This document shows positions 1 through 64,000 of a stretch of 64,000 nucleotides of DNA, one piece after another (position 1 is the first letter of the stretch; each line of letters starts with the position of its first letter). The position numbers and the translations under genes were made by a program. The stretch is taken from the NCBI RefSeq assembly GCF_007752535.1, contig NZ_CP036426.1, positions 2,232,001 to 2,296,000 on the forward strand. The letters are read 5' to 3'. The DNA is from Tautonia plasticadhaerens (GTDB lineage: Bacteria > Planctomycetota > Planctomycetia > Isosphaerales > Isosphaeraceae). Below the pieces are notes generated by a model. That model searched no databases. It saw only the letters and a program-made list of their open reading frames with translations, and had not been told where the DNA came from.

Positions 1-471
1 GGGCAGCTCGGGGTCGAGCTGGATCCGGGTGACGATGCCGTGGGCCAGGGACTGGGGCTCGCAGAAGTCCCGGACGTCCTCGACGACGGCGTTCAGGTCG
101 GCCGGCGCGAGATCCAGGCCGCCGACCCGGACCAGGCGGAGGAAGTCCTCCAGGAGCCCTTCGAGGCGGTGGGACTCCTTGCGGACGCGGTCGATCTTCT
201 GCAGGGCCCGGCGGTCCCGGTCGGACTGGGCGCCCCGGAAGTCCTCGGCCAGCAGGTCGAGGGTCAATCGCATGGTGGAGAGGGGATTGCGGATCTCGTG
301 GGCCAGCCCGCCGGCGAGCTGGGCGATCTCGGCGTACTGGTCGCGCAGGCGTTGCGCCTGGTCGGCGGGCAGGGGGGAGGAGGACTGGGGGGCGGATGCC
401 GGGTCGGGTCCGCCCTCGGCGGACGCGGACGAGAAGGCTTCGGTCACCTCGGCGGCGGAGGATCGGGCCAT
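1..471 (-). CDS. Sensor histidine kinase, N-terminal part (cut by window edge)
   Basis: The minus strand reads open from an ATG at 471 to the window edge, giving 157 residues of an incomplete protein. After a low-complexity N-terminus of about 35 residues there is a short helical stretch and then a HisKA dimerisation/phosphoacceptor segment with an H-box of the form LAHEIRNPLSTM; the phosphorylated histidine would be residue 58. The following helix (about 80-115) completes the helical hairpin, and the ATPase domain should lie beyond the edge. No membrane segment or PAS domain precedes the H-box, so this looks like a soluble kinase or one relying on a partner for input. It lies downstream of pnp on the same strand, 400 bp away, so co-transcription is uncertain. 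Confidence 0.85.
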   Translation of the reverse strand, partial: MARSSAAEVTEAFSSASAEGGPDPASAPQSSSPLPADQAQRLRDQYAEIAQLAGGLAHEIRNPLSTMRLTLDLLAEDFRGAQSDRDRRALQKIDRVRKESHRLEGLLEDFLRLVRVGGLDLAPADLNAVVEDVRDFCEPQSLAHGIVTRIQLDPELP

Positions 472-871
472 GGGCGGGGCTCCCCTCTGAGGGATCGGGG
501 GGCGGGGCTCGGTCCGGTCGGCGGCGGTCGCCCGGCGATCGGACCCCGGCGGGAGGCCGATGGCCGTCGCGGGCAACGGGGGATCGGGTCACCCCCAGCG
601 GGATCCGGACCCGGGCGGGCTCGCGTCTCCTGGCGGGCGGGCGCCCCGACCGCGGGGCGACGGGGGGGGAGGCCGGGACCCGGCGGATGCCGGGTCCCGG
701 CGCCGGATCGCGGCTCAGGGCGCGTCCCTCCCGGACGTCGGACGGCACTCGGGGCCGCCCTGCTCATCGGGGAGGGAGGGCCCGGCGGGCGGCGGGGACC
801 GGGTCGGGTTGGGATGGCCGGGGTCGCGTCGTCCCCGGCCCCCCTCGGCCCCCGATCTCCCCGCGATCGAA
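472..871. other. Intergenic region, no gene recognised
   Basis: This 400-bp, extremely GC-rich spacer separates the end of pnp from the start of the histidine kinase gene. Open frames cross it on both strands, but their translations are Pro/Arg/Gly-rich low complexity with no recognisable domain. The kinase promoter probably lies here; no clear -35/-10 pair was found. Confidence 0.5.
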
Positions 872-3178
872 TCAGCGGCGGTCCCGAGGGGGGGGGCCGC
901 CGGGGCCCCGGCCGCGGTCGCGGTCGCCGCCGCTGGGGCGGGGGCCGCGGTCGCCGCCGCTGGGGCGGGGCCCGCGGTCGCCGCCGCCGCCGCCCTCGCC
1001 GGCGGGCGGGCGGGGCTTGGATTCGACGGTGTCCTCGAGCCCGCGCTCGGCCAGGGCCTGGCGTCGGGAGAGCTTGACGCGGTCCTGTTCGTCGATGGCG
1101 ATGACCTTGACGAGCATCTGGTCACCGACCCGGCAGACGTCGGAGACGCTGTTGATGTAGCCGTCGGTCAGCTCGGAGATGTGGACCATGCCGTCCTGGC
1201 CGGGCAGCAACTCGACGAAGGCGCCGAAGTCCTTGACGGACATCACGCGGCCCTCGTAGATCTTGCCGAGCTGGACGCCGGCGGTCATCCCCTCGATGCG
1301 GTCCCGGCACTCCTCGGCGCCGGCGGCGGAGGCGCTGGCGATGGTGACGACGCCGGTGTCCTCGATGTCGATCTTGGTGCCGGTCTCCTCCTGGAGGCGG
1401 CGGATGGTCTTGCCACCGGGGCCGATCAGCATGCCGATCTTCTGGGGGTCGATCTGGATCTGGATGAGCCGGGGGGCGTTCATCGAGATCTGGTCGCGGG
1501 GCCGCTTGATGGCGCGGAGCATCGAGCGGAGGATCTCGACGCGGGCCTCCCGGGCCTGGTCGAGGGTGCCCCGGATGATCTCCTCGGTCAGGCCGACGTT
1601 CTTGACGTCGAGCTGGATGCCGGTGATGCCGTGCTGGGTGCCGGCGACCTTGAAGTCCATGTCGCCGAAGTGGTCCTCGTCGCCGATGATGTCGGTGAGG
1701 AGGATGTATCGGCCGGTCTTCTGGTCCTCGACCAGGCCGATGGAGATGCCGCCGACGGGGTCGGAGATGGGGACGCCGGCGTCCATCAGGCTGAGCGTGG
1801 CGCCGCAGACCGAGGCCATCGAGCTGGAGCCGTTGGACTCCAGGATGTCGCTGACGACCCGGATGGTGTAGGGGAAGCGGGCCGGGTCGGGCAGGATCGG
1901 GGCGACGGAGCGTTCGGCGAGCATGCCGTGGCCGATCTCGCGGCGGCCGGGGCCGCGGATGGGGCGGACCTCGCCGACGGCGAAGTGCGGCATGTTGTAG
2001 TCGAGGTAGAACTTCTTGGAGTACTCGTCCATGATGCCGTCGACGCGCTGCTCGTCGGCACCGGTGCCGAGCACGGTGGTGACCAGGGCCTGGGTCTCGC
2101 CGCGCTGGAAGAGGGCCGAGCCGTGGACGCAGGGCAGGACCTCGACCTCGCAGGAGATCATCCGCAGGTCCTTCGGCCCGCGGCCGTCGGAGCGGTGGCC
2201 GTCGAGGATCAGCTCCCGGACGACGCGTTCCTGGAGGGCGTAGAAGGCGGCCTTGACCTGCACGGGGGAGGGCTCGGGGGCCTCCTGGCCGGGGCCCGGC
2301 TCGGGGCACAGCTCGGCGACGACGCGTTCCTGCAACTCCTTGGTGGCGGCGTTCCGCTCCTGCTTGAGCCGGATCTTCTTGACCTCGCGGAGGTCGTGGG
2401 CGTAGCGGCGGTGCAGCTCGTCCTGGAGCGGGTCGGGCCGGGGCTCGGGGTGGAGCATCGGGCCCATGCCGAGCTTCTCGCGGAGTTCCAGCTGGAGGTC
2501 GATCAGCTCCTGGTTGAGCTTGTGGGCCTCGAGGATCGCCTCGAGCATCTCGGGCTCGGGCAATTCCTTGCCGAAGCCCTCGATCATGGTGACCTTCTCG
2601 CGGGTGCTGGCCACGATCAGGTCGAGGTCGCTCCGGGACATCTCCTCGGCGGTGGGGAAGGTGACGAGCTGGCCGTCGATCCGCCCGAGCCGGATGGTGC
2701 CGAGCGGGCCGAGGAAGGGCACGTCTGGGGAGATGCAGAGGGTGGCCGAGGCGCCGATGAGGGTGAGGATGTCGGGGTCATTGACCCGGTCGGCCGAGAT
2801 CGGCCCGGCCTGGATCTGGACCTCCATCCGGTAGTCGCTCGGGAAGAGCGGGCGGATGGGGCGGTCGGTGAGCCGGGAGGTGAGGATCTCCTTGGTGGAG
2901 GGCCGCCCTTCCCGCTTGATGAAGCCGCCGGGGAACTTGCCGGCGGCATACACCTTCTCGCGGTAGTCGACCATCATCGGGAAGAAGTCGAGCCCTTCCC
3001 GGCCGGGCGCGACGACGGTGGCGACCAGCGTCATGGTGTCGCCCAGGCGGACGACGACCGAGCCGGTGGCCTGCTTGGCGAGCTTGCCGGTCTCGATGGT
3101 GATGGTCTTGCCGCCGATGGTGCGCTCGACGACGACGTGCTTCTTGGTCGGGTTCACGGAAGTGACTGACGTGGACAT
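872..3178 (-). CDS. pnp: Polyribonucleotide nucleotidyltransferase (PNPase)
   Basis: PNPase degrades RNA phosphorolytically in the 3'-to-5' direction in the cytoplasm. The 768-residue product has the full family order: a first RNase PH-like domain (about 10-230), a linking helical domain, a second catalytic RNase PH-like domain (about 330-550), a KH domain with its GxxG loop (IGPGGK, near 580) and an S1 domain (about 638-708). An Arg/Gly/Pro-rich tail of about 50 residues follows, including a nine-residue unit repeated in tandem. The ATG at 3178 is preferred over the in-frame GTG at 3184 because a GAGG/AAGGG purine stretch lies at a workable distance. It follows rpsO by about 240 bp on the same strand, the common rpsO-pnp order. 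Confidence 0.97.
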   Translation of the reverse strand: MSTSVTSVNPTKKHVVVERTIGGKTITIETGKLAKQATGSVVVRLGDTMTLVATVVAPGREGLDFFPMMVDYREKVYAAGKFPGGFIKREGRPSTKEILTSRLTDRPIRPLFPSDYRMEVQIQAGPISADRVNDPDILTLIGASATLCISPDVPFLGPLGTIRLGRIDGQLVTFPTAEEMSRSDLDLIVASTREKVTMIEGFGKELPEPEMLEAILEAHKLNQELIDLQLELREKLGMGPMLHPEPRPDPLQDELHRRYAHDLREVKKIRLKQERNAATKELQERVVAELCPEPGPGQEAPEPSPVQVKAAFYALQERVVRELILDGHRSDGRGPKDLRMISCEVEVLPCVHGSALFQRGETQALVTTVLGTGADEQRVDGIMDEYSKKFYLDYNMPHFAVGEVRPIRGPGRREIGHGMLAERSVAPILPDPARFPYTIRVVSDILESNGSSSMASVCGATLSLMDAGVPISDPVGGISIGLVEDQKTGRYILLTDIIGDEDHFGDMDFKVAGTQHGITGIQLDVKNVGLTEEIIRGTLDQAREARVEILRSMLRAIKRPRDQISMNAPRLIQIQIDPQKIGMLIGPGGKTIRRLQEETGTKIDIEDTGVVTIASASAAGAEECRDRIEGMTAGVQLGKIYEGRVMSVKDFGAFVELLPGQDGMVHISELTDGYINSVSDVCRVGDQMLVKVIAIDEQDRVKLSRRQALAERGLEDTVESKPRPPAGEGGGGGDRGPRPSGGDRGPRPSGGDRDRGRGPGGPPPRDRR
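920..973 (-). repeat. 27-bp tandem repeat encoding the PNPase tail
   Basis: Two back-to-back copies of a 27-bp unit (920-946 and 947-973) differ at only one position and encode two copies of RGPRPSGGD near the PNPase C-terminus. A third, partial copy follows from 974. Copy number may vary between strains; this is inference. Confidence 0.85.
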
Positions 3179-3417
3179 GCCCACCCTTACCTCAATGTCG
3201 GCGGGACGGGCCGGGCGGGGGAGCGCTGGCGATGTGAGGACTGCCCGACGGCCGGTGGGACCGGCCGGGCTTGGCAGCAGAGGCGGAAACAGGATGAGCG
3301 GGGGTGAGGGTCCGCACGGGATCGGGGGGGGTCGTACCGGACGGTCGCCCCGGGCGGCTTGAGGTCGCCCTGGGCGGGAGGCCGGGAGGACCCGCCCCGA
3401 CCGGGCGGGTCACCGAC

Positions 3418-3687
3418 TCACTTGCGGAGGCCGAGCCGGCCGATCACTTCGAGGTAGCTCTTGCGGTTGGTCAGCCTCAGGTACTTCAGCAGGCTGGACC
3501 TCTTGGAGACCAGCATCAGCAGCCCTCGGCGGCTGGCGTGGTCCTTCTTGTGGGTCTTGAAGTGATCGGTCAGGTCGTTGATCCGGGCCGTCAGCAGGGC
3601 AATCTGCACCTCGGGCGAACCCGTATCGTGCTCCTCGCGTCGGAACGAGTCGATAATCTCCTGCTTCTTCTCTTTGGTGATCGCCAT
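3418..3687 (-). CDS. rpsO: 30S ribosomal protein S15
   Basis: The 89-residue product matches S15 over its whole length: it starts [15 protein letters not shown], carries the conserved [15 protein letters not shown] segment and ends in the basic [12 protein letters not shown] helix. S15 is a primary 16S rRNA binding protein that organises the central domain of the small subunit. The length is exactly that of the family. It precedes pnp, as in many bacteria. The start is the only sensible ATG; the ribosome-binding site (GGGGCGGA region) is weak. The 167 bp upstream contain a small inverted repeat (3750-3754 with 3763-3767), but no convincing promoter hexamers were found. Confidence 0.98.
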
Positions 3688-3854
3688 CGTCCGCCCCGCA
3701 AGGCACCGGCCGATCTTCGTGGAGAGGCCGTATGGTTGGAATCGTTTACGCTACGAAGTGAGGTAGCTTACGGGAGGAGGCCGCCGAATGCAATGCCCTG
3801 TCGGGCGGTGCGGCGGATCGGACGGCGGGGAGGGGCCCCGGGCTCGTCGATCGG

Positions 3855-6566
3855 TCAGCTCCCGCCGAGCGAAAGGCCGAGGCCGTCCCGGGAGGCGATC
3901 GCGCCGACGAGCAAGGCCTTCGGCCCCTCCCGGGGGGCCTGCGGGTCGGCGTCGAAGAGGCGGACGGTCGGCCGGGTCGGGCGGAGGGGCCCGGCGGCGA
4001 TCAGGGCGCCGGTGGGTGTATTCACCGCCCCGAGGGCGAAGCCGGAGGGCCATCGACGGCCCTCGAAGGGCCGGAACCGGGTGAGGAGCCCCACGCCGGC
4101 CCGATCGGCGACCGGGGGGGCGTCGATGTCGTGCGAGGTCGGTCCCATCTGCCGGCCATGGCCGGCGCCGTCCCCGTGGCCGGCGGCCCGCCCGTGGCCG
4201 GCGTCGACCGTCCAGACGCTCACGTGCCGGCCGGCGGCCCGGGGGGCGGTCACGATCCTCGTGAAGCCGCCGAGCCTGCCGTCGAACATGGCGGTGGCGA
4301 CCGAGACGCCCCGGCGATCTCGGGGGCCCGAGGCGAGGAACGACCCGACCAGCGCCGGGGCACCCAGGTGGGCCCGGCCGCCATGCTCGACGCCCTGGCC
4401 GTTGGGGGAGTAGAGGTCCCAGCCCCAGATCCGGACGTCGGGGGGGTGTCCCGGGCCGGGGGCGGTGACGATCCGGATCCGGCCGGAGCCGTCGACGTTG
4501 CCGGCGGCCAGCTGCACGCCCCCCCGGTGGCCGGGCCCGTAGGCCAGGAACTCGGAGAGCAGGGCCCCGGTCTTGCCGGAGAAGGCCCGGACCAGGGGCG
4601 CCGACCGGCCGGCCCCGGCGACGATGATGTCGGCCCGGCCGTCGGCGTTGACGTCGCCCGAGGCCACGTTCAGGCGGCCCCGGAAGCCCGGGCCGAAGGC
4701 GTCGAAGGCCAGCAGGGTGGTGGCGAAGTTGGTCGCCCCGTCGAGGACGACGACCAGGCCCTTGCGGCCGGTCCCGGCGGCGAAGATGGCGTCGGAGATC
4801 CCGTCGAAGTTGACGTCCCCCATGGCCGCCGACATGCCGTTCCTCCACCCCGGCCCGAACGGGGTGACCCGGGCCCTGGGCGTCTCCGAGACCGTCCGCC
4901 CGTCGGGGTTCAGCGGGTAGATCGACGCGATCGCGCCGCCGAAGGCGGGGGCGGACACGACCATCGGCTCGGCCGGGATGACGTTCAGGTGCGCCATCAT
5001 CCCCCGGTCCTCGTGGATCAGGTTGTGGCAGTGGAAGACCGCCTCCCCCACCGTCGGCTCGAAGCGGATCCGGAAGACGGAGACGGTCTTCGGGTCCATG
5101 TACCAGACGTCCTGGTCGTACTCGTGGGGGGGCTTCGTGTAGACGAAGCCGGGGGGCAGGCCGTCGACCTGCCGGCCGACGTCGACCGCCTCGGCCTGGA
5201 AGTGCTGCATGTGCAGGTGGATCGGGTGCGGGATGTCGTCCTTGTTGATGACCGTCCACTCCTCGACCTGCCCGGCCCGGGCCTGGAAGGTGGGCGTGTC
5301 CGGCCAGATCTGGCCGTTGATGAGGAATTGGGACCGGCCGTCGACGACCCGGGTCTCGAAGACGACGGTCCGGGACGCCGCGACCTCCTCGTCGGAGAGG
5401 TCGACGTACCGGGCGTCGGGGTTCGAGGTGGTGAGGGGGAGGTCGTGCCACGAGGAGGGGTCGCCGCCCCGGCCGAAGCCCTTGATGGTCATGATCGGCT
5501 GGGTATGCGGGACCAGGCCCGGCTCCGGGGTGATCACCGTGGCCGCGAAGGTCCGCTCCTGCCCCTCGGGGGGGGCGGAGACGACCTCGCTGACCCGCTT
5601 GCCGGGGGCCAGGGCCACCCTGGGCTTCTCGACCGTCCTGGGGAACGAGGCGCCGTCCTGGGCGACGTAGTAGGTCGGCTGGTTGGTCGGGGCGTCCATG
5701 TCCCAGTCGTCGAACGGGACGGCGGGGTCGGGGATGAACGTCCGCATCAGGTCCCTGGGGTCGATCTGGAGCCCGACCCAGACCTCGTCCTCGGCCTCCA
5801 TCTGCAGTTCGGGCATGTACTGGCCGTTGACGGTGAGCTGGAGGTCCCCCGTCTCCGTCTCCGCCAGCGGGGCCAGGCGGGTCCGGCCGGTGGCCGGGTC
5901 GAACTCGGGGGTGTGGGCCTGCAGCATCATCAGCCGGGTCGGCAGCCCCCGGACCTGGTCGATGTCGCCGTCGGCGTCGCCGACGACCAGGAAGCCGAGC
6001 ATGCCCCGGTAGACCTGGTCCATCGCGAACTCGTGGCGATGCGGGTGATACCAGTTGACGCCCGGCTCGTGGTCGGCCGGGATCTGGTACTCGTAGACGT
6101 TGGACATGCCGGGGGGGATGTCCAGCAGGACGTTGTCCGAGTTGCCGGCCGGCGAGATCACCAGGCCGTGGGTGTGCAGGTTGGTCGGCGCCCCGCCGGG
6201 CTCCCCGTAAAGGGGGCTGACGTCCCCGAGGTCGTTCTCGATCCGGATCCGGAGCCGATCCCCCGGCTGGACGTGCAGGGTCGGCCCGATCGGGCCGTCG
6301 CCGGCCCCCCGGCCGTCGCAGGAGTCGCCCTCGTTGAGCGCCCAGGCATAGGTGAGGAAGCCGTCGACGAGTGTCGGGATCCCGGGTGCGAAGCGATCCT
6401 CGGGGTCGGCCAGCTCGATCACCTGGCTCGACTCGTGGGCCCGCAAGGTGACGTCGAGCACGCCCTCCGAGCTGGAAAGCCGGACCGGCTCCGCGAAGGC
6501 GGCGAGGAGCATTCGGGGCTCGAGGGGCTCCGGGGCGAATCGTCGGCGGCGGCGGTCGGGACGCAT
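3855..6566 (-). CDS. Secreted multicopper oxidase with C-terminal FG-GAP-like repeats
   Basis: The 903-residue protein begins with a basic stretch and the planctomycete LEPR-type motif (PLEPRMLLA, about 14-22) of exported or surface proteins. The cupredoxin part carries all four copper signatures: HTHG (131-134), HPH (174-176), HPIHLH (447-452) and HCHNLIHEDRGM (512-523). The last supplies the type 1 Cys, two His and an axial Met. This predicts an intact trinuclear-plus-T1 site that oxidises a substrate and reduces oxygen to water. After about residue 560 come roughly four FG-GAP/VCBS-like units with GDVNFDGISD- and GDVNADGRAD-type calcium loops. The ATG at 6566 has GGAG 9 nt upstream. The substrate cannot be told from sequence. 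Confidence 0.9.
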   Translation of the reverse strand: MRPDRRRRRFAPEPLEPRMLLAAFAEPVRLSSSEGVLDVTLRAHESSQVIELADPEDRFAPGIPTLVDGFLTYAWALNEGDSCDGRGAGDGPIGPTLHVQPGDRLRIRIENDLGDVSPLYGEPGGAPTNLHTHGLVISPAGNSDNVLLDIPPGMSNVYEYQIPADHEPGVNWYHPHRHEFAMDQVYRGMLGFLVVGDADGDIDQVRGLPTRLMMLQAHTPEFDPATGRTRLAPLAETETGDLQLTVNGQYMPELQMEAEDEVWVGLQIDPRDLMRTFIPDPAVPFDDWDMDAPTNQPTYYVAQDGASFPRTVEKPRVALAPGKRVSEVVSAPPEGQERTFAATVITPEPGLVPHTQPIMTIKGFGRGGDPSSWHDLPLTTSNPDARYVDLSDEEVAASRTVVFETRVVDGRSQFLINGQIWPDTPTFQARAGQVEEWTVINKDDIPHPIHLHMQHFQAEAVDVGRQVDGLPPGFVYTKPPHEYDQDVWYMDPKTVSVFRIRFEPTVGEAVFHCHNLIHEDRGMMAHLNVIPAEPMVVSAPAFGGAIASIYPLNPDGRTVSETPRARVTPFGPGWRNGMSAAMGDVNFDGISDAIFAAGTGRKGLVVVLDGATNFATTLLAFDAFGPGFRGRLNVASGDVNADGRADIIVAGAGRSAPLVRAFSGKTGALLSEFLAYGPGHRGGVQLAAGNVDGSGRIRIVTAPGPGHPPDVRIWGWDLYSPNGQGVEHGGRAHLGAPALVGSFLASGPRDRRGVSVATAMFDGRLGGFTRIVTAPRAAGRHVSVWTVDAGHGRAAGHGDGAGHGRQMGPTSHDIDAPPVADRAGVGLLTRFRPFEGRRWPSGFALGAVNTPTGALIAAGPLRPTRPTVRLFDADPQAPREGPKALLVGAIASRDGLGLSLGGS

Positions 6567-6966
6567 GCGATCATCTCCGGGTGGCGGTCGACGGTCTCGC
6601 TCGGGCAGCCGGGCCGGCGCCCCGGCCCTGGGGACCTGGTAAACCTAAGGCGCTGCCGGTCGCCCTGAGAACACGGCCCGGGCCGCTCCCATCCCGATCC
6701 GGAGGCGGCCCGGAGGCGACCGGCCGGGCCCTTCCGCCCCGGCCCTCGACCGTCCTGCGTAAGATGCAGGGGACGGCGAGGCGAGCGTCGTCCCGGACGG
6801 ATCAGGGGGGGAGGGGTCACTTGAGCGAGCGGACACGACCGTCGAGCAGGCAGCGCGGGGAGGAGATACGGAAGGAGACCCGGGGGGGCGGGGCGGCGAC
6901 GCCCTCGGGGCACCCGGGGGGGGGAGCGGCTCGGAGTCTCCCAGGCCGCTGCACCGCTCGGTCTGG
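6567..6966. other. Divergent intergenic region
   Basis: These 400 bp lie between the multicopper oxidase start and the ABC transporter start and should hold both promoters. No convincing hexamer pairs were seen. The ABC transporter frame stays open for about 50 codons upstream of its GTG but has no good start codon there. Confidence 0.4.
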
Positions 6967-8748
6967 GTGCTGTACGGGGAGCTGTTCCGGCTGATGCGGG
7001 GGCATCGCCGGGGCGTGGCGATCGCGCTGGCGACGCTGACCGTCGGCACCCTGCTGCGGCTCATCCCGCCGGCGGCCACCAAGGTGGTGATCGACTACGT
7101 ATTGCTGGATCGCCCGCTGCCGGACCGGATCCCGGCCTGGGCGCCGATCCCGTCCTCGAGCGTCGGCAAGCTCGGGGCGGTGGTGGCGGTGGTCTTCGCC
7201 GTGTCGGTGATCGGGGCGCTGCTGGGGGTCTGGGGGAGGTGGCGGGCGACCGTCGTGTCCAAGCAACTCCAGGTGAGGGTCCGGCGCCGGGTGTTCGAGC
7301 ACGCGTCGCGGCTGCCGCTGCACCGGATCTACCAGTTGAAGTCGGGGGGGCTGTCGAGCCTGATCCGGGACGACGCCGGGGCGCCCGGCGAGATGGTCTT
7401 CAACATGGTCTACAACCCGTGGCGGGCGCTGACGCAGCTGGTCGGCGGGCTGGCGATCCTGGCCTGGATCGACTGGCGGTTCCTGCTGGGGGCGGTCGGC
7501 CTGATCCCGGTCGCCTATTGGGCCGACCGGCTCTGGAACCGGGTCCTGCGGCCGATCCACCGCCGGTCCCGGAGGCAGCGGCAGGAGATCGACGCCAAGA
7601 GCACCGAGACGTTCGGCGGCATGCGGGTGGTCCGGGCCTTCGGCCGGCAGAAGACCGAGGCGGCCCGGTTCGTGAGGGAGAGCCACCTGCTGACCCGGCT
7701 GGAGATGCTCGGCTGGTACCGGGCTCGGGCCTTCGACCTGTTCTGGGACCTGCTGATGCCGTCGGCCTCGGGGGCCTTGCTGCTCTACGGCGGCTGGCAG
7801 GTCCTGCGGGGGGAGCTGTCCCCGGGTGACCTGATGATGTTCCTGGTCTACCTGGCGATGCTGCTGGAGCCGATCGCCGTGCTGGCCTCGAACATGACGA
7901 CCCTGCAGAATAACCTGTCGGGCTTCGACCGGGTGCTCGACATGCTGGGGGAGCCCACCGAGCTGGCCTCGAACCCCGGGGCGATCCACGCCCGAAAGGG
8001 GAGGGTGGGGGGCCGGATCTCGATCGAGGGGCTGCGGTTCCGCTACCCGGGGCACGAGGAGGAGGTGATCCGGGGGATCGACCTGGAGGTGGAGCCGGGG
8101 GAGACGATCGCGCTGGTCGGCCGGTCCGGCGCGGGGAAGACGACCCTCTGCAACCTGGTCGCCCGGTTCTACGACCCGACCGGCGGGTCGATCCGGCTCG
8201 ACGGCACGGATTTGAGGGACGTCGACCTCCAGAGCTACCGTCGACTGCTGGGGATCGTCGAGCAGGACGTCTTCCTGTTCGACGGCTCGGTGGCCGAGAA
8301 CATCGCCTATGCCGACCGGAGGGCCTCCCGCTCGGCGATCGAGCGGGCGGCCCGGGCGGCCAACGCGTCGGGGTTCATCGAGGCCCTGCCGGGCGGCTAC
8401 GACACGCTGATCGGCGAGCGGGGCGTCCGGCTCAGCGGGGGCCAGCGGCAGCGGCTGGCGATCGCCCGGGCGATCCTGGCCGACCCGGTGATCTTCATCC
8501 TCGACGAGGCGACGAGCAACCTCGACACCGAGAGCGAGCGGCTCATCCAGGCGGCGCTGGCCGACCTGATGCGGGACCGGACCTCGTTCGTCATCGCCCA
8601 CCGCCTGAGCACGATCCGGGACGCCGACCGGATCCTCGTGCTCGACTCGGGAGAGGTGGCCGAGGTCGGCAGCCACGACGAGCTGATGGAGCGGAGCGGG
8701 CTCTACCGGGACATGGTGGAATTGCAGCGGATGGAGGGGGGGGCCTGA
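6967..8748 (+). CDS. ABC transporter, fused permease and ATPase (exporter type)
   Basis: The 593-residue half-transporter fuses a six-helix type I exporter membrane domain (about 1-320) to a nucleotide-binding domain (about 350-585). The ATPase motifs are complete: Walker A GRSGAGKT (about 384), signature LSGGQRQRLAIARAI (about 489), Walker B VIFILDEAT (about 508) and switch His in AHRLS (about 543). It would work as a homodimer or heterodimer in the inner membrane; lipid, peptide or drug export are all possible. No partner lies next to it. The start used is a GTG with a poor ribosome-binding site. The frame is open further upstream without ATG/GTG/TTG, so a non-canonical start remains possible. 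Confidence 0.93.
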   Translation: MLYGELFRLMRGHRRGVAIALATLTVGTLLRLIPPAATKVVIDYVLLDRPLPDRIPAWAPIPSSSVGKLGAVVAVVFAVSVIGALLGVWGRWRATVVSKQLQVRVRRRVFEHASRLPLHRIYQLKSGGLSSLIRDDAGAPGEMVFNMVYNPWRALTQLVGGLAILAWIDWRFLLGAVGLIPVAYWADRLWNRVLRPIHRRSRRQRQEIDAKSTETFGGMRVVRAFGRQKTEAARFVRESHLLTRLEMLGWYRARAFDLFWDLLMPSASGALLLYGGWQVLRGELSPGDLMMFLVYLAMLLEPIAVLASNMTTLQNNLSGFDRVLDMLGEPTELASNPGAIHARKGRVGGRISIEGLRFRYPGHEEEVIRGIDLEVEPGETIALVGRSGAGKTTLCNLVARFYDPTGGSIRLDGTDLRDVDLQSYRRLLGIVEQDVFLFDGSVAENIAYADRRASRSAIERAARAANASGFIEALPGGYDTLIGERGVRLSGGQRQRLAIARAILADPVIFILDEATSNLDTESERLIQAALADLMRDRTSFVIAHRLSTIRDADRILVLDSGEVAEVGSHDELMERSGLYRDMVELQRMEGGA

Positions 8749-8795
8749 TCGGTCGACGGCCCTCCGCCGACGGCCGATGGCCGCTGCGGGCGCGA

Positions 8796-11378
8796 TCAGC
8801 AGGGGACGGGGGCGGGCAGTCCGTCGGCGTGGGGGAGCGGGATCCGGGAGGGGAGGTCGGCGAAGTGGGTCGGCCGGCAGAGGTAGAACCCCTGGCCGTA
8901 GTCGCAGCCGAGCTCCCGGAGCAGGGCGAGCTGGTCGGCCGTCTCGATCCCCTCGGCGACGACCCGGAAGCCGAGGATGGAGGCCAGCGCGGTGATCGTC
9001 CGGACGATCGAGGCGCGGTCGTCGGAGTGGACCAGGCCCTCGAGGAAGAAGCGGTCGATCTTCAGGAGGTCGAAGGGGAACTGGTGCAGGCAGGCGAGGG
9101 AGGAGTAGCCGGTGCCGAAGTCGTCGATCGCCAGGCGGAAGCCGGCCTCCCGGAGCCGGCCGAGGGTCTCCCGGGCGACGTCGACGTCCTGCATGACCGC
9201 CCCCTCGGTGATCTCCAGGTGGACCTCGGCCGGGTCGATGCCGGCCAGGCGGACGGTCCGGGTGAGCCGGCCGGCGAGGTCCGGCAGCAGCAGGTGCTGC
9301 CGGGCCAGGTTGACGCTCACCCCGGGGATCTTCCCCGACGGGGAGCGGGCCTCCTGCCTCGAGAGCTGGCCGAAGGCGCGGTCCAGGACGCGCTCCCCCA
9401 GCGGGACGATCAGCCCGCATTCCTCGGCGATCGGGATGAACTCCCCGGGCGAGATCGGGCCCAGCTCCGGGTGCTCCCAGCGGACCAGGGCCTCGACGCT
9501 GACGACCTCCCCGGTGTCGAGGCGGGCGATCGGCTGGTAATGCAGCGAGAGCTGGTCCTGCTCGATCGCCTGGCGGAGCCCCTGTTCCAGCTGCATCCGG
9601 CGCCGGACCCGCCGCCTCATGGACTCGTCGAAGACGGCCAGGCTGCCCCGGCCGGCCGACTTGGCCTCGTACATCGCCGTGTCGGCGTCCCGGAGCAGGT
9701 CCTCGGCGCGCTCGTAGTGGGCGTCATCCAGGGCGATGCCGATGCTGGCGGTCGAGACGACGCGGAAGGACTTGATGAGGTAGGGCTCGGAGAGGACCGC
9801 CAGCAGCCTCCGGGCGACCGGGACGGCGTCCGAGGGGGAATGGAGCCCCTCCAGGAGCACGACGAACTCGTCGCCGCCGATGCGGGCGGCGGTGCCGGAG
9901 CAGAGCCGGAGCACCTCGTCCCGGGTCCGGAGGTTGGCCCTCAGCCGGGCGGCGATCTCGACGAGCAGGGCGTCCCCGGCGTCGTGGCCGAGGCTGTCGT
10001 TGACGATCTTGAAGCGGTCGAAGTCCAGGAATAGCAGGGCGAAGCCGAGGCCCGGTCCCTGCCGCCGGGACCGGATCACCCGTCGGAGCCTGCGGAGCAG
10101 CGCGTCCCGGTTGGGCAGCCGGGTCAGCCGGTCGAGACGGGCCGCCCTCCGGAGCTGGCGGCGGAGGCGGACCCGGTCGGTCACGTCCCCCACCGAGCCG
10201 ACGAAACGGACGGGTCGCCCGCGATCGTCCCAGACGGCCTGCCCCCGGGAACGGAACCAGCGATCCCCCCCCGAGACGCCCCGGACGCGATATTCGACGT
10301 CGTAGGGGGCCCGACGCTCCAGGTGCTCCCGGATCGCCGACCGGACCCGATGCCGGTCGTCGGGGTGGACCCGGTCGAGGAAGGAGGCGACCAGGGGGCC
10401 CGCCTCCCGGGAATCCTCCGAGATGCCGAGCATCCGGCGGAGGCGGCCGGAGAAATACAGGGTGTCGGTGCCGAGGTCCCAGTCCCAGATCCCCTCGTCC
10501 GCGCCGTCGACGGCCAGGGCATAACGCCGCTCGCTCCGGGAAAGCCGGTCGAGGTAGACGAGCTTGCTCCGCTGGGAGACCGCGACGCCGACCCCGGCCA
10601 GGCCGCTGACCATCAGTGCGGCGGCGCAGGAGAACCAGAAGGCGTGCCTCATGCTCCGGCATCGGGCCTCGAAGACCTCCCCCTCGATGTCCACGGCCAC
10701 GAGGCACTCCAGGCGGCCGTCGTCGTGTCGCAGGGGGACCCAGGCCGAGAAGAAGGTGCCCCAGTCGTCGTCATAGGGCTCGGGGGAGACGTAGGGCTCC
10801 CCCGAGGCGGCGGCCCGGGCGAGCCCCGCAGGCGCCCCCGTGTAGGGCTCCCCAAGGCCGGCCTGGTCGACCACGCCGTCGCCGTCGGTGTCCTCGGGGA
10901 GGCCGGTGTCGACGACGAACCGCAGCTCGTCCCCGACGGCCCGGAGGGTGTAGATGTAGCGGAGGTGCCCGGCGGCCCCCACCATCTCCCGGAGCGGCGC
11001 GACAACCCTCAGGTACTCGGGCCCGTTCTGCTGGCCGGCCCGGGTCAGCCGGGCATGGGCGTCGGGGTCGATCCTGAGGGCGGCCAGCCGGGCGACGGTG
11101 AGCAGATCCTCGTCGACGGTGTGCCGGAAGGCGCGATAGGCGGTCGAGTAGCAGGTCCAGGCGCAGGCCAGCGAGCCGACCAGCAGCAGGAGGCCGGCGA
11201 CCGTCCCCTGGAGGGCCGGGGGGACGCGGTGCAGTCGCCGGCCGAGGCCCTCCAGCGGGCCGGAGGCGGGCCCGGAGCGGCGAGACCGGACGCCCTCGGG
11301 GCCCGGGTCTCCCCTCGGGAACTCCGGCAGTCCGAGCCGGGTCAAGGGGAAGCGTTCCGGCCGGTCGTCATCGCCCAT
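8796..11378 (-). CDS. Membrane PAS-GGDEF-EAL protein (cyclic-di-GMP synthesis/hydrolysis)
   Basis: The 860-residue protein has a first membrane helix after a basic N-terminus (about 60-80), an extracytoplasmic region, a second helix (about 255-275), a PAS domain (about 290-415), GGDEF and EAL domains. GGDEF is intact (RIGGDEF) and follows an unusual short insertion with a Cys (EVLRLCSG). The EAL domain keeps the metal and catalytic signatures SVEALVRW, EITE, DDFGTGYSSL, LKIDR and VVAEGIET, so both diguanylate cyclase and phosphodiesterase activity are possible. The extracytoplasmic part contains a DTDGDGVVD loop resembling a calcium site. The ATG at 11378 is preferred over longer frames because GGGGAG lies 8 nt upstream. 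Confidence 0.93.
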   Translation of the reverse strand: MGDDDRPERFPLTRLGLPEFPRGDPGPEGVRSRRSGPASGPLEGLGRRLHRVPPALQGTVAGLLLLVGSLACAWTCYSTAYRAFRHTVDEDLLTVARLAALRIDPDAHARLTRAGQQNGPEYLRVVAPLREMVGAAGHLRYIYTLRAVGDELRFVVDTGLPEDTDGDGVVDQAGLGEPYTGAPAGLARAAASGEPYVSPEPYDDDWGTFFSAWVPLRHDDGRLECLVAVDIEGEVFEARCRSMRHAFWFSCAAALMVSGLAGVGVAVSQRSKLVYLDRLSRSERRYALAVDGADEGIWDWDLGTDTLYFSGRLRRMLGISEDSREAGPLVASFLDRVHPDDRHRVRSAIREHLERRAPYDVEYRVRGVSGGDRWFRSRGQAVWDDRGRPVRFVGSVGDVTDRVRLRRQLRRAARLDRLTRLPNRDALLRRLRRVIRSRRQGPGLGFALLFLDFDRFKIVNDSLGHDAGDALLVEIAARLRANLRTRDEVLRLCSGTAARIGGDEFVVLLEGLHSPSDAVPVARRLLAVLSEPYLIKSFRVVSTASIGIALDDAHYERAEDLLRDADTAMYEAKSAGRGSLAVFDESMRRRVRRRMQLEQGLRQAIEQDQLSLHYQPIARLDTGEVVSVEALVRWEHPELGPISPGEFIPIAEECGLIVPLGERVLDRAFGQLSRQEARSPSGKIPGVSVNLARQHLLLPDLAGRLTRTVRLAGIDPAEVHLEITEGAVMQDVDVARETLGRLREAGFRLAIDDFGTGYSSLACLHQFPFDLLKIDRFFLEGLVHSDDRASIVRTITALASILGFRVVAEGIETADQLALLRELGCDYGQGFYLCRPTHFADLPSRIPLPHADGLPAPVPC

Positions 11379-11671
11379 CGGATTCTCCCCGCCCCCGCCC
11401 CGCGCTCGCACCGCCATCGAATCCCCGCCCGGGCCGAGTTCGGTCCCGGGGGGTGGACCCGGGACCGAACTCGGCCGGGATCCGGAGACGGTCCGACTCC
11501 GGAGGCCGGGGCGCCCCCCCAAGGGTCTTCTAGCTCATGATCGCCACCCCCGGCGGGATCCCCACCTCGAGGGCCGCCCGGCCGGCCCCTCCGGTTCGCG
11601 TCCGGGGGGCCGGGGGTGTACACTCGACGGTGCGGGACGGGAGGCGGGAGGCGGCCGGAGGCGTGCGAGCG

Positions 11672-12220
11672 ATGGGGATCGGATCGGCCCGGGGGCTCGG
11701 GGTCGCCCTGGTCGGGTACCGGGGGACGGGGAAGTCGACCGTCGGCCGGATCGTGGCCGATCGGCTCGGCTGGGCGTTCGAGGACGCCGACGAGGTGCTG
11801 GAACGCCGGGTCGGCCGGCCGATCGCCTCGATCTTCTCCGAGCGGGGCGAGCCCGCCTTCCGGGACCTGGAGGCCGGGACGCTCCGGGAGCTGACCGCCC
11901 GGTCCCGGCTGGTGATCGCCACCGGGGGGGGCGTGGTGCTCCGGGAGGAGAACCGGGAAGTTCTGCGGGCGTTCGGGTTCGTCGCCTGGCTCTCGGCCCG
12001 CCCCGGGACGATCGTCGACCGCCTCCGGGCCGACCCCGCCGGCCGGCCCGCCCTGACCGCCGCCGGGCTGTTGGGGGAGGTGGCCGAGGTGCTCGGCCGC
12101 CGGGAGGCGCTCTACCGGGAGCTGGCGGGGGCCGAGGTCGACACCGAGGGCCGATCCCCCGGGCAGGTCGCCGAGGCGGTGCTGGCCGCCCTCCCCGGTT
12201 CGTATCGCGAAGGGCCCTGA
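11672..12220 (+). CDS. aroK: Shikimate kinase
   Basis: The 182-residue product phosphorylates shikimate at the 3-hydroxyl with ATP, in the pathway to chorismate and aromatic amino acids. It shows the P-loop GYRGTGKST (about 12-20), the shikimate-binding DADEVLERR segment, the GGG loop (ATGGGVVL) and a lid-region arginine (DPAGRP). The length fits the family. The ATG at 11672 is chosen because the P-loop follows at normal distance; GGAGG lies about 11 nt upstream. The longer frame from 11537 adds low-complexity residues only. The prepilin peptidase gene starts 50 bp downstream on the same strand and may be co-transcribed. Confidence 0.95.
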   Translation: MGIGSARGLGVALVGYRGTGKSTVGRIVADRLGWAFEDADEVLERRVGRPIASIFSERGEPAFRDLEAGTLRELTARSRLVIATGGGVVLREENREVLRAFGFVAWLSARPGTIVDRLRADPAGRPALTAAGLLGEVAEVLGRREALYRELAGAEVDTEGRSPGQVAEAVLAALPGSYREGP

Positions 12221-12270
12221 CCGCGCCGCCCCCCGTCTCGAATCGAAGCCCCCTTCCGGGACCGATCGCC

Positions 12271-13218
12271 GTGATCTGGACCTTGCACGCCATCCTTCTG
12301 CCGCTGATCTTCGTCACCGGGACGCTGGTGGGCAGCTTCTCGAACGTCTGCATCTACCGATTGCCCTGGGAGAAGAGCGTCATCTGGCCGCCCTCGTGCT
12401 GCCCGAGGTGCCTGGCGACCATCCGGGCGAGGGACAACGTGCCGGTGCTCGGCTACCTGACGCTCCGGGGCCGGTGCCGGGAGTGCGGCGCGACCTTCTC
12501 GGGGCGGTACGCGGCGATCGAGCTGCTGGTGGGCCTGCTGTTCGTGGCCGTCTACGCCGTGGACGTGATGGCCGAGCCCAGGCTCATGTACGGCGGGGAG
12601 CTGGCGCTGGCCCTGGCGAGCGCCGCCTACCACGCGGGCCTGGCGACCCTGCTGGTGGTGGCGACCTTCATCGACTACGACTACGAGATCATCCCCGACT
12701 CGGTCACGGTGACCGGCATGGTCCTCGGCCTGGCCGTCGGGGCGATTGTGCCGGAGATCCGGATGGAGCCGGGCCGGGCGGAGTCGACCCTGGGGGGGCT
12801 GGGGACGGGGGTGCTGGGCCTGGTGGTGGGTGGGGGGGTGATCTACGCGGTCCGGCTCCTCGGCTGGGTCCTCTTCCGCAAGGAGGGGATGGGCCTGGGG
12901 GACGTGACGCTGGTGGCCATGATCGGCGGCTTCCTCGGCTGGCAGGCGACGCCGCTGGTGCTCTTCCTGGGGGCGATCGTGGGCCTGGTGCACGGGGGGA
13001 TCCGGCTGGCCCTGATCCTGGGAGACCGCCTCGCCGGCCGGCCGGCCCGGACCTCGGCGATCCCCTTCGGCCCGTACCTGAGCCTGGCGGCCCTGATCCT
13101 GATGCTCGGTTGGCGATGGCTCTGGCCGGGATGGCTGGGGGAGCTGTTCCGGACGTACGCCGAGGTCGGGGAATTCCTGCTCGGCATGCTGCTGGACATG
13201 GCCTTCGGCGGGGGATGA
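12271..13218 (+). CDS. Prepilin peptidase (A24 family)
   Basis: The 315-residue polytopic membrane protein cleaves prepilin-type leader peptides and probably N-methylates the new N-terminus. The N-terminal domain has the two CxxC pairs of the bifunctional enzymes (Cys44/47 and Cys69/72). The peptidase part has its two catalytic Asp residues in FIDYDYEIIPD (Asp135) and GMGLGDVTL (Asp211). About eight hydrophobic segments fit the family. The start is a GTG at 12271. No pilin or secretion genes are adjacent, so its substrates (type IV pilus or type II secretion pseudopilins, including planctomycete prepilin-like DUF1559 proteins) must be encoded elsewhere. Confidence 0.95.
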   Translation: MIWTLHAILLPLIFVTGTLVGSFSNVCIYRLPWEKSVIWPPSCCPRCLATIRARDNVPVLGYLTLRGRCRECGATFSGRYAAIELLVGLLFVAVYAVDVMAEPRLMYGGELALALASAAYHAGLATLLVVATFIDYDYEIIPDSVTVTGMVLGLAVGAIVPEIRMEPGRAESTLGGLGTGVLGLVVGGGVIYAVRLLGWVLFRKEGMGLGDVTLVAMIGGFLGWQATPLVLFLGAIVGLVHGGIRLALILGDRLAGRPARTSAIPFGPYLSLAALILMLGWRWLWPGWLGELFRTYAEVGEFLLGMLLDMAFGGG

Positions 13219-13327
13219 TCGGTCGAGGGCGGCCGGATTCCGGCCAAGGGAACCGGATCTGCTGCGAAGAGCACCCGGGGACGGCCGATTCGTCGGGGAC
13301 GGGCATCGGGACAAGGAGCACGCGGCC

Positions 13328-13714
13328 ATGACCTCTCCATATCGGCGCCGCAAGCCGTCGCTGATCCGCAACCTCTGGATCTACCGCCACCTGGTGGCGG
13401 TCGCCTTCGTGCTGGGGGTGCTGCTCTGGTTCGTGGTGATCAACGGCCAGTCGGTGCAGGTGACCTTTCCGTTCGGCCTGGGGACCCTGACCAGCTCGAC
13501 CGGCATCCTGATCCTGCTCAGCGCGATGGCAGGGGCCTTGCTGGCGATGCTGGCGATGGGGGTGCTCGTCGCCCTCCGGCGGCTCAAGGCCGGGGCCGGG
13601 ATGGCCGACGTAGAGAAAGAGGCCGGAGTCTTCGACGACGACCTGCCCCCGTCGGACTACGCCGCCAACGCGCCGGAGGGCCTCGACGACGCCCCCTGGT
13701 CGGGCGGGCGCTGA
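13328..13714 (+). CDS. LapA-domain small membrane protein
   Basis: The 128-residue protein has two hydrophobic helices (about 20-42 and 55-84) joined by a short polar loop with an INGQSVQVTFPFG segment, the layout of the LapA/DUF1049 family linked to lipopolysaccharide assembly in other bacteria. A basic N-terminus (YRRRKPSLIRN) points to N-in topology, and the C-terminal 35 residues are acidic and probably cytoplasmic. It lies 109 bp after the prepilin peptidase on the same strand. The family assignment rests on the hydrophobic pattern and is moderate. Confidence 0.75.
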   Translation: MTSPYRRRKPSLIRNLWIYRHLVAVAFVLGVLLWFVVINGQSVQVTFPFGLGTLTSSTGILILLSAMAGALLAMLAMGVLVALRRLKAGAGMADVEKEAGVFDDDLPPSDYAANAPEGLDDAPWSGGR

Positions 13715-13760
13715 GCCGGGCCGAGGGGAGGGCGGGGTTCGGCGTGGCCCGGATCCGGGC

Positions 13761-13772
13761 CGGTTCGAACCG
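13761..13772. promoter_or_regulatory. Perfect 12-bp palindrome upstream of the lipoprotein gene
   Basis: CGGTTCGAACCG is a perfect palindrome 73 bp before the lipoprotein ATG, flanked on both sides by GATCCGGG direct copies. It could be an operator or part of a transcript-end structure; nothing more can be said from sequence. Confidence 0.35.
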
Positions 13773-13844
13773 ATCCGGGTCGGGTCGGGGCCCGGCCGCA
13801 ATTCCGTCCGATTCCCCCGGACCACCGAGCCCAGGGCGCCGCTC

Positions 13845-14504
13845 ATGATTCCCCCTCGACGATGCCGGAGGCCGCTGGCGGCGACGCTGGCCGCCCTGCT
13901 GCTGATGTCGGCCGTCGGCTGCGCCCGGTCCGGCCAGCTCCTGGCGTTGAATCCGCGGAGGAGCTCGATCCGGGAGCAGCTCAGCCGCCTGGAGTTCCAG
14001 AACCAGCAGCTCAGGGACGAGCTGAAGGTCGCCCGGGATGAGACCCAGAAGCTGGCCGGCGACCTGAGGCTCGCCGAGATCGACCGCCAGGATCTGCAAC
14101 GGAAGGTCGACAGCTACCGGACCCAGCTCGGCAGAGCGGGGCAGGGGGCCGGCGACCCGTACGAGCTGGCCCGCCCGGCCCCCGACCAGGAGGGCCCGGA
14201 GGCCCGGTCGACCCGGCCGGCCTCCCGACCCCCGAGCGCGGCGCCATTCACCCGGATCCCGAACCCGTCGACGATCGACGTCACGCCCCCCCCCGGCCCC
14301 TCGGCCGAGGGCTCCTTCGGCTTCGGCTCCCCCCGGTCCCCCTCCTACGAGGACCGGACTCGGCCGTACATCGAGCCCCCGCCGGTCCGGTACTTCGACC
14401 TCAGCCCCTCGGCCAGTCGGGCGGACGTCGGCCTCAGCTCCCGGGCGGGAGGCTCGAACTGGTCTCCCCTGGCCCGGGGTTCCGGGTCGAGCGCCCTGGA
14501 CTGA
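13845..14504 (+). CDS. Coiled-coil lipoprotein of unknown function
   Basis: The 219-residue product starts with a basic, hydrophobic signal ending in a lipobox (SAVGC, Cys at about 26), so it should be lipidated and anchored to a membrane from the outside. Residues about 40-95 form a charged coiled coil (LEFQNQQLRDELKVARDE and onward). The remainder is Pro/Ser/Arg-rich and predicted disordered. No enzyme motif is visible. A structural or tethering role is inference. It is the last gene of the plus-strand run that begins at aroK. Confidence 0.8.
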   Translation: MIPPRRCRRPLAATLAALLLMSAVGCARSGQLLALNPRRSSIREQLSRLEFQNQQLRDELKVARDETQKLAGDLRLAEIDRQDLQRKVDSYRTQLGRAGQGAGDPYELARPAPDQEGPEARSTRPASRPPSAAPFTRIPNPSTIDVTPPPGPSAEGSFGFGSPRSPSYEDRTRPYIEPPPVRYFDLSPSASRADVGLSSRAGGSNWSPLARGSGSSALD

Positions 14505-14712
14505 GCCCGGATCGCCCGCCGGTCGTACGGTCGGCGGAGTGGTCCAGCCTCCCCCGGCAGCCACCCGGTGGGCATGGCCGACCGCACGGGGGCCGGGGGA
14601 GGGCCGTCGAGGCCGGGCTGACGCCCACCGTTGCCCCCCCGGGGCGCAGGGCCCCGTGCTCGCCAGGGCCGAAGGTGGGGGCCTCCTCCCTGATCGGGTC
14701 GCCGGGGGGCGA

Positions 14713-15531
14713 TCAGTTGCGGCGGCGCGGTCGGAGGCGGGCGGCGAGGCCGAGCGCGCCGATCCCGGCCAGGACGATCGACCCGGGCTCGGGGATGACG
14801 ACCGAGGCGGTCGGGGTGCCGACGCCGAGGTTATCGATAGAGCCGCTGAACTCTCGGCGTTCGTCGAGGGTCGGGAGGACGGAGATCATCGAGAGGCTGA
14901 CGAAGGAAAGCGTGTCGTCGGTGATGCTGCCGGGGAGGAGGAGAGTCTGGATCAGGGCGTCGTCGACGTAGAAGCCGACGGCCCGGGCGCCGAAGTCGAT
15001 CGACATCTTCAGGGTGAAGTACGAGCCCAGTCCGCCGGTCGTGGAGAAGGTGTCGCCGGAGGACACCGAGCCGACGATCGTGCCGTTGGAGGAGACGTAG
15101 ACGTCGGCGAGGAGGTCGAAGTCGTTGGCGAAGGCGGAGAGGTTGACGCTCACGGAGTCGTCGGCAGTCGTGCCGCCGGTGGAGCGATCGAGGCGGACGT
15201 CGGCGACGACGTCGATGACATCCATCCCGGGGGCGGCGGTGAACCCGATCGCCTTGTCGAAGGCCGAGAAATACAGGCCGCCGAGATCCTCCAGCCCGGC
15301 CCCCAGGATCTCGACCGCCTGGTCGCCGGAGGAGGGGTTCGAGGTGGAGACGATCCCGGCCCCCGGGCCAGCGATGGCGGAGAAGCCGTCCTGGCCGTCG
15401 AGCAGGCCGGCGGTGAACACGGGCTCCTCGAAGCCGGTCTCATAGAGGACCTCGGCCGCCGCGGGGGCGGCGGGGAGCGCGAGCAGGGCGGCGAGGGCGA
15501 GGAGCGGTGCGGGGCGTCGACGCGTCATCAT
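14713..15531 (-). CDS. PEP-CTERM protein
   Basis: The 272-residue secreted protein has an N-terminal signal peptide (about 1-26) and the classical PEP-CTERM tail: VIPEPGSIVLAGIGALG, a hydrophobic helix and a basic end (RLRPRRRN). Such tails are sorting signals processed by the exosortase system. The body is Gly/Ser/Asp-rich and looks like a beta-sandwich of the LamG/concanavalin type (LKMSIDFGARAVGFYVDD), but no catalytic motif is seen. The ATG at 15531 is preferred over a preceding TTG, with GGAG 8-9 nt upstream. No exosortase gene lies in this window. It is 173 bp beyond the stop of the two-lobed protease-like gene, on the same strand. Confidence 0.88.
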   Translation of the reverse strand: MMTRRRPAPLLALAALLALPAAPAAAEVLYETGFEEPVFTAGLLDGQDGFSAIAGPGAGIVSTSNPSSGDQAVEILGAGLEDLGGLYFSAFDKAIGFTAAPGMDVIDVVADVRLDRSTGGTTADDSVSVNLSAFANDFDLLADVYVSSNGTIVGSVSSGDTFSTTGGLGSYFTLKMSIDFGARAVGFYVDDALIQTLLLPGSITDDTLSFVSLSMISVLPTLDERREFSGSIDNLGVGTPTASVVIPEPGSIVLAGIGALGLAARLRPRRRN

Positions 15532-15704
15532 CAAAGTCTCCGTTGCGAGCGTCGTCGTCGACCGTCCGGCCGATCGGGTCGACGAGGGGGAGGGGGCCGG
15601 GGGGTCGGGCCGTCGGCGGCCCGGGGGTCGAGGGCCCCGGCCGGGCGGGGGAACGGCCCCCCGCCCTCGGGATCGGGATCGGGATCGGGGCGGCGGCGGG
15701 TCGG

Positions 15705-18700
15705 TCAGCGTCGGGTGAGCCGGAGCCGCTCGGCCAGGCCCCGGGGGTCAGCCGCTTCGGCCCGCCCGTCGAGGCTGGAGATCGGGGCTCGGGTCCGGGA
15801 GTCTCCCACCTGATTGGGGGTTCGCCGGGAGATCGGGGCCGTCGGGTCGGGGGCGGGGGGAGCTGGCCGGGGCCCGTCCCGGCCCTCGGCCCGGAGGGCC
15901 GGTCGATCGGCCGAGGCGGCGTCGATCGACTCCCGGTGTGGGACGCGGGCGGCGGGCCGAGAGGGGAGGGTCGGCCCGGCCCCGGCTCCGGCCCAGGGGC
16001 CGTTCGGGGACGTCGGCGTCGGGGTCGGCGACCCTCCGGGGAGGGTGAGCAGGCCTCCCCGGGCCCGATCGAGGAGGAATTCACCCCACCTGCGGTCGAG
16101 GCCCAGGGGGGCGGCGAGACCTCCCCGGGGGGTCGAAGCCGGGCCATCCCCGAGGAAGCCATCGCCCCCTCCGGAGGGGGAATCGAATTCGAGGCGGACC
16201 GCGTCGATCAGCGAGGTGCGGTCGCCCCCGAGGCGGTTGATGCCCACGAAGCCGATCGTGTGGATTCCGGCATCGAGGCTCAGCAGCAGCTCCACCTCCT
16301 GATACGACGCGCCGCCCGGCTCGACCCGGGCCACCTCCACCCCGTCGACCGTCACCGCGAAGTCATGCCCCGGGCCGAGCCGCGAGTTCACCCGCGCCGC
16401 CGCGCGGAAGCTGAGCCGGTAGACGCCCGACTCCGCCACCTCCACCGGCTGCGAGAACCGCCCGACCCGCTGCAGGAAGGCCACCTGGTCCCCCTCGGGC
16501 GCCGTCGGGTTGCCCGCCGTGAAGCCCGAGCCGTCGGCCGCCACCCCCGAGTCTCCCGTGAAGGACCACGGCGTCCCCGCCGGCCGGTAGATGAACGAGT
16601 TGAAGACGTCTTCCGGCCCGGCCTCGGGGGCCTCGAAGCCGCCCCCCAGCAGCGTCCCCGGTACGGCCCTCGCCAGGGACACCGCGTCGATCAGCGAGGT
16701 GCGGTCGCCCCCGAGGCGGTTGATCCCCTCGAAGCCGATCGCATGAGTCCCGGCTTCGAGCCGCAGCAGCAGTTCCACCGGCTGGTACGATGTGCCGGCC
16801 GGCTCGATCAGGGCCACCCGCACCCCGTCGACTGTCACCGCGAAGTCGTGACCGACTCCCCCCCGCGAATTGGCCCGCTGCGCCGCGCGGAAGCTGAGCC
16901 GGTAGACGCCCGACTCCGCCACCTCCACCGGCTGCGAGAACCGCCCGACCCGCTGCAGGAAGGCCACCTGGTCCCCCTCGGGCGCCGTCGGGTTGCCCGC
17001 CGTGAAGCCCGAGCCGTCGGCCGCCACCCCCGAGTCTCCCGTGAAGGACCACGGCGTCCCCGGCGGGCCCTCGATGAACGAGCCGAAGACGCCGGGCGGC
17101 CCGGCCTCCGGGGCCTCGAAGCCGTCGTCGATGAGCCGGGAGGCCCCCGGCTCCAGGTCGACCCGCTCGAACCGGCTGTGCGAGATCGGCAGATAGCCGG
17201 GGACGAGGATGGTCGAGCCGTCGTCGGTGGCCGGCAGGCCGTCGGGGATCAGCCGGAGTTCGTCGTCGTCGTCGGGGCCGCCGCCGTCGAGGGAGATCAG
17301 GACGGCGGTCGAGGGGGCGACGGCGAAGCGGTCGTCCCCCGGGCCGGTCGCGACGGAGAGGGATTCGAGGCCCGAGTGGGTGATCGTCAGCGGCAGGGTC
17401 GGGGGTTCGACGACCTCGTCGAACTCGGGGGTGAGGTTGAGGATCATCGTGCCGACGCCGTCGGCCGAGTCCCGGAAGTCGAAATAGACCTGGGAGAAGT
17501 AGCCGTCCCGGTCCGAGCCCGGCAGGCCGAGCAGCGGGGGGAGGACCTTCGCCGCCCAGCCGCTGGTGAGGAAGTCCATGCCGAAGACGCCGTCGATTCG
17601 GGGGCCGTCCTCGACCTCGATGTCCAGCACCCCGACGAGCAACTCGGTCCAGACCAGCTCGGCGCCGTCCTCGGTGGCGACCGCGGCCTGGTCGACGGCG
17701 ACCAGCGGGATCGAGGAGGTGCCGCCGATGCCGCCGACCTCGATGAAGTCCAGCGCCTCGTCGTCGAGGGTCCCGTTGCCGTTCTTGTCCAGGCCCAGCT
17801 CGATGGCGAGGTCCGTCGAGATGAGCGAGAGTTGGGCGCCGGTGTCCAGCAGGAACTCGCCGGTGGCGGCGTGGCCGTCGTCCCGGGCCTCGACGGTCAG
17901 GAAGGGCAGGGGGGCGAAGGTCGGCAGCGGGTCGTCGCCGACCCGGCCGTCGTGGGGGAAGTCGACGAGCCGCAGCGGGACGCTCCGGGGGTGTTCGAGG
18001 CCGTGGGGGAGCGCCCCGGAGAACTCGACGCCGATGGACAGATCTTCCGCTTCGAGCGGCTCGGACCAGCCGCTCATGTCCAGCTCGACGACCTTGTCGA
18101 CCATCGTCGGCATGCCGATGATGCCGAAGGGGCCGAGGAAGCTGAAGCTGACGCTGGAGCTGTAGAGCAGCCGGGCGTCGGGGATCGTGTTCCGGACGCC
18201 GCTCCGGCCGGCGTAGTCGAACCGGTACGGGGCCGAGACGTCCATCGGCGTGAAGCCGGAGACCCCCTGCTCGAGGTAGTCGCCGTCGTCGACGATCCCG
18301 TTCTCCTCCAGCTCCGAGGCGGCGAAGTCGACGATCAGCAGGCCCGTGGCCCCGGTGTCGAGCAGCAGTTGGTTGAGGAAGAACGGCCCGAGGCTCTGGT
18401 CGCCCGGGGGCCGGGCCTCGTCGATCACCTCGACGGTCACCAGGGGCTGCTGGATGGCGACGTTGTCCGACCGGCCGAGGAAGACCTCGTCCCGGGCGTC
18501 CCGGGGGTCGTCGTAGATGCGGAGCACCCCGTCGGTCACCTCGACGGCCTGGGGGACGTCCCCCTCCCCGACCACCTGGAGCGCGTCGACCCCGGCCCCC
18601 CCGCCGATCAACTCGACCTCGAGCGGCCGGCCCAGGCCGGCGATGTAGCGGTCGAGTCGCACCGTGTCGGCGCCGTCCTGCGAGACGTCGATCCCCAGGT

Positions 18701-19295
18701 GCTCGAAGTCGAGGAACGAGAGGGACTGGCCGGCGAAGGAGGCCCGGACGACCTTGAAGCCCTCGGCATTCCTCAGGCGTTGCAGGTCCAGGGTGTCGGC
18801 CTGCCCGGTCCCGAGCAGCGTGATCCGGTCGTCCCCGGTCGCCCCGGTGACGGAGAGGCTGGTCGGCAGGGAGGGATCGAGCCGCAGCGCCACGGCATCG
18901 GCCTCGCCCCCCGAGTCGCCCTCGGCGCCGGTGGCGACGGCGAGGGAGGAGACGGCCGAGAGCGGGGCGGCGACCACGCCCGGCCCCCGCGTGACGAGCC
19001 CCGAGCCGGCGACGGTCAGCGGCACCCCGGGCCCGGTCTCGGTGACGACGAGCCAGGTTTCGCTCCCGGCCCGTTCCACCTCGACGGACAGGTCGTTCGA
19101 CTCCCCGGCCGAGGCGGCCACCGTCAGGGCCCCCCCGGCGAGGGAGATCGCGGCCGGCAGCACGCGGGCCTCCAGCGGCAAAATCCCGGCCGTCGGCGGG
19201 ACGGGCGATCGCCTCCGGCCCCGTCGGGCGCGGCGGCGTCGGGGCGAGGGCGAGGGCGTTTGCATGGGCGGCTCGACTCCGAGTGCGAGGGCCAT
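15705..19295 (-). CDS. Secreted two-lobed aspartic-protease-like protein with duplicated beta-rich domain
   Basis: The 1196-residue product starts with a highly basic stretch and a degenerate LEPR-type motif (LPLEARVLPA, about 39-48). Two retropepsin/pepsin-type signatures are present: LLLDTGATGLLIV (Asp313) and FLLDTGAQLSLIS (Asp484). Each is followed about 80-90 residues later by a hydrophobic-Gly element (FGIIGMP and DGVFGMDF), as expected for two lobes of an aspartic protease. An upstream segment (about 60-280) is beta-rich. Residues about 717-1039 are two near-identical 161-residue modules with SFxxxPxGTPWSFTG and DQVAFLQ cores that resemble galactose-binding-like folds. The last 150 residues are Pro/Arg-rich. 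The ATG at 19295 has GGAG upstream; an in-frame GTG at 19412 and ATG at 19265 are alternatives. Proteolytic activity is inferred from motifs only. Confidence 0.8.
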   Translation of the reverse strand: MALALGVEPPMQTPSPSPRRRRARRGRRRSPVPPTAGILPLEARVLPAAISLAGGALTVAASAGESNDLSVEVERAGSETWLVVTETGPGVPLTVAGSGLVTRGPGVVAAPLSAVSSLAVATGAEGDSGGEADAVALRLDPSLPTSLSVTGATGDDRITLLGTGQADTLDLQRLRNAEGFKVVRASFAGQSLSFLDFEHLGIDVSQDGADTVRLDRYIAGLGRPLEVELIGGGAGVDALQVVGEGDVPQAVEVTDGVLRIYDDPRDARDEVFLGRSDNVAIQQPLVTVEVIDEARPPGDQSLGPFFLNQLLLDTGATGLLIVDFAASELEENGIVDDGDYLEQGVSGFTPMDVSAPYRFDYAGRSGVRNTIPDARLLYSSSVSFSFLGPFGIIGMPTMVDKVVELDMSGWSEPLEAEDLSIGVEFSGALPHGLEHPRSVPLRLVDFPHDGRVGDDPLPTFAPLPFLTVEARDDGHAATGEFLLDTGAQLSLISTDLAIELGLDKNGNGTLDDEALDFIEVGGIGGTSSIPLVAVDQAAVATEDGAELVWTELLVGVLDIEVEDGPRIDGVFGMDFLTSGWAAKVLPPLLGLPGSDRDGYFSQVYFDFRDSADGVGTMILNLTPEFDEVVEPPTLPLTITHSGLESLSVATGPGDDRFAVAPSTAVLISLDGGGPDDDDELRLIPDGLPATDDGSTILVPGYLPISHSRFERVDLEPGASRLIDDGFEAPEAGPPGVFGSFIEGPPGTPWSFTGDSGVAADGSGFTAGNPTAPEGDQVAFLQRVGRFSQPVEVAESGVYRLSFRAAQRANSRGGVGHDFAVTVDGVRVALIEPAGTSYQPVELLLRLEAGTHAIGFEGINRLGGDRTSLIDAVSLARAVPGTLLGGGFEAPEAGPEDVFNSFIYRPAGTPWSFTGDSGVAADGSGFTAGNPTAPEGDQVAFLQRVGRFSQPVEVAESGVYRLSFRAAARVNSRLGPGHDFAVTVDGVEVARVEPGGASYQEVELLLSLDAGIHTIGFVGINRLGGDRTSLIDAVRLEFDSPSGGGDGFLGDGPASTPRGGLAAPLGLDRRWGEFLLDRARGGLLTLPGGSPTPTPTSPNGPWAGAGAGPTLPSRPAARVPHRESIDAASADRPALRAEGRDGPRPAPPAPDPTAPISRRTPNQVGDSRTRAPISSLDGRAEAADPRGLAERLRLTRR
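16180..17145 (-). repeat. 483-bp tandem duplication inside the protease-like gene
   Basis: Two adjacent 483-bp units (about 16180-16662 and 16663-17145) encode the two 161-residue C-terminal modules. Within them, about 180 bp (16401-16578 against 16884-17061) look identical, and further blocks, for example from 16198 and 16681, match at the same 483-bp offset. The spacing is a whole number of codons, so gain or loss of a unit keeps the frame. Confidence 0.9.
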
Positions 19296-19662
19296 GGTGC
19301 GAGGTCTCCCTTCCCCGAGGCTCCCGAGGTCGGCGCGCGCCGATCGCTCCCGATCGGGCCGGGACCCGGGCCGCTCGGCCCGGCGCGGCGGGGGCCGATC
19401 GGCCTCGGCCACGCGGGGAGCCCTGAATCATTGATGAATGAACGTGAAGAACAGATGGGGACGTCCTGGCGACTCAATTGATACCGCCGCGGTCGGCCGA
19501 GGACAACCGAAAAAGCCGGACGCCGCGGAACTCGCCCGAGTCGGCCGCCGCCCCGGACTTCGGGACGGGCCCGGACGCCGAACCGAGACAGGGGGGGGAG
19601 GGTCGTGGTAGAGTGGGCCGCTTCGATCACGGGTCGCCACTTTCGGGGAAGGGCCGTCGCGG

Positions 19663-20268
19663 ATGATCGCGATCATCGACTACGGGATGGGGAACCTCAG
19701 GAGCGTGCAGAAGGCCCTGGAGGCGGTCGGCGAGCGGGCCGTCGTCACCGGGGACCCGGAGGGGGTCCGGGGGGCGGACAAGGTGATCCTGCCGGGCGTC
19801 GGCGCCTTCGAGGACGCGATGGCCGAGTTGCGTCGGACGGGCCTGGGCGAGGCCTTCGCCGAGGCCGTCTCGGCGGGGAAGCCCGCGCTGGGGGTCTGCC
19901 TGGGCTTGCAGTTGCTCTTCGACGAGAGCCTGGAAGGCGGCAGGCACCGGGGCCTCGGGCTGATCCCCGGCCGGGTCGTCCGGTTCGAGCCGGGGCCGGG
20001 GAGGAAGGTCCCGCACATGGGCTGGAACGAACTCCGGGTGCTCCGGCCGGCCCCGCTGCTGGCGGGCCTGGGCGCGTCCCCCTCGGTGTATTTCGTGCAC
20101 TCCTATTTCGTCCAGCCGGAGGACCCGGGCGTGGTCGCCGCCGAGGCCGACTACCCGGGGCCCTTCGCGGCGATGGTATGGCGGGACAACCTGATGGCCT
20201 GCCAGTTCCACCCCGAGAAGAGCCAGAAGGTCGGCCTGGCGATGTACCGGAACTTCGCGGAAATCTGA
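19663..20268 (+). CDS. hisH: Imidazole glycerol phosphate synthase, glutaminase subunit
   Basis: HisH hydrolyses glutamine and channels ammonia to HisF for imidazole ring closure in histidine synthesis. The 201-residue protein has the class I amidotransferase triad: nucleophile Cys79 in GVCLGLQLLF, and His183 and Glu185 in QFHPEKS. The oxyanion-region PGVGAF segment is also present. The length is normal for the family. hisA follows about 680 bp downstream on the same strand but is separated by an unrelated membrane-protein gene, and hisF is not in the window. The start ATG has only a weak purine stretch upstream. Confidence 0.97.
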   Translation: MIAIIDYGMGNLRSVQKALEAVGERAVVTGDPEGVRGADKVILPGVGAFEDAMAELRRTGLGEAFAEAVSAGKPALGVCLGLQLLFDESLEGGRHRGLGLIPGRVVRFEPGPGRKVPHMGWNELRVLRPAPLLAGLGASPSVYFVHSYFVQPEDPGVVAAEADYPGPFAAMVWRDNLMACQFHPEKSQKVGLAMYRNFAEI

Positions 20269-20309
20269 CGGGCGCACTCAGGGGGATTCCCCGCTGCTCG
20301 ATCGCCGAC

Positions 20310-20849
20310 TTGCTGATCCTGGTGGTGGTCGCCGCAATCAACGTCGCCCTCATTCGACAGGTCGTCACCGGGCCGGACAACGAGGAGATACTCGAAGCGG
20401 CAGGAGTCGTGGTGATGGCCAACGCCCTCGCGATCGGCCTGCGACGGGTCATTGGAGGAGGAGTGCGTCGTCACCCGTTCTCGACCGGCTTCACGGTCGC
20501 GGGAGTCGTCTCGGTCGTCTCCTTCCTCACCTGCGTCCGGGCCTTCGGATATCGGATGTCCGACGCATTCATCGAGATCCACCTTCCGGCTGTGTTTTCC
20601 CTCAGAGACAATGCGGTCCCTCCAGGGCTCCTGCGAGCCTTCCGGGAAGGCGGCGACTCCCTGCAGGTCGTCGGGAGCCTGGCCCATCTCCCGATCATGC
20701 TCGGCGTGCTTGCGCTCCCTCAACTGCTCAGCGCATCGATCGGCGGTTTCCTGGGTTGGGCGATGTCGTCCCGGTACTTCCGCGCGCATGGAGTACGGGC
20801 GGATGCAACCGACCGGATCGCCATACACGATCATGACAGGGCCGAGTGA
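20310..20849 (+). CDS. Four-helix membrane protein of unknown function
   Basis: This frame lies between hisH and hisA, begins at or just before a TTG at 20310 and gives about 179 residues. Four hydrophobic segments are visible, near the start (LLILVVVAAINVALI), at about 35-55, 65-85 and 135-160. The gene is clearly less GC-rich than its neighbours. No ATG or GTG lies at the expected N-terminus: the natural-looking start IPRCSIADLL begins with ATT at 20286, preceded by AGGGGG, so an ATT start giving 187 residues is possible. No family was recognised. Position and strand suggest co-transcription with hisH. Confidence 0.6.
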   Translation: MLILVVVAAINVALIRQVVTGPDNEEILEAAGVVVMANALAIGLRRVIGGGVRRHPFSTGFTVAGVVSVVSFLTCVRAFGYRMSDAFIEIHLPAVFSLRDNAVPPGLLRAFREGGDSLQVVGSLAHLPIMLGVLALPQLLSASIGGFLGWAMSSRYFRAHGVRADATDRIAIHDHDRAE

Positions 20850-20881
20850 GACGAGACATCTCGTCCTCGACCCCTGGGTCC

Positions 20882-20910
20882 TTGCGGCGGGGGTCGGGCG
20901 GGGCTATAGA
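20882..20910 (+). promoter_or_regulatory. Candidate promoter for hisA
   Basis: TTGCGG (20882-20887) and TATAGA (20905-20910) are separated by 17 bp, a sigma-70-like arrangement ending about 40 bp before the hisA ATG. The -35 match is weak. Confidence 0.4.
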
Positions 20911-20951
20911 TTCAAGGTGGATGAAGGCGGCTCGGGGGGTTGAAGAAGCCG

Positions 20952-21683
20952 ATGCAGGTGATCCCGGCGATCGATTTGAGGGGAGGCCGTTGCGTCCGCC
21001 TGGTCCAGGGGGACTACGGCCGGGAGACGGTCTTCGGCGAGGACCCGGCCGAGATGGCCCGGCACTGGCAGGACGAGGGGGCGACCCGGATCCACCTGGT
21101 CGACCTCGACGGCGCCAAGCTCGGCAAGCCGGCCAACGTGGAGAGCGTCAAGGCGATCCTGGCCCGGGTCGACGTCCCCTGTCAGTTGGGGGGCGGGATC
21201 CGGGACGAGGAGACGCTGGAGGCCTGGCTCGGCGCCGGGCTCGACCGGGTGATCGTGGGCACGCAGGCCCTGAAGGACCCGGCGTGGTTCTCCCGGATGG
21301 CCCATCGCCACCCCGGCCGGCTCGCCCTGGGGCTCGACGCCAGGGACGGGAGGGTCGCGACCTCGGGCTGGCTGGACGTCTCGACGGTCGAGGCGACGGA
21401 GCTGGCCGAGCAGTTCGACGCGCTGCCGCTGGCGGCCGTCATCTACACCGACATCGCCCGCGACGGCATGCTCGAGGGCCCCAACCTGGAGTCCACCCGG
21501 GCCCTGGCCGATCGCCTGCGGACGCCGGTGATCGCCTCCGGGGGGGTCGGCTCCCTGGAGGACATCGGACGCCTGGCGACCCTCCCCGTCTCGGGGGCGA
21601 TCGTCGGGCGGGCCCTGTACGATGGGCGCTTCCGGCTGTGCGAGGCCCGGGAGCGCGCCGGCGAGGAGCCGGAGACCCCCTAG
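20952..21683 (+). CDS. hisA: ProFAR isomerase
   Basis: HisA (phosphoribosylformimino-5-aminoimidazole carboxamide ribotide isomerase) catalyses an Amadori rearrangement in histidine synthesis. The 243-residue TIM barrel has both acid/base aspartates: Asp8 in VIPAIDLRGG and Asp129 in LGLDARDG. It also has two phosphate-binding loops (QLGGGIRD and ASGGVGSLEDI). The ATG at 20952 is chosen; a TTG at 20940 would add four residues but leaves no room for a ribosome-binding site. The PriA-type dual-function form cannot be excluded by eye, but the sequence reads as ordinary HisA. Confidence 0.96.
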   Translation: MQVIPAIDLRGGRCVRLVQGDYGRETVFGEDPAEMARHWQDEGATRIHLVDLDGAKLGKPANVESVKAILARVDVPCQLGGGIRDEETLEAWLGAGLDRVIVGTQALKDPAWFSRMAHRHPGRLALGLDARDGRVATSGWLDVSTVEATELAEQFDALPLAAVIYTDIARDGMLEGPNLESTRALADRLRTPVIASGGVGSLEDIGRLATLPVSGAIVGRALYDGRFRLCEARERAGEEPETP

Positions 21684-21808
21684 CGGGACCTCAAGCGCGT
21701 CTCGATCTCCCGCGATCGGGCCGAAGGCCTCCTGTCCGCCGGATTCCTCATTTCCCAATCCGGCCGGGTCGAGCGCGACCCGACCCACCCGAATCGGGGG
21801 GGACAGCC

Positions 21809-23947
21809 ATGGCGACGGTCAACTATCACATCAGCGACATCCGCAACATTGCCCTGGCGGGACACGGGGCGTCGGCCAAGACCAGCCTCGCCGACGCCCT
21901 GCTCTTCGCGGCTGGACTGGCGCCGAGGCGCGGGTCGGTCGACGAGGGCACCAGCCTGCTCGACGTCGACGACGAGGAGAAGAAGCGCCACTTCTCGATC
22001 GACTCCCACCTGATGCACCTGGAGTGGGACGGCAAGCAGATCCACCTGATCGACTCCCCCGGATATCCCGACTTCATCGGCAGCGCGCTGGGCGCCCTCT
22101 CGGCCGTGGAGAACGTGCTGATCACGGTGTCGGCCCCGGTGGGGATCGAGGTCAACACCCGTCGGGTCTTCCTGGAGGCCGGCCGGCTCGGCCTGGGCCG
22201 GTTCGTCGCCCTGACGAAGATGGACGCCGACAACGTCGACTACCTGACCGACCTGGAGTCGATCCGGGAGACCTTCGGCCCCGAATGCGTGCCCTTCAAC
22301 GTGCCGATCGGCGTCGGCGCCGACTTCAAGGGCGTCGTCGACGTGCTCAACCCGCCCGACGAGGTGCCCGAGGGCTGCCCGCTCTCGCCGAATGACGCGG
22401 CCCGGATGGTCATCGAGCAGATCGTCGAGGAGGACGAGGAGCTGACCAACCGCTACCTCGAGGGGGAGTCGATCGCCCTCGACGAGCTGCGCAAGGCCGC
22501 CCACGACGGCATCCTCCGGGGCCACATCGTGCCGGTGGTCTGCCTCTGCTCCCGCAACGATATCGGCGTCAAGGAATTGCTCGACCTGCTCTCCTGCTGC
22601 GGCCTGAGCCCGGCCGACATCCACCGATTCGGCCTGCCCGCCGTGCCCGGGGCTGTCGAGTCCAACGGCAAGCCCGCCGCCCCGGGGGGCGAATCCGAGG
22701 CCGAGGAGGAGCCGGCCGAGGAGATCGAGATCGACCCGAAGGAGGACGGCGACCTCGTCGCCCAGGTCTTCAAGACCTCGATGGACCCCTTCATGGGCAA
22801 GCTCAGCTTCATGAGGATCATCTCCGGCAAGCTGACGCCCGACACGCCCCTGGTGAACCTCCGGACCGGCAAGGCCAACAAGCCGGGCCACCTGTACGTG
22901 GTGCAGGGCAAGCAGAACGAGGAGGTGACCGAGGCGATCGCCGGCGACATCGTTGCCGTGGCCAAGTTCGAAGATCTGCACATCTCCGACACGGTCACCA
23001 ACGGGGGGACCCACAGCGCGCCGCACGTCGTGCTCAAGCCGATCAACTTCCCGACGCCGATGGTCCCCCGGGCCGTCGAGCCCAAGGCCCGGGAGGACGA
23101 GGCGAAGATCGCCCTCAGCCTCGCCAAGATCGCCGAGGAGGATCCGACCTTCACCTACCGCCGGGACGAGCAGACGCATGAGCTCGTCATCAACGGCATG
23201 AGCGACCTGCACCTCGACGTGATCCTGCACCGCCTGAAGAACCGCTACAAGCTCGACGTCGACACGCACATCCCGCACGTCCCCTACCTGGAGACGATCC
23301 AGGGGCCGTCCGAGGCCGACTACCGGCACAAGAAGCAGACCGGCGGCCGCGGCCAGTTCGCCGAGGTCCACCTGCGGATCCGTCCCCTCGAGCGGGGGCA
23401 GGGATTCAACTTCGTCGACGCCGTGAAGGGCGGCACCATCCCCAATAATTTCATCCCGGCGGTGGAGAAGGGCTGCCGGGAGCAGATGGAGCGGGGCATC
23501 ATCTCCGGCAACCGGGTGGTCGACGTGGAGGTCGAGGTCCACTTCGGCAAATACCACGACGTGGACAGCTCCGAGGCCGCCTTCAAGATGGCCTCCGCCG
23601 CCGCCCTGCGGAAGGCGTTCGAGAAGGCCTACCCGGCGCTGCTGGAGCCGGTGGTGGCGATGGAGATCACCGTCCCCGGCGAGAAGTTCGGCGACGTGAC
23701 CGCCGACCTTTCCACCCGAAGGGGGCACATCGTCGGCATGGACGCCATGCCCGGCGGCCTCCAGGTCGTCAAGGCCACGGTCCCGCTGGCCGAGGTGCTC
23801 TCCTATTCCTCGACGCTCAAGAGCATGACCTCCGGCCAGGGCTCCTACGCCCTGGAGTTCCACTCCTATCAACCCGTGCCGGCTCACGTGCAGCAGCAGA
23901 TCGTCGACCGGTACCAGAAGAGCCGGGCGGGGATCGAGGAAGAATGA
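21809..23947 (+). CDS. EF-G-like translational GTPase with altered P-loop
   Basis: The 712-residue protein has the EF-G domain order: GTPase (about 1-280), beta-barrel domain II (about 315-410), then domains III, IV (HKKQTGGRGQFAEVHL) and V (about 620-700). It belongs to the EF-G-like paralogues rather than to the main elongation factor: the G4 motif is ALTKMDADN and G3 is DSPGYPDF. The P-loop reads GHGASAKTS, with Ala in place of the Gly that precedes the catalytic Lys. An acidic insert (about 290-312, Glu-rich) separates the GTPase and barrel domains. Its exact role is not established. The ATG at 21809 follows a GGGGGGGACAG purine stretch. Confidence 0.9.
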   Translation: MATVNYHISDIRNIALAGHGASAKTSLADALLFAAGLAPRRGSVDEGTSLLDVDDEEKKRHFSIDSHLMHLEWDGKQIHLIDSPGYPDFIGSALGALSAVENVLITVSAPVGIEVNTRRVFLEAGRLGLGRFVALTKMDADNVDYLTDLESIRETFGPECVPFNVPIGVGADFKGVVDVLNPPDEVPEGCPLSPNDAARMVIEQIVEEDEELTNRYLEGESIALDELRKAAHDGILRGHIVPVVCLCSRNDIGVKELLDLLSCCGLSPADIHRFGLPAVPGAVESNGKPAAPGGESEAEEEPAEEIEIDPKEDGDLVAQVFKTSMDPFMGKLSFMRIISGKLTPDTPLVNLRTGKANKPGHLYVVQGKQNEEVTEAIAGDIVAVAKFEDLHISDTVTNGGTHSAPHVVLKPINFPTPMVPRAVEPKAREDEAKIALSLAKIAEEDPTFTYRRDEQTHELVINGMSDLHLDVILHRLKNRYKLDVDTHIPHVPYLETIQGPSEADYRHKKQTGGRGQFAEVHLRIRPLERGQGFNFVDAVKGGTIPNNFIPAVEKGCREQMERGIISGNRVVDVEVEVHFGKYHDVDSSEAAFKMASAAALRKAFEKAYPALLEPVVAMEITVPGEKFGDVTADLSTRRGHIVGMDAMPGGLQVVKATVPLAEVLSYSSTLKSMTSGQGSYALEFHSYQPVPAHVQQQIVDRYQKSRAGIEEE

Positions 23948-23973
23948 ACCGCCCCCCTCGATCGAGCGACTCC

Positions 23974-24006
23974 GGAGGCCGGGCGATCGCAGCCCGCCCG
24001 GCCTCC
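23974..24006 (+). terminator. Hairpin after the EF-G-like gene
   Basis: Arms of 11 bp (23974-23984 and 23996-24006), perfectly complementary with an 11-nt loop, begin 27 bp after the stop codon. No U-run follows, so termination is likely but not certain. The remaining DNA up to 24236 shows no gene. Confidence 0.65.
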
Positions 24007-24236
24007 CGGTCGACCGCCGACACGACGCGCGAATGCCCGGTTGGGCGTGGCGGGGCCAGAATCGCTCGGCGGGAGACCGACCGCCGGGGAGCGAGCGACG
24101 ACGCCGATTCCCGACCGGACGCGAGCGAGTCACGGCGGGCTTGTTCCGCCATTTCCACCAGACCTGGTTTGCCTGCCCCGCCCCGCTTCGGAACACGGTC
24201 ACCGGGGAACTGCCGAGCTGATCCGATCACCCGAAA

Positions 24237-24821
24237 TCAGCCGTCCGGATCCTCCAGCAACTCCCGGAGCCGATCGTCCAGGGGTGACGGGAGCCGTTCG
24301 AGCCAGGACTCATCGACGAGCCCGACGCCGATCAGGTCCTGGACGTGGACCTGGTCCTTGCGGCGGAACGAGGTCAACTTCATCCGGACCAGGGCCTCAA
24401 GGGTCAGGACCCGGAATCCGGGTGCGGGCTCCGACTCGTCGACGTCGGGGACGGGCAGGGCGTATTCCTGTCGGACCTTCTCCCCGGCGAAGACGACGTG
24501 GACGGCGTCCCGGGCCTTGGCGCCGGGCCCGTCGAGGAACATGTCGATCCCGGAGCTATGGCGGCGGTAGACGAAGCCGGCACCGGCCATCGCTTCCTTG
24601 GCGGCGTCGAGGTCGTCCCTCCGGATCACGATGTCGACGTCCTGGGTGTTGCGGACGGCCGCCTCGTCGACCCGAGAGACCCACGCTGCCACGGCGCTGC
24701 CGCCGACGACGGCGTAGGGGACTTCGGCCCGCTCCAGGGCTGTGGCGGCACGTTGGAGGCGTTCTCGGACTTTTTCCACGGCTCGGATCATCCGGTCCCA
24801 GGAGACTGGGGGGAGGGACAT
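24237..24821 (-). CDS. Nucleotidyltransferase-fold protein
   Basis: The 194-residue protein shows the core of a minimal nucleotidyltransferase: VVGGSAVAAW (about 41-50) followed by TQDVDIVI, giving the GGSA and DxD motifs. This resembles the nucleotidyltransferases found as AbiEii/MenT-type toxins and in housekeeping uncharacterised families. Its ATG lies 20 bp after the metH stop on the same strand, and its GGAGG ribosome-binding site overlaps the metH 3' end, so it is very probably translated from the metH transcript. No antitoxin-like partner is next to it. Substrate unknown. Confidence 0.8.
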   Translation of the reverse strand: MSLPPVSWDRMIRAVEKVRERLQRAATALERAEVPYAVVGGSAVAAWVSRVDEAAVRNTQDVDIVIRRDDLDAAKEAMAGAGFVYRRHSSGIDMFLDGPGAKARDAVHVVFAGEKVRQEYALPVPDVDESEPAPGFRVLTLEALVRMKLTSFRRKDQVHVQDLIGVGLVDESWLERLPSPLDDRLRELLEDPDG

Positions 24822-24841
24822 GAGGTCGCCGTCCTCCGGGG

Positions 24842-28546
<3,705 letters not shown>

Positions 28547-28738
28547 CGTGCGGTCCATCCTTCGCTTTCGGGATCGTGGGATCGGGCCCGAGGACGCCGC
28601 AAGCGGAGCGGGAGGGCCCTCGACTGATCGGATGTCTGTCGCCTGGGGGGATCCGCCAGGGACGCCCGGGGGGGCCGGACGGCGGAGGGCACCTCGATTG
28701 CCCGGGGGACGGCGCGGCGTATCGCCCGCAACTGGGCC

Positions 28739-28768
28739 AGTATCCGGGGTCGGCGGAGGCGCTGTCAA
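28739..28768 (-). promoter_or_regulatory. Sigma-70-type promoter for metH
   Basis: On the minus strand TTGACA (28768-28763, perfect) and GATACT (28744-28739) are separated by 18 bp. The start point would be near 28731, giving a leader of about 185 nt before metH. The promoter overlaps the last codons of the upstream membrane-protein gene. The leader was inspected for cobalamin and S-adenosylhomocysteine riboswitch cores and none was recognised. Confidence 0.65.
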
Positions 28769-29220
28769 CGCGAGGTCAGATCCCAGGTGCGTGCGATCAC
28801 CAGGACGATCGCCAGGAAATAACCCCACATCAGCAGCTGGGCGAGCGGCCCCGGGGGGCGGAACCGGAGGGGGCGGCCCTCCAGGATCCGCCGGGCGACC
28901 GCCGGGCAGACGTGCCGCCTCCATCGCGAGATGCGGCCGGTCCCGCCGCAGTCGAGGCAGTGGAACTGGCAGAGTCGGGGCAGGAGGAATGCGGCCCCGA
29001 CCCACGCGACCATGAGGTAGATGAACACGGCGTGCCGCTCGATGGCGGCGATCCAGAGCCACCGGACCCCGGCGGCCCAGGCGGCGACGCCGAGGACGCC
29101 GAGGAAGGGGTTGAAGAGCATCCGGCGGTAGGCGGCCGGGTCGATGACCGGGGGGAGGGACCGCTCGGAGGAGGCCGGCCGGAACTCGGGGTCGAGGCGG
29201 ACGGGGGTGATGGGCTCCAC
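28765..29220 (-). CDS. Small membrane protein with a CxxC element, unknown function
   Basis: The 151-residue protein has three likely membrane helices (about 35-60, 65-83 and 125-145). Between the second and third is a Cys/His-rich patch ([13 protein letters not shown]) with a CxxC that could bind metal or form a disulfide. The start is a GTG at 29220 preceded by a GGGGAGGCGGAG purine stretch. No family was recognised. It lies upstream of metH on the same strand, but metH has its own promoter, so the two need not be one operon. Confidence 0.7.
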
Positions 29221-29345
29221 GGTCGGCTCCGCCTCCCCTCGGGTGTCGGGGGGAGGATGGGCGAGGTCCTCCCTCGTCGCCGATCGGGAAGGAGGTCGAG
29301 CGGGGGCGGCCCGGGGCCCCCGGGCGGTGGTCGCCGATCTCCCAC

Positions 29346-29374
29346 TTTACAAGGCGGCCGTCCTGACCGACAAT
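29346..29374 (+). promoter_or_regulatory. Sigma-70-type promoter for argB
   Basis: TTTACA (29346-29351) and GACAAT (29369-29374) are separated by 17 bp and lie in a short AT-richer stretch. The predicted start near 29381 leaves a leader of about 26 nt before the argB ATG. No ARG-box-like operator was recognised. Confidence 0.6.
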
Positions 29375-29406
29375 CGGGACTTCGATTTCGCCGGGCCGAC
29401 CTGTCC

Positions 29407-30378
29407 ATGCGTCGAGGGACGATCGAGGTGCATGAGGAAGCGATCCGCAAGGCCGACGTGCTGATCGAGGCGCTCGGCTACATCCGCAAGTTCCACAACC
29501 GGTTCACCGTGATCAAGCTCGGCGGGTCGGTGATGGAGGATCCCGAGACCTTGCGGGCCCTGCTGGTCGACGTGGTCTTCATGCAGACCGTGGGCCTGAG
29601 GCCGGTGGTGGTGCACGGCGGCGGCAAGGCGATCTCGGCGGCGATGCAGAAGGCCGGGTTGCAACCGACCTTCGTCCAGGGGCGTCGGTACACCGACGAG
29701 GCCACGCTGGGGATCGTCTCCGAGGTGCTGATCGAGGGCGTCAACGCCGACATCGTCCGGCACATCAACAAGTACGGCGGCCGGGCCGCGGCCCTGCACC
29801 CGAGGACGACCTCGTGCCTCTCGGGCTCCCGGATGACCCTGGCCGGGGAGGGCGGCACGCCGATCGACCTGGGGAGGGTCGGCGAGGTCGCGGACGTGGA
29901 CACGATGACGATCGAGAATCTCTGCCTGGCCGGGATCGTGCCGGTGTTGCCCTCGCTGGCGGTCTGCCGCGAGGACGAGGGGCTGCTCAACGTGAACGCC
30001 GACACCGCGGCGGCGGCCGTCGCCCGGCACCTGAGGGCCGAGAAGCTCGTCTTCCTGACCGACACGCCCGGCATCCTCCGGGACCGGAACGACCCGAGGA
30101 GCCTGATCGAGGGCCTGACGCCCGAGGGCTGCCGGGAGCTGGCCGGGCAGGGGGTGATCGACAAGGGGATGATCCCCAAGGTCGACGCCTGCCTGGAGAG
30201 CCTGGAGGCGGGCGTCCGCAAGGTGCACATCATCGACGGCCGGCTGCCCCACGCGTTGTTGCTGGAGATCTTCACCGACCGGGGGATCGGCACCGAGATC
30301 GCCAAGGCCGGGGCGATCGCCAAGGGTCGCCTCCCGGCCGCGACCGCCACGGTGACCGCGACGGCCTCGGCCCGCTGA
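29407..30378 (+). CDS. argB: Acetylglutamate kinase
   Basis: ArgB phosphorylates N-acetylglutamate, the second step of ornithine/arginine synthesis. The 323-residue amino-acid-kinase fold shows the glycine-rich loops VIKLGGSVM (about 35-43) and [13 protein letters not shown] (about 73-85), [10 protein letters not shown], and the ADP-site segment with [14 protein letters not shown]. An N-terminal extension before the first strand (about 1-33, [21 protein letters not shown]) resembles the helix of arginine-sensitive hexameric enzymes, so feedback inhibition by arginine is likely (family knowledge). It starts the plus-strand arg run; argD follows after 209 bp. Confidence 0.96.
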
Positions 30379-30390
30379 GCCGGGCCCGGG

Positions 30391-30412
30391 TCGGCCCTCC
30401 CCGGGGGGCCGA
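30391..30412 (+). terminator. Hairpin after argB
   Basis: TCGGCCC and GGGCCGA form a 7-bp stem just after the argB stop, with additional C/G pairing in the loop. It could reduce read-through into argD or stabilise the argB message. There is no U-run. Confidence 0.4.
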
Positions 30413-30587
30413 GGATGGGCGGTCGACCGCCGCCCCCGCCGACGGCCGCGAACTTCGGCCGCCGGCCCCCTGTCCTCACCGCATTGTTCGGGACGACCCG
30501 AATCCCCGCCCCCGTCCCCGGACCAGGGCCCGCCGGCCGACCGCCCGGCGCCCCGGGAGTCCGATCCATCCCCCCGGAGTCGGTTCC

Positions 30588-31796
30588 GTGGCCAACGTCT
30601 CCCACCCCAGCTCGGCCGAGACGATCGAGCAGTTCGATCGGTACGTGATCGGCAACTATCGCCGCTTCCCCGTCTGCCTGGTGCGCGGCGAGGGCTCGTT
30701 CATCTGGGACGCCGAGGGGAACCGCTACCTCGACCTGTTCCCCGGCTGGGGCTGCAACCTGCTGGGCCACTGCCCTCCCCGGGTGGTGGAGGCGGTGAGG
30801 GACCAGGCGGCCACGCTGATCCACGTGCCGAACACCTGGTACATGGAGGCCCAGGGGGCCTTCGCCCGGGCGCTCTCGGAGCGGTCCTTCGGCGGCCAGT
30901 GCTTCTTCTGCAACAGCGGAGCGGAGGCCAACGAGGCGGCCATCAAGCTCGCCCGGCTCCACGGGGCGAAGTCGGGGCGGTCGACGATCGTGACCATGGC
31001 GCACGGCTTCCACGGCCGGACCTACGCCGCGCTGTCGGCCACCGCGCAGCCGAAGTACCACGAGGGCTGCGGCCCGATGGTGCCCGGCTTCAAGTACATC
31101 CCGTATGACGACCTCGCCGCGGCGGCCGACGCGATCGACGAGACCACGGCCGCCGTGCTCGTCGAGCCGATCCAGGGCGAGGGGGGCGTCAACGTGCCCT
31201 CGCCCGACTACCTGCCCGGCCTGCGGAGCCTCTGCGACGACCGGGGGGCGCTGCTGATGCTCGACGAGGTCCAGACGGGCCTCGGCCGGACCGGGGCCTG
31301 GTTCGCCTACCAGCACTCGGGGGTGACGCCCGACGTGCTCACCTGCGCCAAGGCCCTGGCGGGCGGGGTCGCCTGCGGGGTGATGATCGCCTCCGAGGCG
31401 GTCGCCCCGTCGCTCCGGCCCGGGATGCACGCCAGCACCTTCGGCGGCAATCCCATCGCCTGCCGGGCGGGCCTGGCGACGATCGAGACGATCGAGGAGG
31501 AGGGCCTGCTGGGGCGGGCTCCCCGGATCGCCGACCGGTTCCGGGGGCACTTCGAGGCCCTCCGACGCGACCGCCCGGAGTTGATCCGGGACATCCGGGC
31601 CAGGGGGGTGATGATCGGCCTCGAGCTGTCGGTCGACGCCTCCCCGGTAGTCTCCGGCTGCCTGGAGCGCCGCGTGCTGGTCAACGCCACGCACGGGACC
31701 GTGGTCCGGCTCCTGCCGAGCCTGACGCTGACCGATGAGCAGATCGACGAGGGGTGCGGGGTCCTCCTGGAGGTGCTCCGGTCGTTCCCCTCCTGA
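30588..31796 (+). CDS. argD: Acetylornithine aminotransferase
   Basis: The 402-residue class III PLP aminotransferase has the family layout: the FFCNSGAEANEAAIKLAR cofactor-phosphate segment, MAHGFHGRTYAALSAT, the PLP-ring aspartate in LMLDEVQTGLGRTG, and the Schiff-base lysine in TCAKALAGG (about Lys255). It converts acetylglutamate semialdehyde to acetylornithine. The assignment as ArgD rather than ornithine or 4-aminobutyrate aminotransferase rests on the adjacent argB and argF. The start is GTG at 30588, with GGAG 8 nt upstream; the frame is open further upstream but without better signals. Confidence 0.93.
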   Translation: MANVSHPSSAETIEQFDRYVIGNYRRFPVCLVRGEGSFIWDAEGNRYLDLFPGWGCNLLGHCPPRVVEAVRDQAATLIHVPNTWYMEAQGAFARALSERSFGGQCFFCNSGAEANEAAIKLARLHGAKSGRSTIVTMAHGFHGRTYAALSATAQPKYHEGCGPMVPGFKYIPYDDLAAAADAIDETTAAVLVEPIQGEGGVNVPSPDYLPGLRSLCDDRGALLMLDEVQTGLGRTGAWFAYQHSGVTPDVLTCAKALAGGVACGVMIASEAVAPSLRPGMHASTFGGNPIACRAGLATIETIEEEGLLGRAPRIADRFRGHFEALRRDRPELIRDIRARGVMIGLELSVDASPVVSGCLERRVLVNATHGTVVRLLPSLTLTDEQIDEGCGVLLEVLRSFPS

Positions 31797-31861
31797 CCGA
31801 GCCAGCCCGTCCCGACCCGCCCGGCTCCCCCGCCGAGGGCGGCCGACCGGAGGCCCTCACC

Positions 31862-32806
31862 ATGCCCCGCCACTTCATCGAGCTGTTCGACCTGGACGCG
31901 GCCGAGGTCCGTGCCCTGCTGGACCTGGCCCTCGACCTGAAGCGTCGGGGCCGGGGCGGCCTGAGGGCGCCGAGGCTGGCGGGCCGGCTGCTCGGGATGG
32001 TCTTCGACAAGCCCTCGATGCGCACCAGGATCAGCTTCGAGGCGGCGATGGCCCACCTGGGCGGCTCGACGGTCTACATGACCGGCAAGGAAGTCGGGCT
32101 CGGCGTCCGGGAACCGCTGCCCGACTTCGCCCGGGTGGTCAGCGAATACGTCGACGCCCTGGCCGTCCGGACCTTCTCCCAGCAGATGGTCGCCGACCTG
32201 GCCGGGCTCGCCGGGGTCCCCGTCATCAACGCCCTGACCGACTCGGACCACCCGTGCCAGGCGATGAGCGACCTGCTGACGATCCGCGAGGCCCTGGGGG
32301 GGCTGGAGGGGGTCTCGATCGCCTTCATCGGCGACGGCAACAACGTGGCCCGGTCCCTGGCGGTGGCGGCGGCCCTGACCGGGATGAGCTTCGTCCTCGG
32401 CTGCCCGGAAGGCTACGTTTTCCCCGACGAGTTCCGGCGCCGGTTCGAGGCGAAGTTCCCCGGCGTCCCGCTCGTCGAGACGCACGACCCCGGGGAGGCG
32501 GTCCGGTCGGCCGAGGTCGTCTACACCGACGTCTGGTGCAGCATGGGGCAGGAGCAGGAGGCCGACCATCGGCGGTCGAAGTTCGAGCCCTTCCGGGTCG
32601 ACCGGGCCCTGATGGCGGGGGCGAAGGCCGACGCCCTGTTCCTCCACTGCCTGCCGGCCCACCGGGGCGAGGAGGTCGCCGCCGAGGTCATCGACGGCCC
32701 CCGGAGCCTGATCGTGCCCCAGGCGGCCAACCGCCTGCACTTCCAGAAGGCCCTGCTGCTGCACCTGATCAACGGCGAACCGACCGCGGAGCGACCAACC
32801 CAATGA
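31862..32806 (+). CDS. argF: Ornithine carbamoyltransferase
   Basis: ArgF makes citrulline from ornithine and carbamoyl phosphate. The 314-residue protein has the carbamoyl-phosphate loop in the SxRTR form (PSMRTRISFE, Ser52-Arg56), DHPCQ (His130), the ornithine-site DVWCSMGQE and the FLHCLPAHRG segment with its catalytic Cys. These separate it from aspartate carbamoyltransferase. GGAGG lies 8 nt before the ATG. The stop overlaps the rph start (ATGA), so argF and rph are translationally coupled. Confidence 0.97.
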   Translation: MPRHFIELFDLDAAEVRALLDLALDLKRRGRGGLRAPRLAGRLLGMVFDKPSMRTRISFEAAMAHLGGSTVYMTGKEVGLGVREPLPDFARVVSEYVDALAVRTFSQQMVADLAGLAGVPVINALTDSDHPCQAMSDLLTIREALGGLEGVSIAFIGDGNNVARSLAVAAALTGMSFVLGCPEGYVFPDEFRRRFEAKFPGVPLVETHDPGEAVRSAEVVYTDVWCSMGQEQEADHRRSKFEPFRVDRALMAGAKADALFLHCLPAHRGEEVAAEVIDGPRSLIVPQAANRLHFQKALLLHLINGEPTAERPTQ

Positions 32807-33522
32807 GCAGCCGACACGACGGCCGATCCCCCGACGAGCCGAGGGCCGTGACCATCGACCGGGGCTTCGCCCGGCAGAGCGACGGCAGCGCCCTGTACCG
32901 CTGCGGCGGGACGACCGTGCTGGTGACGGCCAACGTCGTCGACAGGGTCCCCGCCTGGCTGGAGGGCAAGGGCGTCGGCTGGCTGACGGCCGAATACATG
33001 ATGATGCCCGGCAGCACCTCGCCCCGAAAGGAACGCCGGGCCGACTCGCGCTCGACCGAGATCCAGCGGCTCATCGGCCGGAGCCTCCGGGCGGCGGTCG
33101 ACACGAAGGCCCTCGGCGCCCGGACCCTGCACGTCGACGCCGAGGTGGTCGACGCCGACGGCGGCACCCGGACCGCCGCCATCACCGGCGCCTTCGTCGC
33201 CGTCGCCGACGCCCTCCGGGCCCGGCTCGGCCCCGAGGCCGCGCGGGCCGTCCTGCGGGACGGCGTGGCGGCGGTGAGCGTCGGCGTCGTGGCGGGCCGG
33301 GAGCTGCTGGACCTGGATTACGTCGAGGACTCCGCCGCCGAGGTCGACCTCAACGTCGTCCGGCTCGGCTCCGGCGGGCTCGTCGAGGTCCAGGGGACCG
33401 GAGAGGGGGGCACCTTCAGCCGGGCCCAGCTCACCGCGCTGATGGACCTGGCCGAGCGCGGGCTCGACCTGCTAGGGGAGGCCCAGCGCCGAGCGCTCGG
33501 GGGGGACTGGCCCTTCGGATGA
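32803..33522 (+). CDS. rph: Ribonuclease PH
   Basis: RNase PH trims the 3' ends of tRNA precursors by phosphorolysis. The 239-residue product fits family length and shows the conserved blocks: VTIDRGFARQSDGSAL, MMPGSTSPRKERR, RTLHVDAEVVDADGGTR, DLDYVEDSAAEVDLNVV and EVQGTGEGGTFSR. It would form a ring hexamer in the cytoplasm. The start overlaps the argF stop by the ATGA arrangement. rdgB lies about 1.7 kb downstream on the same strand, an association common in bacteria, here interrupted by a secreted-protein gene. Confidence 0.96.
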   Translation: MSSRHDGRSPDEPRAVTIDRGFARQSDGSALYRCGGTTVLVTANVVDRVPAWLEGKGVGWLTAEYMMMPGSTSPRKERRADSRSTEIQRLIGRSLRAAVDTKALGARTLHVDAEVVDADGGTRTAAITGAFVAVADALRARLGPEAARAVLRDGVAAVSVGVVAGRELLDLDYVEDSAAEVDLNVVRLGSGGLVEVQGTGEGGTFSRAQLTALMDLAERGLDLLGEAQRRALGGDWPFG

Positions 33523-33817
33523 CCGCCGGGCATCGGGCCAAGGGCGGGCGACGGCCCCGGGGGCGGCGGCGGGAACGCGCGACGGGCCGGAGATCCCCCC
33601 CCGGCCTCCCGACCCGGATTGGGATGGGCAGGTCGCCGGGGATCTGCTAGAAGGCCGGTCGCACGTCCGCGCACCGGCCCTCCTTCGATCGCGAGCGACA
33701 CCATCGAGCAGTCGGTCGAGCCGACCGGCGGGGAGGATGCCCGCCGTTGCCGAGGAGACCGTCGCGCGGCGAACGGAGCCCGAACCCACGCGAACCCGTC
33801 AGGATGGGGGATCGCCG

Positions 33818-35077
33818 ATGAAATCGGTCCTGTACTCGACCAGCATGGCCCTGGCCCTCGCCGCGACGGCCCCGGGGCTGGCCCCGGCCCAGGTGCCGGG
33901 GGGGACGGCCCGCGGTCCCGCCCCGACGCCGGTGAGCAACCCGCTGGGCCGGCCGTTCCTCCAGGTGCCCCAGGCCCAGCCCCCGGCATCGGCCCCGGCC
34001 TCGCCGACCTCCCCGGCGGACGGCGAGGTCTTCCAGAACGGCGCGGTCCTGCCGGCTCCGGTCGACCCGGGCCAGGTGGCGGCGCCGTCCCACCTGCCGA
34101 GCGAACCGGTCGGGCCGTACCTGCTGACCACCGACGCCGGCCCGTTCATGGTGGCCGTGCACATCTTCCGGGGCGACTACGCGGTGAAGAAGGCCCAGGC
34201 GCTGGCGATGGAACTGCGCGCCGAGCATCGCCTGCCGGCCTTCGTCTATTTCCTCAAGCTCAAGCCCGGCAACAGCAACATCCGGGACATCCCGCCGACC
34301 GCCGAGCGCGGGGTCGACCAGGGGTACATCGGCCCGCCGGAGTCGGAGCTGATCACCGACGAGGCGGTGGTGATGGTGGGCAACTGCCCCACGATCGACG
34401 ACGCCGACGACCTGAGGAAGACGGTCAAGCGGCTCAAGCCGCGGGCGATCGCCGACCACAACTCGATCTTCCCCTGGCGCAACGGCAAGGGCCTGGAGCG
34501 GGCCTTCATCACCACCAACCCGCTGCTCCCCGCCCAGGACCTCTACCCCGGACGGGGAGGCCACACCGGGATGGCCCCGAAGCTGCCCCCGGGGGCGGTC
34601 GTCGACCCGGAAATCCTTCGGTCGACGTTCACCCCCAAGGCCGACCCGGAGGTGACCCGCTGGAACAAGGGGACGCCGCACAGCGTCTACTCGAACCCGG
34701 CGCCCTACTCGCTGGTCGTGGCGGAGTTCTCCGGCCGGTCCCAGCTCGCCGCCGAGGCCCCCCCGCAGAACATCCTCTCCAAGTTCCTCGACGACAGTCC
34801 GCTGAAGACGGCCCACGACGACGCCGAGAACCTCGCGGATCTGCTCTCCAAGCACGAGGTGATCCGGTCGCTCGGCGTGCAGCCGTACGTGTATCATGAC
34901 CGGACGTCGAGCCGGGTCATGCTCGGCTCGTTCCAGTCGCCCGACGACCCGAGGATCGACCGGGTCCGCGAGGCGGCCATGACGATCGAGGTCGAGACCA
35001 AGCGCGAGGGGAACAAGATTTTCCGCCGGCACCTCGCCCCGTCCGGCGTGGCCTTCGAGGTCCCCCGGCCCGAGTGA
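33818..35077 (+). CDS. Secreted protein of unknown function with a SPOR-like end
   Basis: The 419-residue protein begins with a signal peptide (MKSVLYSTSMALALAATAPG, cleavage probably in APAQ near 24-26) and a Pro/Ala-rich linker to about residue 75. The folded part contains two related-looking segments: one with MVAVHIFRGDYAVKKAQALA (about 108-127) and one near the end with SSRVMLGSFQSPDDPRID. The second resembles the peptidoglycan-binding SPOR fold, though the match is weak. No catalytic motif is visible. The ATG at 33818 is preferred over one at 33737 because the signal peptide starts there. The gene sits between rph and rdgB; 295 bp upstream hold no gene. Confidence 0.75.
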   Translation: MKSVLYSTSMALALAATAPGLAPAQVPGGTARGPAPTPVSNPLGRPFLQVPQAQPPASAPASPTSPADGEVFQNGAVLPAPVDPGQVAAPSHLPSEPVGPYLLTTDAGPFMVAVHIFRGDYAVKKAQALAMELRAEHRLPAFVYFLKLKPGNSNIRDIPPTAERGVDQGYIGPPESELITDEAVVMVGNCPTIDDADDLRKTVKRLKPRAIADHNSIFPWRNGKGLERAFITTNPLLPAQDLYPGRGGHTGMAPKLPPGAVVDPEILRSTFTPKADPEVTRWNKGTPHSVYSNPAPYSLVVAEFSGRSQLAAEAPPQNILSKFLDDSPLKTAHDDAENLADLLSKHEVIRSLGVQPYVYHDRTSSRVMLGSFQSPDDPRIDRVREAAMTIEVETKREGNKIFRRHLAPSGVAFEVPRPE

Positions 35078-35177
35078 GTCCGTGGCCCGACGACTCCCCC
35101 CGACGGCGGGGCCCGGATCCCCCGATCCGGCCCCGACCGGTCGCACCGAGACCCCGCACCGGCGACGAGCCCCCGAC

Positions 35178-35828
35178 ATGAGCGACGCCCCCGCCCCCGC
35201 CTTCACCGTCGTGATCGCCACCCGGAACGCCAAGAAGGGCCGCGAGATGCTCGGCCTGATCGCCCCCCCCTGGGAGCCGAACCCGAGGCTCGGCCGGCTG
35301 GAGGTCCTCACCCTCGACGGCTTCCCCGAGGCCCCCGAGGTGGTCGAGGACGCCGACACCTTCGGCGGCAACGCCCGCAAGAAGGCGTCGGAGACGGCCG
35401 TCGCGCTGAACCTCTGGGTATTGGCCGACGATTCCGGCCTGGCCGTCGACGCCCTCGACGGCGCCCCCGGCGTCTATTCCGCCCGGTACGCCGGGGAGCA
35501 CGGGGACGACGACGCCAACAACCGGAAACTGCTCGACGCGATGGACGAGGTCCCGGACGACCGCCGGGGCGCCGCCTTCGTCTGCCACCTCGCCCTGGCC
35601 GACCCCTCCGGCGCCATCCGGCTGGAGGCCGAGGGGGCCTGCCGGGGCCGGATCGCCCGGGAGGTCCGCGGCGCGGGGGGTTTCGGCTACGACCCCCTGT
35701 TCCTCATCCCGGAATATCACCGCACCTTCGGCGAGCTGAGCACGCTGGTCAAGCACCAGCTCAGCCACCGGGCCCGCGCCTTCGGGCGGCTCCGCCCGGG
35801 GCTGGAACGGCTCATCGCCGGGGCATGA
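35178..35828 (+). CDS. rdgB: dITP/XTP pyrophosphatase (RdgB/HAM1)
   Basis: The enzyme hydrolyses non-canonical purine triphosphates (dITP, ITP, XTP) to the monophosphate plus pyrophosphate and so cleans the nucleotide pool. The 216-residue product has the family motifs IATRNAKKGREM near the N-terminus, DTFGGNARKKA, the metal-site VLADDSGLAVDAL, GVYSARYAG and GGFGYDPLF. The ATG at 35178 puts the first motif at the usual distance; the longer frame from 35082 adds an unrelated Pro/Arg stretch. A strong hairpin follows the stop codon within 7 bp. Confidence 0.95.
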   Translation: MSDAPAPAFTVVIATRNAKKGREMLGLIAPPWEPNPRLGRLEVLTLDGFPEAPEVVEDADTFGGNARKKASETAVALNLWVLADDSGLAVDALDGAPGVYSARYAGEHGDDDANNRKLLDAMDEVPDDRRGAAFVCHLALADPSGAIRLEAEGACRGRIAREVRGAGGFGYDPLFLIPEYHRTFGELSTLVKHQLSHRARAFGRLRPGLERLIAGA

Positions 35829-35834
35829 AACGAC

Positions 35835-35871
35835 GAGAGGCCGCCCCCCGAAGATTGGGGGGCGGCCTCTC
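35835..35871. terminator. Strong bidirectional hairpin terminator
   Basis: A perfect 15-bp stem (35835-35849 with 35857-35871) with a 7-nt loop lies directly after rdgB and before the 3' end of the convergent YTV gene. Its outer flanks extend the pairing partly. There is no U-tract on either side, so it probably works as a GC-rich terminator or 3'-end stabiliser for both transcripts. Confidence 0.8.
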
Positions 35872-36048
35872 GGTCGTTCGTCGGATGCCGGGAGGCGATC
35901 TCCCGATGGCCGGGGGCAGGGGGTGTTGAGATCGACCCCGTCGCGGCGGCCTGGTGTCGGCCATCCGTCATCCGTGGTTCTGGCCCCTGCCTCCCGAAGG
36001 GCACCGACATCCCCGGGGAGGCTCCCCCGGGGCATCGGGCCCGGCTCA

Positions 36049-38343
36049 TCAGAGCCGCTTGCAGCCGAACACCTTGCTGAGCAGCTCGCACTTCGGCCGG
36101 CAGACGTCGGCCGTCGGGAGCAGCTCACAGGGCGAGGCGGGGACGGCCACGGCGCACTCGGCCGGGACCTGGGGGCTGGCCATCACGGGCTCGCAGGGCA
36201 CGGGCACGTACTCGCAGACCTCGACCGGGACCTGCTTGCAGACGGTGCGGGGGACGCAGACCGTCTGCACGTCGGTCACCTGCCGGACGACCGTCTCGGG
36301 CACGCAGATCGTCCTGGAGACGGGCACCTGCTTGCAGACGGTGACGGGCACCTTCTTCACGCAGGGGATCGTCTGGACGTCGCAGACGGTGTACGGCACG
36401 CAACGCGTCCGGACCTCGGAGACCGTCTCGCAGATGGTCCGGGGGACCTGCTTGTAGGCCGTCTCGCGGACCAGCCGGCAGGTGGTCACCGGGACCTGCT
36501 TGTAGGCCGTCTCGCAGACCGTCCGGCAGACGGTGTACGGGACCTGCTTGGTGTGCGTCTCCCGGACCATCCGGACGTGGGTGACGGGGACGGTGCGGAA
36601 CCGGGTCTCCTTGACCGTCCGGGTGACGGTGTAGGGGACCTGGCGGCAGGCCGTCTGGCTGACCATCTTGGTGACGGTCGTCGGCACCGTCTGGACGACC
36701 TTCTGGGGGACCATGACGGTGGTGGTCACCGGCACCTGCTTGCAGATGGTCCGGGGCACCATCGTCGTGACCGGCACCGGGACCTGCTTGACGCAGGTCC
36801 GGGGGACCGACTGGCAGACGGTGTAGGGGACCGCCTTCGTCCGCGTCTCGGAGACCATCCGGCAGACCGTCACCGGCACCTGCCGGACGCGTTCCTGGGG
36901 GATCATCTCGCAGTAGGTCTGCGGGATCTGCTTGACGTGCGTCTCCCGGACCATCCGGCAGTGGGTGACGGGGACCTGGTCGATCACCGTCTCCTTCACC
37001 AGTCGGCAGTGGGTGACGGGGACCTGCTTGCAGACCGTCACCGGCACCTTGCGGCAGACCGTGTACGGCACCTGCTTGCGGACGACCTGGGGCTCGAAGA
37101 CGGTCCGGGTGACCGCCTGCATGACCGTCTTCGGGCAGAAGACGCGCTCGGTCACCACCGAGCCGGGGCACTGCGGGGAGGCGGTCACCACGCCGACGCC
37201 CTTGGTCGGCACCGGGATGCCGGGCACGTATCGGGTGCGGGTGACCCACTCGCCGCACTCGACCGGGACCTGCTCGGTGATCGTCCGGGGGACGCAGACC
37301 GTCTCGCAGACCTCACGGAAGGCCGTCTCGGTGACGGTCTCGTAGGTCGTCTCCGAGACGGTGCGGAATGTCGTCTCCTGCACCGGCCGGCAGACGGTCC
37401 GGGGCCGGGCCTGCAGCACCGTCTCGGTGACCGGCCGGCAGACCGTGTAGGGGACTTCCTTCATCACCGTCCGCTTGACCGGCACGGTGTACACGTCCCG
37501 GACCGTCCGGTAGGTCGTCTCCCGGACCGGCCGGGTGACGGTATAGGGGACCGTCTTGTAGGCGGTCTGGCGGACCGTCTGCATCACCGTGTAGGTCCGG
37601 GGCTGCAGGACGGTCCGGGTCTGGGGGACCGAGATCGTCTCGTTGACGGTCTGGTAGGTCGTCCGGGGGACCGGCCTCATCACGGTCGAGCAGACGGTGC
37701 GCGGCACCACCTGCGTGACCGGGCGCTGCACGCAGTAGGTCTCGGTCCGGTACCGGGTCTCGGAGACGGGCCGGCAGACGGTGATCGGCACCGACTTGTA
37801 GCTCGTCTCCCGGACCGGGCGGCAGACGGTGTAGGGGACCGTCTTGTAGTGCGTCTCGGTGACCGGCCGCTTCACGGTGTAGGGCACGGTCTTCAGGTGC
37901 GTCTCGGTGACCGGCCGGCTCACGGTGTAGGGCACGGTCGTCATGACCGTCCGCGTCACCGGCCGCTGCACCGTGTAGTGCTCCTGGCGGAACTCGGTCC
38001 GCTGGATCGGCTTCTGGATGGTGTAGGGCACCTCCCGGAGGTGCGTCTCGGTGACGTTGCGGACGGTGGTGACCGTCTGGGGCCGCATCACCGTCTCGTA
38101 GACGTCCCGGGTCGTGGCCACCTGTCGGCGCTCGACGACCGTCTCGGTGACCGGTTGCAGGACCGTCCGGCGCTGGAGTTGATAGGACACCGGGCCGGGC
38201 AGCATCTCGCCGCCCATCGGCCCCGCCGCCGGCAGCATCTTGCCGGCATGCCCGACGAACGCCCGGGCCGGCGCGGGCGCCAACCACGCGCCCAGCGGCA
38301 GCGCGATGAGCGGGAACAGCAGGAGGTATCGCTTCGTCGTCAT
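36049..38343 (-). CDS. Cys-rich YTV-repeat surface protein
   Basis: The 764-residue protein has a signal peptide (about 1-28) and then about 50 short degenerate repeats of 10-14 residues with a VPYTVCRPVTET-like consensus; Val, Thr, Tyr, Arg and Cys dominate. This is the YTV repeat of planctomycetes, linked in the literature to the proteinaceous cell wall. Cys residues are regularly spaced in the second half, which suggests inter-repeat or inter-chain disulfides. The C-terminus (CRPKCELLSKVFGC) is also Cys-rich. The ATG has GGAG 6 nt upstream. It is isolated, with its own promoter region. A structural, wall-forming role is inference from the family. Confidence 0.9.
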   Translation of the reverse strand: MTTKRYLLLFPLIALPLGAWLAPAPARAFVGHAGKMLPAAGPMGGEMLPGPVSYQLQRRTVLQPVTETVVERRQVATTRDVYETVMRPQTVTTVRNVTETHLREVPYTIQKPIQRTEFRQEHYTVQRPVTRTVMTTVPYTVSRPVTETHLKTVPYTVKRPVTETHYKTVPYTVCRPVRETSYKSVPITVCRPVSETRYRTETYCVQRPVTQVVPRTVCSTVMRPVPRTTYQTVNETISVPQTRTVLQPRTYTVMQTVRQTAYKTVPYTVTRPVRETTYRTVRDVYTVPVKRTVMKEVPYTVCRPVTETVLQARPRTVCRPVQETTFRTVSETTYETVTETAFREVCETVCVPRTITEQVPVECGEWVTRTRYVPGIPVPTKGVGVVTASPQCPGSVVTERVFCPKTVMQAVTRTVFEPQVVRKQVPYTVCRKVPVTVCKQVPVTHCRLVKETVIDQVPVTHCRMVRETHVKQIPQTYCEMIPQERVRQVPVTVCRMVSETRTKAVPYTVCQSVPRTCVKQVPVPVTTMVPRTICKQVPVTTTVMVPQKVVQTVPTTVTKMVSQTACRQVPYTVTRTVKETRFRTVPVTHVRMVRETHTKQVPYTVCRTVCETAYKQVPVTTCRLVRETAYKQVPRTICETVSEVRTRCVPYTVCDVQTIPCVKKVPVTVCKQVPVSRTICVPETVVRQVTDVQTVCVPRTVCKQVPVEVCEYVPVPCEPVMASPQVPAECAVAVPASPCELLPTADVCRPKCELLSKVFGCKRL

Positions 38344-38765
38344 GGTCGCTCCGTCAGTCTCTCCGACTCAACAGGTTGTCTCGGACCCCGTCCCTGTGTC
38401 GCCGCTCGGGCGAGCCCAGGGGGTCGATCTCAAGGCTCACCCCATGTTTCGGAGCGCCCAGGGCCCCCCCTTGAACTGAACGGCCCATTTTCGCCAAACC
38501 CCTAAATCGAACGAACCGAACAACTTGCTCAGCCGCCACAACCTCCTCCCAGCCCCCCCGGATTGCCGATCGATCAGGGGGGATCGTCGGGATCGTCGCG
38601 CCCGTCGCGATCCCCCCGGGCCGCAATCGTGTCAGCCCCGGGCGGGGCGGGGGATGGCCCGGGTCGGGCCCCGGGATTAGGCTGGGGGCCTTCCCTCCCG
38701 GCGGCTCGGGGCCTCGCGGCACGCCCCGGCCGCGGAGACCCGGCGAGTCCCACGGGGTGAGCGCG
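38344..38765. other. Divergent intergenic region with an AT-richer island
   Basis: These 422 bp separate the YTV gene and the SDR gene. A stretch near 38470-38535 is clearly less GC-rich and contains short CGAAC/CCGAAC direct copies. It is the likely promoter region for one or both genes, but no hexamer pair was clear enough to assign. Confidence 0.45.
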
Positions 38766-39536
38766 ATGGCGGCGATCGATCGATTCCGGCTGGATGGTCG
38801 CGTGGCGTTGGTCAGCGGCGGATCGCGCGGGCTCGGCCGGGTGATGGCCGGGGCACTGGCCTCGGCCGGCGCCTTGGTGGCCCTGACGGCCCGGGACCGG
38901 CACCGGGCCGAGGAGGCCGCCGCCGAGGTCGCCCGGGACACCGGGGCGGAGGTCATCGGCCTGGGGGTCGACGTGACGAAGGCCGCCGAGGTGGAGGCCG
39001 CCGTGGGGGAGGCGATCTCGACCCTGGGCAAGCTGGACATCCTGATCAACAACGCCGGGATCAACATCCGACGCCCCATCGAGCAGCTCGAGGAGGCCGA
39101 GTGGGACCTCGTGCTCGACACGAACCTCAAGGGCTCCTGGCTCTTCTGCCGGGCCGCCGTGCCGGCGATGAAGCGCAACGGCTGGGGGCGGATCCTCAAC
39201 GTCTCCAGCATGCTCGGCGAGGTCGGCCTCGCCGAGCGGACCCCGTACTGTTCCAGCAAGGGGGGGATGACGCTGCTCACCCGGACGCTCGCCCTGGAGT
39301 TGGCCCCCTTCAAGATCAACGTCAACGCCCTCTGCCCCGGCCCGTTCGCCACCGAGATCAACCTGCCGCTCCTGAACGACCCCGAGAAGAAGGCGGCCAT
39401 GGAGTCCAGGCTCCCGATCGGCCGCTGGGGCGACCCCGAGGAGCTGGGGCCGGCGGCCCTGTTCCTCTGCTCCGAGGCGTCGAGCTACATGACCGGGGCC
39501 ACGCTGTTCATCGACGGCGGCTTCACGGCCCAGTGA
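38766..39536 (+). CDS. Short-chain dehydrogenase/reductase
   Basis: The 256-residue Rossmann protein has the classical SDR elements: cofactor loop SGGSRGLG (about 17-24), NNAG (96-99), catalytic Ser about 148 in NVSSM, and YxxxK (Tyr161, Lys165). The sequence ends with the FIDGGFTAQ typical of gluconate-5-dehydrogenase- or 3-oxoacyl-reductase-like members. The Arg/Asp-type residues after the second strand (ARDRHRAEE) hint at NADPH use. An in-frame GTG at 38757 is an alternative start. argJ starts 22 bp after the stop, so the two are probably co-transcribed, though they share no known pathway. Confidence 0.9.
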   Translation: MAAIDRFRLDGRVALVSGGSRGLGRVMAGALASAGALVALTARDRHRAEEAAAEVARDTGAEVIGLGVDVTKAAEVEAAVGEAISTLGKLDILINNAGINIRRPIEQLEEAEWDLVLDTNLKGSWLFCRAAVPAMKRNGWGRILNVSSMLGEVGLAERTPYCSSKGGMTLLTRTLALELAPFKINVNALCPGPFATEINLPLLNDPEKKAAMESRLPIGRWGDPEELGPAALFLCSEASSYMTGATLFIDGGFTAQ

Positions 39537-39558
39537 CCCCCAGGACGGAGACCGATTC

Positions 39559-40761
39559 GTGAGCGACGCAGCACCGCTGGAGATTCCCTCCGGCTTCCGG
39601 GCGAGCGGGGTGAAGGCGGGGATCAAGCCGAGCGGGTCGCCGGATCTGGCGGTGATCGTGGCCGACTCGACGTGTTCGGCCGCCGGCGCTTTCACCACCA
39701 ACCGGGTGGCCGCGGCCCCGGTGCGGTGGGACCGGGCGATCGTCCCCTCGGAGGCGATCCGGGCCATCGTCATCAACGCCGGCAACGCCAACGCGGCCAC
39801 CGGCGCAGAGGGCTTCGAGAACGCCCGGAGGACGGCCGAGGTGGCGGCCGAGCGGCTTGGCTGCCAGGCCGAGCACGTCCTGGTCGCATCGACGGGCGTG
39901 ATCGGCCACCAACTGCCGATGGACCGGGTCGAGGCCGGCGTGATCGCCGCGATCGACGCCGCCACGGATGACCCGTCGGGGTTCCACGCCGCCTCGGCCG
40001 CGATCCTGACGACGGACAGCCGCCCGAAGGTCGTCTCCCTTCGGCGGAAGACCGAGACGGGCAAGACGATCCGGCTGCTCGGCCTGGCCAAGGGGGCGGC
40101 GATGATCGGCCCGAGGATGGCGACGATGCTCGGGTTCCTCGTCACCGACGCCCGGGTGCAGATGGGGACGCTCCAGGGCATCCTCTCCGAGGCCGTCGAG
40201 GAGACGTTCAACTGCATCTCCGTCGAAGGGCACACGAGCACGAATGACTCGGTCCTGATGCTTTCCGGCGCCCGGGGCGAGCTCCCCCTCAGGGGCGCGG
40301 ACCTGACCCTGTTCGCCGGGATGGTCCGGGAGGCCTGCGAGTCGCTCTCCCGGATGATCCCCGACGACGGCGAGGGGGCCACCCACCTGATCACGGTCGA
40401 GGTCCGGGGCTGCCGAGACCGCGACCAGGCCCGGCAGGTCGCCCGGGCCGTGGCCGACAGCCCGCTGGTCAAGACCGCCATCCACGGCGCCGACCCGAAC
40501 TGGGGCCGCATCGTCTCCGCCGCCGGCTACTCGGGCGTCATGTTCGACGAGTCGGAGCTTTCGCTCGACCTCGACGGCGTCCCCCTCTACCGGGACGGCG
40601 CCCCGGTCGCCTTCGACGCGGCGGCCGTCTCCGATCGCATCAAGAACAACCGGGAGGTGACGATCACCCTGACCCTGAAGCAGGGGGACGCCTCGATCCG
40701 CTTCTGGACCTGCGACCTGACGGCCGAGTACGTCCGCCTGAACGCCGACTACACCACCTGA
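39559..40761 (+). CDS. argJ: Glutamate N-acetyltransferase (ornithine acetyltransferase)
   Basis: ArgJ recycles the acetyl group from acetylornithine to glutamate and, in bifunctional forms, also uses acetyl-CoA. The 400-residue protein carries the self-cleavage site KGAAMIGPRMATML, which splits the chain before Thr189, the catalytic nucleophile. The upstream STGVIGHQLPMD oxyanion motif and the downstream ISVEGHTSTNDSV and HGADPNWGRI segments are intact. The start is GTG at 39559 with GGAG 7 nt upstream. It is separated from argBDF by about 7 kb. Its 3' end overlaps the 3' end of the convergent FAD oxidoreductase gene by 13 bp. Confidence 0.96.
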   Translation: MSDAAPLEIPSGFRASGVKAGIKPSGSPDLAVIVADSTCSAAGAFTTNRVAAAPVRWDRAIVPSEAIRAIVINAGNANAATGAEGFENARRTAEVAAERLGCQAEHVLVASTGVIGHQLPMDRVEAGVIAAIDAATDDPSGFHAASAAILTTDSRPKVVSLRRKTETGKTIRLLGLAKGAAMIGPRMATMLGFLVTDARVQMGTLQGILSEAVEETFNCISVEGHTSTNDSVLMLSGARGELPLRGADLTLFAGMVREACESLSRMIPDDGEGATHLITVEVRGCRDRDQARQVARAVADSPLVKTAIHGADPNWGRIVSAAGYSGVMFDESELSLDLDGVPLYRDGAPVAFDAAAVSDRIKNNREVTITLTLKQGDASIRFWTCDLTAEYVRLNADYTT

Positions 40762-42341
40762 CCGCGATCGGCCAGGACGCACGTCGCCGCGTTCCGGCCG
40801 TTCACGGCGATCACGCTGCCGCCGGGATGCGTGCCGGCGCCGCAGAGGTAGACTCCGGGCATGGGGGTCCGGCTCGGCAGGCGCCGGTCCCACATGAACG
40901 GCGGCAGGCATTCGCCCTGGAAGATGTGGCCGCCCGAGAGCCCGACCCGGCGCTCGATGTCGGGCGGGCCGAGGACCTCGATCGCGATCACGGCCTCGGG
41001 GATGTTCGAGCAGAACCGGCCCAGGGTGCCCAGGATCAGGTCGGCGACCTCGCCCCGTCGAGTCTCCCAGTCGCCCTCGGCGAAGGCGTGCGGCACGTAC
41101 TGGGCGAAGACGCTCATCGTCTGCACCCCGGTGGGGGCGACGCTCGGGTCGGCGGTCGTCTGGAAGTAGAGTTCGGCCCAGAGCCGATCGGGTAAGAGGC
41201 CGTCCCTCGTCGAGGCGAACGATCCGGCCCATTGCGCTTTGGTCAGCGGCAGGTTGACCTGACCCCGGTGCTGGGGCCCGTCGGTGCCGGGCCTGGCCAG
41301 GAAGTCGGGCAATTCCCGGAGGGCGACGTTCGCCTTCACGGTGCAGCCGGTCATCGGGATCGAGCCGACCCGGTCGCGCCAGGACGACTCGGCGGCGTTC
41401 CCGATCAATCGGAGGGTGGTCTTCGGATCAGCGTTCGAGACGACCACCGACGCGTGAATGCGATCCCCGCCCGCCAGTTCCACCCCCTCTCCCGGGAGGA
41501 TCCGGGCCACGGGGAGGCCGCTCGCGACGACGGCACCCGCCTCCCTCGCGGCGTCGCAGAGTAGGAACGAGACCATGCCCATCCCCCCCTCGACGTACCC
41601 CCAGGCGCCGGGCAGCCCGCCGAGACGGCCGGACTGGTGGTGGAAGTGGATCGACGCCGTGCCCGGGTCGTGGGGGCTGGCGTTCGTGCCGATCACTCCC
41701 TGGCCGAGGTAGGCCATCTGGAGGTATTCCGAACGGAAGAACCGCTCGACGTACTCGACCATCGACCAGTCGAACAGCAAGGCCCGGGCCTCGTCGTCAT
41801 CCCCCAGGCGGTCCTCGATTCGATCCCGGGAAGGCGACGGGTCGAGCCAGAGGTCGTCGTCGCCGTCGGGCCGGAGGGCGTCCCGGAGGCGCCGCTTCAC
41901 GTCGGAGAAGGCGAGGAAGCCGTCGAGGTCCCCGGGGGCGAGGCGGCGGATCTCGGCCCGGCAACGCTCGTCGTCGTCCCAGAGCTGGAGGCTGGCGCCG
42001 TCCTTGAACGGGACGAACAGCCCGGCGGTCGCGGGGGTCCACCGGAGGCCTCGGGCGATCAGCCCCAGCTCATCGATGACCCTCGGGTGCAGCAGGCCGA
42101 GCAGGTAGGCGCAGGGAGAGACCCGGTACCCGGGCCAGGGCTCGTCGATCGTGCAGGCGCCGCCGACCCGGTCCCGGGCCTCGGCCACCAGCACCTTCAG
42201 GCCCGCCCCCGCCAGGTAGGCGGCGCAGGCCAGGCCGTTGTGGCCGGCGCCGACGACGACGGCGTCCCATCGGGTCGCGGCCAGTTCGGCGATCGGGGCC
42301 GGGAGTCCGAGACGGCCCAGGGAGACTGCGGTGAGGGGCAT
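40749..42341 (-). CDS. FAD-dependent phytoene-dehydrogenase-like oxidoreductase
   Basis: The 530-residue protein has a dinucleotide-binding fold near the N-terminus (VVVGAGHNGLACAAYLA, about 28-44, followed by an acidic strand end and RDRVGGACT) and a C-terminal FAD segment (GVYLCGAGTHPGGSV). This is the COG1233 phytoene desaturase/carotenoid-isomerase/amine-oxidase group. HIFQGE and the surrounding residues resemble the NAD(P)/FAD oxidoreductases similar to mammalian PYROXD2. The substrate cannot be assigned. It starts 32 bp after the ThiE fusion stop on the same strand and probably shares its transcript. Confidence 0.88.
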   Translation of the reverse strand: MPLTAVSLGRLGLPAPIAELAATRWDAVVVGAGHNGLACAAYLAGAGLKVLVAEARDRVGGACTIDEPWPGYRVSPCAYLLGLLHPRVIDELGLIARGLRWTPATAGLFVPFKDGASLQLWDDDERCRAEIRRLAPGDLDGFLAFSDVKRRLRDALRPDGDDDLWLDPSPSRDRIEDRLGDDDEARALLFDWSMVEYVERFFRSEYLQMAYLGQGVIGTNASPHDPGTASIHFHHQSGRLGGLPGAWGYVEGGMGMVSFLLCDAAREAGAVVASGLPVARILPGEGVELAGGDRIHASVVVSNADPKTTLRLIGNAAESSWRDRVGSIPMTGCTVKANVALRELPDFLARPGTDGPQHRGQVNLPLTKAQWAGSFASTRDGLLPDRLWAELYFQTTADPSVAPTGVQTMSVFAQYVPHAFAEGDWETRRGEVADLILGTLGRFCSNIPEAVIAIEVLGPPDIERRVGLSGGHIFQGECLPPFMWDRRLPSRTPMPGVYLCGAGTHPGGSVIAVNGRNAATCVLADRGQVV

Positions 42342-42373
42342 GGGGGATGATCGCTGGGGGAGGGCGGGGGGGA

Positions 42374-43915
42374 TCAGCCGGCCGCCTCGACGAGCCGGGC
42401 CTTCAAGGCCGAGGCGGCGGCCCGGGGGCGCTCGGCCCGGACGACGGCCGAGGAGACGGCGACCCGGGAGGCGCCGGCGTCGAGCAGCTGATCGAGGTTC
42501 GATTCGTCGACGCCGCCGATCGCGAACCAGGGCAGGTTCGTCGCCTCGGCGGCGTGCCGGACGTAGGCCAGCCCGGCGAGGGCGTCGAACGCCTTCGTCT
42601 CGCTGGGGAAGACGGGGCCGACGCCGAGGTAGTTCGCCCCGTCCCGGATGGCGGCCTCCAGCTGGGCGGGCTCGTGGGTCGAGACGCCGATCAGGGCGTT
42701 CGGGCCGACGACCCGGCGGGCGTCCCGGACGCTCACGTCCTCCTGGCCGAGGTGGACGCCGTCGGCCGAGGCGAGGCGGGCGAGATCCGGCCGGTCGTTC
42801 ATGATGAACCGGACGCCGGCCTGCGCGGTGAGGATGCGGACCTCGCGCGCCCGATGGAGGATGACCCGGTCGGGGAGCCCCTTCTCGCGGTACTGGATCA
42901 CGTCGGCGCCGCCGGCGATGGCCTCCTCGACGACCCAGGTGAGGTCCCCGAGCGTGGGGAGGCCGCCCACGAGGACGTAGAGCCGGGCCCCGCCGAGCCC
43001 CTGGCGGGCGACGACGGCGGCCATCATCCGCTTCTCGATCGTGTACACGTCGTATCGGAGCACCTCGAAGCGGCCGGAGAGCCACTGGTCGGTGATCTTG
43101 GTGTACTCCTCCAGCGACCGGAGAGCCTCGGCGGTGCGCTTGAAGTTGGCGACGAGGACGGCCCGGGCGTTGCTGCGGGCCCCCTCGTCGGCGGCCATGA
43201 TGTGGGTGCCGACGTCGCCGGGGGTGTCCCGGGAGGTGAGCAGCCGGTCGACGTCGAGGCCCCGGATCCCCTCGCCGAGGCGGTGCCGGACGTCCTTCAG
43301 GCGTCTCGTCAACCCGGGGTCGTCCAGCACGAACCGGGCGTAGTCCTCCACGACCCGGAGCCCCTCCCGGGCGCGGTTGGCCGAGGCGTCGAGGATGCGG
43401 GCCAGGTCGTCGGCCTCGCCGGGGTCGGCCAGCTCGGGGGCGGGGATGTCTTCCGACATCGGGATCGGGCCGGGGTCGACGGCGATCGACCGGGCGATCC
43501 GTTCCATCAACGCCTCGGCGCGCAATCCGGCCCGGGAGAGCCGGTCGGCCACGGGCCCCCCCGCGGCGAGCAGGCCGACGAGCAGGTGCTCCGTGCCGAC
43601 CCCCTGCGAGCGGTCCAGCTCCCGGGCCTTCGACGCCGCATCGCTCAGGGCGAGGCGCAGCTCGTGAGAGTGGGGAGGGAAGTCCCTCTCGTCCTCGTCC
43701 TCGCCCGGGATCTCGGCCTCCTCGACCGCCCCCGGGAGCAGCCCTTCGACCCGCACGCCCAGCTCGGCCAGCAGGGCCGAAGCCCGGCTCTCGCCCTCCT
43801 CGACCAGGGCCGAGAGCAGGTCGATCGGCTCGACGGCCCCGCCACCCCTGGAACGGGCGAGCTGGCCGGCGCGCCGGATCGCCCGCTGGGCGCCGGCCGT
43901 GAATGATTCCCGCAT
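42374..43915 (-). CDS. thiE: Clp-N / ThiD2-like / thiamine-phosphate synthase fusion
   Basis: The 513-residue protein joins three parts in one frame. Residues about 5-145 are a double Clp-N repeat (RESFTAGAQRAIRRAGQLAR and GTEHLLVGLL), otherwise found on ClpA/B/C unfoldases. Residues about 170-300 match the ThiD2-type domain (ANRAREGLRVVEDYARF). Residues about 310-510 are the ThiE barrel with QYREK (341-345), NDRPDLA, HLGQED (388-393) and GVGPVFPSETK (431-441). ThiE couples HMP-diphosphate to thiazole phosphate. A ThiD2-ThiE fusion is known in some bacteria; the Clp-N extension is unusual. The ATG at 43915 is preferred by the Clp-N start. Confidence 0.9.
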   Translation of the reverse strand: MRESFTAGAQRAIRRAGQLARSRGGGAVEPIDLLSALVEEGESRASALLAELGVRVEGLLPGAVEEAEIPGEDEDERDFPPHSHELRLALSDAASKARELDRSQGVGTEHLLVGLLAAGGPVADRLSRAGLRAEALMERIARSIAVDPGPIPMSEDIPAPELADPGEADDLARILDASANRAREGLRVVEDYARFVLDDPGLTRRLKDVRHRLGEGIRGLDVDRLLTSRDTPGDVGTHIMAADEGARSNARAVLVANFKRTAEALRSLEEYTKITDQWLSGRFEVLRYDVYTIEKRMMAAVVARQGLGGARLYVLVGGLPTLGDLTWVVEEAIAGGADVIQYREKGLPDRVILHRAREVRILTAQAGVRFIMNDRPDLARLASADGVHLGQEDVSVRDARRVVGPNALIGVSTHEPAQLEAAIRDGANYLGVGPVFPSETKAFDALAGLAYVRHAAEATNLPWFAIGGVDESNLDQLLDAGASRVAVSSAVVRAERPRAAASALKARLVEAAG

Positions 43916-44039
43916 ACGTCCCCCCCCAAGACGGCCGGGGCCCCGGCCCGGCCTCCCCACCACTCTACGAGAACGGGGGACGGGTGGGAATCCGGGCGGG
44001 CGCGCCCCGGGCCCGCTCGTGGCGTCGACCCGCCTCGGT

Positions 44040-45551
44040 TCAGCGGTGATGCCCCAGCCAGGCCTCGTACGAGTGGTTGCGGGGGCCGGTGTACTCGTAC
44101 GTGTCGAAGATCCACCCCATCCCGAGCATGCGGGGGTCCCCCTCGGCCCGGAGGGCGGTCTCCATCTCGTCCCGCAATCGCTCCTTGATCGCCCGGTGTT
44201 CCGGATCCCGGGCGAGGTTGCGGACGCAGTCGGGATCCTCGGAGACGACGTAGAGTTCCTCCCTCGGCCGCTTGCCGAAGCTGAGCCGGTAAAAGTCGTC
44301 GAACCGGGAGGCGAGCAGGGTCTTGGTCGGGCCGTTGTCGACGTTCGGGTAGCTCGTCTCGGGGTTGCCGGCGGGCCAGCGGTCGGGCTCGAAGTTGTGG
44401 ACGTAGAGATATTCCGGCGTCCGGATCGCCCGGACGGGATACCCGGCGTCGAGGGGCCGGCCGAGGTCGTGCCGCTCCTTGCCGACGAGCATCCGGTTGC
44501 GCGACTCGTCGACCCAGCCGGAGCCGTCCGAGGAGAGGAGTGCCAGGAAGCTCCTCCCGGTGATCGACCCGGGGATCTCGACCCCAGCGGCCTCCAGGAA
44601 CGTCGGCGCGAAATCCCGGACGTTGATGAAGTCCTCCACGACCCGGCCGGGAGAGGCCTCCGCCCCCCACCGCACCGCCAGCGGCAGGTGGAACCCGTCG
44701 TCGTAGATCTGCCCCTTCACGCGGGGGAAGGGCATGCCGTGGTCCGAGGTGACGACGATGATCGTGTCCTCAAGCTCGCCGATCGATTCGAGGTGGTCGA
44801 TCATCCTCCCGAGGTGCGCGTCGAACCACTCGACCTCCAGGGCGTAGTCGAGCAGGTCGCTCCGGACGGTGCCGTTGTCGGGGTAGTAGGAGGGGACGGT
44901 GACGGACTCCGGGTCCCGCCCGGCCCGGAGCCCGGCCCCCTCCTCATAGGCACGGTGCGGCTCGGTGGCGCCGTACCAGAAGCAGAACGGCTCCCCCTCC
45001 CCGCGGTCCTGCAGGAATGCCTCGAAATTCCGGGCGTAGTCGACGTTCGACATCGAGGCGTGCGGCGGTCGGGCGAGGTGCTCGCTGTAGCCGGGCCCCG
45101 CGGGGTTGCGGTCGAAGCCCCCCGCCCGGAAGTCGCCGGGGCCCCAGCCCTTTCCGGTGTAGCCGACGTGGTAACCGGCCCGTTCGAGCAGGTCGGGGTA
45201 GACGGGCCACTTGTGCGGGAAGAGGCCGAAGTGATTGCAGGCCTCCTCGAGCTGCCAGGTGTTCCGCCCGGTCAGGATGCTGGCCCTGCAGGGGGAGCAC
45301 TTCGGGTTCGAGGTGAAGCAGTTCGAGAACAGGACGCCCTCCCGGGCCACCCGGTCGAACGCCGGGGTCCCGACCCAGGTGCAGCCGTAGGCCCCGGCGT
45401 GGTCCCGCCCCCAGTCGTCGGCGATGGCGAATAGGATGTTCGGGCGGCCCTGCTGCCCGGCCCCGACCGTCGAGCCGGGGGCCGTCGCCGCCGCGAGGCA
45501 AACGAGGGCGGCGCCGAGGAGTCGTCGGGCCGCCTGGGTTCGATTCGTCAT
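44040..45551 (-). CDS. Secreted sulfatase (FGly type I)
   Basis: The 503-residue protein has a signal peptide (about 1-31) and the sulfatase signature NPKCSPCRASILTGR: Cys85 is the residue converted to formylglycine in the C-x-P-x-R motif. The metal-site residues are visible in AIADDWGRDHAG (Asp45, Asp46) and VTSDHGMPF. It hydrolyses sulfate esters, probably of polysaccharides, outside the cytoplasm. Sulfatases are strongly expanded in planctomycetes. No formylglycine-generating enzyme is adjacent. The ATG at 45551 is preceded by a GGGGGACCGAG purine stretch. cutC lies 110 bp upstream on the same strand. Confidence 0.93.
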   Translation of the reverse strand: MTNRTQAARRLLGAALVCLAAATAPGSTVGAGQQGRPNILFAIADDWGRDHAGAYGCTWVGTPAFDRVAREGVLFSNCFTSNPKCSPCRASILTGRNTWQLEEACNHFGLFPHKWPVYPDLLERAGYHVGYTGKGWGPGDFRAGGFDRNPAGPGYSEHLARPPHASMSNVDYARNFEAFLQDRGEGEPFCFWYGATEPHRAYEEGAGLRAGRDPESVTVPSYYPDNGTVRSDLLDYALEVEWFDAHLGRMIDHLESIGELEDTIIVVTSDHGMPFPRVKGQIYDDGFHLPLAVRWGAEASPGRVVEDFINVRDFAPTFLEAAGVEIPGSITGRSFLALLSSDGSGWVDESRNRMLVGKERHDLGRPLDAGYPVRAIRTPEYLYVHNFEPDRWPAGNPETSYPNVDNGPTKTLLASRFDDFYRLSFGKRPREELYVVSEDPDCVRNLARDPEHRAIKERLRDEMETALRAEGDPRMLGMGWIFDTYEYTGPRNHSYEAWLGHHR

Positions 45552-45661
45552 CTCGGTCCCCCAGGGTGCGGTTCGATCCGGCATCGGGCCTCGGCCGCCC
45601 TCCGGCGTAGCATGTCGGGTCGGGCGGGAGCCCGCAAGGATCCGCCCGCCCCTTGCGGGGA

Positions 45662-46369
45662 TCATCGCCCGCCCTCCCCGGCCCTTCGCATCTCGAGGCG
45701 GGCGGCGGAGACGATCCGGCGGACGAGGTCCGGGTCGGTCCGGCCGCCCCGGCAGGCGGCGGAACCGACGTGGATCTCGGACAGGCCCGCGCCGATCAGG
45801 TCGGGGATCGCCTCGATCGTCACGCGGCCGCCCCCCAGGACGGCCAGCCGGCCGGCCGACCGGGAGACCAGCGCCCGGAGGGTCTTGACGCCCGAGCGGG
45901 CGGAGTCCGCCCGGCCGGAGGTCAACACTCGGTCGACGCCGAGGCCGATTAGGGTGTCGAGGGCCGCCATCGGGTCCGGCACCTCGTCGAAGGCCCGGTG
46001 GAAGGTGACGCTCATCGGCCTCGCCTCCCGGATCAGGGCGGCGTTGCGGGGCTCGTCGACCCGGCCATCGGGCCGGAGGACCCCGAGCACGACGCCCGAG
46101 GCGCCCCGATCCCGGGCGAGGGCGATATCCAGCCGCATGGCCTCGAACTCGGCCTCGGAGTAGTCGAAGTCGCCGCCCCGGGGGCGGATCAGCACCTGGA
46201 CGGGGATCGCCAGCCGACGGCAGGCGACCTCGATCGCCCCGGCCGAGGGGGTGACCCCGCCGACGGCGAGGTCCTCGCACAGCTCGACGCGATCAGCCCC
46301 GCCTTCCCCGGCGGCCAGCGCGGAGCCGAGCCCCTCGACGCAGATCTCGACCGTGATCGATCGGGGCAT
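45662..46369 (-). CDS. cutC: CutC family protein
   Basis: The 235-residue TIM-barrel protein matches CutC over its length: VEICVEGLGSALAAGEGGADRVELCE at the start in segments, GGVTPSAGAI, VLIRPRGGDF, VTFHRAFDEVPDP, LTSGRADSARSG and HVGSAACRGG. CutC was first linked to copper homeostasis, but the role is doubtful and an enzymatic barrel is possible. Its ATG begins 5 bp after the AMP nucleosidase stop, so the two are co-transcribed. Confidence 0.9.
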   Translation of the reverse strand: MPRSITVEICVEGLGSALAAGEGGADRVELCEDLAVGGVTPSAGAIEVACRRLAIPVQVLIRPRGGDFDYSEAEFEAMRLDIALARDRGASGVVLGVLRPDGRVDEPRNAALIREARPMSVTFHRAFDEVPDPMAALDTLIGLGVDRVLTSGRADSARSGVKTLRALVSRSAGRLAVLGGGRVTIEAIPDLIGAGLSEIHVGSAACRGGRTDPDLVRRIVSAARLEMRRAGEGGR

Positions 46370-46374
46370 GGGCG

Positions 46375-47145
46375 TCACTCGAATTTGAGGTGCATGACCG
46401 ACTCCCCCGAGTCCCGCAGCTCGATCAGGGCGTCGATGCCGATCTCCAGGTGGGGCATCACGTATTTCTCCGACACGCTCCGGTCGCTCCGGGAGGACTT
46501 CACCCCCTCCGGGGTCATCGGGTTGTCGGAGACGAGCAGCAGGGCACCCTTGGGGATGTGGTTGACGAAGCCGACGATGAAGACCGTGGCCGTCTCCATG
46601 TCGATCCCCAGGGCCCGGGTCTTGCGCAGGTAGGCCTTGAACTGGGCGTCGTGCTCCCAGACCCGGCGGTTGGTGGTGTAGACCGTGCCCGTCCAGTAAT
46701 CCCGGTTGTGCTTGACGATGGTGGAGGAGACGGCACGCTGGAGCCGGAACGAGGGCAGGGCGGGGATCTCGGGGGGCATGTAGTCGTTGCTCGTCCCCTC
46801 GCCCCGGATGGCGGCGATGGGCAGGACGAAGTCGCCGACCCGGGTCTTCTTCAGGCCCCCGCACTTGCCCAGGAAGAGGACCGCTTTGGGCCCGACGGCC
46901 GAGAGCAGGTCCATCACCGTAGCGGCCATCGCGCTGCCCATGCCGAAGTTGAGGATCGTCAGGTCCTCGGCCACCGCCGACTGCATCGGCCGGTCTCGGC
47001 CCGCCACCTCGACCCCGAAGCGGTCGGCGAACAGCTCGACGTACTGCAGGAAGTTCGTCAGCAGGACGTAGCGCCCGAAGCCGTCGATCGGCCGGCCGGT
47101 GTAGCGCGGCAGCCAGTCCCGGACGATCTCGGCCTTGCTCTTCAC
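46375..47145 (-). CDS. amn: AMP nucleosidase
   Basis: The enzyme splits AMP into adenine and ribose 5-phosphate. The 256-residue product is the short form that lacks the N-terminal regulatory half of the E. coli protein. The nucleoside-phosphorylase core is visible in FGMGSAMAATVMDL (phosphate/ribose loop), FLGKCGGLKKTRVGD, RGEGTSNDYMPPEIPALPS and DMETATVFIVGF with the catalytic Glu. The start is taken as GTG at 47145 because GAGGGG lies 6-7 nt upstream; the frame continues further upstream without a domain. It is followed closely by cutC. Confidence 0.9.
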   Translation of the reverse strand: MKSKAEIVRDWLPRYTGRPIDGFGRYVLLTNFLQYVELFADRFGVEVAGRDRPMQSAVAEDLTILNFGMGSAMAATVMDLLSAVGPKAVLFLGKCGGLKKTRVGDFVLPIAAIRGEGTSNDYMPPEIPALPSFRLQRAVSSTIVKHNRDYWTGTVYTTNRRVWEHDAQFKAYLRKTRALGIDMETATVFIVGFVNHIPKGALLLVSDNPMTPEGVKSSRSDRSVSEKYVMPHLEIGIDALIELRDSGESVMHLKFE

Positions 47146-47371
47146 GGCGGTCCCCTCGATCACCTGGCCGCCCCGCCGATCTCCCGTCGGCCGGGGACGG
47201 GGCCAGGATACCAGGTCGACCCATCCGGCTGGAGCCCTCGCGGGCCGCCCGACCGGCACAAACCGCACGGCCGGCTCAAGCCGGACGGCTCGGACGACCG
47301 ATGAAGGGGAGGCCCGTCGATCGACCTCGACGCAGGAGGGAGAGTCGACCCCGTCGAATCGAGGAGGTTGC

Positions 47372-49030
47372 GTGCGACTCGTGTCCCGGCCGACGCTCCG
47401 CTGGTTCGCCCTGACCCTACTCGCGATGGCGTCGGCGAGGGCGGCGTCCGCGCAGGGGGTCGGGCCTCCTCCCGCACCGACTCCCGGAGCATCGGGGGGG
47501 GCCGGGGCCGACCTCGCCGACCGGGTCCGTCGGCTGGAGGAGATGAACCTCCGGCTGCTGGAACAGTACGACGCGGTCCTCGACCGCGAGGCCGACCGGG
47601 AGCGGCGCTACGAGGAGTTGGAGACGAAGTACCGCTCGTTGCTCGATCGGGTCGACGAGTCGGTGACGCCCGCCGCGGCCTCCGTGATCCCCTCGGCCCG
47701 GAAGCCGATCCCCGAGTCGGAGTCGGATCCGGGGGAGGAGACCTTCGAGACGCCCGACGCCGGGCGATCCTACCCGGACTTCGCGCCGGGCTTCGAGCCG
47801 CCGCTGCTCGGCAGGGTCGGCGAGGGGTTCGAGCTGGCCACGCCGGACGAGGAGCTGAGCCTGGGCGTCCGGGTGCTCAATCAGGTCGACTTCAAGAATT
47901 TCATCCCGAATGACCTGGACCCGGCCATCAGCGGGCTCTACCTGCCCCGGACCCGGTTCTACTTCACGGGCAGGCTGACGCGGCCGATCGAGTACGAGGT
48001 GTCGGTGCAGCGGAGCGTCGAGGGGGTGATCGACCTGCTCGACGGCTTCGTGAACTTCAATTTCAACGAAGGGTTCCAGATCAAGTTCGGCCGGTCGATC
48101 GTGCCGTACAGCTTCGACTGGTACGACCACCTGGAGCCGTACTTCATCACCCCCGAGCGCTCGCTGTTCCCCCTGAACTTCGGCCTCTCCCGGCAGGCCG
48201 GGCTGATGGCCTGGGGATACCTGGGGGAGGGGAGGCTCGAATACGCCGTCGGCGGGTTCTCCGGCGGTTCGATCGGCATCGCGGACGACAACACGACGAG
48301 GGACGCCGTCGGCTACGTCAACTGGCGGCCCTTCCTGACCGACGAGCGGTTCCCCCGGCTCCGCTACCTGAACCTCGGCGGCTCGATCGCCGGAGGGCTC
48401 ACCGTCAGGCCGGAGGCCGAGCGGCCGATCCCGCTGCGGACCTCGATCCAGTCGACCGAGAACAGCCGGGAGGCGGCGGCGGCGTCGATCACCTTCCTCG
48501 ACTTCGAGGAGGACGTCCGGGCGCTCGGCGATCGCGTCCAGGGGACCCTGCACCTGGCCTACTACGGCGGCGGCTGGTCGATCGAGTCGGAGGTCCAGGC
48601 CGGCGGCTTCCAGTACAAGAAGATGGGATCGCCCTTCCAGCCCCGCGTGCCGGTGATCGGCTACCACGTCACCGCGGCCTACTTCCTGACCGGCGAGGAG
48701 CCCCCCGACCGCACCCTGATCGTCCCCCTCCGCCCCTTCGACCCGCTCCACGGCCAGTACGGGCCGGGGGCCTTCGAGGCGTTCGCCCGGATCAGCCAGA
48801 TCCACCTCGGCGAGGAGGTCTTCGCCTTCGACCTGGCCGATGAGGACTTCTGGGCCCGGGACGCCTACCTCACCGACGTGGGCTTCAACTGGTACGTTAA
48901 CCGCTTCGTGAAGTTCTACGTCGACTGGCAGCACGCCAACTTCGGCTCACCGGTGCTGGTGAACATCCGGGACGGCGACCGGAGCCGGCACAGCGACCTG
49001 TTCTGGATCCGCTGCCAGATCTGGTTCTGA
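47372..49030 (+). CDS. OprO/OprP-type outer-membrane porin
   Basis: The 552-residue protein begins with a signal peptide (about 1-26) followed by a coiled coil (RVRRLEEMNLRLLEQYDAVL, about 45-95), the trimerising element of many planctomycete porins. After a Pro-rich linker comes a long beta-rich region with RTRFYFTGRL, KFGRSIVPYSFDWYDHLEPYF and a terminal Trp-Phe (RCQIWF), features of the phosphate-selective porin family. This implies an outer membrane with anion-conducting trimers. Starts at GTG 47372 and GTG 47381 are both possible; GAGGAGG lies just upstream and favours neither clearly. Confidence 0.88.
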   Translation: MRLVSRPTLRWFALTLLAMASARAASAQGVGPPPAPTPGASGGAGADLADRVRRLEEMNLRLLEQYDAVLDREADRERRYEELETKYRSLLDRVDESVTPAAASVIPSARKPIPESESDPGEETFETPDAGRSYPDFAPGFEPPLLGRVGEGFELATPDEELSLGVRVLNQVDFKNFIPNDLDPAISGLYLPRTRFYFTGRLTRPIEYEVSVQRSVEGVIDLLDGFVNFNFNEGFQIKFGRSIVPYSFDWYDHLEPYFITPERSLFPLNFGLSRQAGLMAWGYLGEGRLEYAVGGFSGGSIGIADDNTTRDAVGYVNWRPFLTDERFPRLRYLNLGGSIAGGLTVRPEAERPIPLRTSIQSTENSREAAAASITFLDFEEDVRALGDRVQGTLHLAYYGGGWSIESEVQAGGFQYKKMGSPFQPRVPVIGYHVTAAYFLTGEEPPDRTLIVPLRPFDPLHGQYGPGAFEAFARISQIHLGEEVFAFDLADEDFWARDAYLTDVGFNWYVNRFVKFYVDWQHANFGSPVLVNIRDGDRSRHSDLFWIRCQIWF

Positions 49031-49157
49031 TCCCGGTCGGGTCCGGGGCGAGGATGGGTGGACGCCCGCCCCTCGGCGCCCGAGAATCGGGCGAGGCGAT
49101 CGCGGCGTTGCGATCGAGACGCCTGGGCGGGACAGATGCGACATCGAGGGGGACGCC

Positions 49158-50594
49158 GTGAACAATCGTGCTGACCGGGCCGAGGGGCCCTCCCGGCGGA
49201 CGTTCCTGGTCGCCTCGGGTCTGGGATTCGCCGGTCTCGGCTTCGGCCGGCCCGCCCCGGCCGGGGAAGTCGAGGTCGGCCCGGGGAGGCCACTCGCGTC
49301 GGGCGGGTCGGCGAAGTCGACGATCCTCTTCTTCCTCTGCGGCGGGGCCTCGCACCTCGACACCTGGGACCTGAAGCCCGACGCCCCGGCCGAGTTCCGG
49401 GGCCCGTTCCGGCCGATCGAGACGATCGCGCCCGGCGTCCGGCTCTCCGAGCACCTCCCCCTGCTGGCGGGGCAGGCCCGGCACCTCGCGGTGGTCAACT
49501 CGGTCGGCGCCTCGGTCTCCACCAATGACCACCACGCCGGTTACTACTACAACCTCACCGGCCACCAACCCGACCCCTCGTTCCTCACCCTGGGCAACGA
49601 CCGCACCCCCCGGCCGGACGACTGGCCGTTCATGGGGACCGTCGTCGCCTCTCGACGACCGCCGCACCCGCAGCTCGTCAACGCGATCACCCTGCCCCAC
49701 ACGCCGAGCCGGGCCCCCTACACCCGCCCCGGCCAGTTCGCCGCGAAGCTCGGCGTGGAGCACGACCCCCTCTACCTGATGGGAGATCGCGCCGCGCCGC
49801 TCTCCTTCCAGGTCCCCGCGCTGACGCTCCAGGCCGAGGTCGGCCCCGATCGGCTCCTCGCCCGCCGGGACCTCCTCGGCGCGATCGACGGCGCCCGGCA
49901 CGACCTCGACCGGGCCTCCGATGTGAGGACCTATTCCACGCTGGAGCAGAAGGCCCTCGCGCTGCTCTCGTCGAGTCGGACCACCCGGGCCTTCGACCTG
50001 GCCGACGAGCCCGAGACGGTCCGGGCCCGGTACGGGGACACGGTCAACGGCATGAGCCTGCTGATGGCCCGCCGCCTCGTCGAGGCCGGGGTGCCGTTCG
50101 TCACCGTCTTCTGGATGGAGGACCAGGAGATCGCCGGCAAGTGCAAGAGCGCCGGCGGCTGGGACACCCACGGCAACAATTTCAACTGCCTGAAGGAGAA
50201 CCTGCTGCCCGAGTTCGACCGCGCCTTCTCCGGACTGATCGGCGACCTCGACGACCGGGGACTGCTCGACGAGACGCTACTGCTCGTCTCCAGCGAGATG
50301 GGCCGCGCGCCCCGGATCGGCGACCCCCGGTCCGGAGGCGAGTCCGGCGCCGGTCGGGACCACTGGACCCACTGCCAGAGCGTCCTCCTCGCCGGCGGCG
50401 GCATCCGGGGCGGCCAGACGTTCGGCAGCAGCGACCGGGTCGGCGCCTATCCCGCCGATCGCCCCCTCACCCCCGCCGACGTGACGCACACCGTCTACCA
50501 CGCCATGGGGGTGGCCGACCTGGAGGCGACCGACCTCCAGGGACGCCCCTTCAACCTCCTCGCCGAAGGGGCGCCCATCCGGGACCTGTTCTGA
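49158..50594 (+). CDS. DUF1501 protein with Tat signal
   Basis: The 478-residue protein starts with a twin-arginine signal (PSRRTFLVASGLGFAGLG) and belongs to DUF1501, an alkaline-phosphatase-like fold group (sulfatase superfamily). Conserved features include LFFLCGGASHLDTWDLKP near the start, GGWDTHGNNF and EMGRAPRIGD. In planctomycetes such genes usually sit beside DUF1549/DUF1553 cytochrome-like partners, and none is adjacent here. The start is GTG at 49158 with GAGGGGGACGCC upstream. Biochemical role unknown. Confidence 0.92.
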   Translation: MNNRADRAEGPSRRTFLVASGLGFAGLGFGRPAPAGEVEVGPGRPLASGGSAKSTILFFLCGGASHLDTWDLKPDAPAEFRGPFRPIETIAPGVRLSEHLPLLAGQARHLAVVNSVGASVSTNDHHAGYYYNLTGHQPDPSFLTLGNDRTPRPDDWPFMGTVVASRRPPHPQLVNAITLPHTPSRAPYTRPGQFAAKLGVEHDPLYLMGDRAAPLSFQVPALTLQAEVGPDRLLARRDLLGAIDGARHDLDRASDVRTYSTLEQKALALLSSSRTTRAFDLADEPETVRARYGDTVNGMSLLMARRLVEAGVPFVTVFWMEDQEIAGKCKSAGGWDTHGNNFNCLKENLLPEFDRAFSGLIGDLDDRGLLDETLLLVSSEMGRAPRIGDPRSGGESGAGRDHWTHCQSVLLAGGGIRGGQTFGSSDRVGAYPADRPLTPADVTHTVYHAMGVADLEATDLQGRPFNLLAEGAPIRDLF

Positions 50595-50620
50595 TCCCCG
50601 ATCCTCTCGAAAGGGCGGAT

Positions 50621-50642
50621 GGGCGTCGGGCCGACGACGCCC
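50621..50642. terminator. Hairpin between convergent genes
   Basis: GGGCGTCG (50621-50628) and CGACGCCC (50635-50642) form an 8-bp stem with a 6-nt loop in the 58-bp gap between the DUF1501 gene and the convergent LamG gene. It could stop transcripts from both sides. Confidence 0.6.
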
Positions 50643-50652
50643 TCCACCTCCC

Positions 50653-53565
50653 TCATCGCCCCCCCGTCACCTCCCCTTCGCCCGAACCGGCCGGGTGCAG
50701 GGCATGGATCGTCGCGTAGAGGTCGAAGCGGAGCGGCGACCCGTCCCCGGCGATCAGGTCGGTGGCGAGCCAGAACTGGTCGACGTGCGCCATGCCCTCG
50801 ATCCGGAGGAAGACGCCCCGGCCGTCGGCCGTCGGCTCGGCGGAGGCGATCGGCACGGGGTTGTGGCCGATCCGATCGGGGTCCTCGGCCGAGTAGTGGA
50901 ACGACCCGTAGGTCCCCGTCCAGCGATAGTTCCAGCGCTCGGCCCTGTAGCGGCGGGGGTCGGAGGCGGATTCCGGGTCGATCGGCCGGGAGAAGGTCAC
51001 GAGGATGCCATCCTCCTGCGCCCGGAAGGACGCCGGCATGTGGATCGGCCGATCGGTGTAACGGACGCGCTGGAAGCTGCCGTCGGTCGCGGCCCCGGTC
51101 TGCCAGCCGTTGAGGCCCACGACGTAGAGCTGCCCGTCGCTCGGGCTGAACTCGGCCTCGCCCGACCCGGAGAGGAACGTCAGGCCGGGGAAGCGCACCG
51201 TGGCGGCCTGCGGGACGCCGCCGACCTCGTCTTGGAGCACCGAGAGCAGCGTGCAACGCCCCCAGGAGAGGTGGAGCATGCCTCCCCGGTGGTAATCCCC
51301 CCAGCGGTCCCCGGTGTACCAGAGCTGGCCGCCGCTGGAGTTGTCGGCCACCTTCGGGATGTAGCAGAGCGGGGGATCCGGCCGGACCCCGTCCGGCGCC
51401 TCGCCCGCGGAGCCGAGGAAGCCGTAGAAGCCCCCCTCCCGGACCAGGTCGATCTTCGACGAGGGCACCCAGTTCCCCTCGTTGTCCGCCGCCGTCACCT
51501 GCCCCTCGGGCCCGACCCCCAGGCCGTACGGGTGCCGGAACCCCCGGGCGAAGACGGAGAGGTTTGATCCGTCGGCCGAGACCTTCAGCAGGGCGCTCCC
51601 ATGCGGCCCCCCGCCGGACTTGAGGAAGTAGAAGTTCCCCTCCGGGTCGGTCTCCAGCCTCATGGCGTAGGCGTGGTCCGCCCCTTCGATGATCAGGTCG
51701 TGATTGAACGACTCGTAGAAATCGGCCTCGCCGTCCCCGTCCTCGTCGTGCAACCGGGTGAGCTGGTCCCGTCCCAGGACGACCACCTCGCCCTCCACTA
51801 CCTTCAGGCCGAGCGGCTGGTACAACCCCGTGGCGAACCGCTGCCAGGAGACGCGGCCGAGCCCGGCGTCGAGCCCCCGGACGACCCAGACGTCGCCGTG
51901 GGCCGTCGCCAGGGCCGCATCCCCATTCGGGAAGAAATCCAGGGCGCTGACGAAGAAGAGCGCATTGAAGGGATTCGCCTGCGGGACGGAGATCGTGTCG
52001 ATCACGAAGGGGGATTGCCCGTCGTCCTCCCCCAGGGTGCCCCCGGTGACGATCGGCTCTCCCCACCGTCGGGGGCCGGGACCCCGGAGGGCCTCGAAGT
52101 CGGGCGCCTCGGGCTTCGACCGGGCCAGCCCCCGGAAGTCGTCGAGCCGGTCGACCCGCCCCGACCAGAGCAGGGCGGTCCCCGACCAGGCCGCCCCCGC
52201 CTCGATCGGCGCGATCACGTCGCCCCCCCGCAACTCCAGGGAGGACGCCCCCTCGTCGACCCGGAGCGCGACGGCCTGGGCGGTGCCGTCCTCGGCCGTC
52301 GCCGAGGCGATCATCACCCCGTCCTCGACCCGGACCGAGGGCGTCCCCTCCAGCTCGGCCAGCGTCAGCCAGGCGGCCGTCGAGAGGCCTTCGGCCCGGA
52401 GGTGGCGGGCGACGGCGACGACCTCGCCGAGCCGTTCCTCCGTCCCGACCTCCTCGACCGTCCCCCCGAGGATGCCGGAGGTGAGCAGCACCCGATCCCC
52501 GTGGAGACGCAATCCCCGATAATCGACCTCCGATCGGTCCAGCGGCCTCGGCGGCGCCCCCGGGCCCTCCGGCGGGTGCCGCCACGTCTTGGAAGGGTCG
52601 ACGTACGAGAGTACGCCCCCCCCGAGGACTGGCTTCCGCAGGAGTCCGAACCGCAGCGGGTCGATCTCCAACGTCGCGTCGGCCACCCCGGCCACGACCG
52701 CGCAGCGTTCCTGGTCGAACAGCGTGGCGGTCGAGCGGTCGGGGCCCAGGAACACGGCCATCGCCTTCGGGCCGACCTGGAGCCCGGGGAGCCGGATCGA
52801 GTGGGTCAGGAACGGCCCCTTGTCCGTCTCCTGCCATCGGCCGTCGATCCAGTCGTCGTCCGTCTCGAACTCGTAGGCGCCGTAGCGGTGCGGATAGGGC
52901 AGGCCGGCCTGGTTCGTCTCGCCCCCGGGGGTCCACCGGGCGAGGTACTCGGCCTCCGACTCGTCGAAGCTCCAGAGGGCGATCGTCCGGTCATCCGACA
53001 CGAGGGGGCCCTCCGGCGGCGCCACGATCTCCCGGACTCCGGCCGAGACCCGGACGTCGTCGATCAGCGCCCAGACCGGGCTCCGGTCCTCGATCCGGGT
53101 GCCGACGGCCAGCCCGCTCCGCTGCGAGGGGACCGCCCTGGAGGCGACCGGCCGATCGGCCAGCAGTTCGCCGTCGACCAGGATCCCGACCCGGTCCGGG
53201 CCCAGTTGCACGGCGACGTGGTGCCAACGCCCGTCCCCCAGGGTGCCCCCGGCCACCACGAGGGGAGGGTCGAGCGCGGGGGACACGAAGGCGACGTCGG
53301 CGGTCCCGGGCAGGACGACCAGCTCCCAGTGGGTGCCCGAGGTCGGCGCCTCGTTCGAGAGCAGGACCGCCCCGGCATCCCGGTCGAGCAGCCGGGCCCA
53401 CAGCTCGACGGTGATCGGCCGGGCCTCCAACCGGGCGTCGGCCGGGGCGATGGAGCCGCCGGTCCGGGCGTCGAGCGCCTGGCCGAATCGGCCGTCGACG
53501 AGCCGGGGCGCGTCGTCGCCCGGGGCGAGGGGGCAGAGGAGGAGCAGCAACGCGATCGGCGTCAT
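50653..53565 (-). CDS. Secreted LamG and beta-propeller protein
   Basis: The 970-residue protein has a signal peptide (MTPIALLLLLCPLAPG), an N-terminal LamG-like jelly-roll (about 30-200, with WHHVAVQLGPDRVGILVDG) and a long middle and C-terminal part of the planctomycete DUF6797/membrane-bound dehydrogenase type. The latter includes GDVWVVRGLDAG, LTRLHDEDGDGEADFYE, FYFLKSGGGPHGS, FARGFRHPYGLGVGPEG and TAADNEGNWVPSS, repeated blades of a sugar-dehydrogenase-like propeller. No cytochrome CxxCH is seen. A role in polysaccharide binding or oxidation is inference. The ATG at 53565 is preferred over a GTG at 53583 because the signal peptide begins there. Confidence 0.85.
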   Translation of the reverse strand: MTPIALLLLLCPLAPGDDAPRLVDGRFGQALDARTGGSIAPADARLEARPITVELWARLLDRDAGAVLLSNEAPTSGTHWELVVLPGTADVAFVSPALDPPLVVAGGTLGDGRWHHVAVQLGPDRVGILVDGELLADRPVASRAVPSQRSGLAVGTRIEDRSPVWALIDDVRVSAGVREIVAPPEGPLVSDDRTIALWSFDESEAEYLARWTPGGETNQAGLPYPHRYGAYEFETDDDWIDGRWQETDKGPFLTHSIRLPGLQVGPKAMAVFLGPDRSTATLFDQERCAVVAGVADATLEIDPLRFGLLRKPVLGGGVLSYVDPSKTWRHPPEGPGAPPRPLDRSEVDYRGLRLHGDRVLLTSGILGGTVEEVGTEERLGEVVAVARHLRAEGLSTAAWLTLAELEGTPSVRVEDGVMIASATAEDGTAQAVALRVDEGASSLELRGGDVIAPIEAGAAWSGTALLWSGRVDRLDDFRGLARSKPEAPDFEALRGPGPRRWGEPIVTGGTLGEDDGQSPFVIDTISVPQANPFNALFFVSALDFFPNGDAALATAHGDVWVVRGLDAGLGRVSWQRFATGLYQPLGLKVVEGEVVVLGRDQLTRLHDEDGDGEADFYESFNHDLIIEGADHAYAMRLETDPEGNFYFLKSGGGPHGSALLKVSADGSNLSVFARGFRHPYGLGVGPEGQVTAADNEGNWVPSSKIDLVREGGFYGFLGSAGEAPDGVRPDPPLCYIPKVADNSSGGQLWYTGDRWGDYHRGGMLHLSWGRCTLLSVLQDEVGGVPQAATVRFPGLTFLSGSGEAEFSPSDGQLYVVGLNGWQTGAATDGSFQRVRYTDRPIHMPASFRAQEDGILVTFSRPIDPESASDPRRYRAERWNYRWTGTYGSFHYSAEDPDRIGHNPVPIASAEPTADGRGVFLRIEGMAHVDQFWLATDLIAGDGSPLRFDLYATIHALHPAGSGEGEVTGGR

Positions 53566-54088
53566 GGGGGGCGTCCTCGGCACTCGGGAGGGCGGGCGGA
53601 GGGGGGGGAGGTCCGCGGGCCCCCGGTGTCGGGCGAGGGGGCGGCGTTCGCGGCCCCCCCGGTCGCCCGTCGCCCCGCGTGCCGGGGCGGTCCGGGGGGC
53701 CCGGATGAGACGGCCGGTCGGCCCGGCCCGTCATCCCCGCATTATGCTCGGCCCCCGCCCCGGCCGATACCTCCTGCCTCCACCGGGGCGGGGTCGCTGA
53801 CGCGGACCGGCCCGCCGGCCCGGACGCGTCGACGCATGCGCCCGACGGCCGATCCGGGCGTCCCCGTCGTCCCGTTGGCCCGGGAGCCGACCGCCCGCTC
53901 CCGTCGGGAGCGGCGTCCCCGGGGTCCTCCGGCTGGATCACCGACCGCCCCGCGACCGCCCCGACCCCCAGAACGGGCCCCGGCCCCGGGCCGCCCCGGG
54001 GGGAGGCGGACCGGGGCCGGGGCCCTTCGTCGATCAGCTCGGATCCCGATCGAGGTCGATCGGTCGTCACGGTTCGGTTCGGTTCGGT
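53566..54088. other. Intergenic region with pentamer repeat at its edge
   Basis: These 523 bp lie between the start of the LamG gene and the end of the metzincin-like gene, both on the minus strand. The translations in all frames are low complexity and no gene was recognised. The promoter of the LamG gene should be here. Confidence 0.4.
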
Positions 54089-54090
54089 TC
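54071..54090. repeat. (GGTTC)4 microsatellite
   Basis: Four exact GGTTC pentamers end at the stop codon of the metzincin-like gene, whose TGA spans 54089-54091. Slippage here would change the last codon and stop context only marginally. Confidence 0.85.
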
Positions 54091-55396
54091 AGCCCCGGGC
54101 CCGCCGCCATCGGCGGCCCGACCAGGAGGCGCCCAGCAGCGTGATGGCCCACATGGCCAACGTGGCGGGCTCGGGGGTGGCGTGGGCCCCATTGGGGTGG
54201 CAGGAGCAGCCTTGGCCGTGCGACGGGAGCTGGGCCCCGGCCAGCGTCAGGTCATCCCAGCGACCCTGGAAGTCGGCCGAGGAGAGCAGGGCGACGGCGT
54301 CGCCGCTGAAGGCGAGGTCCTCGTCGGTCAGCAGGTCCCAGGGGATGGTCCCCGAGTCGATCGTCTCCCCGCTCTCATGGTGGAAGTCGACCCCGAAGGT
54401 GTGCATCAGCTCGTGGGAGATGTTGTTGGCGACGGCCGTCTCCAGGTCGTCGACCGAGTCGATCGCCGCGGTGTCGAAGTTGTCGAGGAAGGTGAAGCCG
54501 TCCCCGCCGATGTCGGCCAGGCCGATGGCCTGGGTGTTGTCCTTCGCCAGGGCGCCGGAGACGACGCTCAGGGTGTGGGAGGCCGGGCCGGGCTCGGAGA
54601 TCAGGTCGACGTCGATGCCGCTGCTCCGGAATCGGTCCTCGACCTTGGCGACCACGTCGGCCTTGAATCCCTGCTGCTCCTGGGCGTTCGGGGCCCGGCC
54701 GAGCAGGTCGGAGACGACCGGGCTGCGGTGCCAGGCCGCGGGCTCGCCCTCGGCGAGGGATTCCGCCGCGGGGAAGGGGCCGTCGGAGAAATTCAGGTAG
54801 GCGTCGGCGGGCTCCTCGGGGGTCGGTGGCGGGGGGGAGGCCGGTCGAGGGGTAATCGGCCGGGCCGGAGTGGGCTTCGGGGCCGCCGTGGGCCTGGGGG
54901 CCGGGGCCGGCTTCGGGGCCGAGACGGGCCTGGGGGCCGGGGAGGGGGCCGGGGCCTGCATCGGCTCCGGGGTCGGCGGCGCCACGACCCCGCCCCCCCC
55001 GAAGAACGAACCCAGCACGAGGGGCTGATAGGGGACGAACCGGGCCCGGGTGGGGGCCGACGGCGGCGGGGGGGGCGCCGGGGCCGAGGCCTGCTCGACC
55101 GCCGGGGCCGGGGAACCGACCGTCGCCGAGCCGACGGACCAGCCCGCCAGCCGCATGGGGGTCAGCAGCAGCGGCTGATCCAGTTGCCCGGAGTTCCGGG
55201 CGTAGAACTCGGGATAGCTCTCCTCGACGCGGTCGACGACCTCGTCCTTCCGCTCCTGGCGACCCTGGAGCGTCTCGCCAACCCGTTCCAGCGTGCTCCA
55301 GGGGCCGACCACCTGGGTCGGCTGGGCCGAAGCAGCGCCGGCCACCCCGAGGGCGGCCAGGACCGGGACGATGAGCGAGAACCTTCGGACCATCAT
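54089..55396 (-). CDS. PEP-CTERM-anchored metzincin-like metalloprotease
   Basis: The 435-residue protein has a signal peptide (about 1-24), a region with an amphipathic segment, a Pro/Ala/Lys-rich linker (about 95-195) and a folded domain (about 198-395). The domain contains NNISHELMHTFGVDFH: HELMHTFGVDFH at 328-339 fits HExxHxxGxxH, the three zinc-binding His and catalytic Glu of metzincins. A PEP-CTERM tail (ATPEPATLAMWAITLLGAS, then RRWRRARG) closes the chain. No clear Met-turn was identified; MWAI in the tail is not one. The ATG at 55396 has GGAGG 6 nt upstream. Protease activity is inferred from the motif. Confidence 0.8.
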   Translation of the reverse strand: MMVRRFSLIVPVLAALGVAGAASAQPTQVVGPWSTLERVGETLQGRQERKDEVVDRVEESYPEFYARNSGQLDQPLLLTPMRLAGWSVGSATVGSPAPAVEQASAPAPPPPPSAPTRARFVPYQPLVLGSFFGGGGVVAPPTPEPMQAPAPSPAPRPVSAPKPAPAPRPTAAPKPTPARPITPRPASPPPPTPEEPADAYLNFSDGPFPAAESLAEGEPAAWHRSPVVSDLLGRAPNAQEQQGFKADVVAKVEDRFRSSGIDVDLISEPGPASHTLSVVSGALAKDNTQAIGLADIGGDGFTFLDNFDTAAIDSVDDLETAVANNISHELMHTFGVDFHHESGETIDSGTIPWDLLTDEDLAFSGDAVALLSSADFQGRWDDLTLAGAQLPSHGQGCSCHPNGAHATPEPATLAMWAITLLGASWSGRRWRRARG

Positions 55397-55945
55397 CGTC
55401 GACCTCCGTGTCTTCCGACGGCCGACCGCACTTCCTGGCGGAACGGCTGGCCGGGGACGTCGTCGCCCCGGCAACGGCTTCGAGCGAGAGAAGGGAACGA
55501 GGGGGAGTGAGAATCGAGGGGACATTCTCTGGTAGCACAACGCGTGCCGGACGGCCAGAATCGACCGAAGCCCGACCTCGCTTCCCCCCTGAACTCCACC
55601 GCAACCCCTTGCCAACGAACCGGAAACGGCCGCCGCTCGGTCCCCGGGCCGGCAATGGGCCGGACGCCCTCCCCCAGGAGGATCGACATCCGGCCCTCCC
55701 GATTTTGACAATGGGTTGGTAAAAAACGGGTTGCAACGACCTTGCCGGTCGTCGGGCATTCGCCTCGCGAGCCCCCCGGCGAACGGGTCGCCGGCCCGAC
55801 TCGGGGACGCTTGCCCGGGCTCGGCCCGACCCGGCAGGGCTCGGGTGCTTGACACGGTCATGGCAGCGTGCCATCCCTGGTTCGAGGCCGGCGAACCCGC
55901 CGGCGCCCGGCGTCCGCCCCGACTCGACACCCCTGAGGCCCAGGA
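55397..55945. other. Divergent intergenic region
   Basis: These 549 bp separate the metzincin-like gene (minus) and the PHP-domain gene (plus). TTGACA occurs at 55705-55710 in an AT-richer patch with an A-run, and again at 55849-55854 beside the inverted repeat ATGGCA-GCG-TGCCAT (55860-55874). No good -10 box at 16-18 bp accompanies either, so they are candidates only. Confidence 0.4.
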
Positions 55946-57289
55946 ATGACCCCCTCGCCCCGACCTCCCCGATGGCCGTCGATGCTGCTCGCGCTGTCGT
56001 TGCTGCCGATCCCCGCCCCGAGCCGGGCCCAGGGGGAGGACCCGATCGTCCCCGCCGACCCTCCCGCCCGGTGGTGGAAGGGGAACCTGCACACGCACTC
56101 CTTCTGGAGCGACGGCAACGACTTCCCCGAGATGATCGTCGACTGGTATCGCCGCCGCGACTATCACTTCCTCGCCCTCTCCGACCACAACGTCCTCAGC
56201 CAGGGGGCCCGCTGGATGGACCGCGACGAGGTCGACCGCCGCTCCGGCGGCCGGGCCTTCGAGCGCTACCTCGAGCGGTTCGGGGAGCACTGGGTCGAGA
56301 CCCGGGAGATCGACGGCCTCTCCCAGGTCCGGCTCCAGCCCCTGGTCGAATACCGGGCCCTGGTCGAGCAGGCCGGCCGCTTCCTGCTGATCCAGGGCGA
56401 GGAGATCACCGACCGCTTCGAGCGCAAGCCGATCCACATGAACGCGAGCAACCTCGCCGAGCGGATCCCGCCGCAGGGGGGCGGCTCGGTCGTCGAGGTG
56501 ATCGACAACAACCTCAAGGCCGTGGAGGAGCAGGCGGAGCGGCTGGGGATCCCGATCCTCGCCCACCTGAACCACCCGAACTTCGGCTACGCGATCACCG
56601 CGGAGGAGCTGGCCGAGGCCGGCCGGGAGCAGTTCGTCGAGGTCTACAACGGGCACCCCGACGTCCACCACCTGGGGGACGAGCACCACGCCCCGGTCGA
56701 GCGGATGTGGGACATCGCCAACACCCTCCGGGTCGCCGCCATGGGGGTCCGGCCCCTGATGGGGCTGGCCACCGACGACAGCCACCAGTACTTCGGCACC
56801 GAGGGCTCCTCCCCCGGCCGGGGCTGGATCATGGTCCGGGCCCGACACCTCACCCCCGAGTCGATCATCGACGCCATCGAGGCCGGCGACTTCTACGCCT
56901 CCAGCGGCGTCACCCTGCGGGACGTCCGATTCGACCGCGAGGCCGGCGTCCTCGACGTCGAGGTCGAGCCCGAGCCGGGGTCCTCGTACTCCGTCGCCTT
57001 CGTCGGCACCCGGGCGGGCGTCGACCCGACCGCCGAGCCCGTGACCGACGCGGACGGCAAGCCGCTCGGAGTGACCGGCCGCTACACCGACGAGATCGGC
57101 CGGGTGCTCGCCACCGTCGAGGGGACGAACGCCCGCTACGAGCTGGCCGGAGACGAGCTGTACGTCAGGGCTGTCGTCACCTCCAGCCTGCCCCCCGACA
57201 ACCCCTCGTTCGAGGGCCAGCGCCGGCAGGCCTGGACCCAGCCCGTCGGCTGGGAGTCGAGGATCGACCGCCCCGGCGAAGCCGATTGA
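55946..57289 (+). CDS. Secreted PHP-domain metal-dependent phosphoesterase-like protein
   Basis: The 447-residue protein has a signal peptide (about 1-29) and a PHP-type polymerase/histidinol-phosphatase-like domain with its metal ligands: NLHTHSFWSDG (His49, His51), ALSDHN, a QGEE segment, AHLNHPN and ATDDSHQYF. The C-terminal 100 residues form a beta-rich domain. It probably cleaves phosphoester bonds outside the cytoplasm; the substrate is unknown. The gene stands alone between convergent and divergent neighbours. The 327 bp downstream to the methyltransferase stop hold no recognisable gene. Confidence 0.88.
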   Translation: MTPSPRPPRWPSMLLALSLLPIPAPSRAQGEDPIVPADPPARWWKGNLHTHSFWSDGNDFPEMIVDWYRRRDYHFLALSDHNVLSQGARWMDRDEVDRRSGGRAFERYLERFGEHWVETREIDGLSQVRLQPLVEYRALVEQAGRFLLIQGEEITDRFERKPIHMNASNLAERIPPQGGGSVVEVIDNNLKAVEEQAERLGIPILAHLNHPNFGYAITAEELAEAGREQFVEVYNGHPDVHHLGDEHHAPVERMWDIANTLRVAAMGVRPLMGLATDDSHQYFGTEGSSPGRGWIMVRARHLTPESIIDAIEAGDFYASSGVTLRDVRFDREAGVLDVEVEPEPGSSYSVAFVGTRAGVDPTAEPVTDADGKPLGVTGRYTDEIGRVLATVEGTNARYELAGDELYVRAVVTSSLPPDNPSFEGQRRQAWTQPVGWESRIDRPGEAD

Positions 57290-57616
57290 CCCGCCCGGCC
57301 CGGACGACCGGGCCCGAGTCGGATCGACTTCGAGGAAGGATGGGCGGGCACGCCGGGTCCGGTTCAAGGCGAGGCCTCCAGGGGTCCCGATCGTCCCCGA
57401 TCGACTCGATCGTCGCCACCAGGTGGGACGGGCGGGGTCGAGCGTGATCCTCTCCCGCCCTCCGGGCTCTCCCCGACGATCGGCGAGGGAGGCCGGCCGG
57501 CCATCGGCCGGAGAGGAGGCACGAGGGCCCCGGCCGGCCGACCGCGCACCACGACCCCCCCACCGGGGGCGGGTCGACCCCCCGGGGGGACCGGCCGCGG
57601 TCGGTTCGAGTCCCGC

Positions 57617-58462
57617 TCAGCGCCGGGCCGCCAGCTCGGCGTCGGCCCGCTTCCTCGCCAGCACGAAGATCGTGTGGCGATCGGCCCACGGCGAGCCGAG
57701 CCAGGCGATCAGCTTCAGGAGCGGGAAGGTCAGCACCGTCAGCGGCAGGATCGCCGATCGGAAGACCTTGTGCTGGATCCGGGTCACGAGCGTCGTGCCC
57801 AGGGTGCCGAATCGGAGGTGGTCGACCGGTTCCAGCCCGCACTCCTCGACCAGCCGTTCGAGCTGTCCCAGCGTGTACCCGTTGCGGACGTGCCAGCCGT
57901 CCTCGGTCCGGGTCACCCGCAGGTGGTCGGCGTTCCCCTGGTAGTCGCGGTCGGGGGTGCTGATGTAGACGAGCCCGTCGTCATTGAGCAGCTCCCGGAG
58001 CTGGAGCAGCGCGGCCCGGTCGTCCCGGATGTGCTCGATCACGTCGAAGAGCAGGATCTGGTCGAACGACCCGACCGCCCCGGGATCCCGGGCCAGGTCG
58101 TCGAGCCGCTGGACGCGGAACTCCATCGCCTCGCCGATCGGGCCGAGGAACTCGGCCATCTCCTCGCAGGAGCGGCGTTCCCAGTCGTGGATCGTGATCC
58201 CCAGGCAGGAGGCGCCCCGGCGGGCGGCCTCGAAGGCGAAGTAGGCGTTGCCGCAGCCGCAGTCGAGCGTGCGGACCGGGGCCTCGGGGGTGCCGTGCTG
58301 GAGCATCTTCACCACGGCCGCCTTGTCCCGGCTGACCCAGTTGATCCCCGGCCAGAGCCAGTACTTCAGGGTCAACCGCAGCCGGGTCGCCAGGCCCGGC
58401 GACGTGCGGCCCGACCGGGCGGCCGGGCCGAAGGCGTGGGGGGCGGGTCCGATGCCGGCCAT
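57617..58462 (-). CDS. Class I SAM-dependent methyltransferase
   Basis: The 281-residue protein has the SAM-binding motif I LDCGCGNAYFAFEAA (about 66-80), an acidic motif II region (GITIHDWERR), DQILLFDVIEHI (motif with the DVIEH of UbiE-like enzymes) and STPDRDYQG. The C-terminal part has a hydrophobic segment (ILPLTVLTFPLLKLIAWLG) suggesting membrane association. The methyl acceptor is unknown. The ATG at 58462 is clearly favoured over that at 58495: GAAGGAG lies 8 nt upstream. Confidence 0.9.
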   Translation of the reverse strand: MAGIGPAPHAFGPAARSGRTSPGLATRLRLTLKYWLWPGINWVSRDKAAVVKMLQHGTPEAPVRTLDCGCGNAYFAFEAARRGASCLGITIHDWERRSCEEMAEFLGPIGEAMEFRVQRLDDLARDPGAVGSFDQILLFDVIEHIRDDRAALLQLRELLNDDGLVYISTPDRDYQGNADHLRVTRTEDGWHVRNGYTLGQLERLVEECGLEPVDHLRFGTLGTTLVTRIQHKVFRSAILPLTVLTFPLLKLIAWLGSPWADRHTIFVLARKRADAELAARR

Positions 58463-58586
58463 GGTGTCGACTCCTTCGACGTCTCGGGGGTCCATCCTGG
58501 GGGCGAGATCCGAACGGGCGACCGGACGGTATCAGATCGCCCGGGGCCGGGCAAGGGGAGCTGGAGACGTCGGGACAGGCCCCCGC

Positions 58587-58743
58587 CCGGCGACCTGCCG
58601 GACATCGACCTCAGCTCCCCCGGCTCGCCCTCATCAATCCTCCGCAGGGCCCTCCTCGTCGTCCTCATCTCGGGAGGGCCAGGTGATGCGGATGACCACG
58701 CGGTCGCCGTGGGAGCTGAGGTCGATGTCCGGCAGGTCGCCGG
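58587..58743. repeat. 33-bp perfect inverted repeat at the end of a small gene
   Basis: The arms are 58587-58619 and 58711-58743, perfect over 33 bp, with a 91-bp spacer. The right arm lies inside the small gene at 58634-58960 and encodes most of a GDLPDIDLSS segment. The left arm is an inverted copy of that coding stretch placed 14 bp beyond the stop codon. In the transcript the two would pair into a long hairpin covering the 3' end of the coding region. Confidence 0.9.
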
Positions 58744-58960
58744 CCGAGAGCCTCGCCTCGATGTAGGCCGACTCGCCGTCGTCCCAGGTCTCGAAGCCGC
58801 CCGGGCCGTCGTCCCCGGGGGAGGGGGGGGGAGTCCCGCCGGCCATCGCGACCAGCGCCCGGAGCGTCTGCTCCAGGGAGGCCGGGGAGGTCCCGACCGG
58901 CGTGGCGGCCCGGCCGGTGGTCCGTCGCCTCCGAGGCGCCCTGGACGCTGTCATCGTCAT
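58634..58960 (-). CDS. Small protein with an Hsp20-like segment
   Basis: The 108-residue protein has a basic, Thr/Arg-rich start, a Pro/Gly-rich linker and a C-terminal segment SAGDLPDIDLSSHGDRVVIRI, which resembles a strand pair of alpha-crystallin domains (DLPG-DLSS...RVVIR). It is too short for a full Hsp20. The end is acidic (DEDDEEGPAED). The ATG at 58960 has AAAGGCG upstream. Function unknown; a truncated chaperone-like or assembly protein is possible. Its 3' part carries one arm of the 33-bp inverted repeat. Confidence 0.6.
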   Translation of the reverse strand: MTMTASRAPRRRRTTGRAATPVGTSPASLEQTLRALVAMAGGTPPPSPGDDGPGGFETWDDGESAYIEARLSAGDLPDIDLSSHGDRVVIRITWPSRDEDDEEGPAED

Positions 58961-59346
58961 GATTCGTCGCCTTTCGGGTCCGGCGTGCTGCCGGGCTGCT
59001 GGGGGGGGGATCGGGCACCCCGGGCCGGGGGGATGGCCTCGGCGAGGGGATCGCCTGTCTCCTCCCCCGGGGGGTATCTCTCGGGTGGGGACCTCCTCGT
59101 CCCCGGCCGATCGCCGGTCTCCGTCGACCGCCATCGGGGCGGACTTCCGGGCCGATCGAATTCTCCCATCCCCCCGCCGGGCCGTCTCTCCGGAGTTTCA
59201 CCGAGTGCAGGCCGGGGGTTTCCCGCCCGGAGATCCCAGGGTCCTCCCCCCGACGGCCTCCTCCCCGGCGCCGGGCACGCCCGGGGGCCCGATTCGACCC
59301 GCCTCGACCCGACGCCCCCCCGGGGGCGCGTCGTCGGGGACGAGGC
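58961..59346. other. Intergenic region, no gene recognised
   Basis: These 386 bp lie between the end of the response-regulator gene and the start of the small protein gene. Open frames are low complexity. The promoter for the small gene should be here. Confidence 0.4.
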
Positions 59347-60000
59347 TCACTCGCCGGGGGAGACCAGGCCGACCCGGACGGCATAGCGGACCAAGCCGGC
59401 GATGTCCCGGATCCCCAGGCGGTCCATGATCTGGGAACGGTGCGTGTCGACGGTCTTGATGCTCACCTCCAGCCGTCGGGCGATCGCCTTGGTCGTCATC
59501 CCCTCGGCGATCAGCCGGAGGACCTCGCGCTGCCGGGCGGTGAGCGGCCCATCCTCCGCCTCCCCCCGGGAGGCCAGCCGGGCGTAGTCGGCCACCAGGT
59601 GGCCGGAGATCACCGTGCTCAGGTACGACTCGCCCCGGGCGACCGCCCGGATCGCCCGCTCCAGCTCCTCCACCGCGGCGTCCTTGAGCAGGTAGCCGGA
59701 CGCCCCGCTGCGGAGCGCCTGCACCGCGTACTCCCGGGCCGCGTGCATCGAGAGGATGATCACCCGGATCGCCGGGAAGTCGCGCCGGACGCGCTCGGCC
59801 AGTTCCAGGCCGGTCATCCCCTTCATCGAGATGTCGGCAAGGAGGATGTCCGGGGGATCCGCCTCGATCCGGCGGATGGCCTCCTCCGCCGAGGAAACGT
59901 CGTCGGTGACCCGGATCTCCTCGATCCCCCGCAGGGTGGCCCGGACCCCGGCCCGGAACAGGTCGTGGTCGTCGACCACGAGGACTCGGATCGGGATCAT
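59347..60000 (-). CDS. NarL/FixJ-type response regulator
   Basis: The 217-residue protein has a receiver domain (about 3-120) with acidic pocket VVDDHD, phosphoacceptor Asp56 in LADISMKGMTG, Ser in IILSMHA and Lys in LLKDA. A LuxR-type helix-turn-helix follows (about 150-215, LTARQREVLRLIAEGMTT and SIKTVDTHRSQIMDRL). It is a transcription regulator paired with the kinase gene whose TGA overlaps its ATG (ATGA at 60000-59997), so they are co-translated. Target genes are unknown. Confidence 0.96.
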   Translation of the reverse strand: MIPIRVLVVDDHDLFRAGVRATLRGIEEIRVTDDVSSAEEAIRRIEADPPDILLADISMKGMTGLELAERVRRDFPAIRVIILSMHAAREYAVQALRSGASGYLLKDAAVEELERAIRAVARGESYLSTVISGHLVADYARLASRGEAEDGPLTARQREVLRLIAEGMTTKAIARRLEVSIKTVDTHRSQIMDRLGIRDIAGLVRYAVRVGLVSPGE

Positions 60001-61744
60001 GACGCGGCCCCCCGCCCGTCGGAAGCTCCCCGGGGCGGGAAGGAGAGCCGCACGCCGGTCCCCGAGCCGGGGCTCGACGCGACCTCCAACCGGCCGCCGG
60101 CCTGCTCGACCCGCTCCCGCATCCCGACCAGGCCGAGCCCCCGACGGGGGGGCAGCCGGCCGGGGTCGAACCCCTCGCCGTCGTCCCGGACCTCCAGTTC
60201 CAGGCCCTCGGGGTGCCCCCGCAGGGCGACGGAAAACCGGCCGGCCCCGGAGTGCCGGCCGACGTTGGTCAACGCCTCCTGGACGCCCCGGAAGCAGGCC
60301 GTCGCCACCGACGGGTCGACTCGGATCTCCGGCGGCTCGCAGGAGAATTCGCCCTCGATGCCGCTCCGGGCCCGGAACCGCTCGACGTACCACCCCAGCG
60401 CCGGGACCAGGCCCAGGTCGTCGAGGATCGAGGGGCGGAGGTCCAGGGCGAGGTCGCGCACCTGGCCCAGGGCGCCGTCCAGCAACGCCACGGCGTCCTC
60501 CAGCCGCTCCTCCCGGGTCTCGGGCCGCAACCGGGCGGACTGCACGTCGAGCTTGATGGCCGTCAGGGTCTGGCCGATCTCGTCGTGCAGCTCCCGGGAG
60601 AGGTGCCTCCGCTCGGCCTCCTGGACCTCCAGCACGTGCCGATTCAGTTCCCGGAGCCGGGCCGTCGTGGTCTCGAGCGCCTGCTCGACCCGCCTCCGGT
60701 CCCGGATGTCGCGCACGAAGACCAGCCCCGCGTCGTCCCCGTCCAGGGGGAACGGGGCGGCGGAGGGCTCAACCTCGAGCGTCCCGCCGCCCGGCCGGAG
60801 GATCGTCAGCTCCCGGAGGCCGACGGGCCGGCCCTCGTCCACCGCCCGCCGGGACAGCTCGACCATCGCCTCGCGATCCTCGGGCCGGAAGCGGTCGAGG
60901 ATCGGCGTCCCGATCAGCTCCCCGGGATCCCCCGCCCCGAAGAGGCCCGAGGCCATCGGGTTGACGTACGAGAAGCGGCGACGGGCATGGATGAAGATCC
61001 CGTCGGGTGCCGAGTCGGCCAGCGCCCGGAACCGCTCCTCGCTGACCCGCAGCTCGTCCTCGGCCCGGCGCCGATCGGTCACGTCGAGCGCCATCCGCAT
61101 CAGGAGCCTCCGGCCGTCGGGCAGCCGGCCCAGGGCGGCGGAGCTGAAGCTCCAGATCCGCTCCGAACCGTCCCGGATCCGGACCCTCGCGTCCGGCTCG
61201 GGGGGATTGCGGCCCAGGTCGAAGAGGGTCGTGATGTGACGCTGATACTCCCCGGACCGCTCGCCGTAGGCCCGGTCGGTCCAGTCGGCGAGGGTCCTCA
61301 GCTCCTCGACGCCGTAGCCGGTCAGCTCGGTCCAGGCCCGGTTGACCAGCAGGATTTCGCCGTCCTCGGCGAGGAGGATCACCGGGATCGGCGCGTGGAT
61401 CACCGTGAGGCGGAACCGCTCCTGCGTCCGATCCCGGTCGCGCCGGGCGGCCTCCAGGCCGGCGAGGATCCCCCCAGCCTCCAGAGGAGCACCAGTCCGG
61501 TGACGGCCACGAAGGCCAGGCCCTTGACCAGGGCCGCGGTCGCCGAATGCCCCGACTCCAGGCCGAGCCGGCCGAGCAGGGAATCCGACCCCACGATCCA
61601 GGCCGCCGCCACCGCCACGTAAATCGACACGACCTGGCGGGCCTGCCGCCGGGCCCATCGCCCCGGGCCCTCGGCCGATCCCGGGGGCCGGCCTCCCGGC
61701 CGATCGCCGGCGGTGCCCGTGAGTTCGTCCCGAGATCGGATCAT
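59997..61744 (-). CDS. PAS sensor histidine kinase (HisKA_3), reading frame broken at a G-tract
   Basis: Read as one gene, this encodes about 581 residues: two membrane helices (IYVAVAAAWIVGSD and KGLAFVAVTGLVLLW), two PAS domains (about 100-220 and 225-345), a HisKA_3 helix with phosphoacceptor RELHDEIGQTL, and an ATPase domain (QEALTNVGRHSGA; DDGEGFDP). The membrane part (start ATG at 61744) and the kinase part are in different frames. They join in sense only after a one-base shift at a run of six C (61470-61475 on the plus strand). The minus strand there reads CTG GGG GGA TCC: a -1 shift gives LWRLGG-ILAGLEAARR, the expected continuation. This may be a true frameshift mutation, a programmed -1 site or a sequencing error. 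It is the partner of the response regulator. Confidence 0.75.
61470..61475 (-). other. G-tract frameshift point in the histidine kinase gene
   Basis: The slippery arrangement is G GGG GGA (minus strand), the classical X XXY YYZ form for -1 ribosomal slippage. The reading frame needs one extra G or one -1 step to be continuous. Confidence 0.6.
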
Positions 61745-62066
61745 GATCGACTCGGCACCGGAGGAGGGCGGCCGGGCGCTCCCCCGTCGTCGGCGGGAGG
61801 GAGACGGTGGTCCACCCTGGGTCGTCGCAGGATCATCCTCGGCGATGGTCGATTATTGCGACATCACGCTTAATTGTTGCAGGCGAATGGGGGAAGGACA
61901 AGGCCAAGCCCTCGTGCGGGCGCCCCACCACATCCTGTTGATTGCCTCAACGGGGAGGCGAACCGCCCGGTGCCTCCCCTGCCGGTCCTTCGAGGAGCCC
62001 TCCCCCTCATGCGGGGGCCCGGGTGGGGTGTCTCCGGACTGCGCCCCCGGCCGGTGACGGTGAGCC
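61745..62066. other. Intergenic region with AT-richer promoter-like patch
   Basis: 322 bp between the TPR gene stop (62067) and the kinase ATG. The minus strand carries AATAAT (61857-61852), a fair -10 box in an AT-richer patch; the -35 position (GCAACA) is weak. It is the most likely promoter of the kinase/regulator pair. Confidence 0.4.
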
Positions 62067-64000
62067 CTATTCCCCGGGGCTCCGCCTCACCTGCTCGGCA
62101 CGCCATTTCTCGGCCTCCCCCCAGCCGGCCGAGGGCGGTGTAGAGCTCGACCAGCAGCTCGGCGGTGGCGACGGGGAAATGCGTCTCCCAGCTCGGGGCG
62201 AGGGCGAGTCGGTCGACCGCCTGCTCGTGGCTCTCGAGCAGCAGCGGCTCGGCCTCGGCGTGCTTCCCCTGCCTGAGCAGGGCGGTGCCGAGGAAGAACG
62301 CCCGCTTGGTCGCCTGCCAGGAGTCGGGGTCAAGCTCGAGCTGGGTCGCCAGCGTCTCCCGGAGGAGCGGCTCGGCCCGGTCGGCGTGACCGGCCCAGAG
62401 GATGTGGGAGGCGAGGGCGAACACCTCGCCGTCGAGGACCTGGTGCGGGGTGTCGGGTCGTCTCCTCAGCCGGTCGACGACCCCTCCAGCCAGCTCGGCG
62501 GCCAGCTCGTGGGAGACCGTCAGTCGGAGGCGGGCGTAGGCCCGGAGGGCGCCCTCGTCCAGGGGCCAACCCGCGGCATCGATCCGATCGAGGGCGTCCT
62601 GGAAGACGGGGACGACCTCCTCCTCTCGAGCGGCGTCGACGAGCGCCAGGCCGAGGTCGGCGGCGGCCCGGACCAGGGCGATCGGATTCGAGGCCGGCTC
62701 CCGTCGGAGCCGTTCCAGGCTCGCCTCCAGCTCCCGGATGCGTTCGCCCTCCAGCCGATGGGCCTCATCGGGCCGGCCGGTGGAGTTGTAGAGCTCGATC
62801 AGCGAGCGTCGGGCGACGGCGAGCCCGTTCGGGTCCCAGGGGGGTTGGTCGCCCGCGTGGTCGGACAGCTCGCGGTATCCGTCGGCGAGAGGAGGCTCGG
62901 CCTCGGCGTGCTTCCCCTGCCTGAGCAGGGCCTGGCCGATCTGGACGCGAAGCTTGCCGGTCCACCAGCCCCGGTGGCCGTCGCCGCGGAGGGCCAGCTC
63001 GATCTCCAACGCCTCGAGGAGCCGGACGAGGGCCTCGTCGATGCGGCCGGTGGCGACGAGGCTGACGGCGAGGCCCTCGCGGGTGACGGCCCCGCGGTGG
63101 GCCCGGTTCTCGACGGGGAGGTTGGCCTCGAACAACGGGATTGCCGCGGCATGGTCGCCGGACTTGATCCGGTCCCAGGCGAGTGCGTTGCGAAAGGCCC
63201 AGGCGGCCGGATTGCGCCGGCCACCGGCCTCGGCCGCGGCGATCGCCTCCCGAAGGAGCCGGTCCGCGTCGGCCGGGCGGCCAGCCCGGGTGTAGATGTC
63301 GGCGAACACCCGGTGGGCGGCCACGACGCCCGGGTGATCGAGGGGGGCGTCGCGGACCGGGAACCGCGTCAGGATCCCCTCCATCTCGGCGATCGCCTCG
63401 TCGAAGCGCCCGAGGAGGGAGAGCGCCTCCGCCAGGTTGACGGCCGACCAGAGGGTGTAGAGGTGGTCGGGCCCCAGGTGCTCCCGGGTCGAGGCTGCGA
63501 GGGCGCGGTAGTCGTCGACGGCCTCGGCGAGTCGCCCCGAGGCGAGCAACAGGGCCCCCCGGAGGATCCGGGAGTTGGCGGTCTCGGGGTGGTGGGGGCC
63601 GAGCACGCGGGCCTTGTCCGCGATCACCGCTTCGACCTCCGCCTCGGCCTCGTACAGCCGATCGAGCATCCAGAGGGCCTCCGCCAGCGCGTGCCGGGCG
63701 TCGAGCGCCGCCGGGTCGTCGAGCCCGCGCGAGGCGGCGAAGAGGGCGACGGCGCGGCGGAGGTGGTCGAGCCCCTCCTCGTAGCGGCCGATCAACTGGT
63801 AGGAGTTCCCGACCGTCTTGAGGACCTCGGCCTGGATGGAGGGGAGGCCGGGGAACCGCGCGTCGATCCGCTCGGGGGCGAGCCGGGCGGCGGCGCGGTC
63901 GAGCAGCTCGCCGACCGTCGGGTCCGCGGCCACCTCGAAGTCCTCGCCGCCCAGGCGACGGGTCTCGGCCTGCGTGAACTCCGAGGCCTGGCCGAGCAGG
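62067..64000 (-). CDS. Tetratricopeptide protein, C-terminal part (frame broken near its end)
   Basis: At least 640 residues of TPR helices enter from the right edge: repeats with LLGRFDEAIAEME, HAEAEPLL and similar consensus pairs run through the whole segment. The upstream residues at the edge (GQASEFTQAETRRLGGEDFE) resemble the linker after the membrane helix of planctomycete Ser/Thr kinases, so the missing N-terminus may be a kinase (inference). Near the end the frame is broken at six C (62117-62122 on the plus strand). Without the break the chain would continue LYTALGRLGEAEKWRAEQVRRSPGE and stop at 62067. As written, the frame runs on to 61870 through unrelated sequence. One G too many in the tract explains it. 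Confidence 0.8.

Follow-up and report, generated by a model that had tools for sequence, protein, structure and literature searches.

The locus and its gene

The minus strand of the window, the whole stretch of 64,000 nucleotides of Tautonia plasticadhaerens DNA that was analysed, carries at 15705–19295 a gene whose product is predicted to be exported and to have an aspartic protease core of two lobes. This ATG-started frame gives 1196 aa, the length already assigned to it in an earlier, sequence-only reading; an alternative upstream start, a GTG at 19412, would extend the product to 1235 aa. An overlapping plus-strand frame of 1324 aa (15507–19481) is taken here for a high-GC accompanying frame and not for the gene, because it is the minus frame that has the homologues.

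The N-terminal region spans ~200 aa and includes, by eye, a degenerate LEPR-like motif, LEARVLPA (aa 41–48; 19152–19175, minus strand), a putative export or surface signal of the type that we take to be labelled “LEPR-XLL”. Clearer forms lie just before the core in relatives (LEPLEIRALLS in L028 and LEGRWLLS in L033), and at least one of a LEPR-like, PEP-CTERM or dockerin-like element was recognised, using rough motifs, in 36 of 47 close relatives. The proposal of a secreted protein with a LEPR-like N-terminus thus holds by eye and through the relatives, but not by profile: the NCBIfam search of the window protein returned no recognised sorting signal and no LEPR-XLL-type model. The protein is probably exported and surface-attached. 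In compact relatives there is little room between the signal or LEPR-like peptide and the first lobe; one of these, L012 (417 aa), has little besides the core, which is preceded by a signal-like N-terminus and followed by a dockerin-like tail (Pfam Dockerin_1).

Downstream of the core, the two C-terminal modules reported previously are real, occupying aa 722–882 (16650–17132, minus strand) and aa 883–1039 (16179–16649, minus strand), the second being 82% identical to the first. Both look DUF642-like: PF04862 scores 24.5 bits in the window protein, below its cut-off of 27. At E < 1e-50 the module is found in two proteins of this genome, the present one and a subtilase that carries it three times and whose copies reach 35.2 bits with PF04862. 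Its structure model, built from a two-row alignment, was poor (pLDDT 56.4, pTM 0.56), so the description is limited to “beta-rich”.

Two lobes with matching motifs

Two LLDTGA motifs place a DTG at aa 313 and aa 484, a spacing of 171 residues. In each lobe the motifs follow in the same order: DTG, then G-[VI]-[GAS]-G, then a hydrophobic-hydrophobic-Gly element. Lobe 1 (about aa 269–454; 17934–18491, minus strand), invisible to Pfam and delimited by the AlphaFold2 model and by hhalign to lobe 2, contains the predicted catalytic Asp313 within its DTG (18351–18359, minus strand), the putative flap tip GVSG (aa 344–347; 18255–18266, minus strand) and GIIG (aa 391–394; 18114–18125, minus strand). 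Lobe 2 (about aa 455–629; 17409–17933, minus strand), recognised by PF13650 and by the model, contains the predicted catalytic Asp484 (DTG at 17838–17846, minus strand), the putative flap tip GIGG (aa 522–525; 17721–17732, minus strand) and GVFG (aa 569–572; 17580–17591, minus strand). Both catalytic assignments draw on motif and alignment, and both flap tips lie in turns between predicted strands. GIIGM begins at +78 from the first DTG and GVFGM at +85 from the second, bearing out the paired LLDTGA motifs and the FGIIGMP and DGVFGMDF elements picked out initially.

The two lobes are similar around the DTG and flap motifs. Their profiles align with an hhalign E of 1.5e-7 and, with both DTG stretches masked, still align in the same register (E 0.003, score 25.0), whereas shuffling the columns of the unmasked lobe 1 50 times gave scores of at most 18.7. 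Masking the flaps as well as the DTG stretches abolishes the signal (E 0.042, score 17.8, inside the shuffle range). A chance origin of the paired motifs was marked down, since a looser pattern, [LIVFM]2-D-[TS]-G-[AST], occurred at least twice in 10 of 20,000 shuffles of the window protein, and the motifs are conserved in relatives; the conservation is the stronger of these two arguments.

Conservation among relatives

Relatives were collected by a scan with two peptide patterns, which found 68 loci, a lower bound because only loci with one of the two patterns are found. With 21 loci (L071–L091) left out as too distant, the alignment comprises 48 rows: the window protein and 47 close relatives. 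Both scan patterns lie in lobe 2, so conservation in lobe 1 is unselected, and here all three DTG residues are retained in each of the 47 rows that reach them (the window protein and 46 relatives), L064 starting inside lobe 1 at a contig end. The lobe-2 Asp and Gly are kept in 48 of 48 rows, which is partly a selection effect because this DTG belongs to the scan pattern and distant matches were found mainly via lobe 2. G-[VI]-[GAS]-G and the final Gly of the hydrophobic-hydrophobic-Gly element are present in every row, in both lobes. Position Asp+3 of lobe 2 is Ala in 47 of 48 rows, and column 81 of lobe 1 is aromatic (F or Y) in 45 of 48.

The pairing extends beyond the alignment. Two D-[TS]-G motifs occur in 20 of the 21 distant loci (that of lobe 2 being in the scan pattern), and a single one in the remaining locus, L082, whose sequence begins at a contig end. 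Whole-protein searches found D-[TS]-G in both lobes of 14/14 and 17/18 other proteins, the exception, L110 (E 9.8e-6), having a single DTG lobe. In L033, L047 and L050 both DTG motifs are present in the frames chosen by blastp, as a DTGG form in L033, and L002, read in the correct frame, also encodes a genuine relative. Free substitution of either Asp, which would have spoken against paired catalytic lobes, is thus not what the family displays.

Planctomycete names are borne by 44 of the 47 close relatives, with Candidatus Kuenenia presumed to be a planctomycete in this count; a homologue is also carried by Rubripirellula obstinata (locus L066). The family is patchy: it was found in 15 of 248 relative genomes (its own included), with one match in each, and in none of the three other genomes of the genus.

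Retropepsin-type profiles and a pepsin-like shape

In the window protein PF13650 scores 37.1 bits against a cut-off of 24.3, in lobe 2 only, whereas PF13975 reaches 25.6 on the whole protein, below its cut-off of 28.2, and 29.9 on the core alone. The profile search proposed earlier for both lobes with these two families thus recognises lobe 2, lobe 1 of the window protein being unmatched by Pfam. Across the alignment PF13650 and PF13975 match 48 of 48 rows and RVP 17 of 48 (E ≤ 0.01). The pepsin family, which we take to be PF00026, matches 0 of 48 at the same threshold and gives nothing in the window protein at E ≤ 1. Among PDB sequences the nearest is that of DDI1 (2i1a; E 8.8e-5).

The AlphaFold2 model of aa 260–660 is confident (pLDDT 91.8, pTM 0.88) and two-lobed, with predicted hairpins at model residues 77–85/88–95 and 257–263/266–281 that turn at the G-[VI]-[GAS]-G motifs. 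Both of the fold types with which comparison had been proposed, pepsin and retropepsin, are matched. VIA-align gave its best Z, 16.3, to renin (5koq; 257 residues, 3.7 Å, model 21–364), with 15.3 to the tethered HIV protease 2o40 (196 of 203 residues, 2.9 Å) and 15.2 to another, 3kt2 (188 of 198 residues, 2.7 Å, model 21–348). The best 13 Foldseek matches are single-chain HIV protease dimers of 198–203 residues (best E 1.7e-10; best match 1hvc), and whole-query TM-scores are low, 0.34–0.47, among the 50 matches listed. Both lobes superpose at once on renin/pepsin and on the tethered HIV dimers, in keeping with DTG motifs that face each other; from this superposition we infer that Asp313 and Asp484 lie close together. 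The model thus looks like two HIV-protease-like halves fused in one chain.

Each lobe has D-[TS]-G, a glycine-rich flap and hydrophobic-hydrophobic-Gly in the order that defines the retropepsin-like members of clan AA. The core departs from retropepsins proper, which are one-domain homodimerising chains, in having two units in one chain, and therefore “works like a retropepsin dimer” would describe it better than “is a retropepsin”. With pepsin A1 it shares a two-lobed single chain, one predicted catalytic Asp per lobe and, in the model, a pepsin-like fold. These features and the renin Z-score would suit a true pepsin-family enzyme acquired from a eukaryote, a reading that is made extremely improbable by the Pfam matches, by the proximity to DDI1, by the planctomycete names of nearly all close relatives and by the Gly-rich flap motif in both lobes. 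Pepsin A1 enzymes have one flap, in the N-lobe, with Tyr75, and an N-terminal pro-segment. The sequence profiles, together with a glycine-rich flap motif in both lobes, assign the core to the retropepsin type rather than to true pepsins.

The same fold could instead serve a non-enzymatic surface protein as a binding scaffold, an alternative already raised in the earlier reading. The protein is large and modular, with putative binding modules; Foldseek matches include soybean basic 7S globulin; reported activity for any family member was not found in the literature searched; and inactive pepsin-fold proteins that arose by an Asp-to-Ser change in the C-domain are described in PMC11313796. Those known inactive proteins have lost an Asp, whereas here both Asp and Gly pairs are kept throughout the alignment, the Thr of DTG in the distant proteins examined alternates only with Ser, and the flap motifs are invariant. 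A scaffold is accordingly regarded as unlikely.

A probable natural retropepsin fusion

Each half has its own predicted catalytic Asp and flap, and the protein is therefore probably a working protease, as first proposed from the two lobes in one chain and as the model and the conservation of both Asp residues support. Specifically, we consider it likely to be an active, exported single-chain aspartic endopeptidase of the retropepsin type: a naturally fused retropepsin dimer with its two units facing. Complete motif sets, their conservation, lobe–lobe similarity around the motifs and the confident model, whose two lobes match pepsins as well as tethered HIV protease, are computed observations; catalysis, the route of export, monomeric action, hairpins acting as flaps, the role of the modules and activity near neutral pH are inferred. 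A duplication would have given rise to two units of the retropepsin type that, fused in one chain, would face each other, Asp313 and Asp484 forming a catalytic pair across the lobe interface that would activate a water molecule, and the glycine-rich flap of each lobe would close over the substrate cleft. With the Asp pair and two flaps in one chain, the function of a retropepsin homodimer would thus be achieved by a monomer. Anchoring to a matrix, the cell surface or a substrate is the probable role of the C-terminal modules. The Ala at Asp+3 of lobe 2 predicts activity near neutral pH, following the renin and HIV argument given in PMC2761423.

A protease whose substrates are limited to itself or to surface proteins that partner it, for maturation or release, and perhaps as a higher oligomer, would fit a core set between other domains of one long chain and the finding of one match in each of the 15 genomes that have any; self-processing is described for ASPRV1 (PMC11402058). 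The compact L012 would leave little of itself for processing, and we judge this restricted role very unlikely.

Relation to known systems and to pepsin evolution

The fused retropepsin reading has its closest parallels in the tethered HIV-1 proteases (1hvc, 2o40 and 3kt2), likewise two retropepsin units in one chain. These are man-made, with nearly identical halves, whereas the planctomycete lobes are natural, have diverged from each other, are longer (DTG spacing 171) and are embedded in a long protein. In RloA (PMC12239564) and DDI1, too, DTG sits at an interface and the active site is covered by flaps; RloA forms dimers of one-domain chains where the planctomycete core has two fused units. 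From Akkermansia, PMC6982040 reports an aspartic protease that has one DTG and is inhibited by pepstatin.

The two-lobed arrangement had been called typical of eukaryotes. The lobes in one chain are confirmed, but bacterial cases were already known (pepsin homologues, PMC2761423; 9iy9). The latter, named as an exported protein and “putative endopeptidase” of Bacteroides fragilis, is also a bacterial single chain with two DTG motifs (DTGAG and DTGNS) and is thus a precedent; it aligns to the model (VIA-align Z 15.7, 247 residues, 3.9 Å) and is hardly related in sequence (E 0.095). The literature searched, which left most subscription journals outside its coverage, yielded no paper under PDB code 9iy9 and none on the planctomycete two-lobed family. 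Two-lobed proteins occur in Acetobacteraceae as well. The bacterial pepsin homologues of PMC2761423 have no predicted signal peptide; the planctomycete family differs from them in matching PF13650 and not the pepsin Pfam family, and in its Gly-rich flap motif in both lobes.

Duplication and fusion of a retropepsin-like dimer is the proposed origin of pepsin, in which the resemblance between the lobes has shrunk to the motifs at Asp and hydrophobic-Gly, and in which Asp32 and Asp215 are 183 residues apart (PMC2761423), compared with 171 here. In this bacterial family the lobe–lobe resemblance still includes the flap, unlike in pepsin, and the fused chain may be similar to the sort of fused ancestor proposed for pepsins. 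With rather more doubt than confidence, we suggest that the planctomycete family comprises exported natural retropepsin fusions that kept both flaps, whose lobes diverged, and that arose independently of pepsin. If so, it would be a living example of the long-proposed fusion step between dimeric retropepsins and pepsin, and one in which the hypothesis is open to biochemical testing through monomer action, lobe exchange and the dispensability of one flap. It would have escaped notice because lobe 2 alone is recognised by Pfam; a single “Asp_protease_2” database annotation can hide half the enzyme.

Two predicted retropepsin-type units in one chain

The window protein (gene at 15705–19295, minus strand; 1196 aa) carries two DTG motifs spaced 171 residues apart, at aa 313 in lobe 1 and aa 484 in lobe 2. 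In either half the DTG is followed, in the same order, by a glycine-rich tetrapeptide and a hydrophobic-hydrophobic-Gly element (GVSG at +31 and GIIG at +78 in lobe 1; GIGG at +38 and GVFG at +85 in lobe 2), so each half contains the complete motif set of a retropepsin unit. Pfam detects only lobe 2 in this protein (PF13650 at 37.1 bits; cut-off 24.3). An antisense open frame of 1324 aa (15507–19481, plus strand) spans the whole gene and is probably a high-GC accompanying frame; an out-of-frame minus-strand query of the gene also matched out of frame in a relative.

Profiles of the two lobes align over 101 columns, including the DTG, flap and hydrophobic-Gly elements (E 1.5e-7). Masking both DTG stretches leaves the register unchanged and gives a score of 25.0 (E 0.003); when the columns of the unmasked lobe 1 were shuffled 50 times, the highest score was 18.7. 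With the flaps masked as well, the score of 17.8 (E 0.042) lies inside the shuffle range. The two lobes therefore appear to be diverged copies, with support coming mainly from the functional motifs and the fold.

Distribution and conservation

The family profile has a single match in the window's genome at E <= 1. At E <= 1e-5, an in-frame search matched 15 of 248 relatives, the window's own genome counted, with none in the three other genomes of the genus, and the profile matched 19 of 392 genomes in an even draw of the phylum, again counting the window's own. A scan of the species-genome collection, using two lobe-2 peptide patterns derived from a six-row alignment, returned 68 loci, 47 of which exceed 100 bits when compared with the core. 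Planctomycete names are attached to 44 of these close relatives, including Candidatus Kuenenia, which we take to be a planctomycete; the remaining three go under the labels Victivallales, Acidimicrobiales and 'bacterium'.

When the core was aligned across the window protein and these 47 relatives, the lobe-1 Asp, Thr and Gly were retained in all 47 rows reaching them (window plus 46), and the lobe-2 DTG in all 48. The scan patterns contain the lobe-2 DTG, so the latter count is partly selected and the lobe-1 count is free of selection; as many distant matches were also found via lobe 2, lobe 1 is the cleaner test. Both G-[VI]-[GAS]-G and the Gly of the hydrophobic-hydrophobic-Gly element are present in 48/48 rows in either lobe. 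Further afield, D-[TS]-G occurs in both lobes of 14/14 non-own proteins from the in-frame search and 17/18 from the phylum draw, the sole exception (L110) being a weak match to a single-lobed protein. Thr and Ser alternate in these distant proteins (DSG in loci L015–L018, L093, L096 and L101), as in classical aspartic proteases, for which PMC6982040 gives DTG/DSG. In a related group (loci L015–L018, L071 and L072) the lobe-1 motif is DSG and the lobe-2 motif DTG; in both L071 and L072, 212 residues separate the two. In L016, the one member scanned, Ig-like repeats follow.

Predicted fold and family assignment

An AlphaFold2 model of the core, built from the 48-row alignment (mean pLDDT 91.8, pTM 0.88), places a beta-hairpin turn at each glycine-rich motif. 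The top-ranked Foldseek matches are single-chain dimers of HIV-1 protease (1hvc, E 1.7e-10; TM 0.68 by target, 0.37 by query); after them come the Bacteroides fragilis structure 9iy9 and many pepsins. VIA-align matched the model to renin (Z 16.3, 257 residues, 3.7 A), 9iy9 (Z 15.7, 247 residues, 3.9 A) and a tethered HIV protease (Z 15.3, 196/203 residues, 2.9 A); the three Z scores lie within about 1 of one another and count as near ties. All three aligned ranges span both lobes, so the relative lobe placement in the model is that of a working aspartic protease; from these superpositions, too, we infer the Asp–Asp distance.

At E <= 0.01, PF13650 and PF13975 match all 48 alignment rows and the retroviral RVP family 17, whereas pepsin's Pfam family matches none of the 48; among solved structures, DDI1 (2i1a, E 8.8e-5) is closest in sequence. 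Pepsins have one flap, whereas the planctomycete family has a Gly-rich flap motif in both lobes. In mechanistic terms, the description that suits the window protein best is that of a fused retropepsin dimer. The protein falls outside the one-domain definition of retropepsins, and its family outside the profile definition of pepsins, and it is therefore filed as neither.

Two-lobed bacterial aspartic proteases already exist, namely the pepsin homologues, described in PMC2761423 as two-lobed and without predicted signal peptides, and 9iy9, which has DTGAG and, as its second motif, DTGNS in the alignment. Searches of an open-access library turned up no paper on the planctomycete two-lobed family. 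Three Acetobacteraceae open frames (L087, L089, L090) have two DTG motifs 149 residues apart, and Pfam sees two PF13650 copies each in L087 and L090. In these frames the lobe with DTGAQ precedes the other one, an order apparently opposite to that in planctomycetes, and this fusion may therefore be independent. Elsewhere, two adjacent genes at L005 1345–3090 (G000:C1, about 6.426–6.428 Mb) each code for one PF13650 lobe together with a PDZ domain, with VDTGA in the first and FDVGS in the second; the pair might form an obligate heterodimer.

Genomic neighbourhood, export and C-terminal modules

A PEP-CTERM protein gene (14713–15534, minus strand) lies 170 bases downstream of the protease gene on the same strand and is possibly co-transcribed with it. 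On the plus strand are a shikimate kinase and a type IV leader peptidase to one side, and to the other a glutamine amidotransferase (hisH-like), a histidine-biosynthesis protein (hisA-like) and an elongation-factor-G-like gene; plus-strand open frames 13845–14501 and 20268–20846 have no family match. None of the nearby genes points to a substrate.

By rough motifs, which admit some false matches and miss some variants, the 47 close relatives include 18 with LEPR-like N-termini, 14 with PEP-CTERM tails and 18 with dockerin-like repeats, 36 having one or more of these; of 10 proteins scanned with Pfam, 5 have Dockerin_1 above its cut-off. In compact members such as L012 the core begins after only a short gap from the signal-like peptide, so the family probably lacks a pro-segment of the pepsin type.

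The C-terminal modules of the window protein (aa 722–882 and 883–1039) are 82% identical to each other. Three further copies in the genome (62–63% identity) all lie in one subtilase (L119 361–6237, minus strand; 1958 aa; PF00082, 198.8 bits), which also has a PKD domain and a LEDRRLLSG stretch near its N-terminus. That two predicted exported proteases share the module supports a role in keeping proteases at their substrate or surface, but falls short of proof. An additional weak module match on another contig (E 5.5e-9) contains an internal stop.
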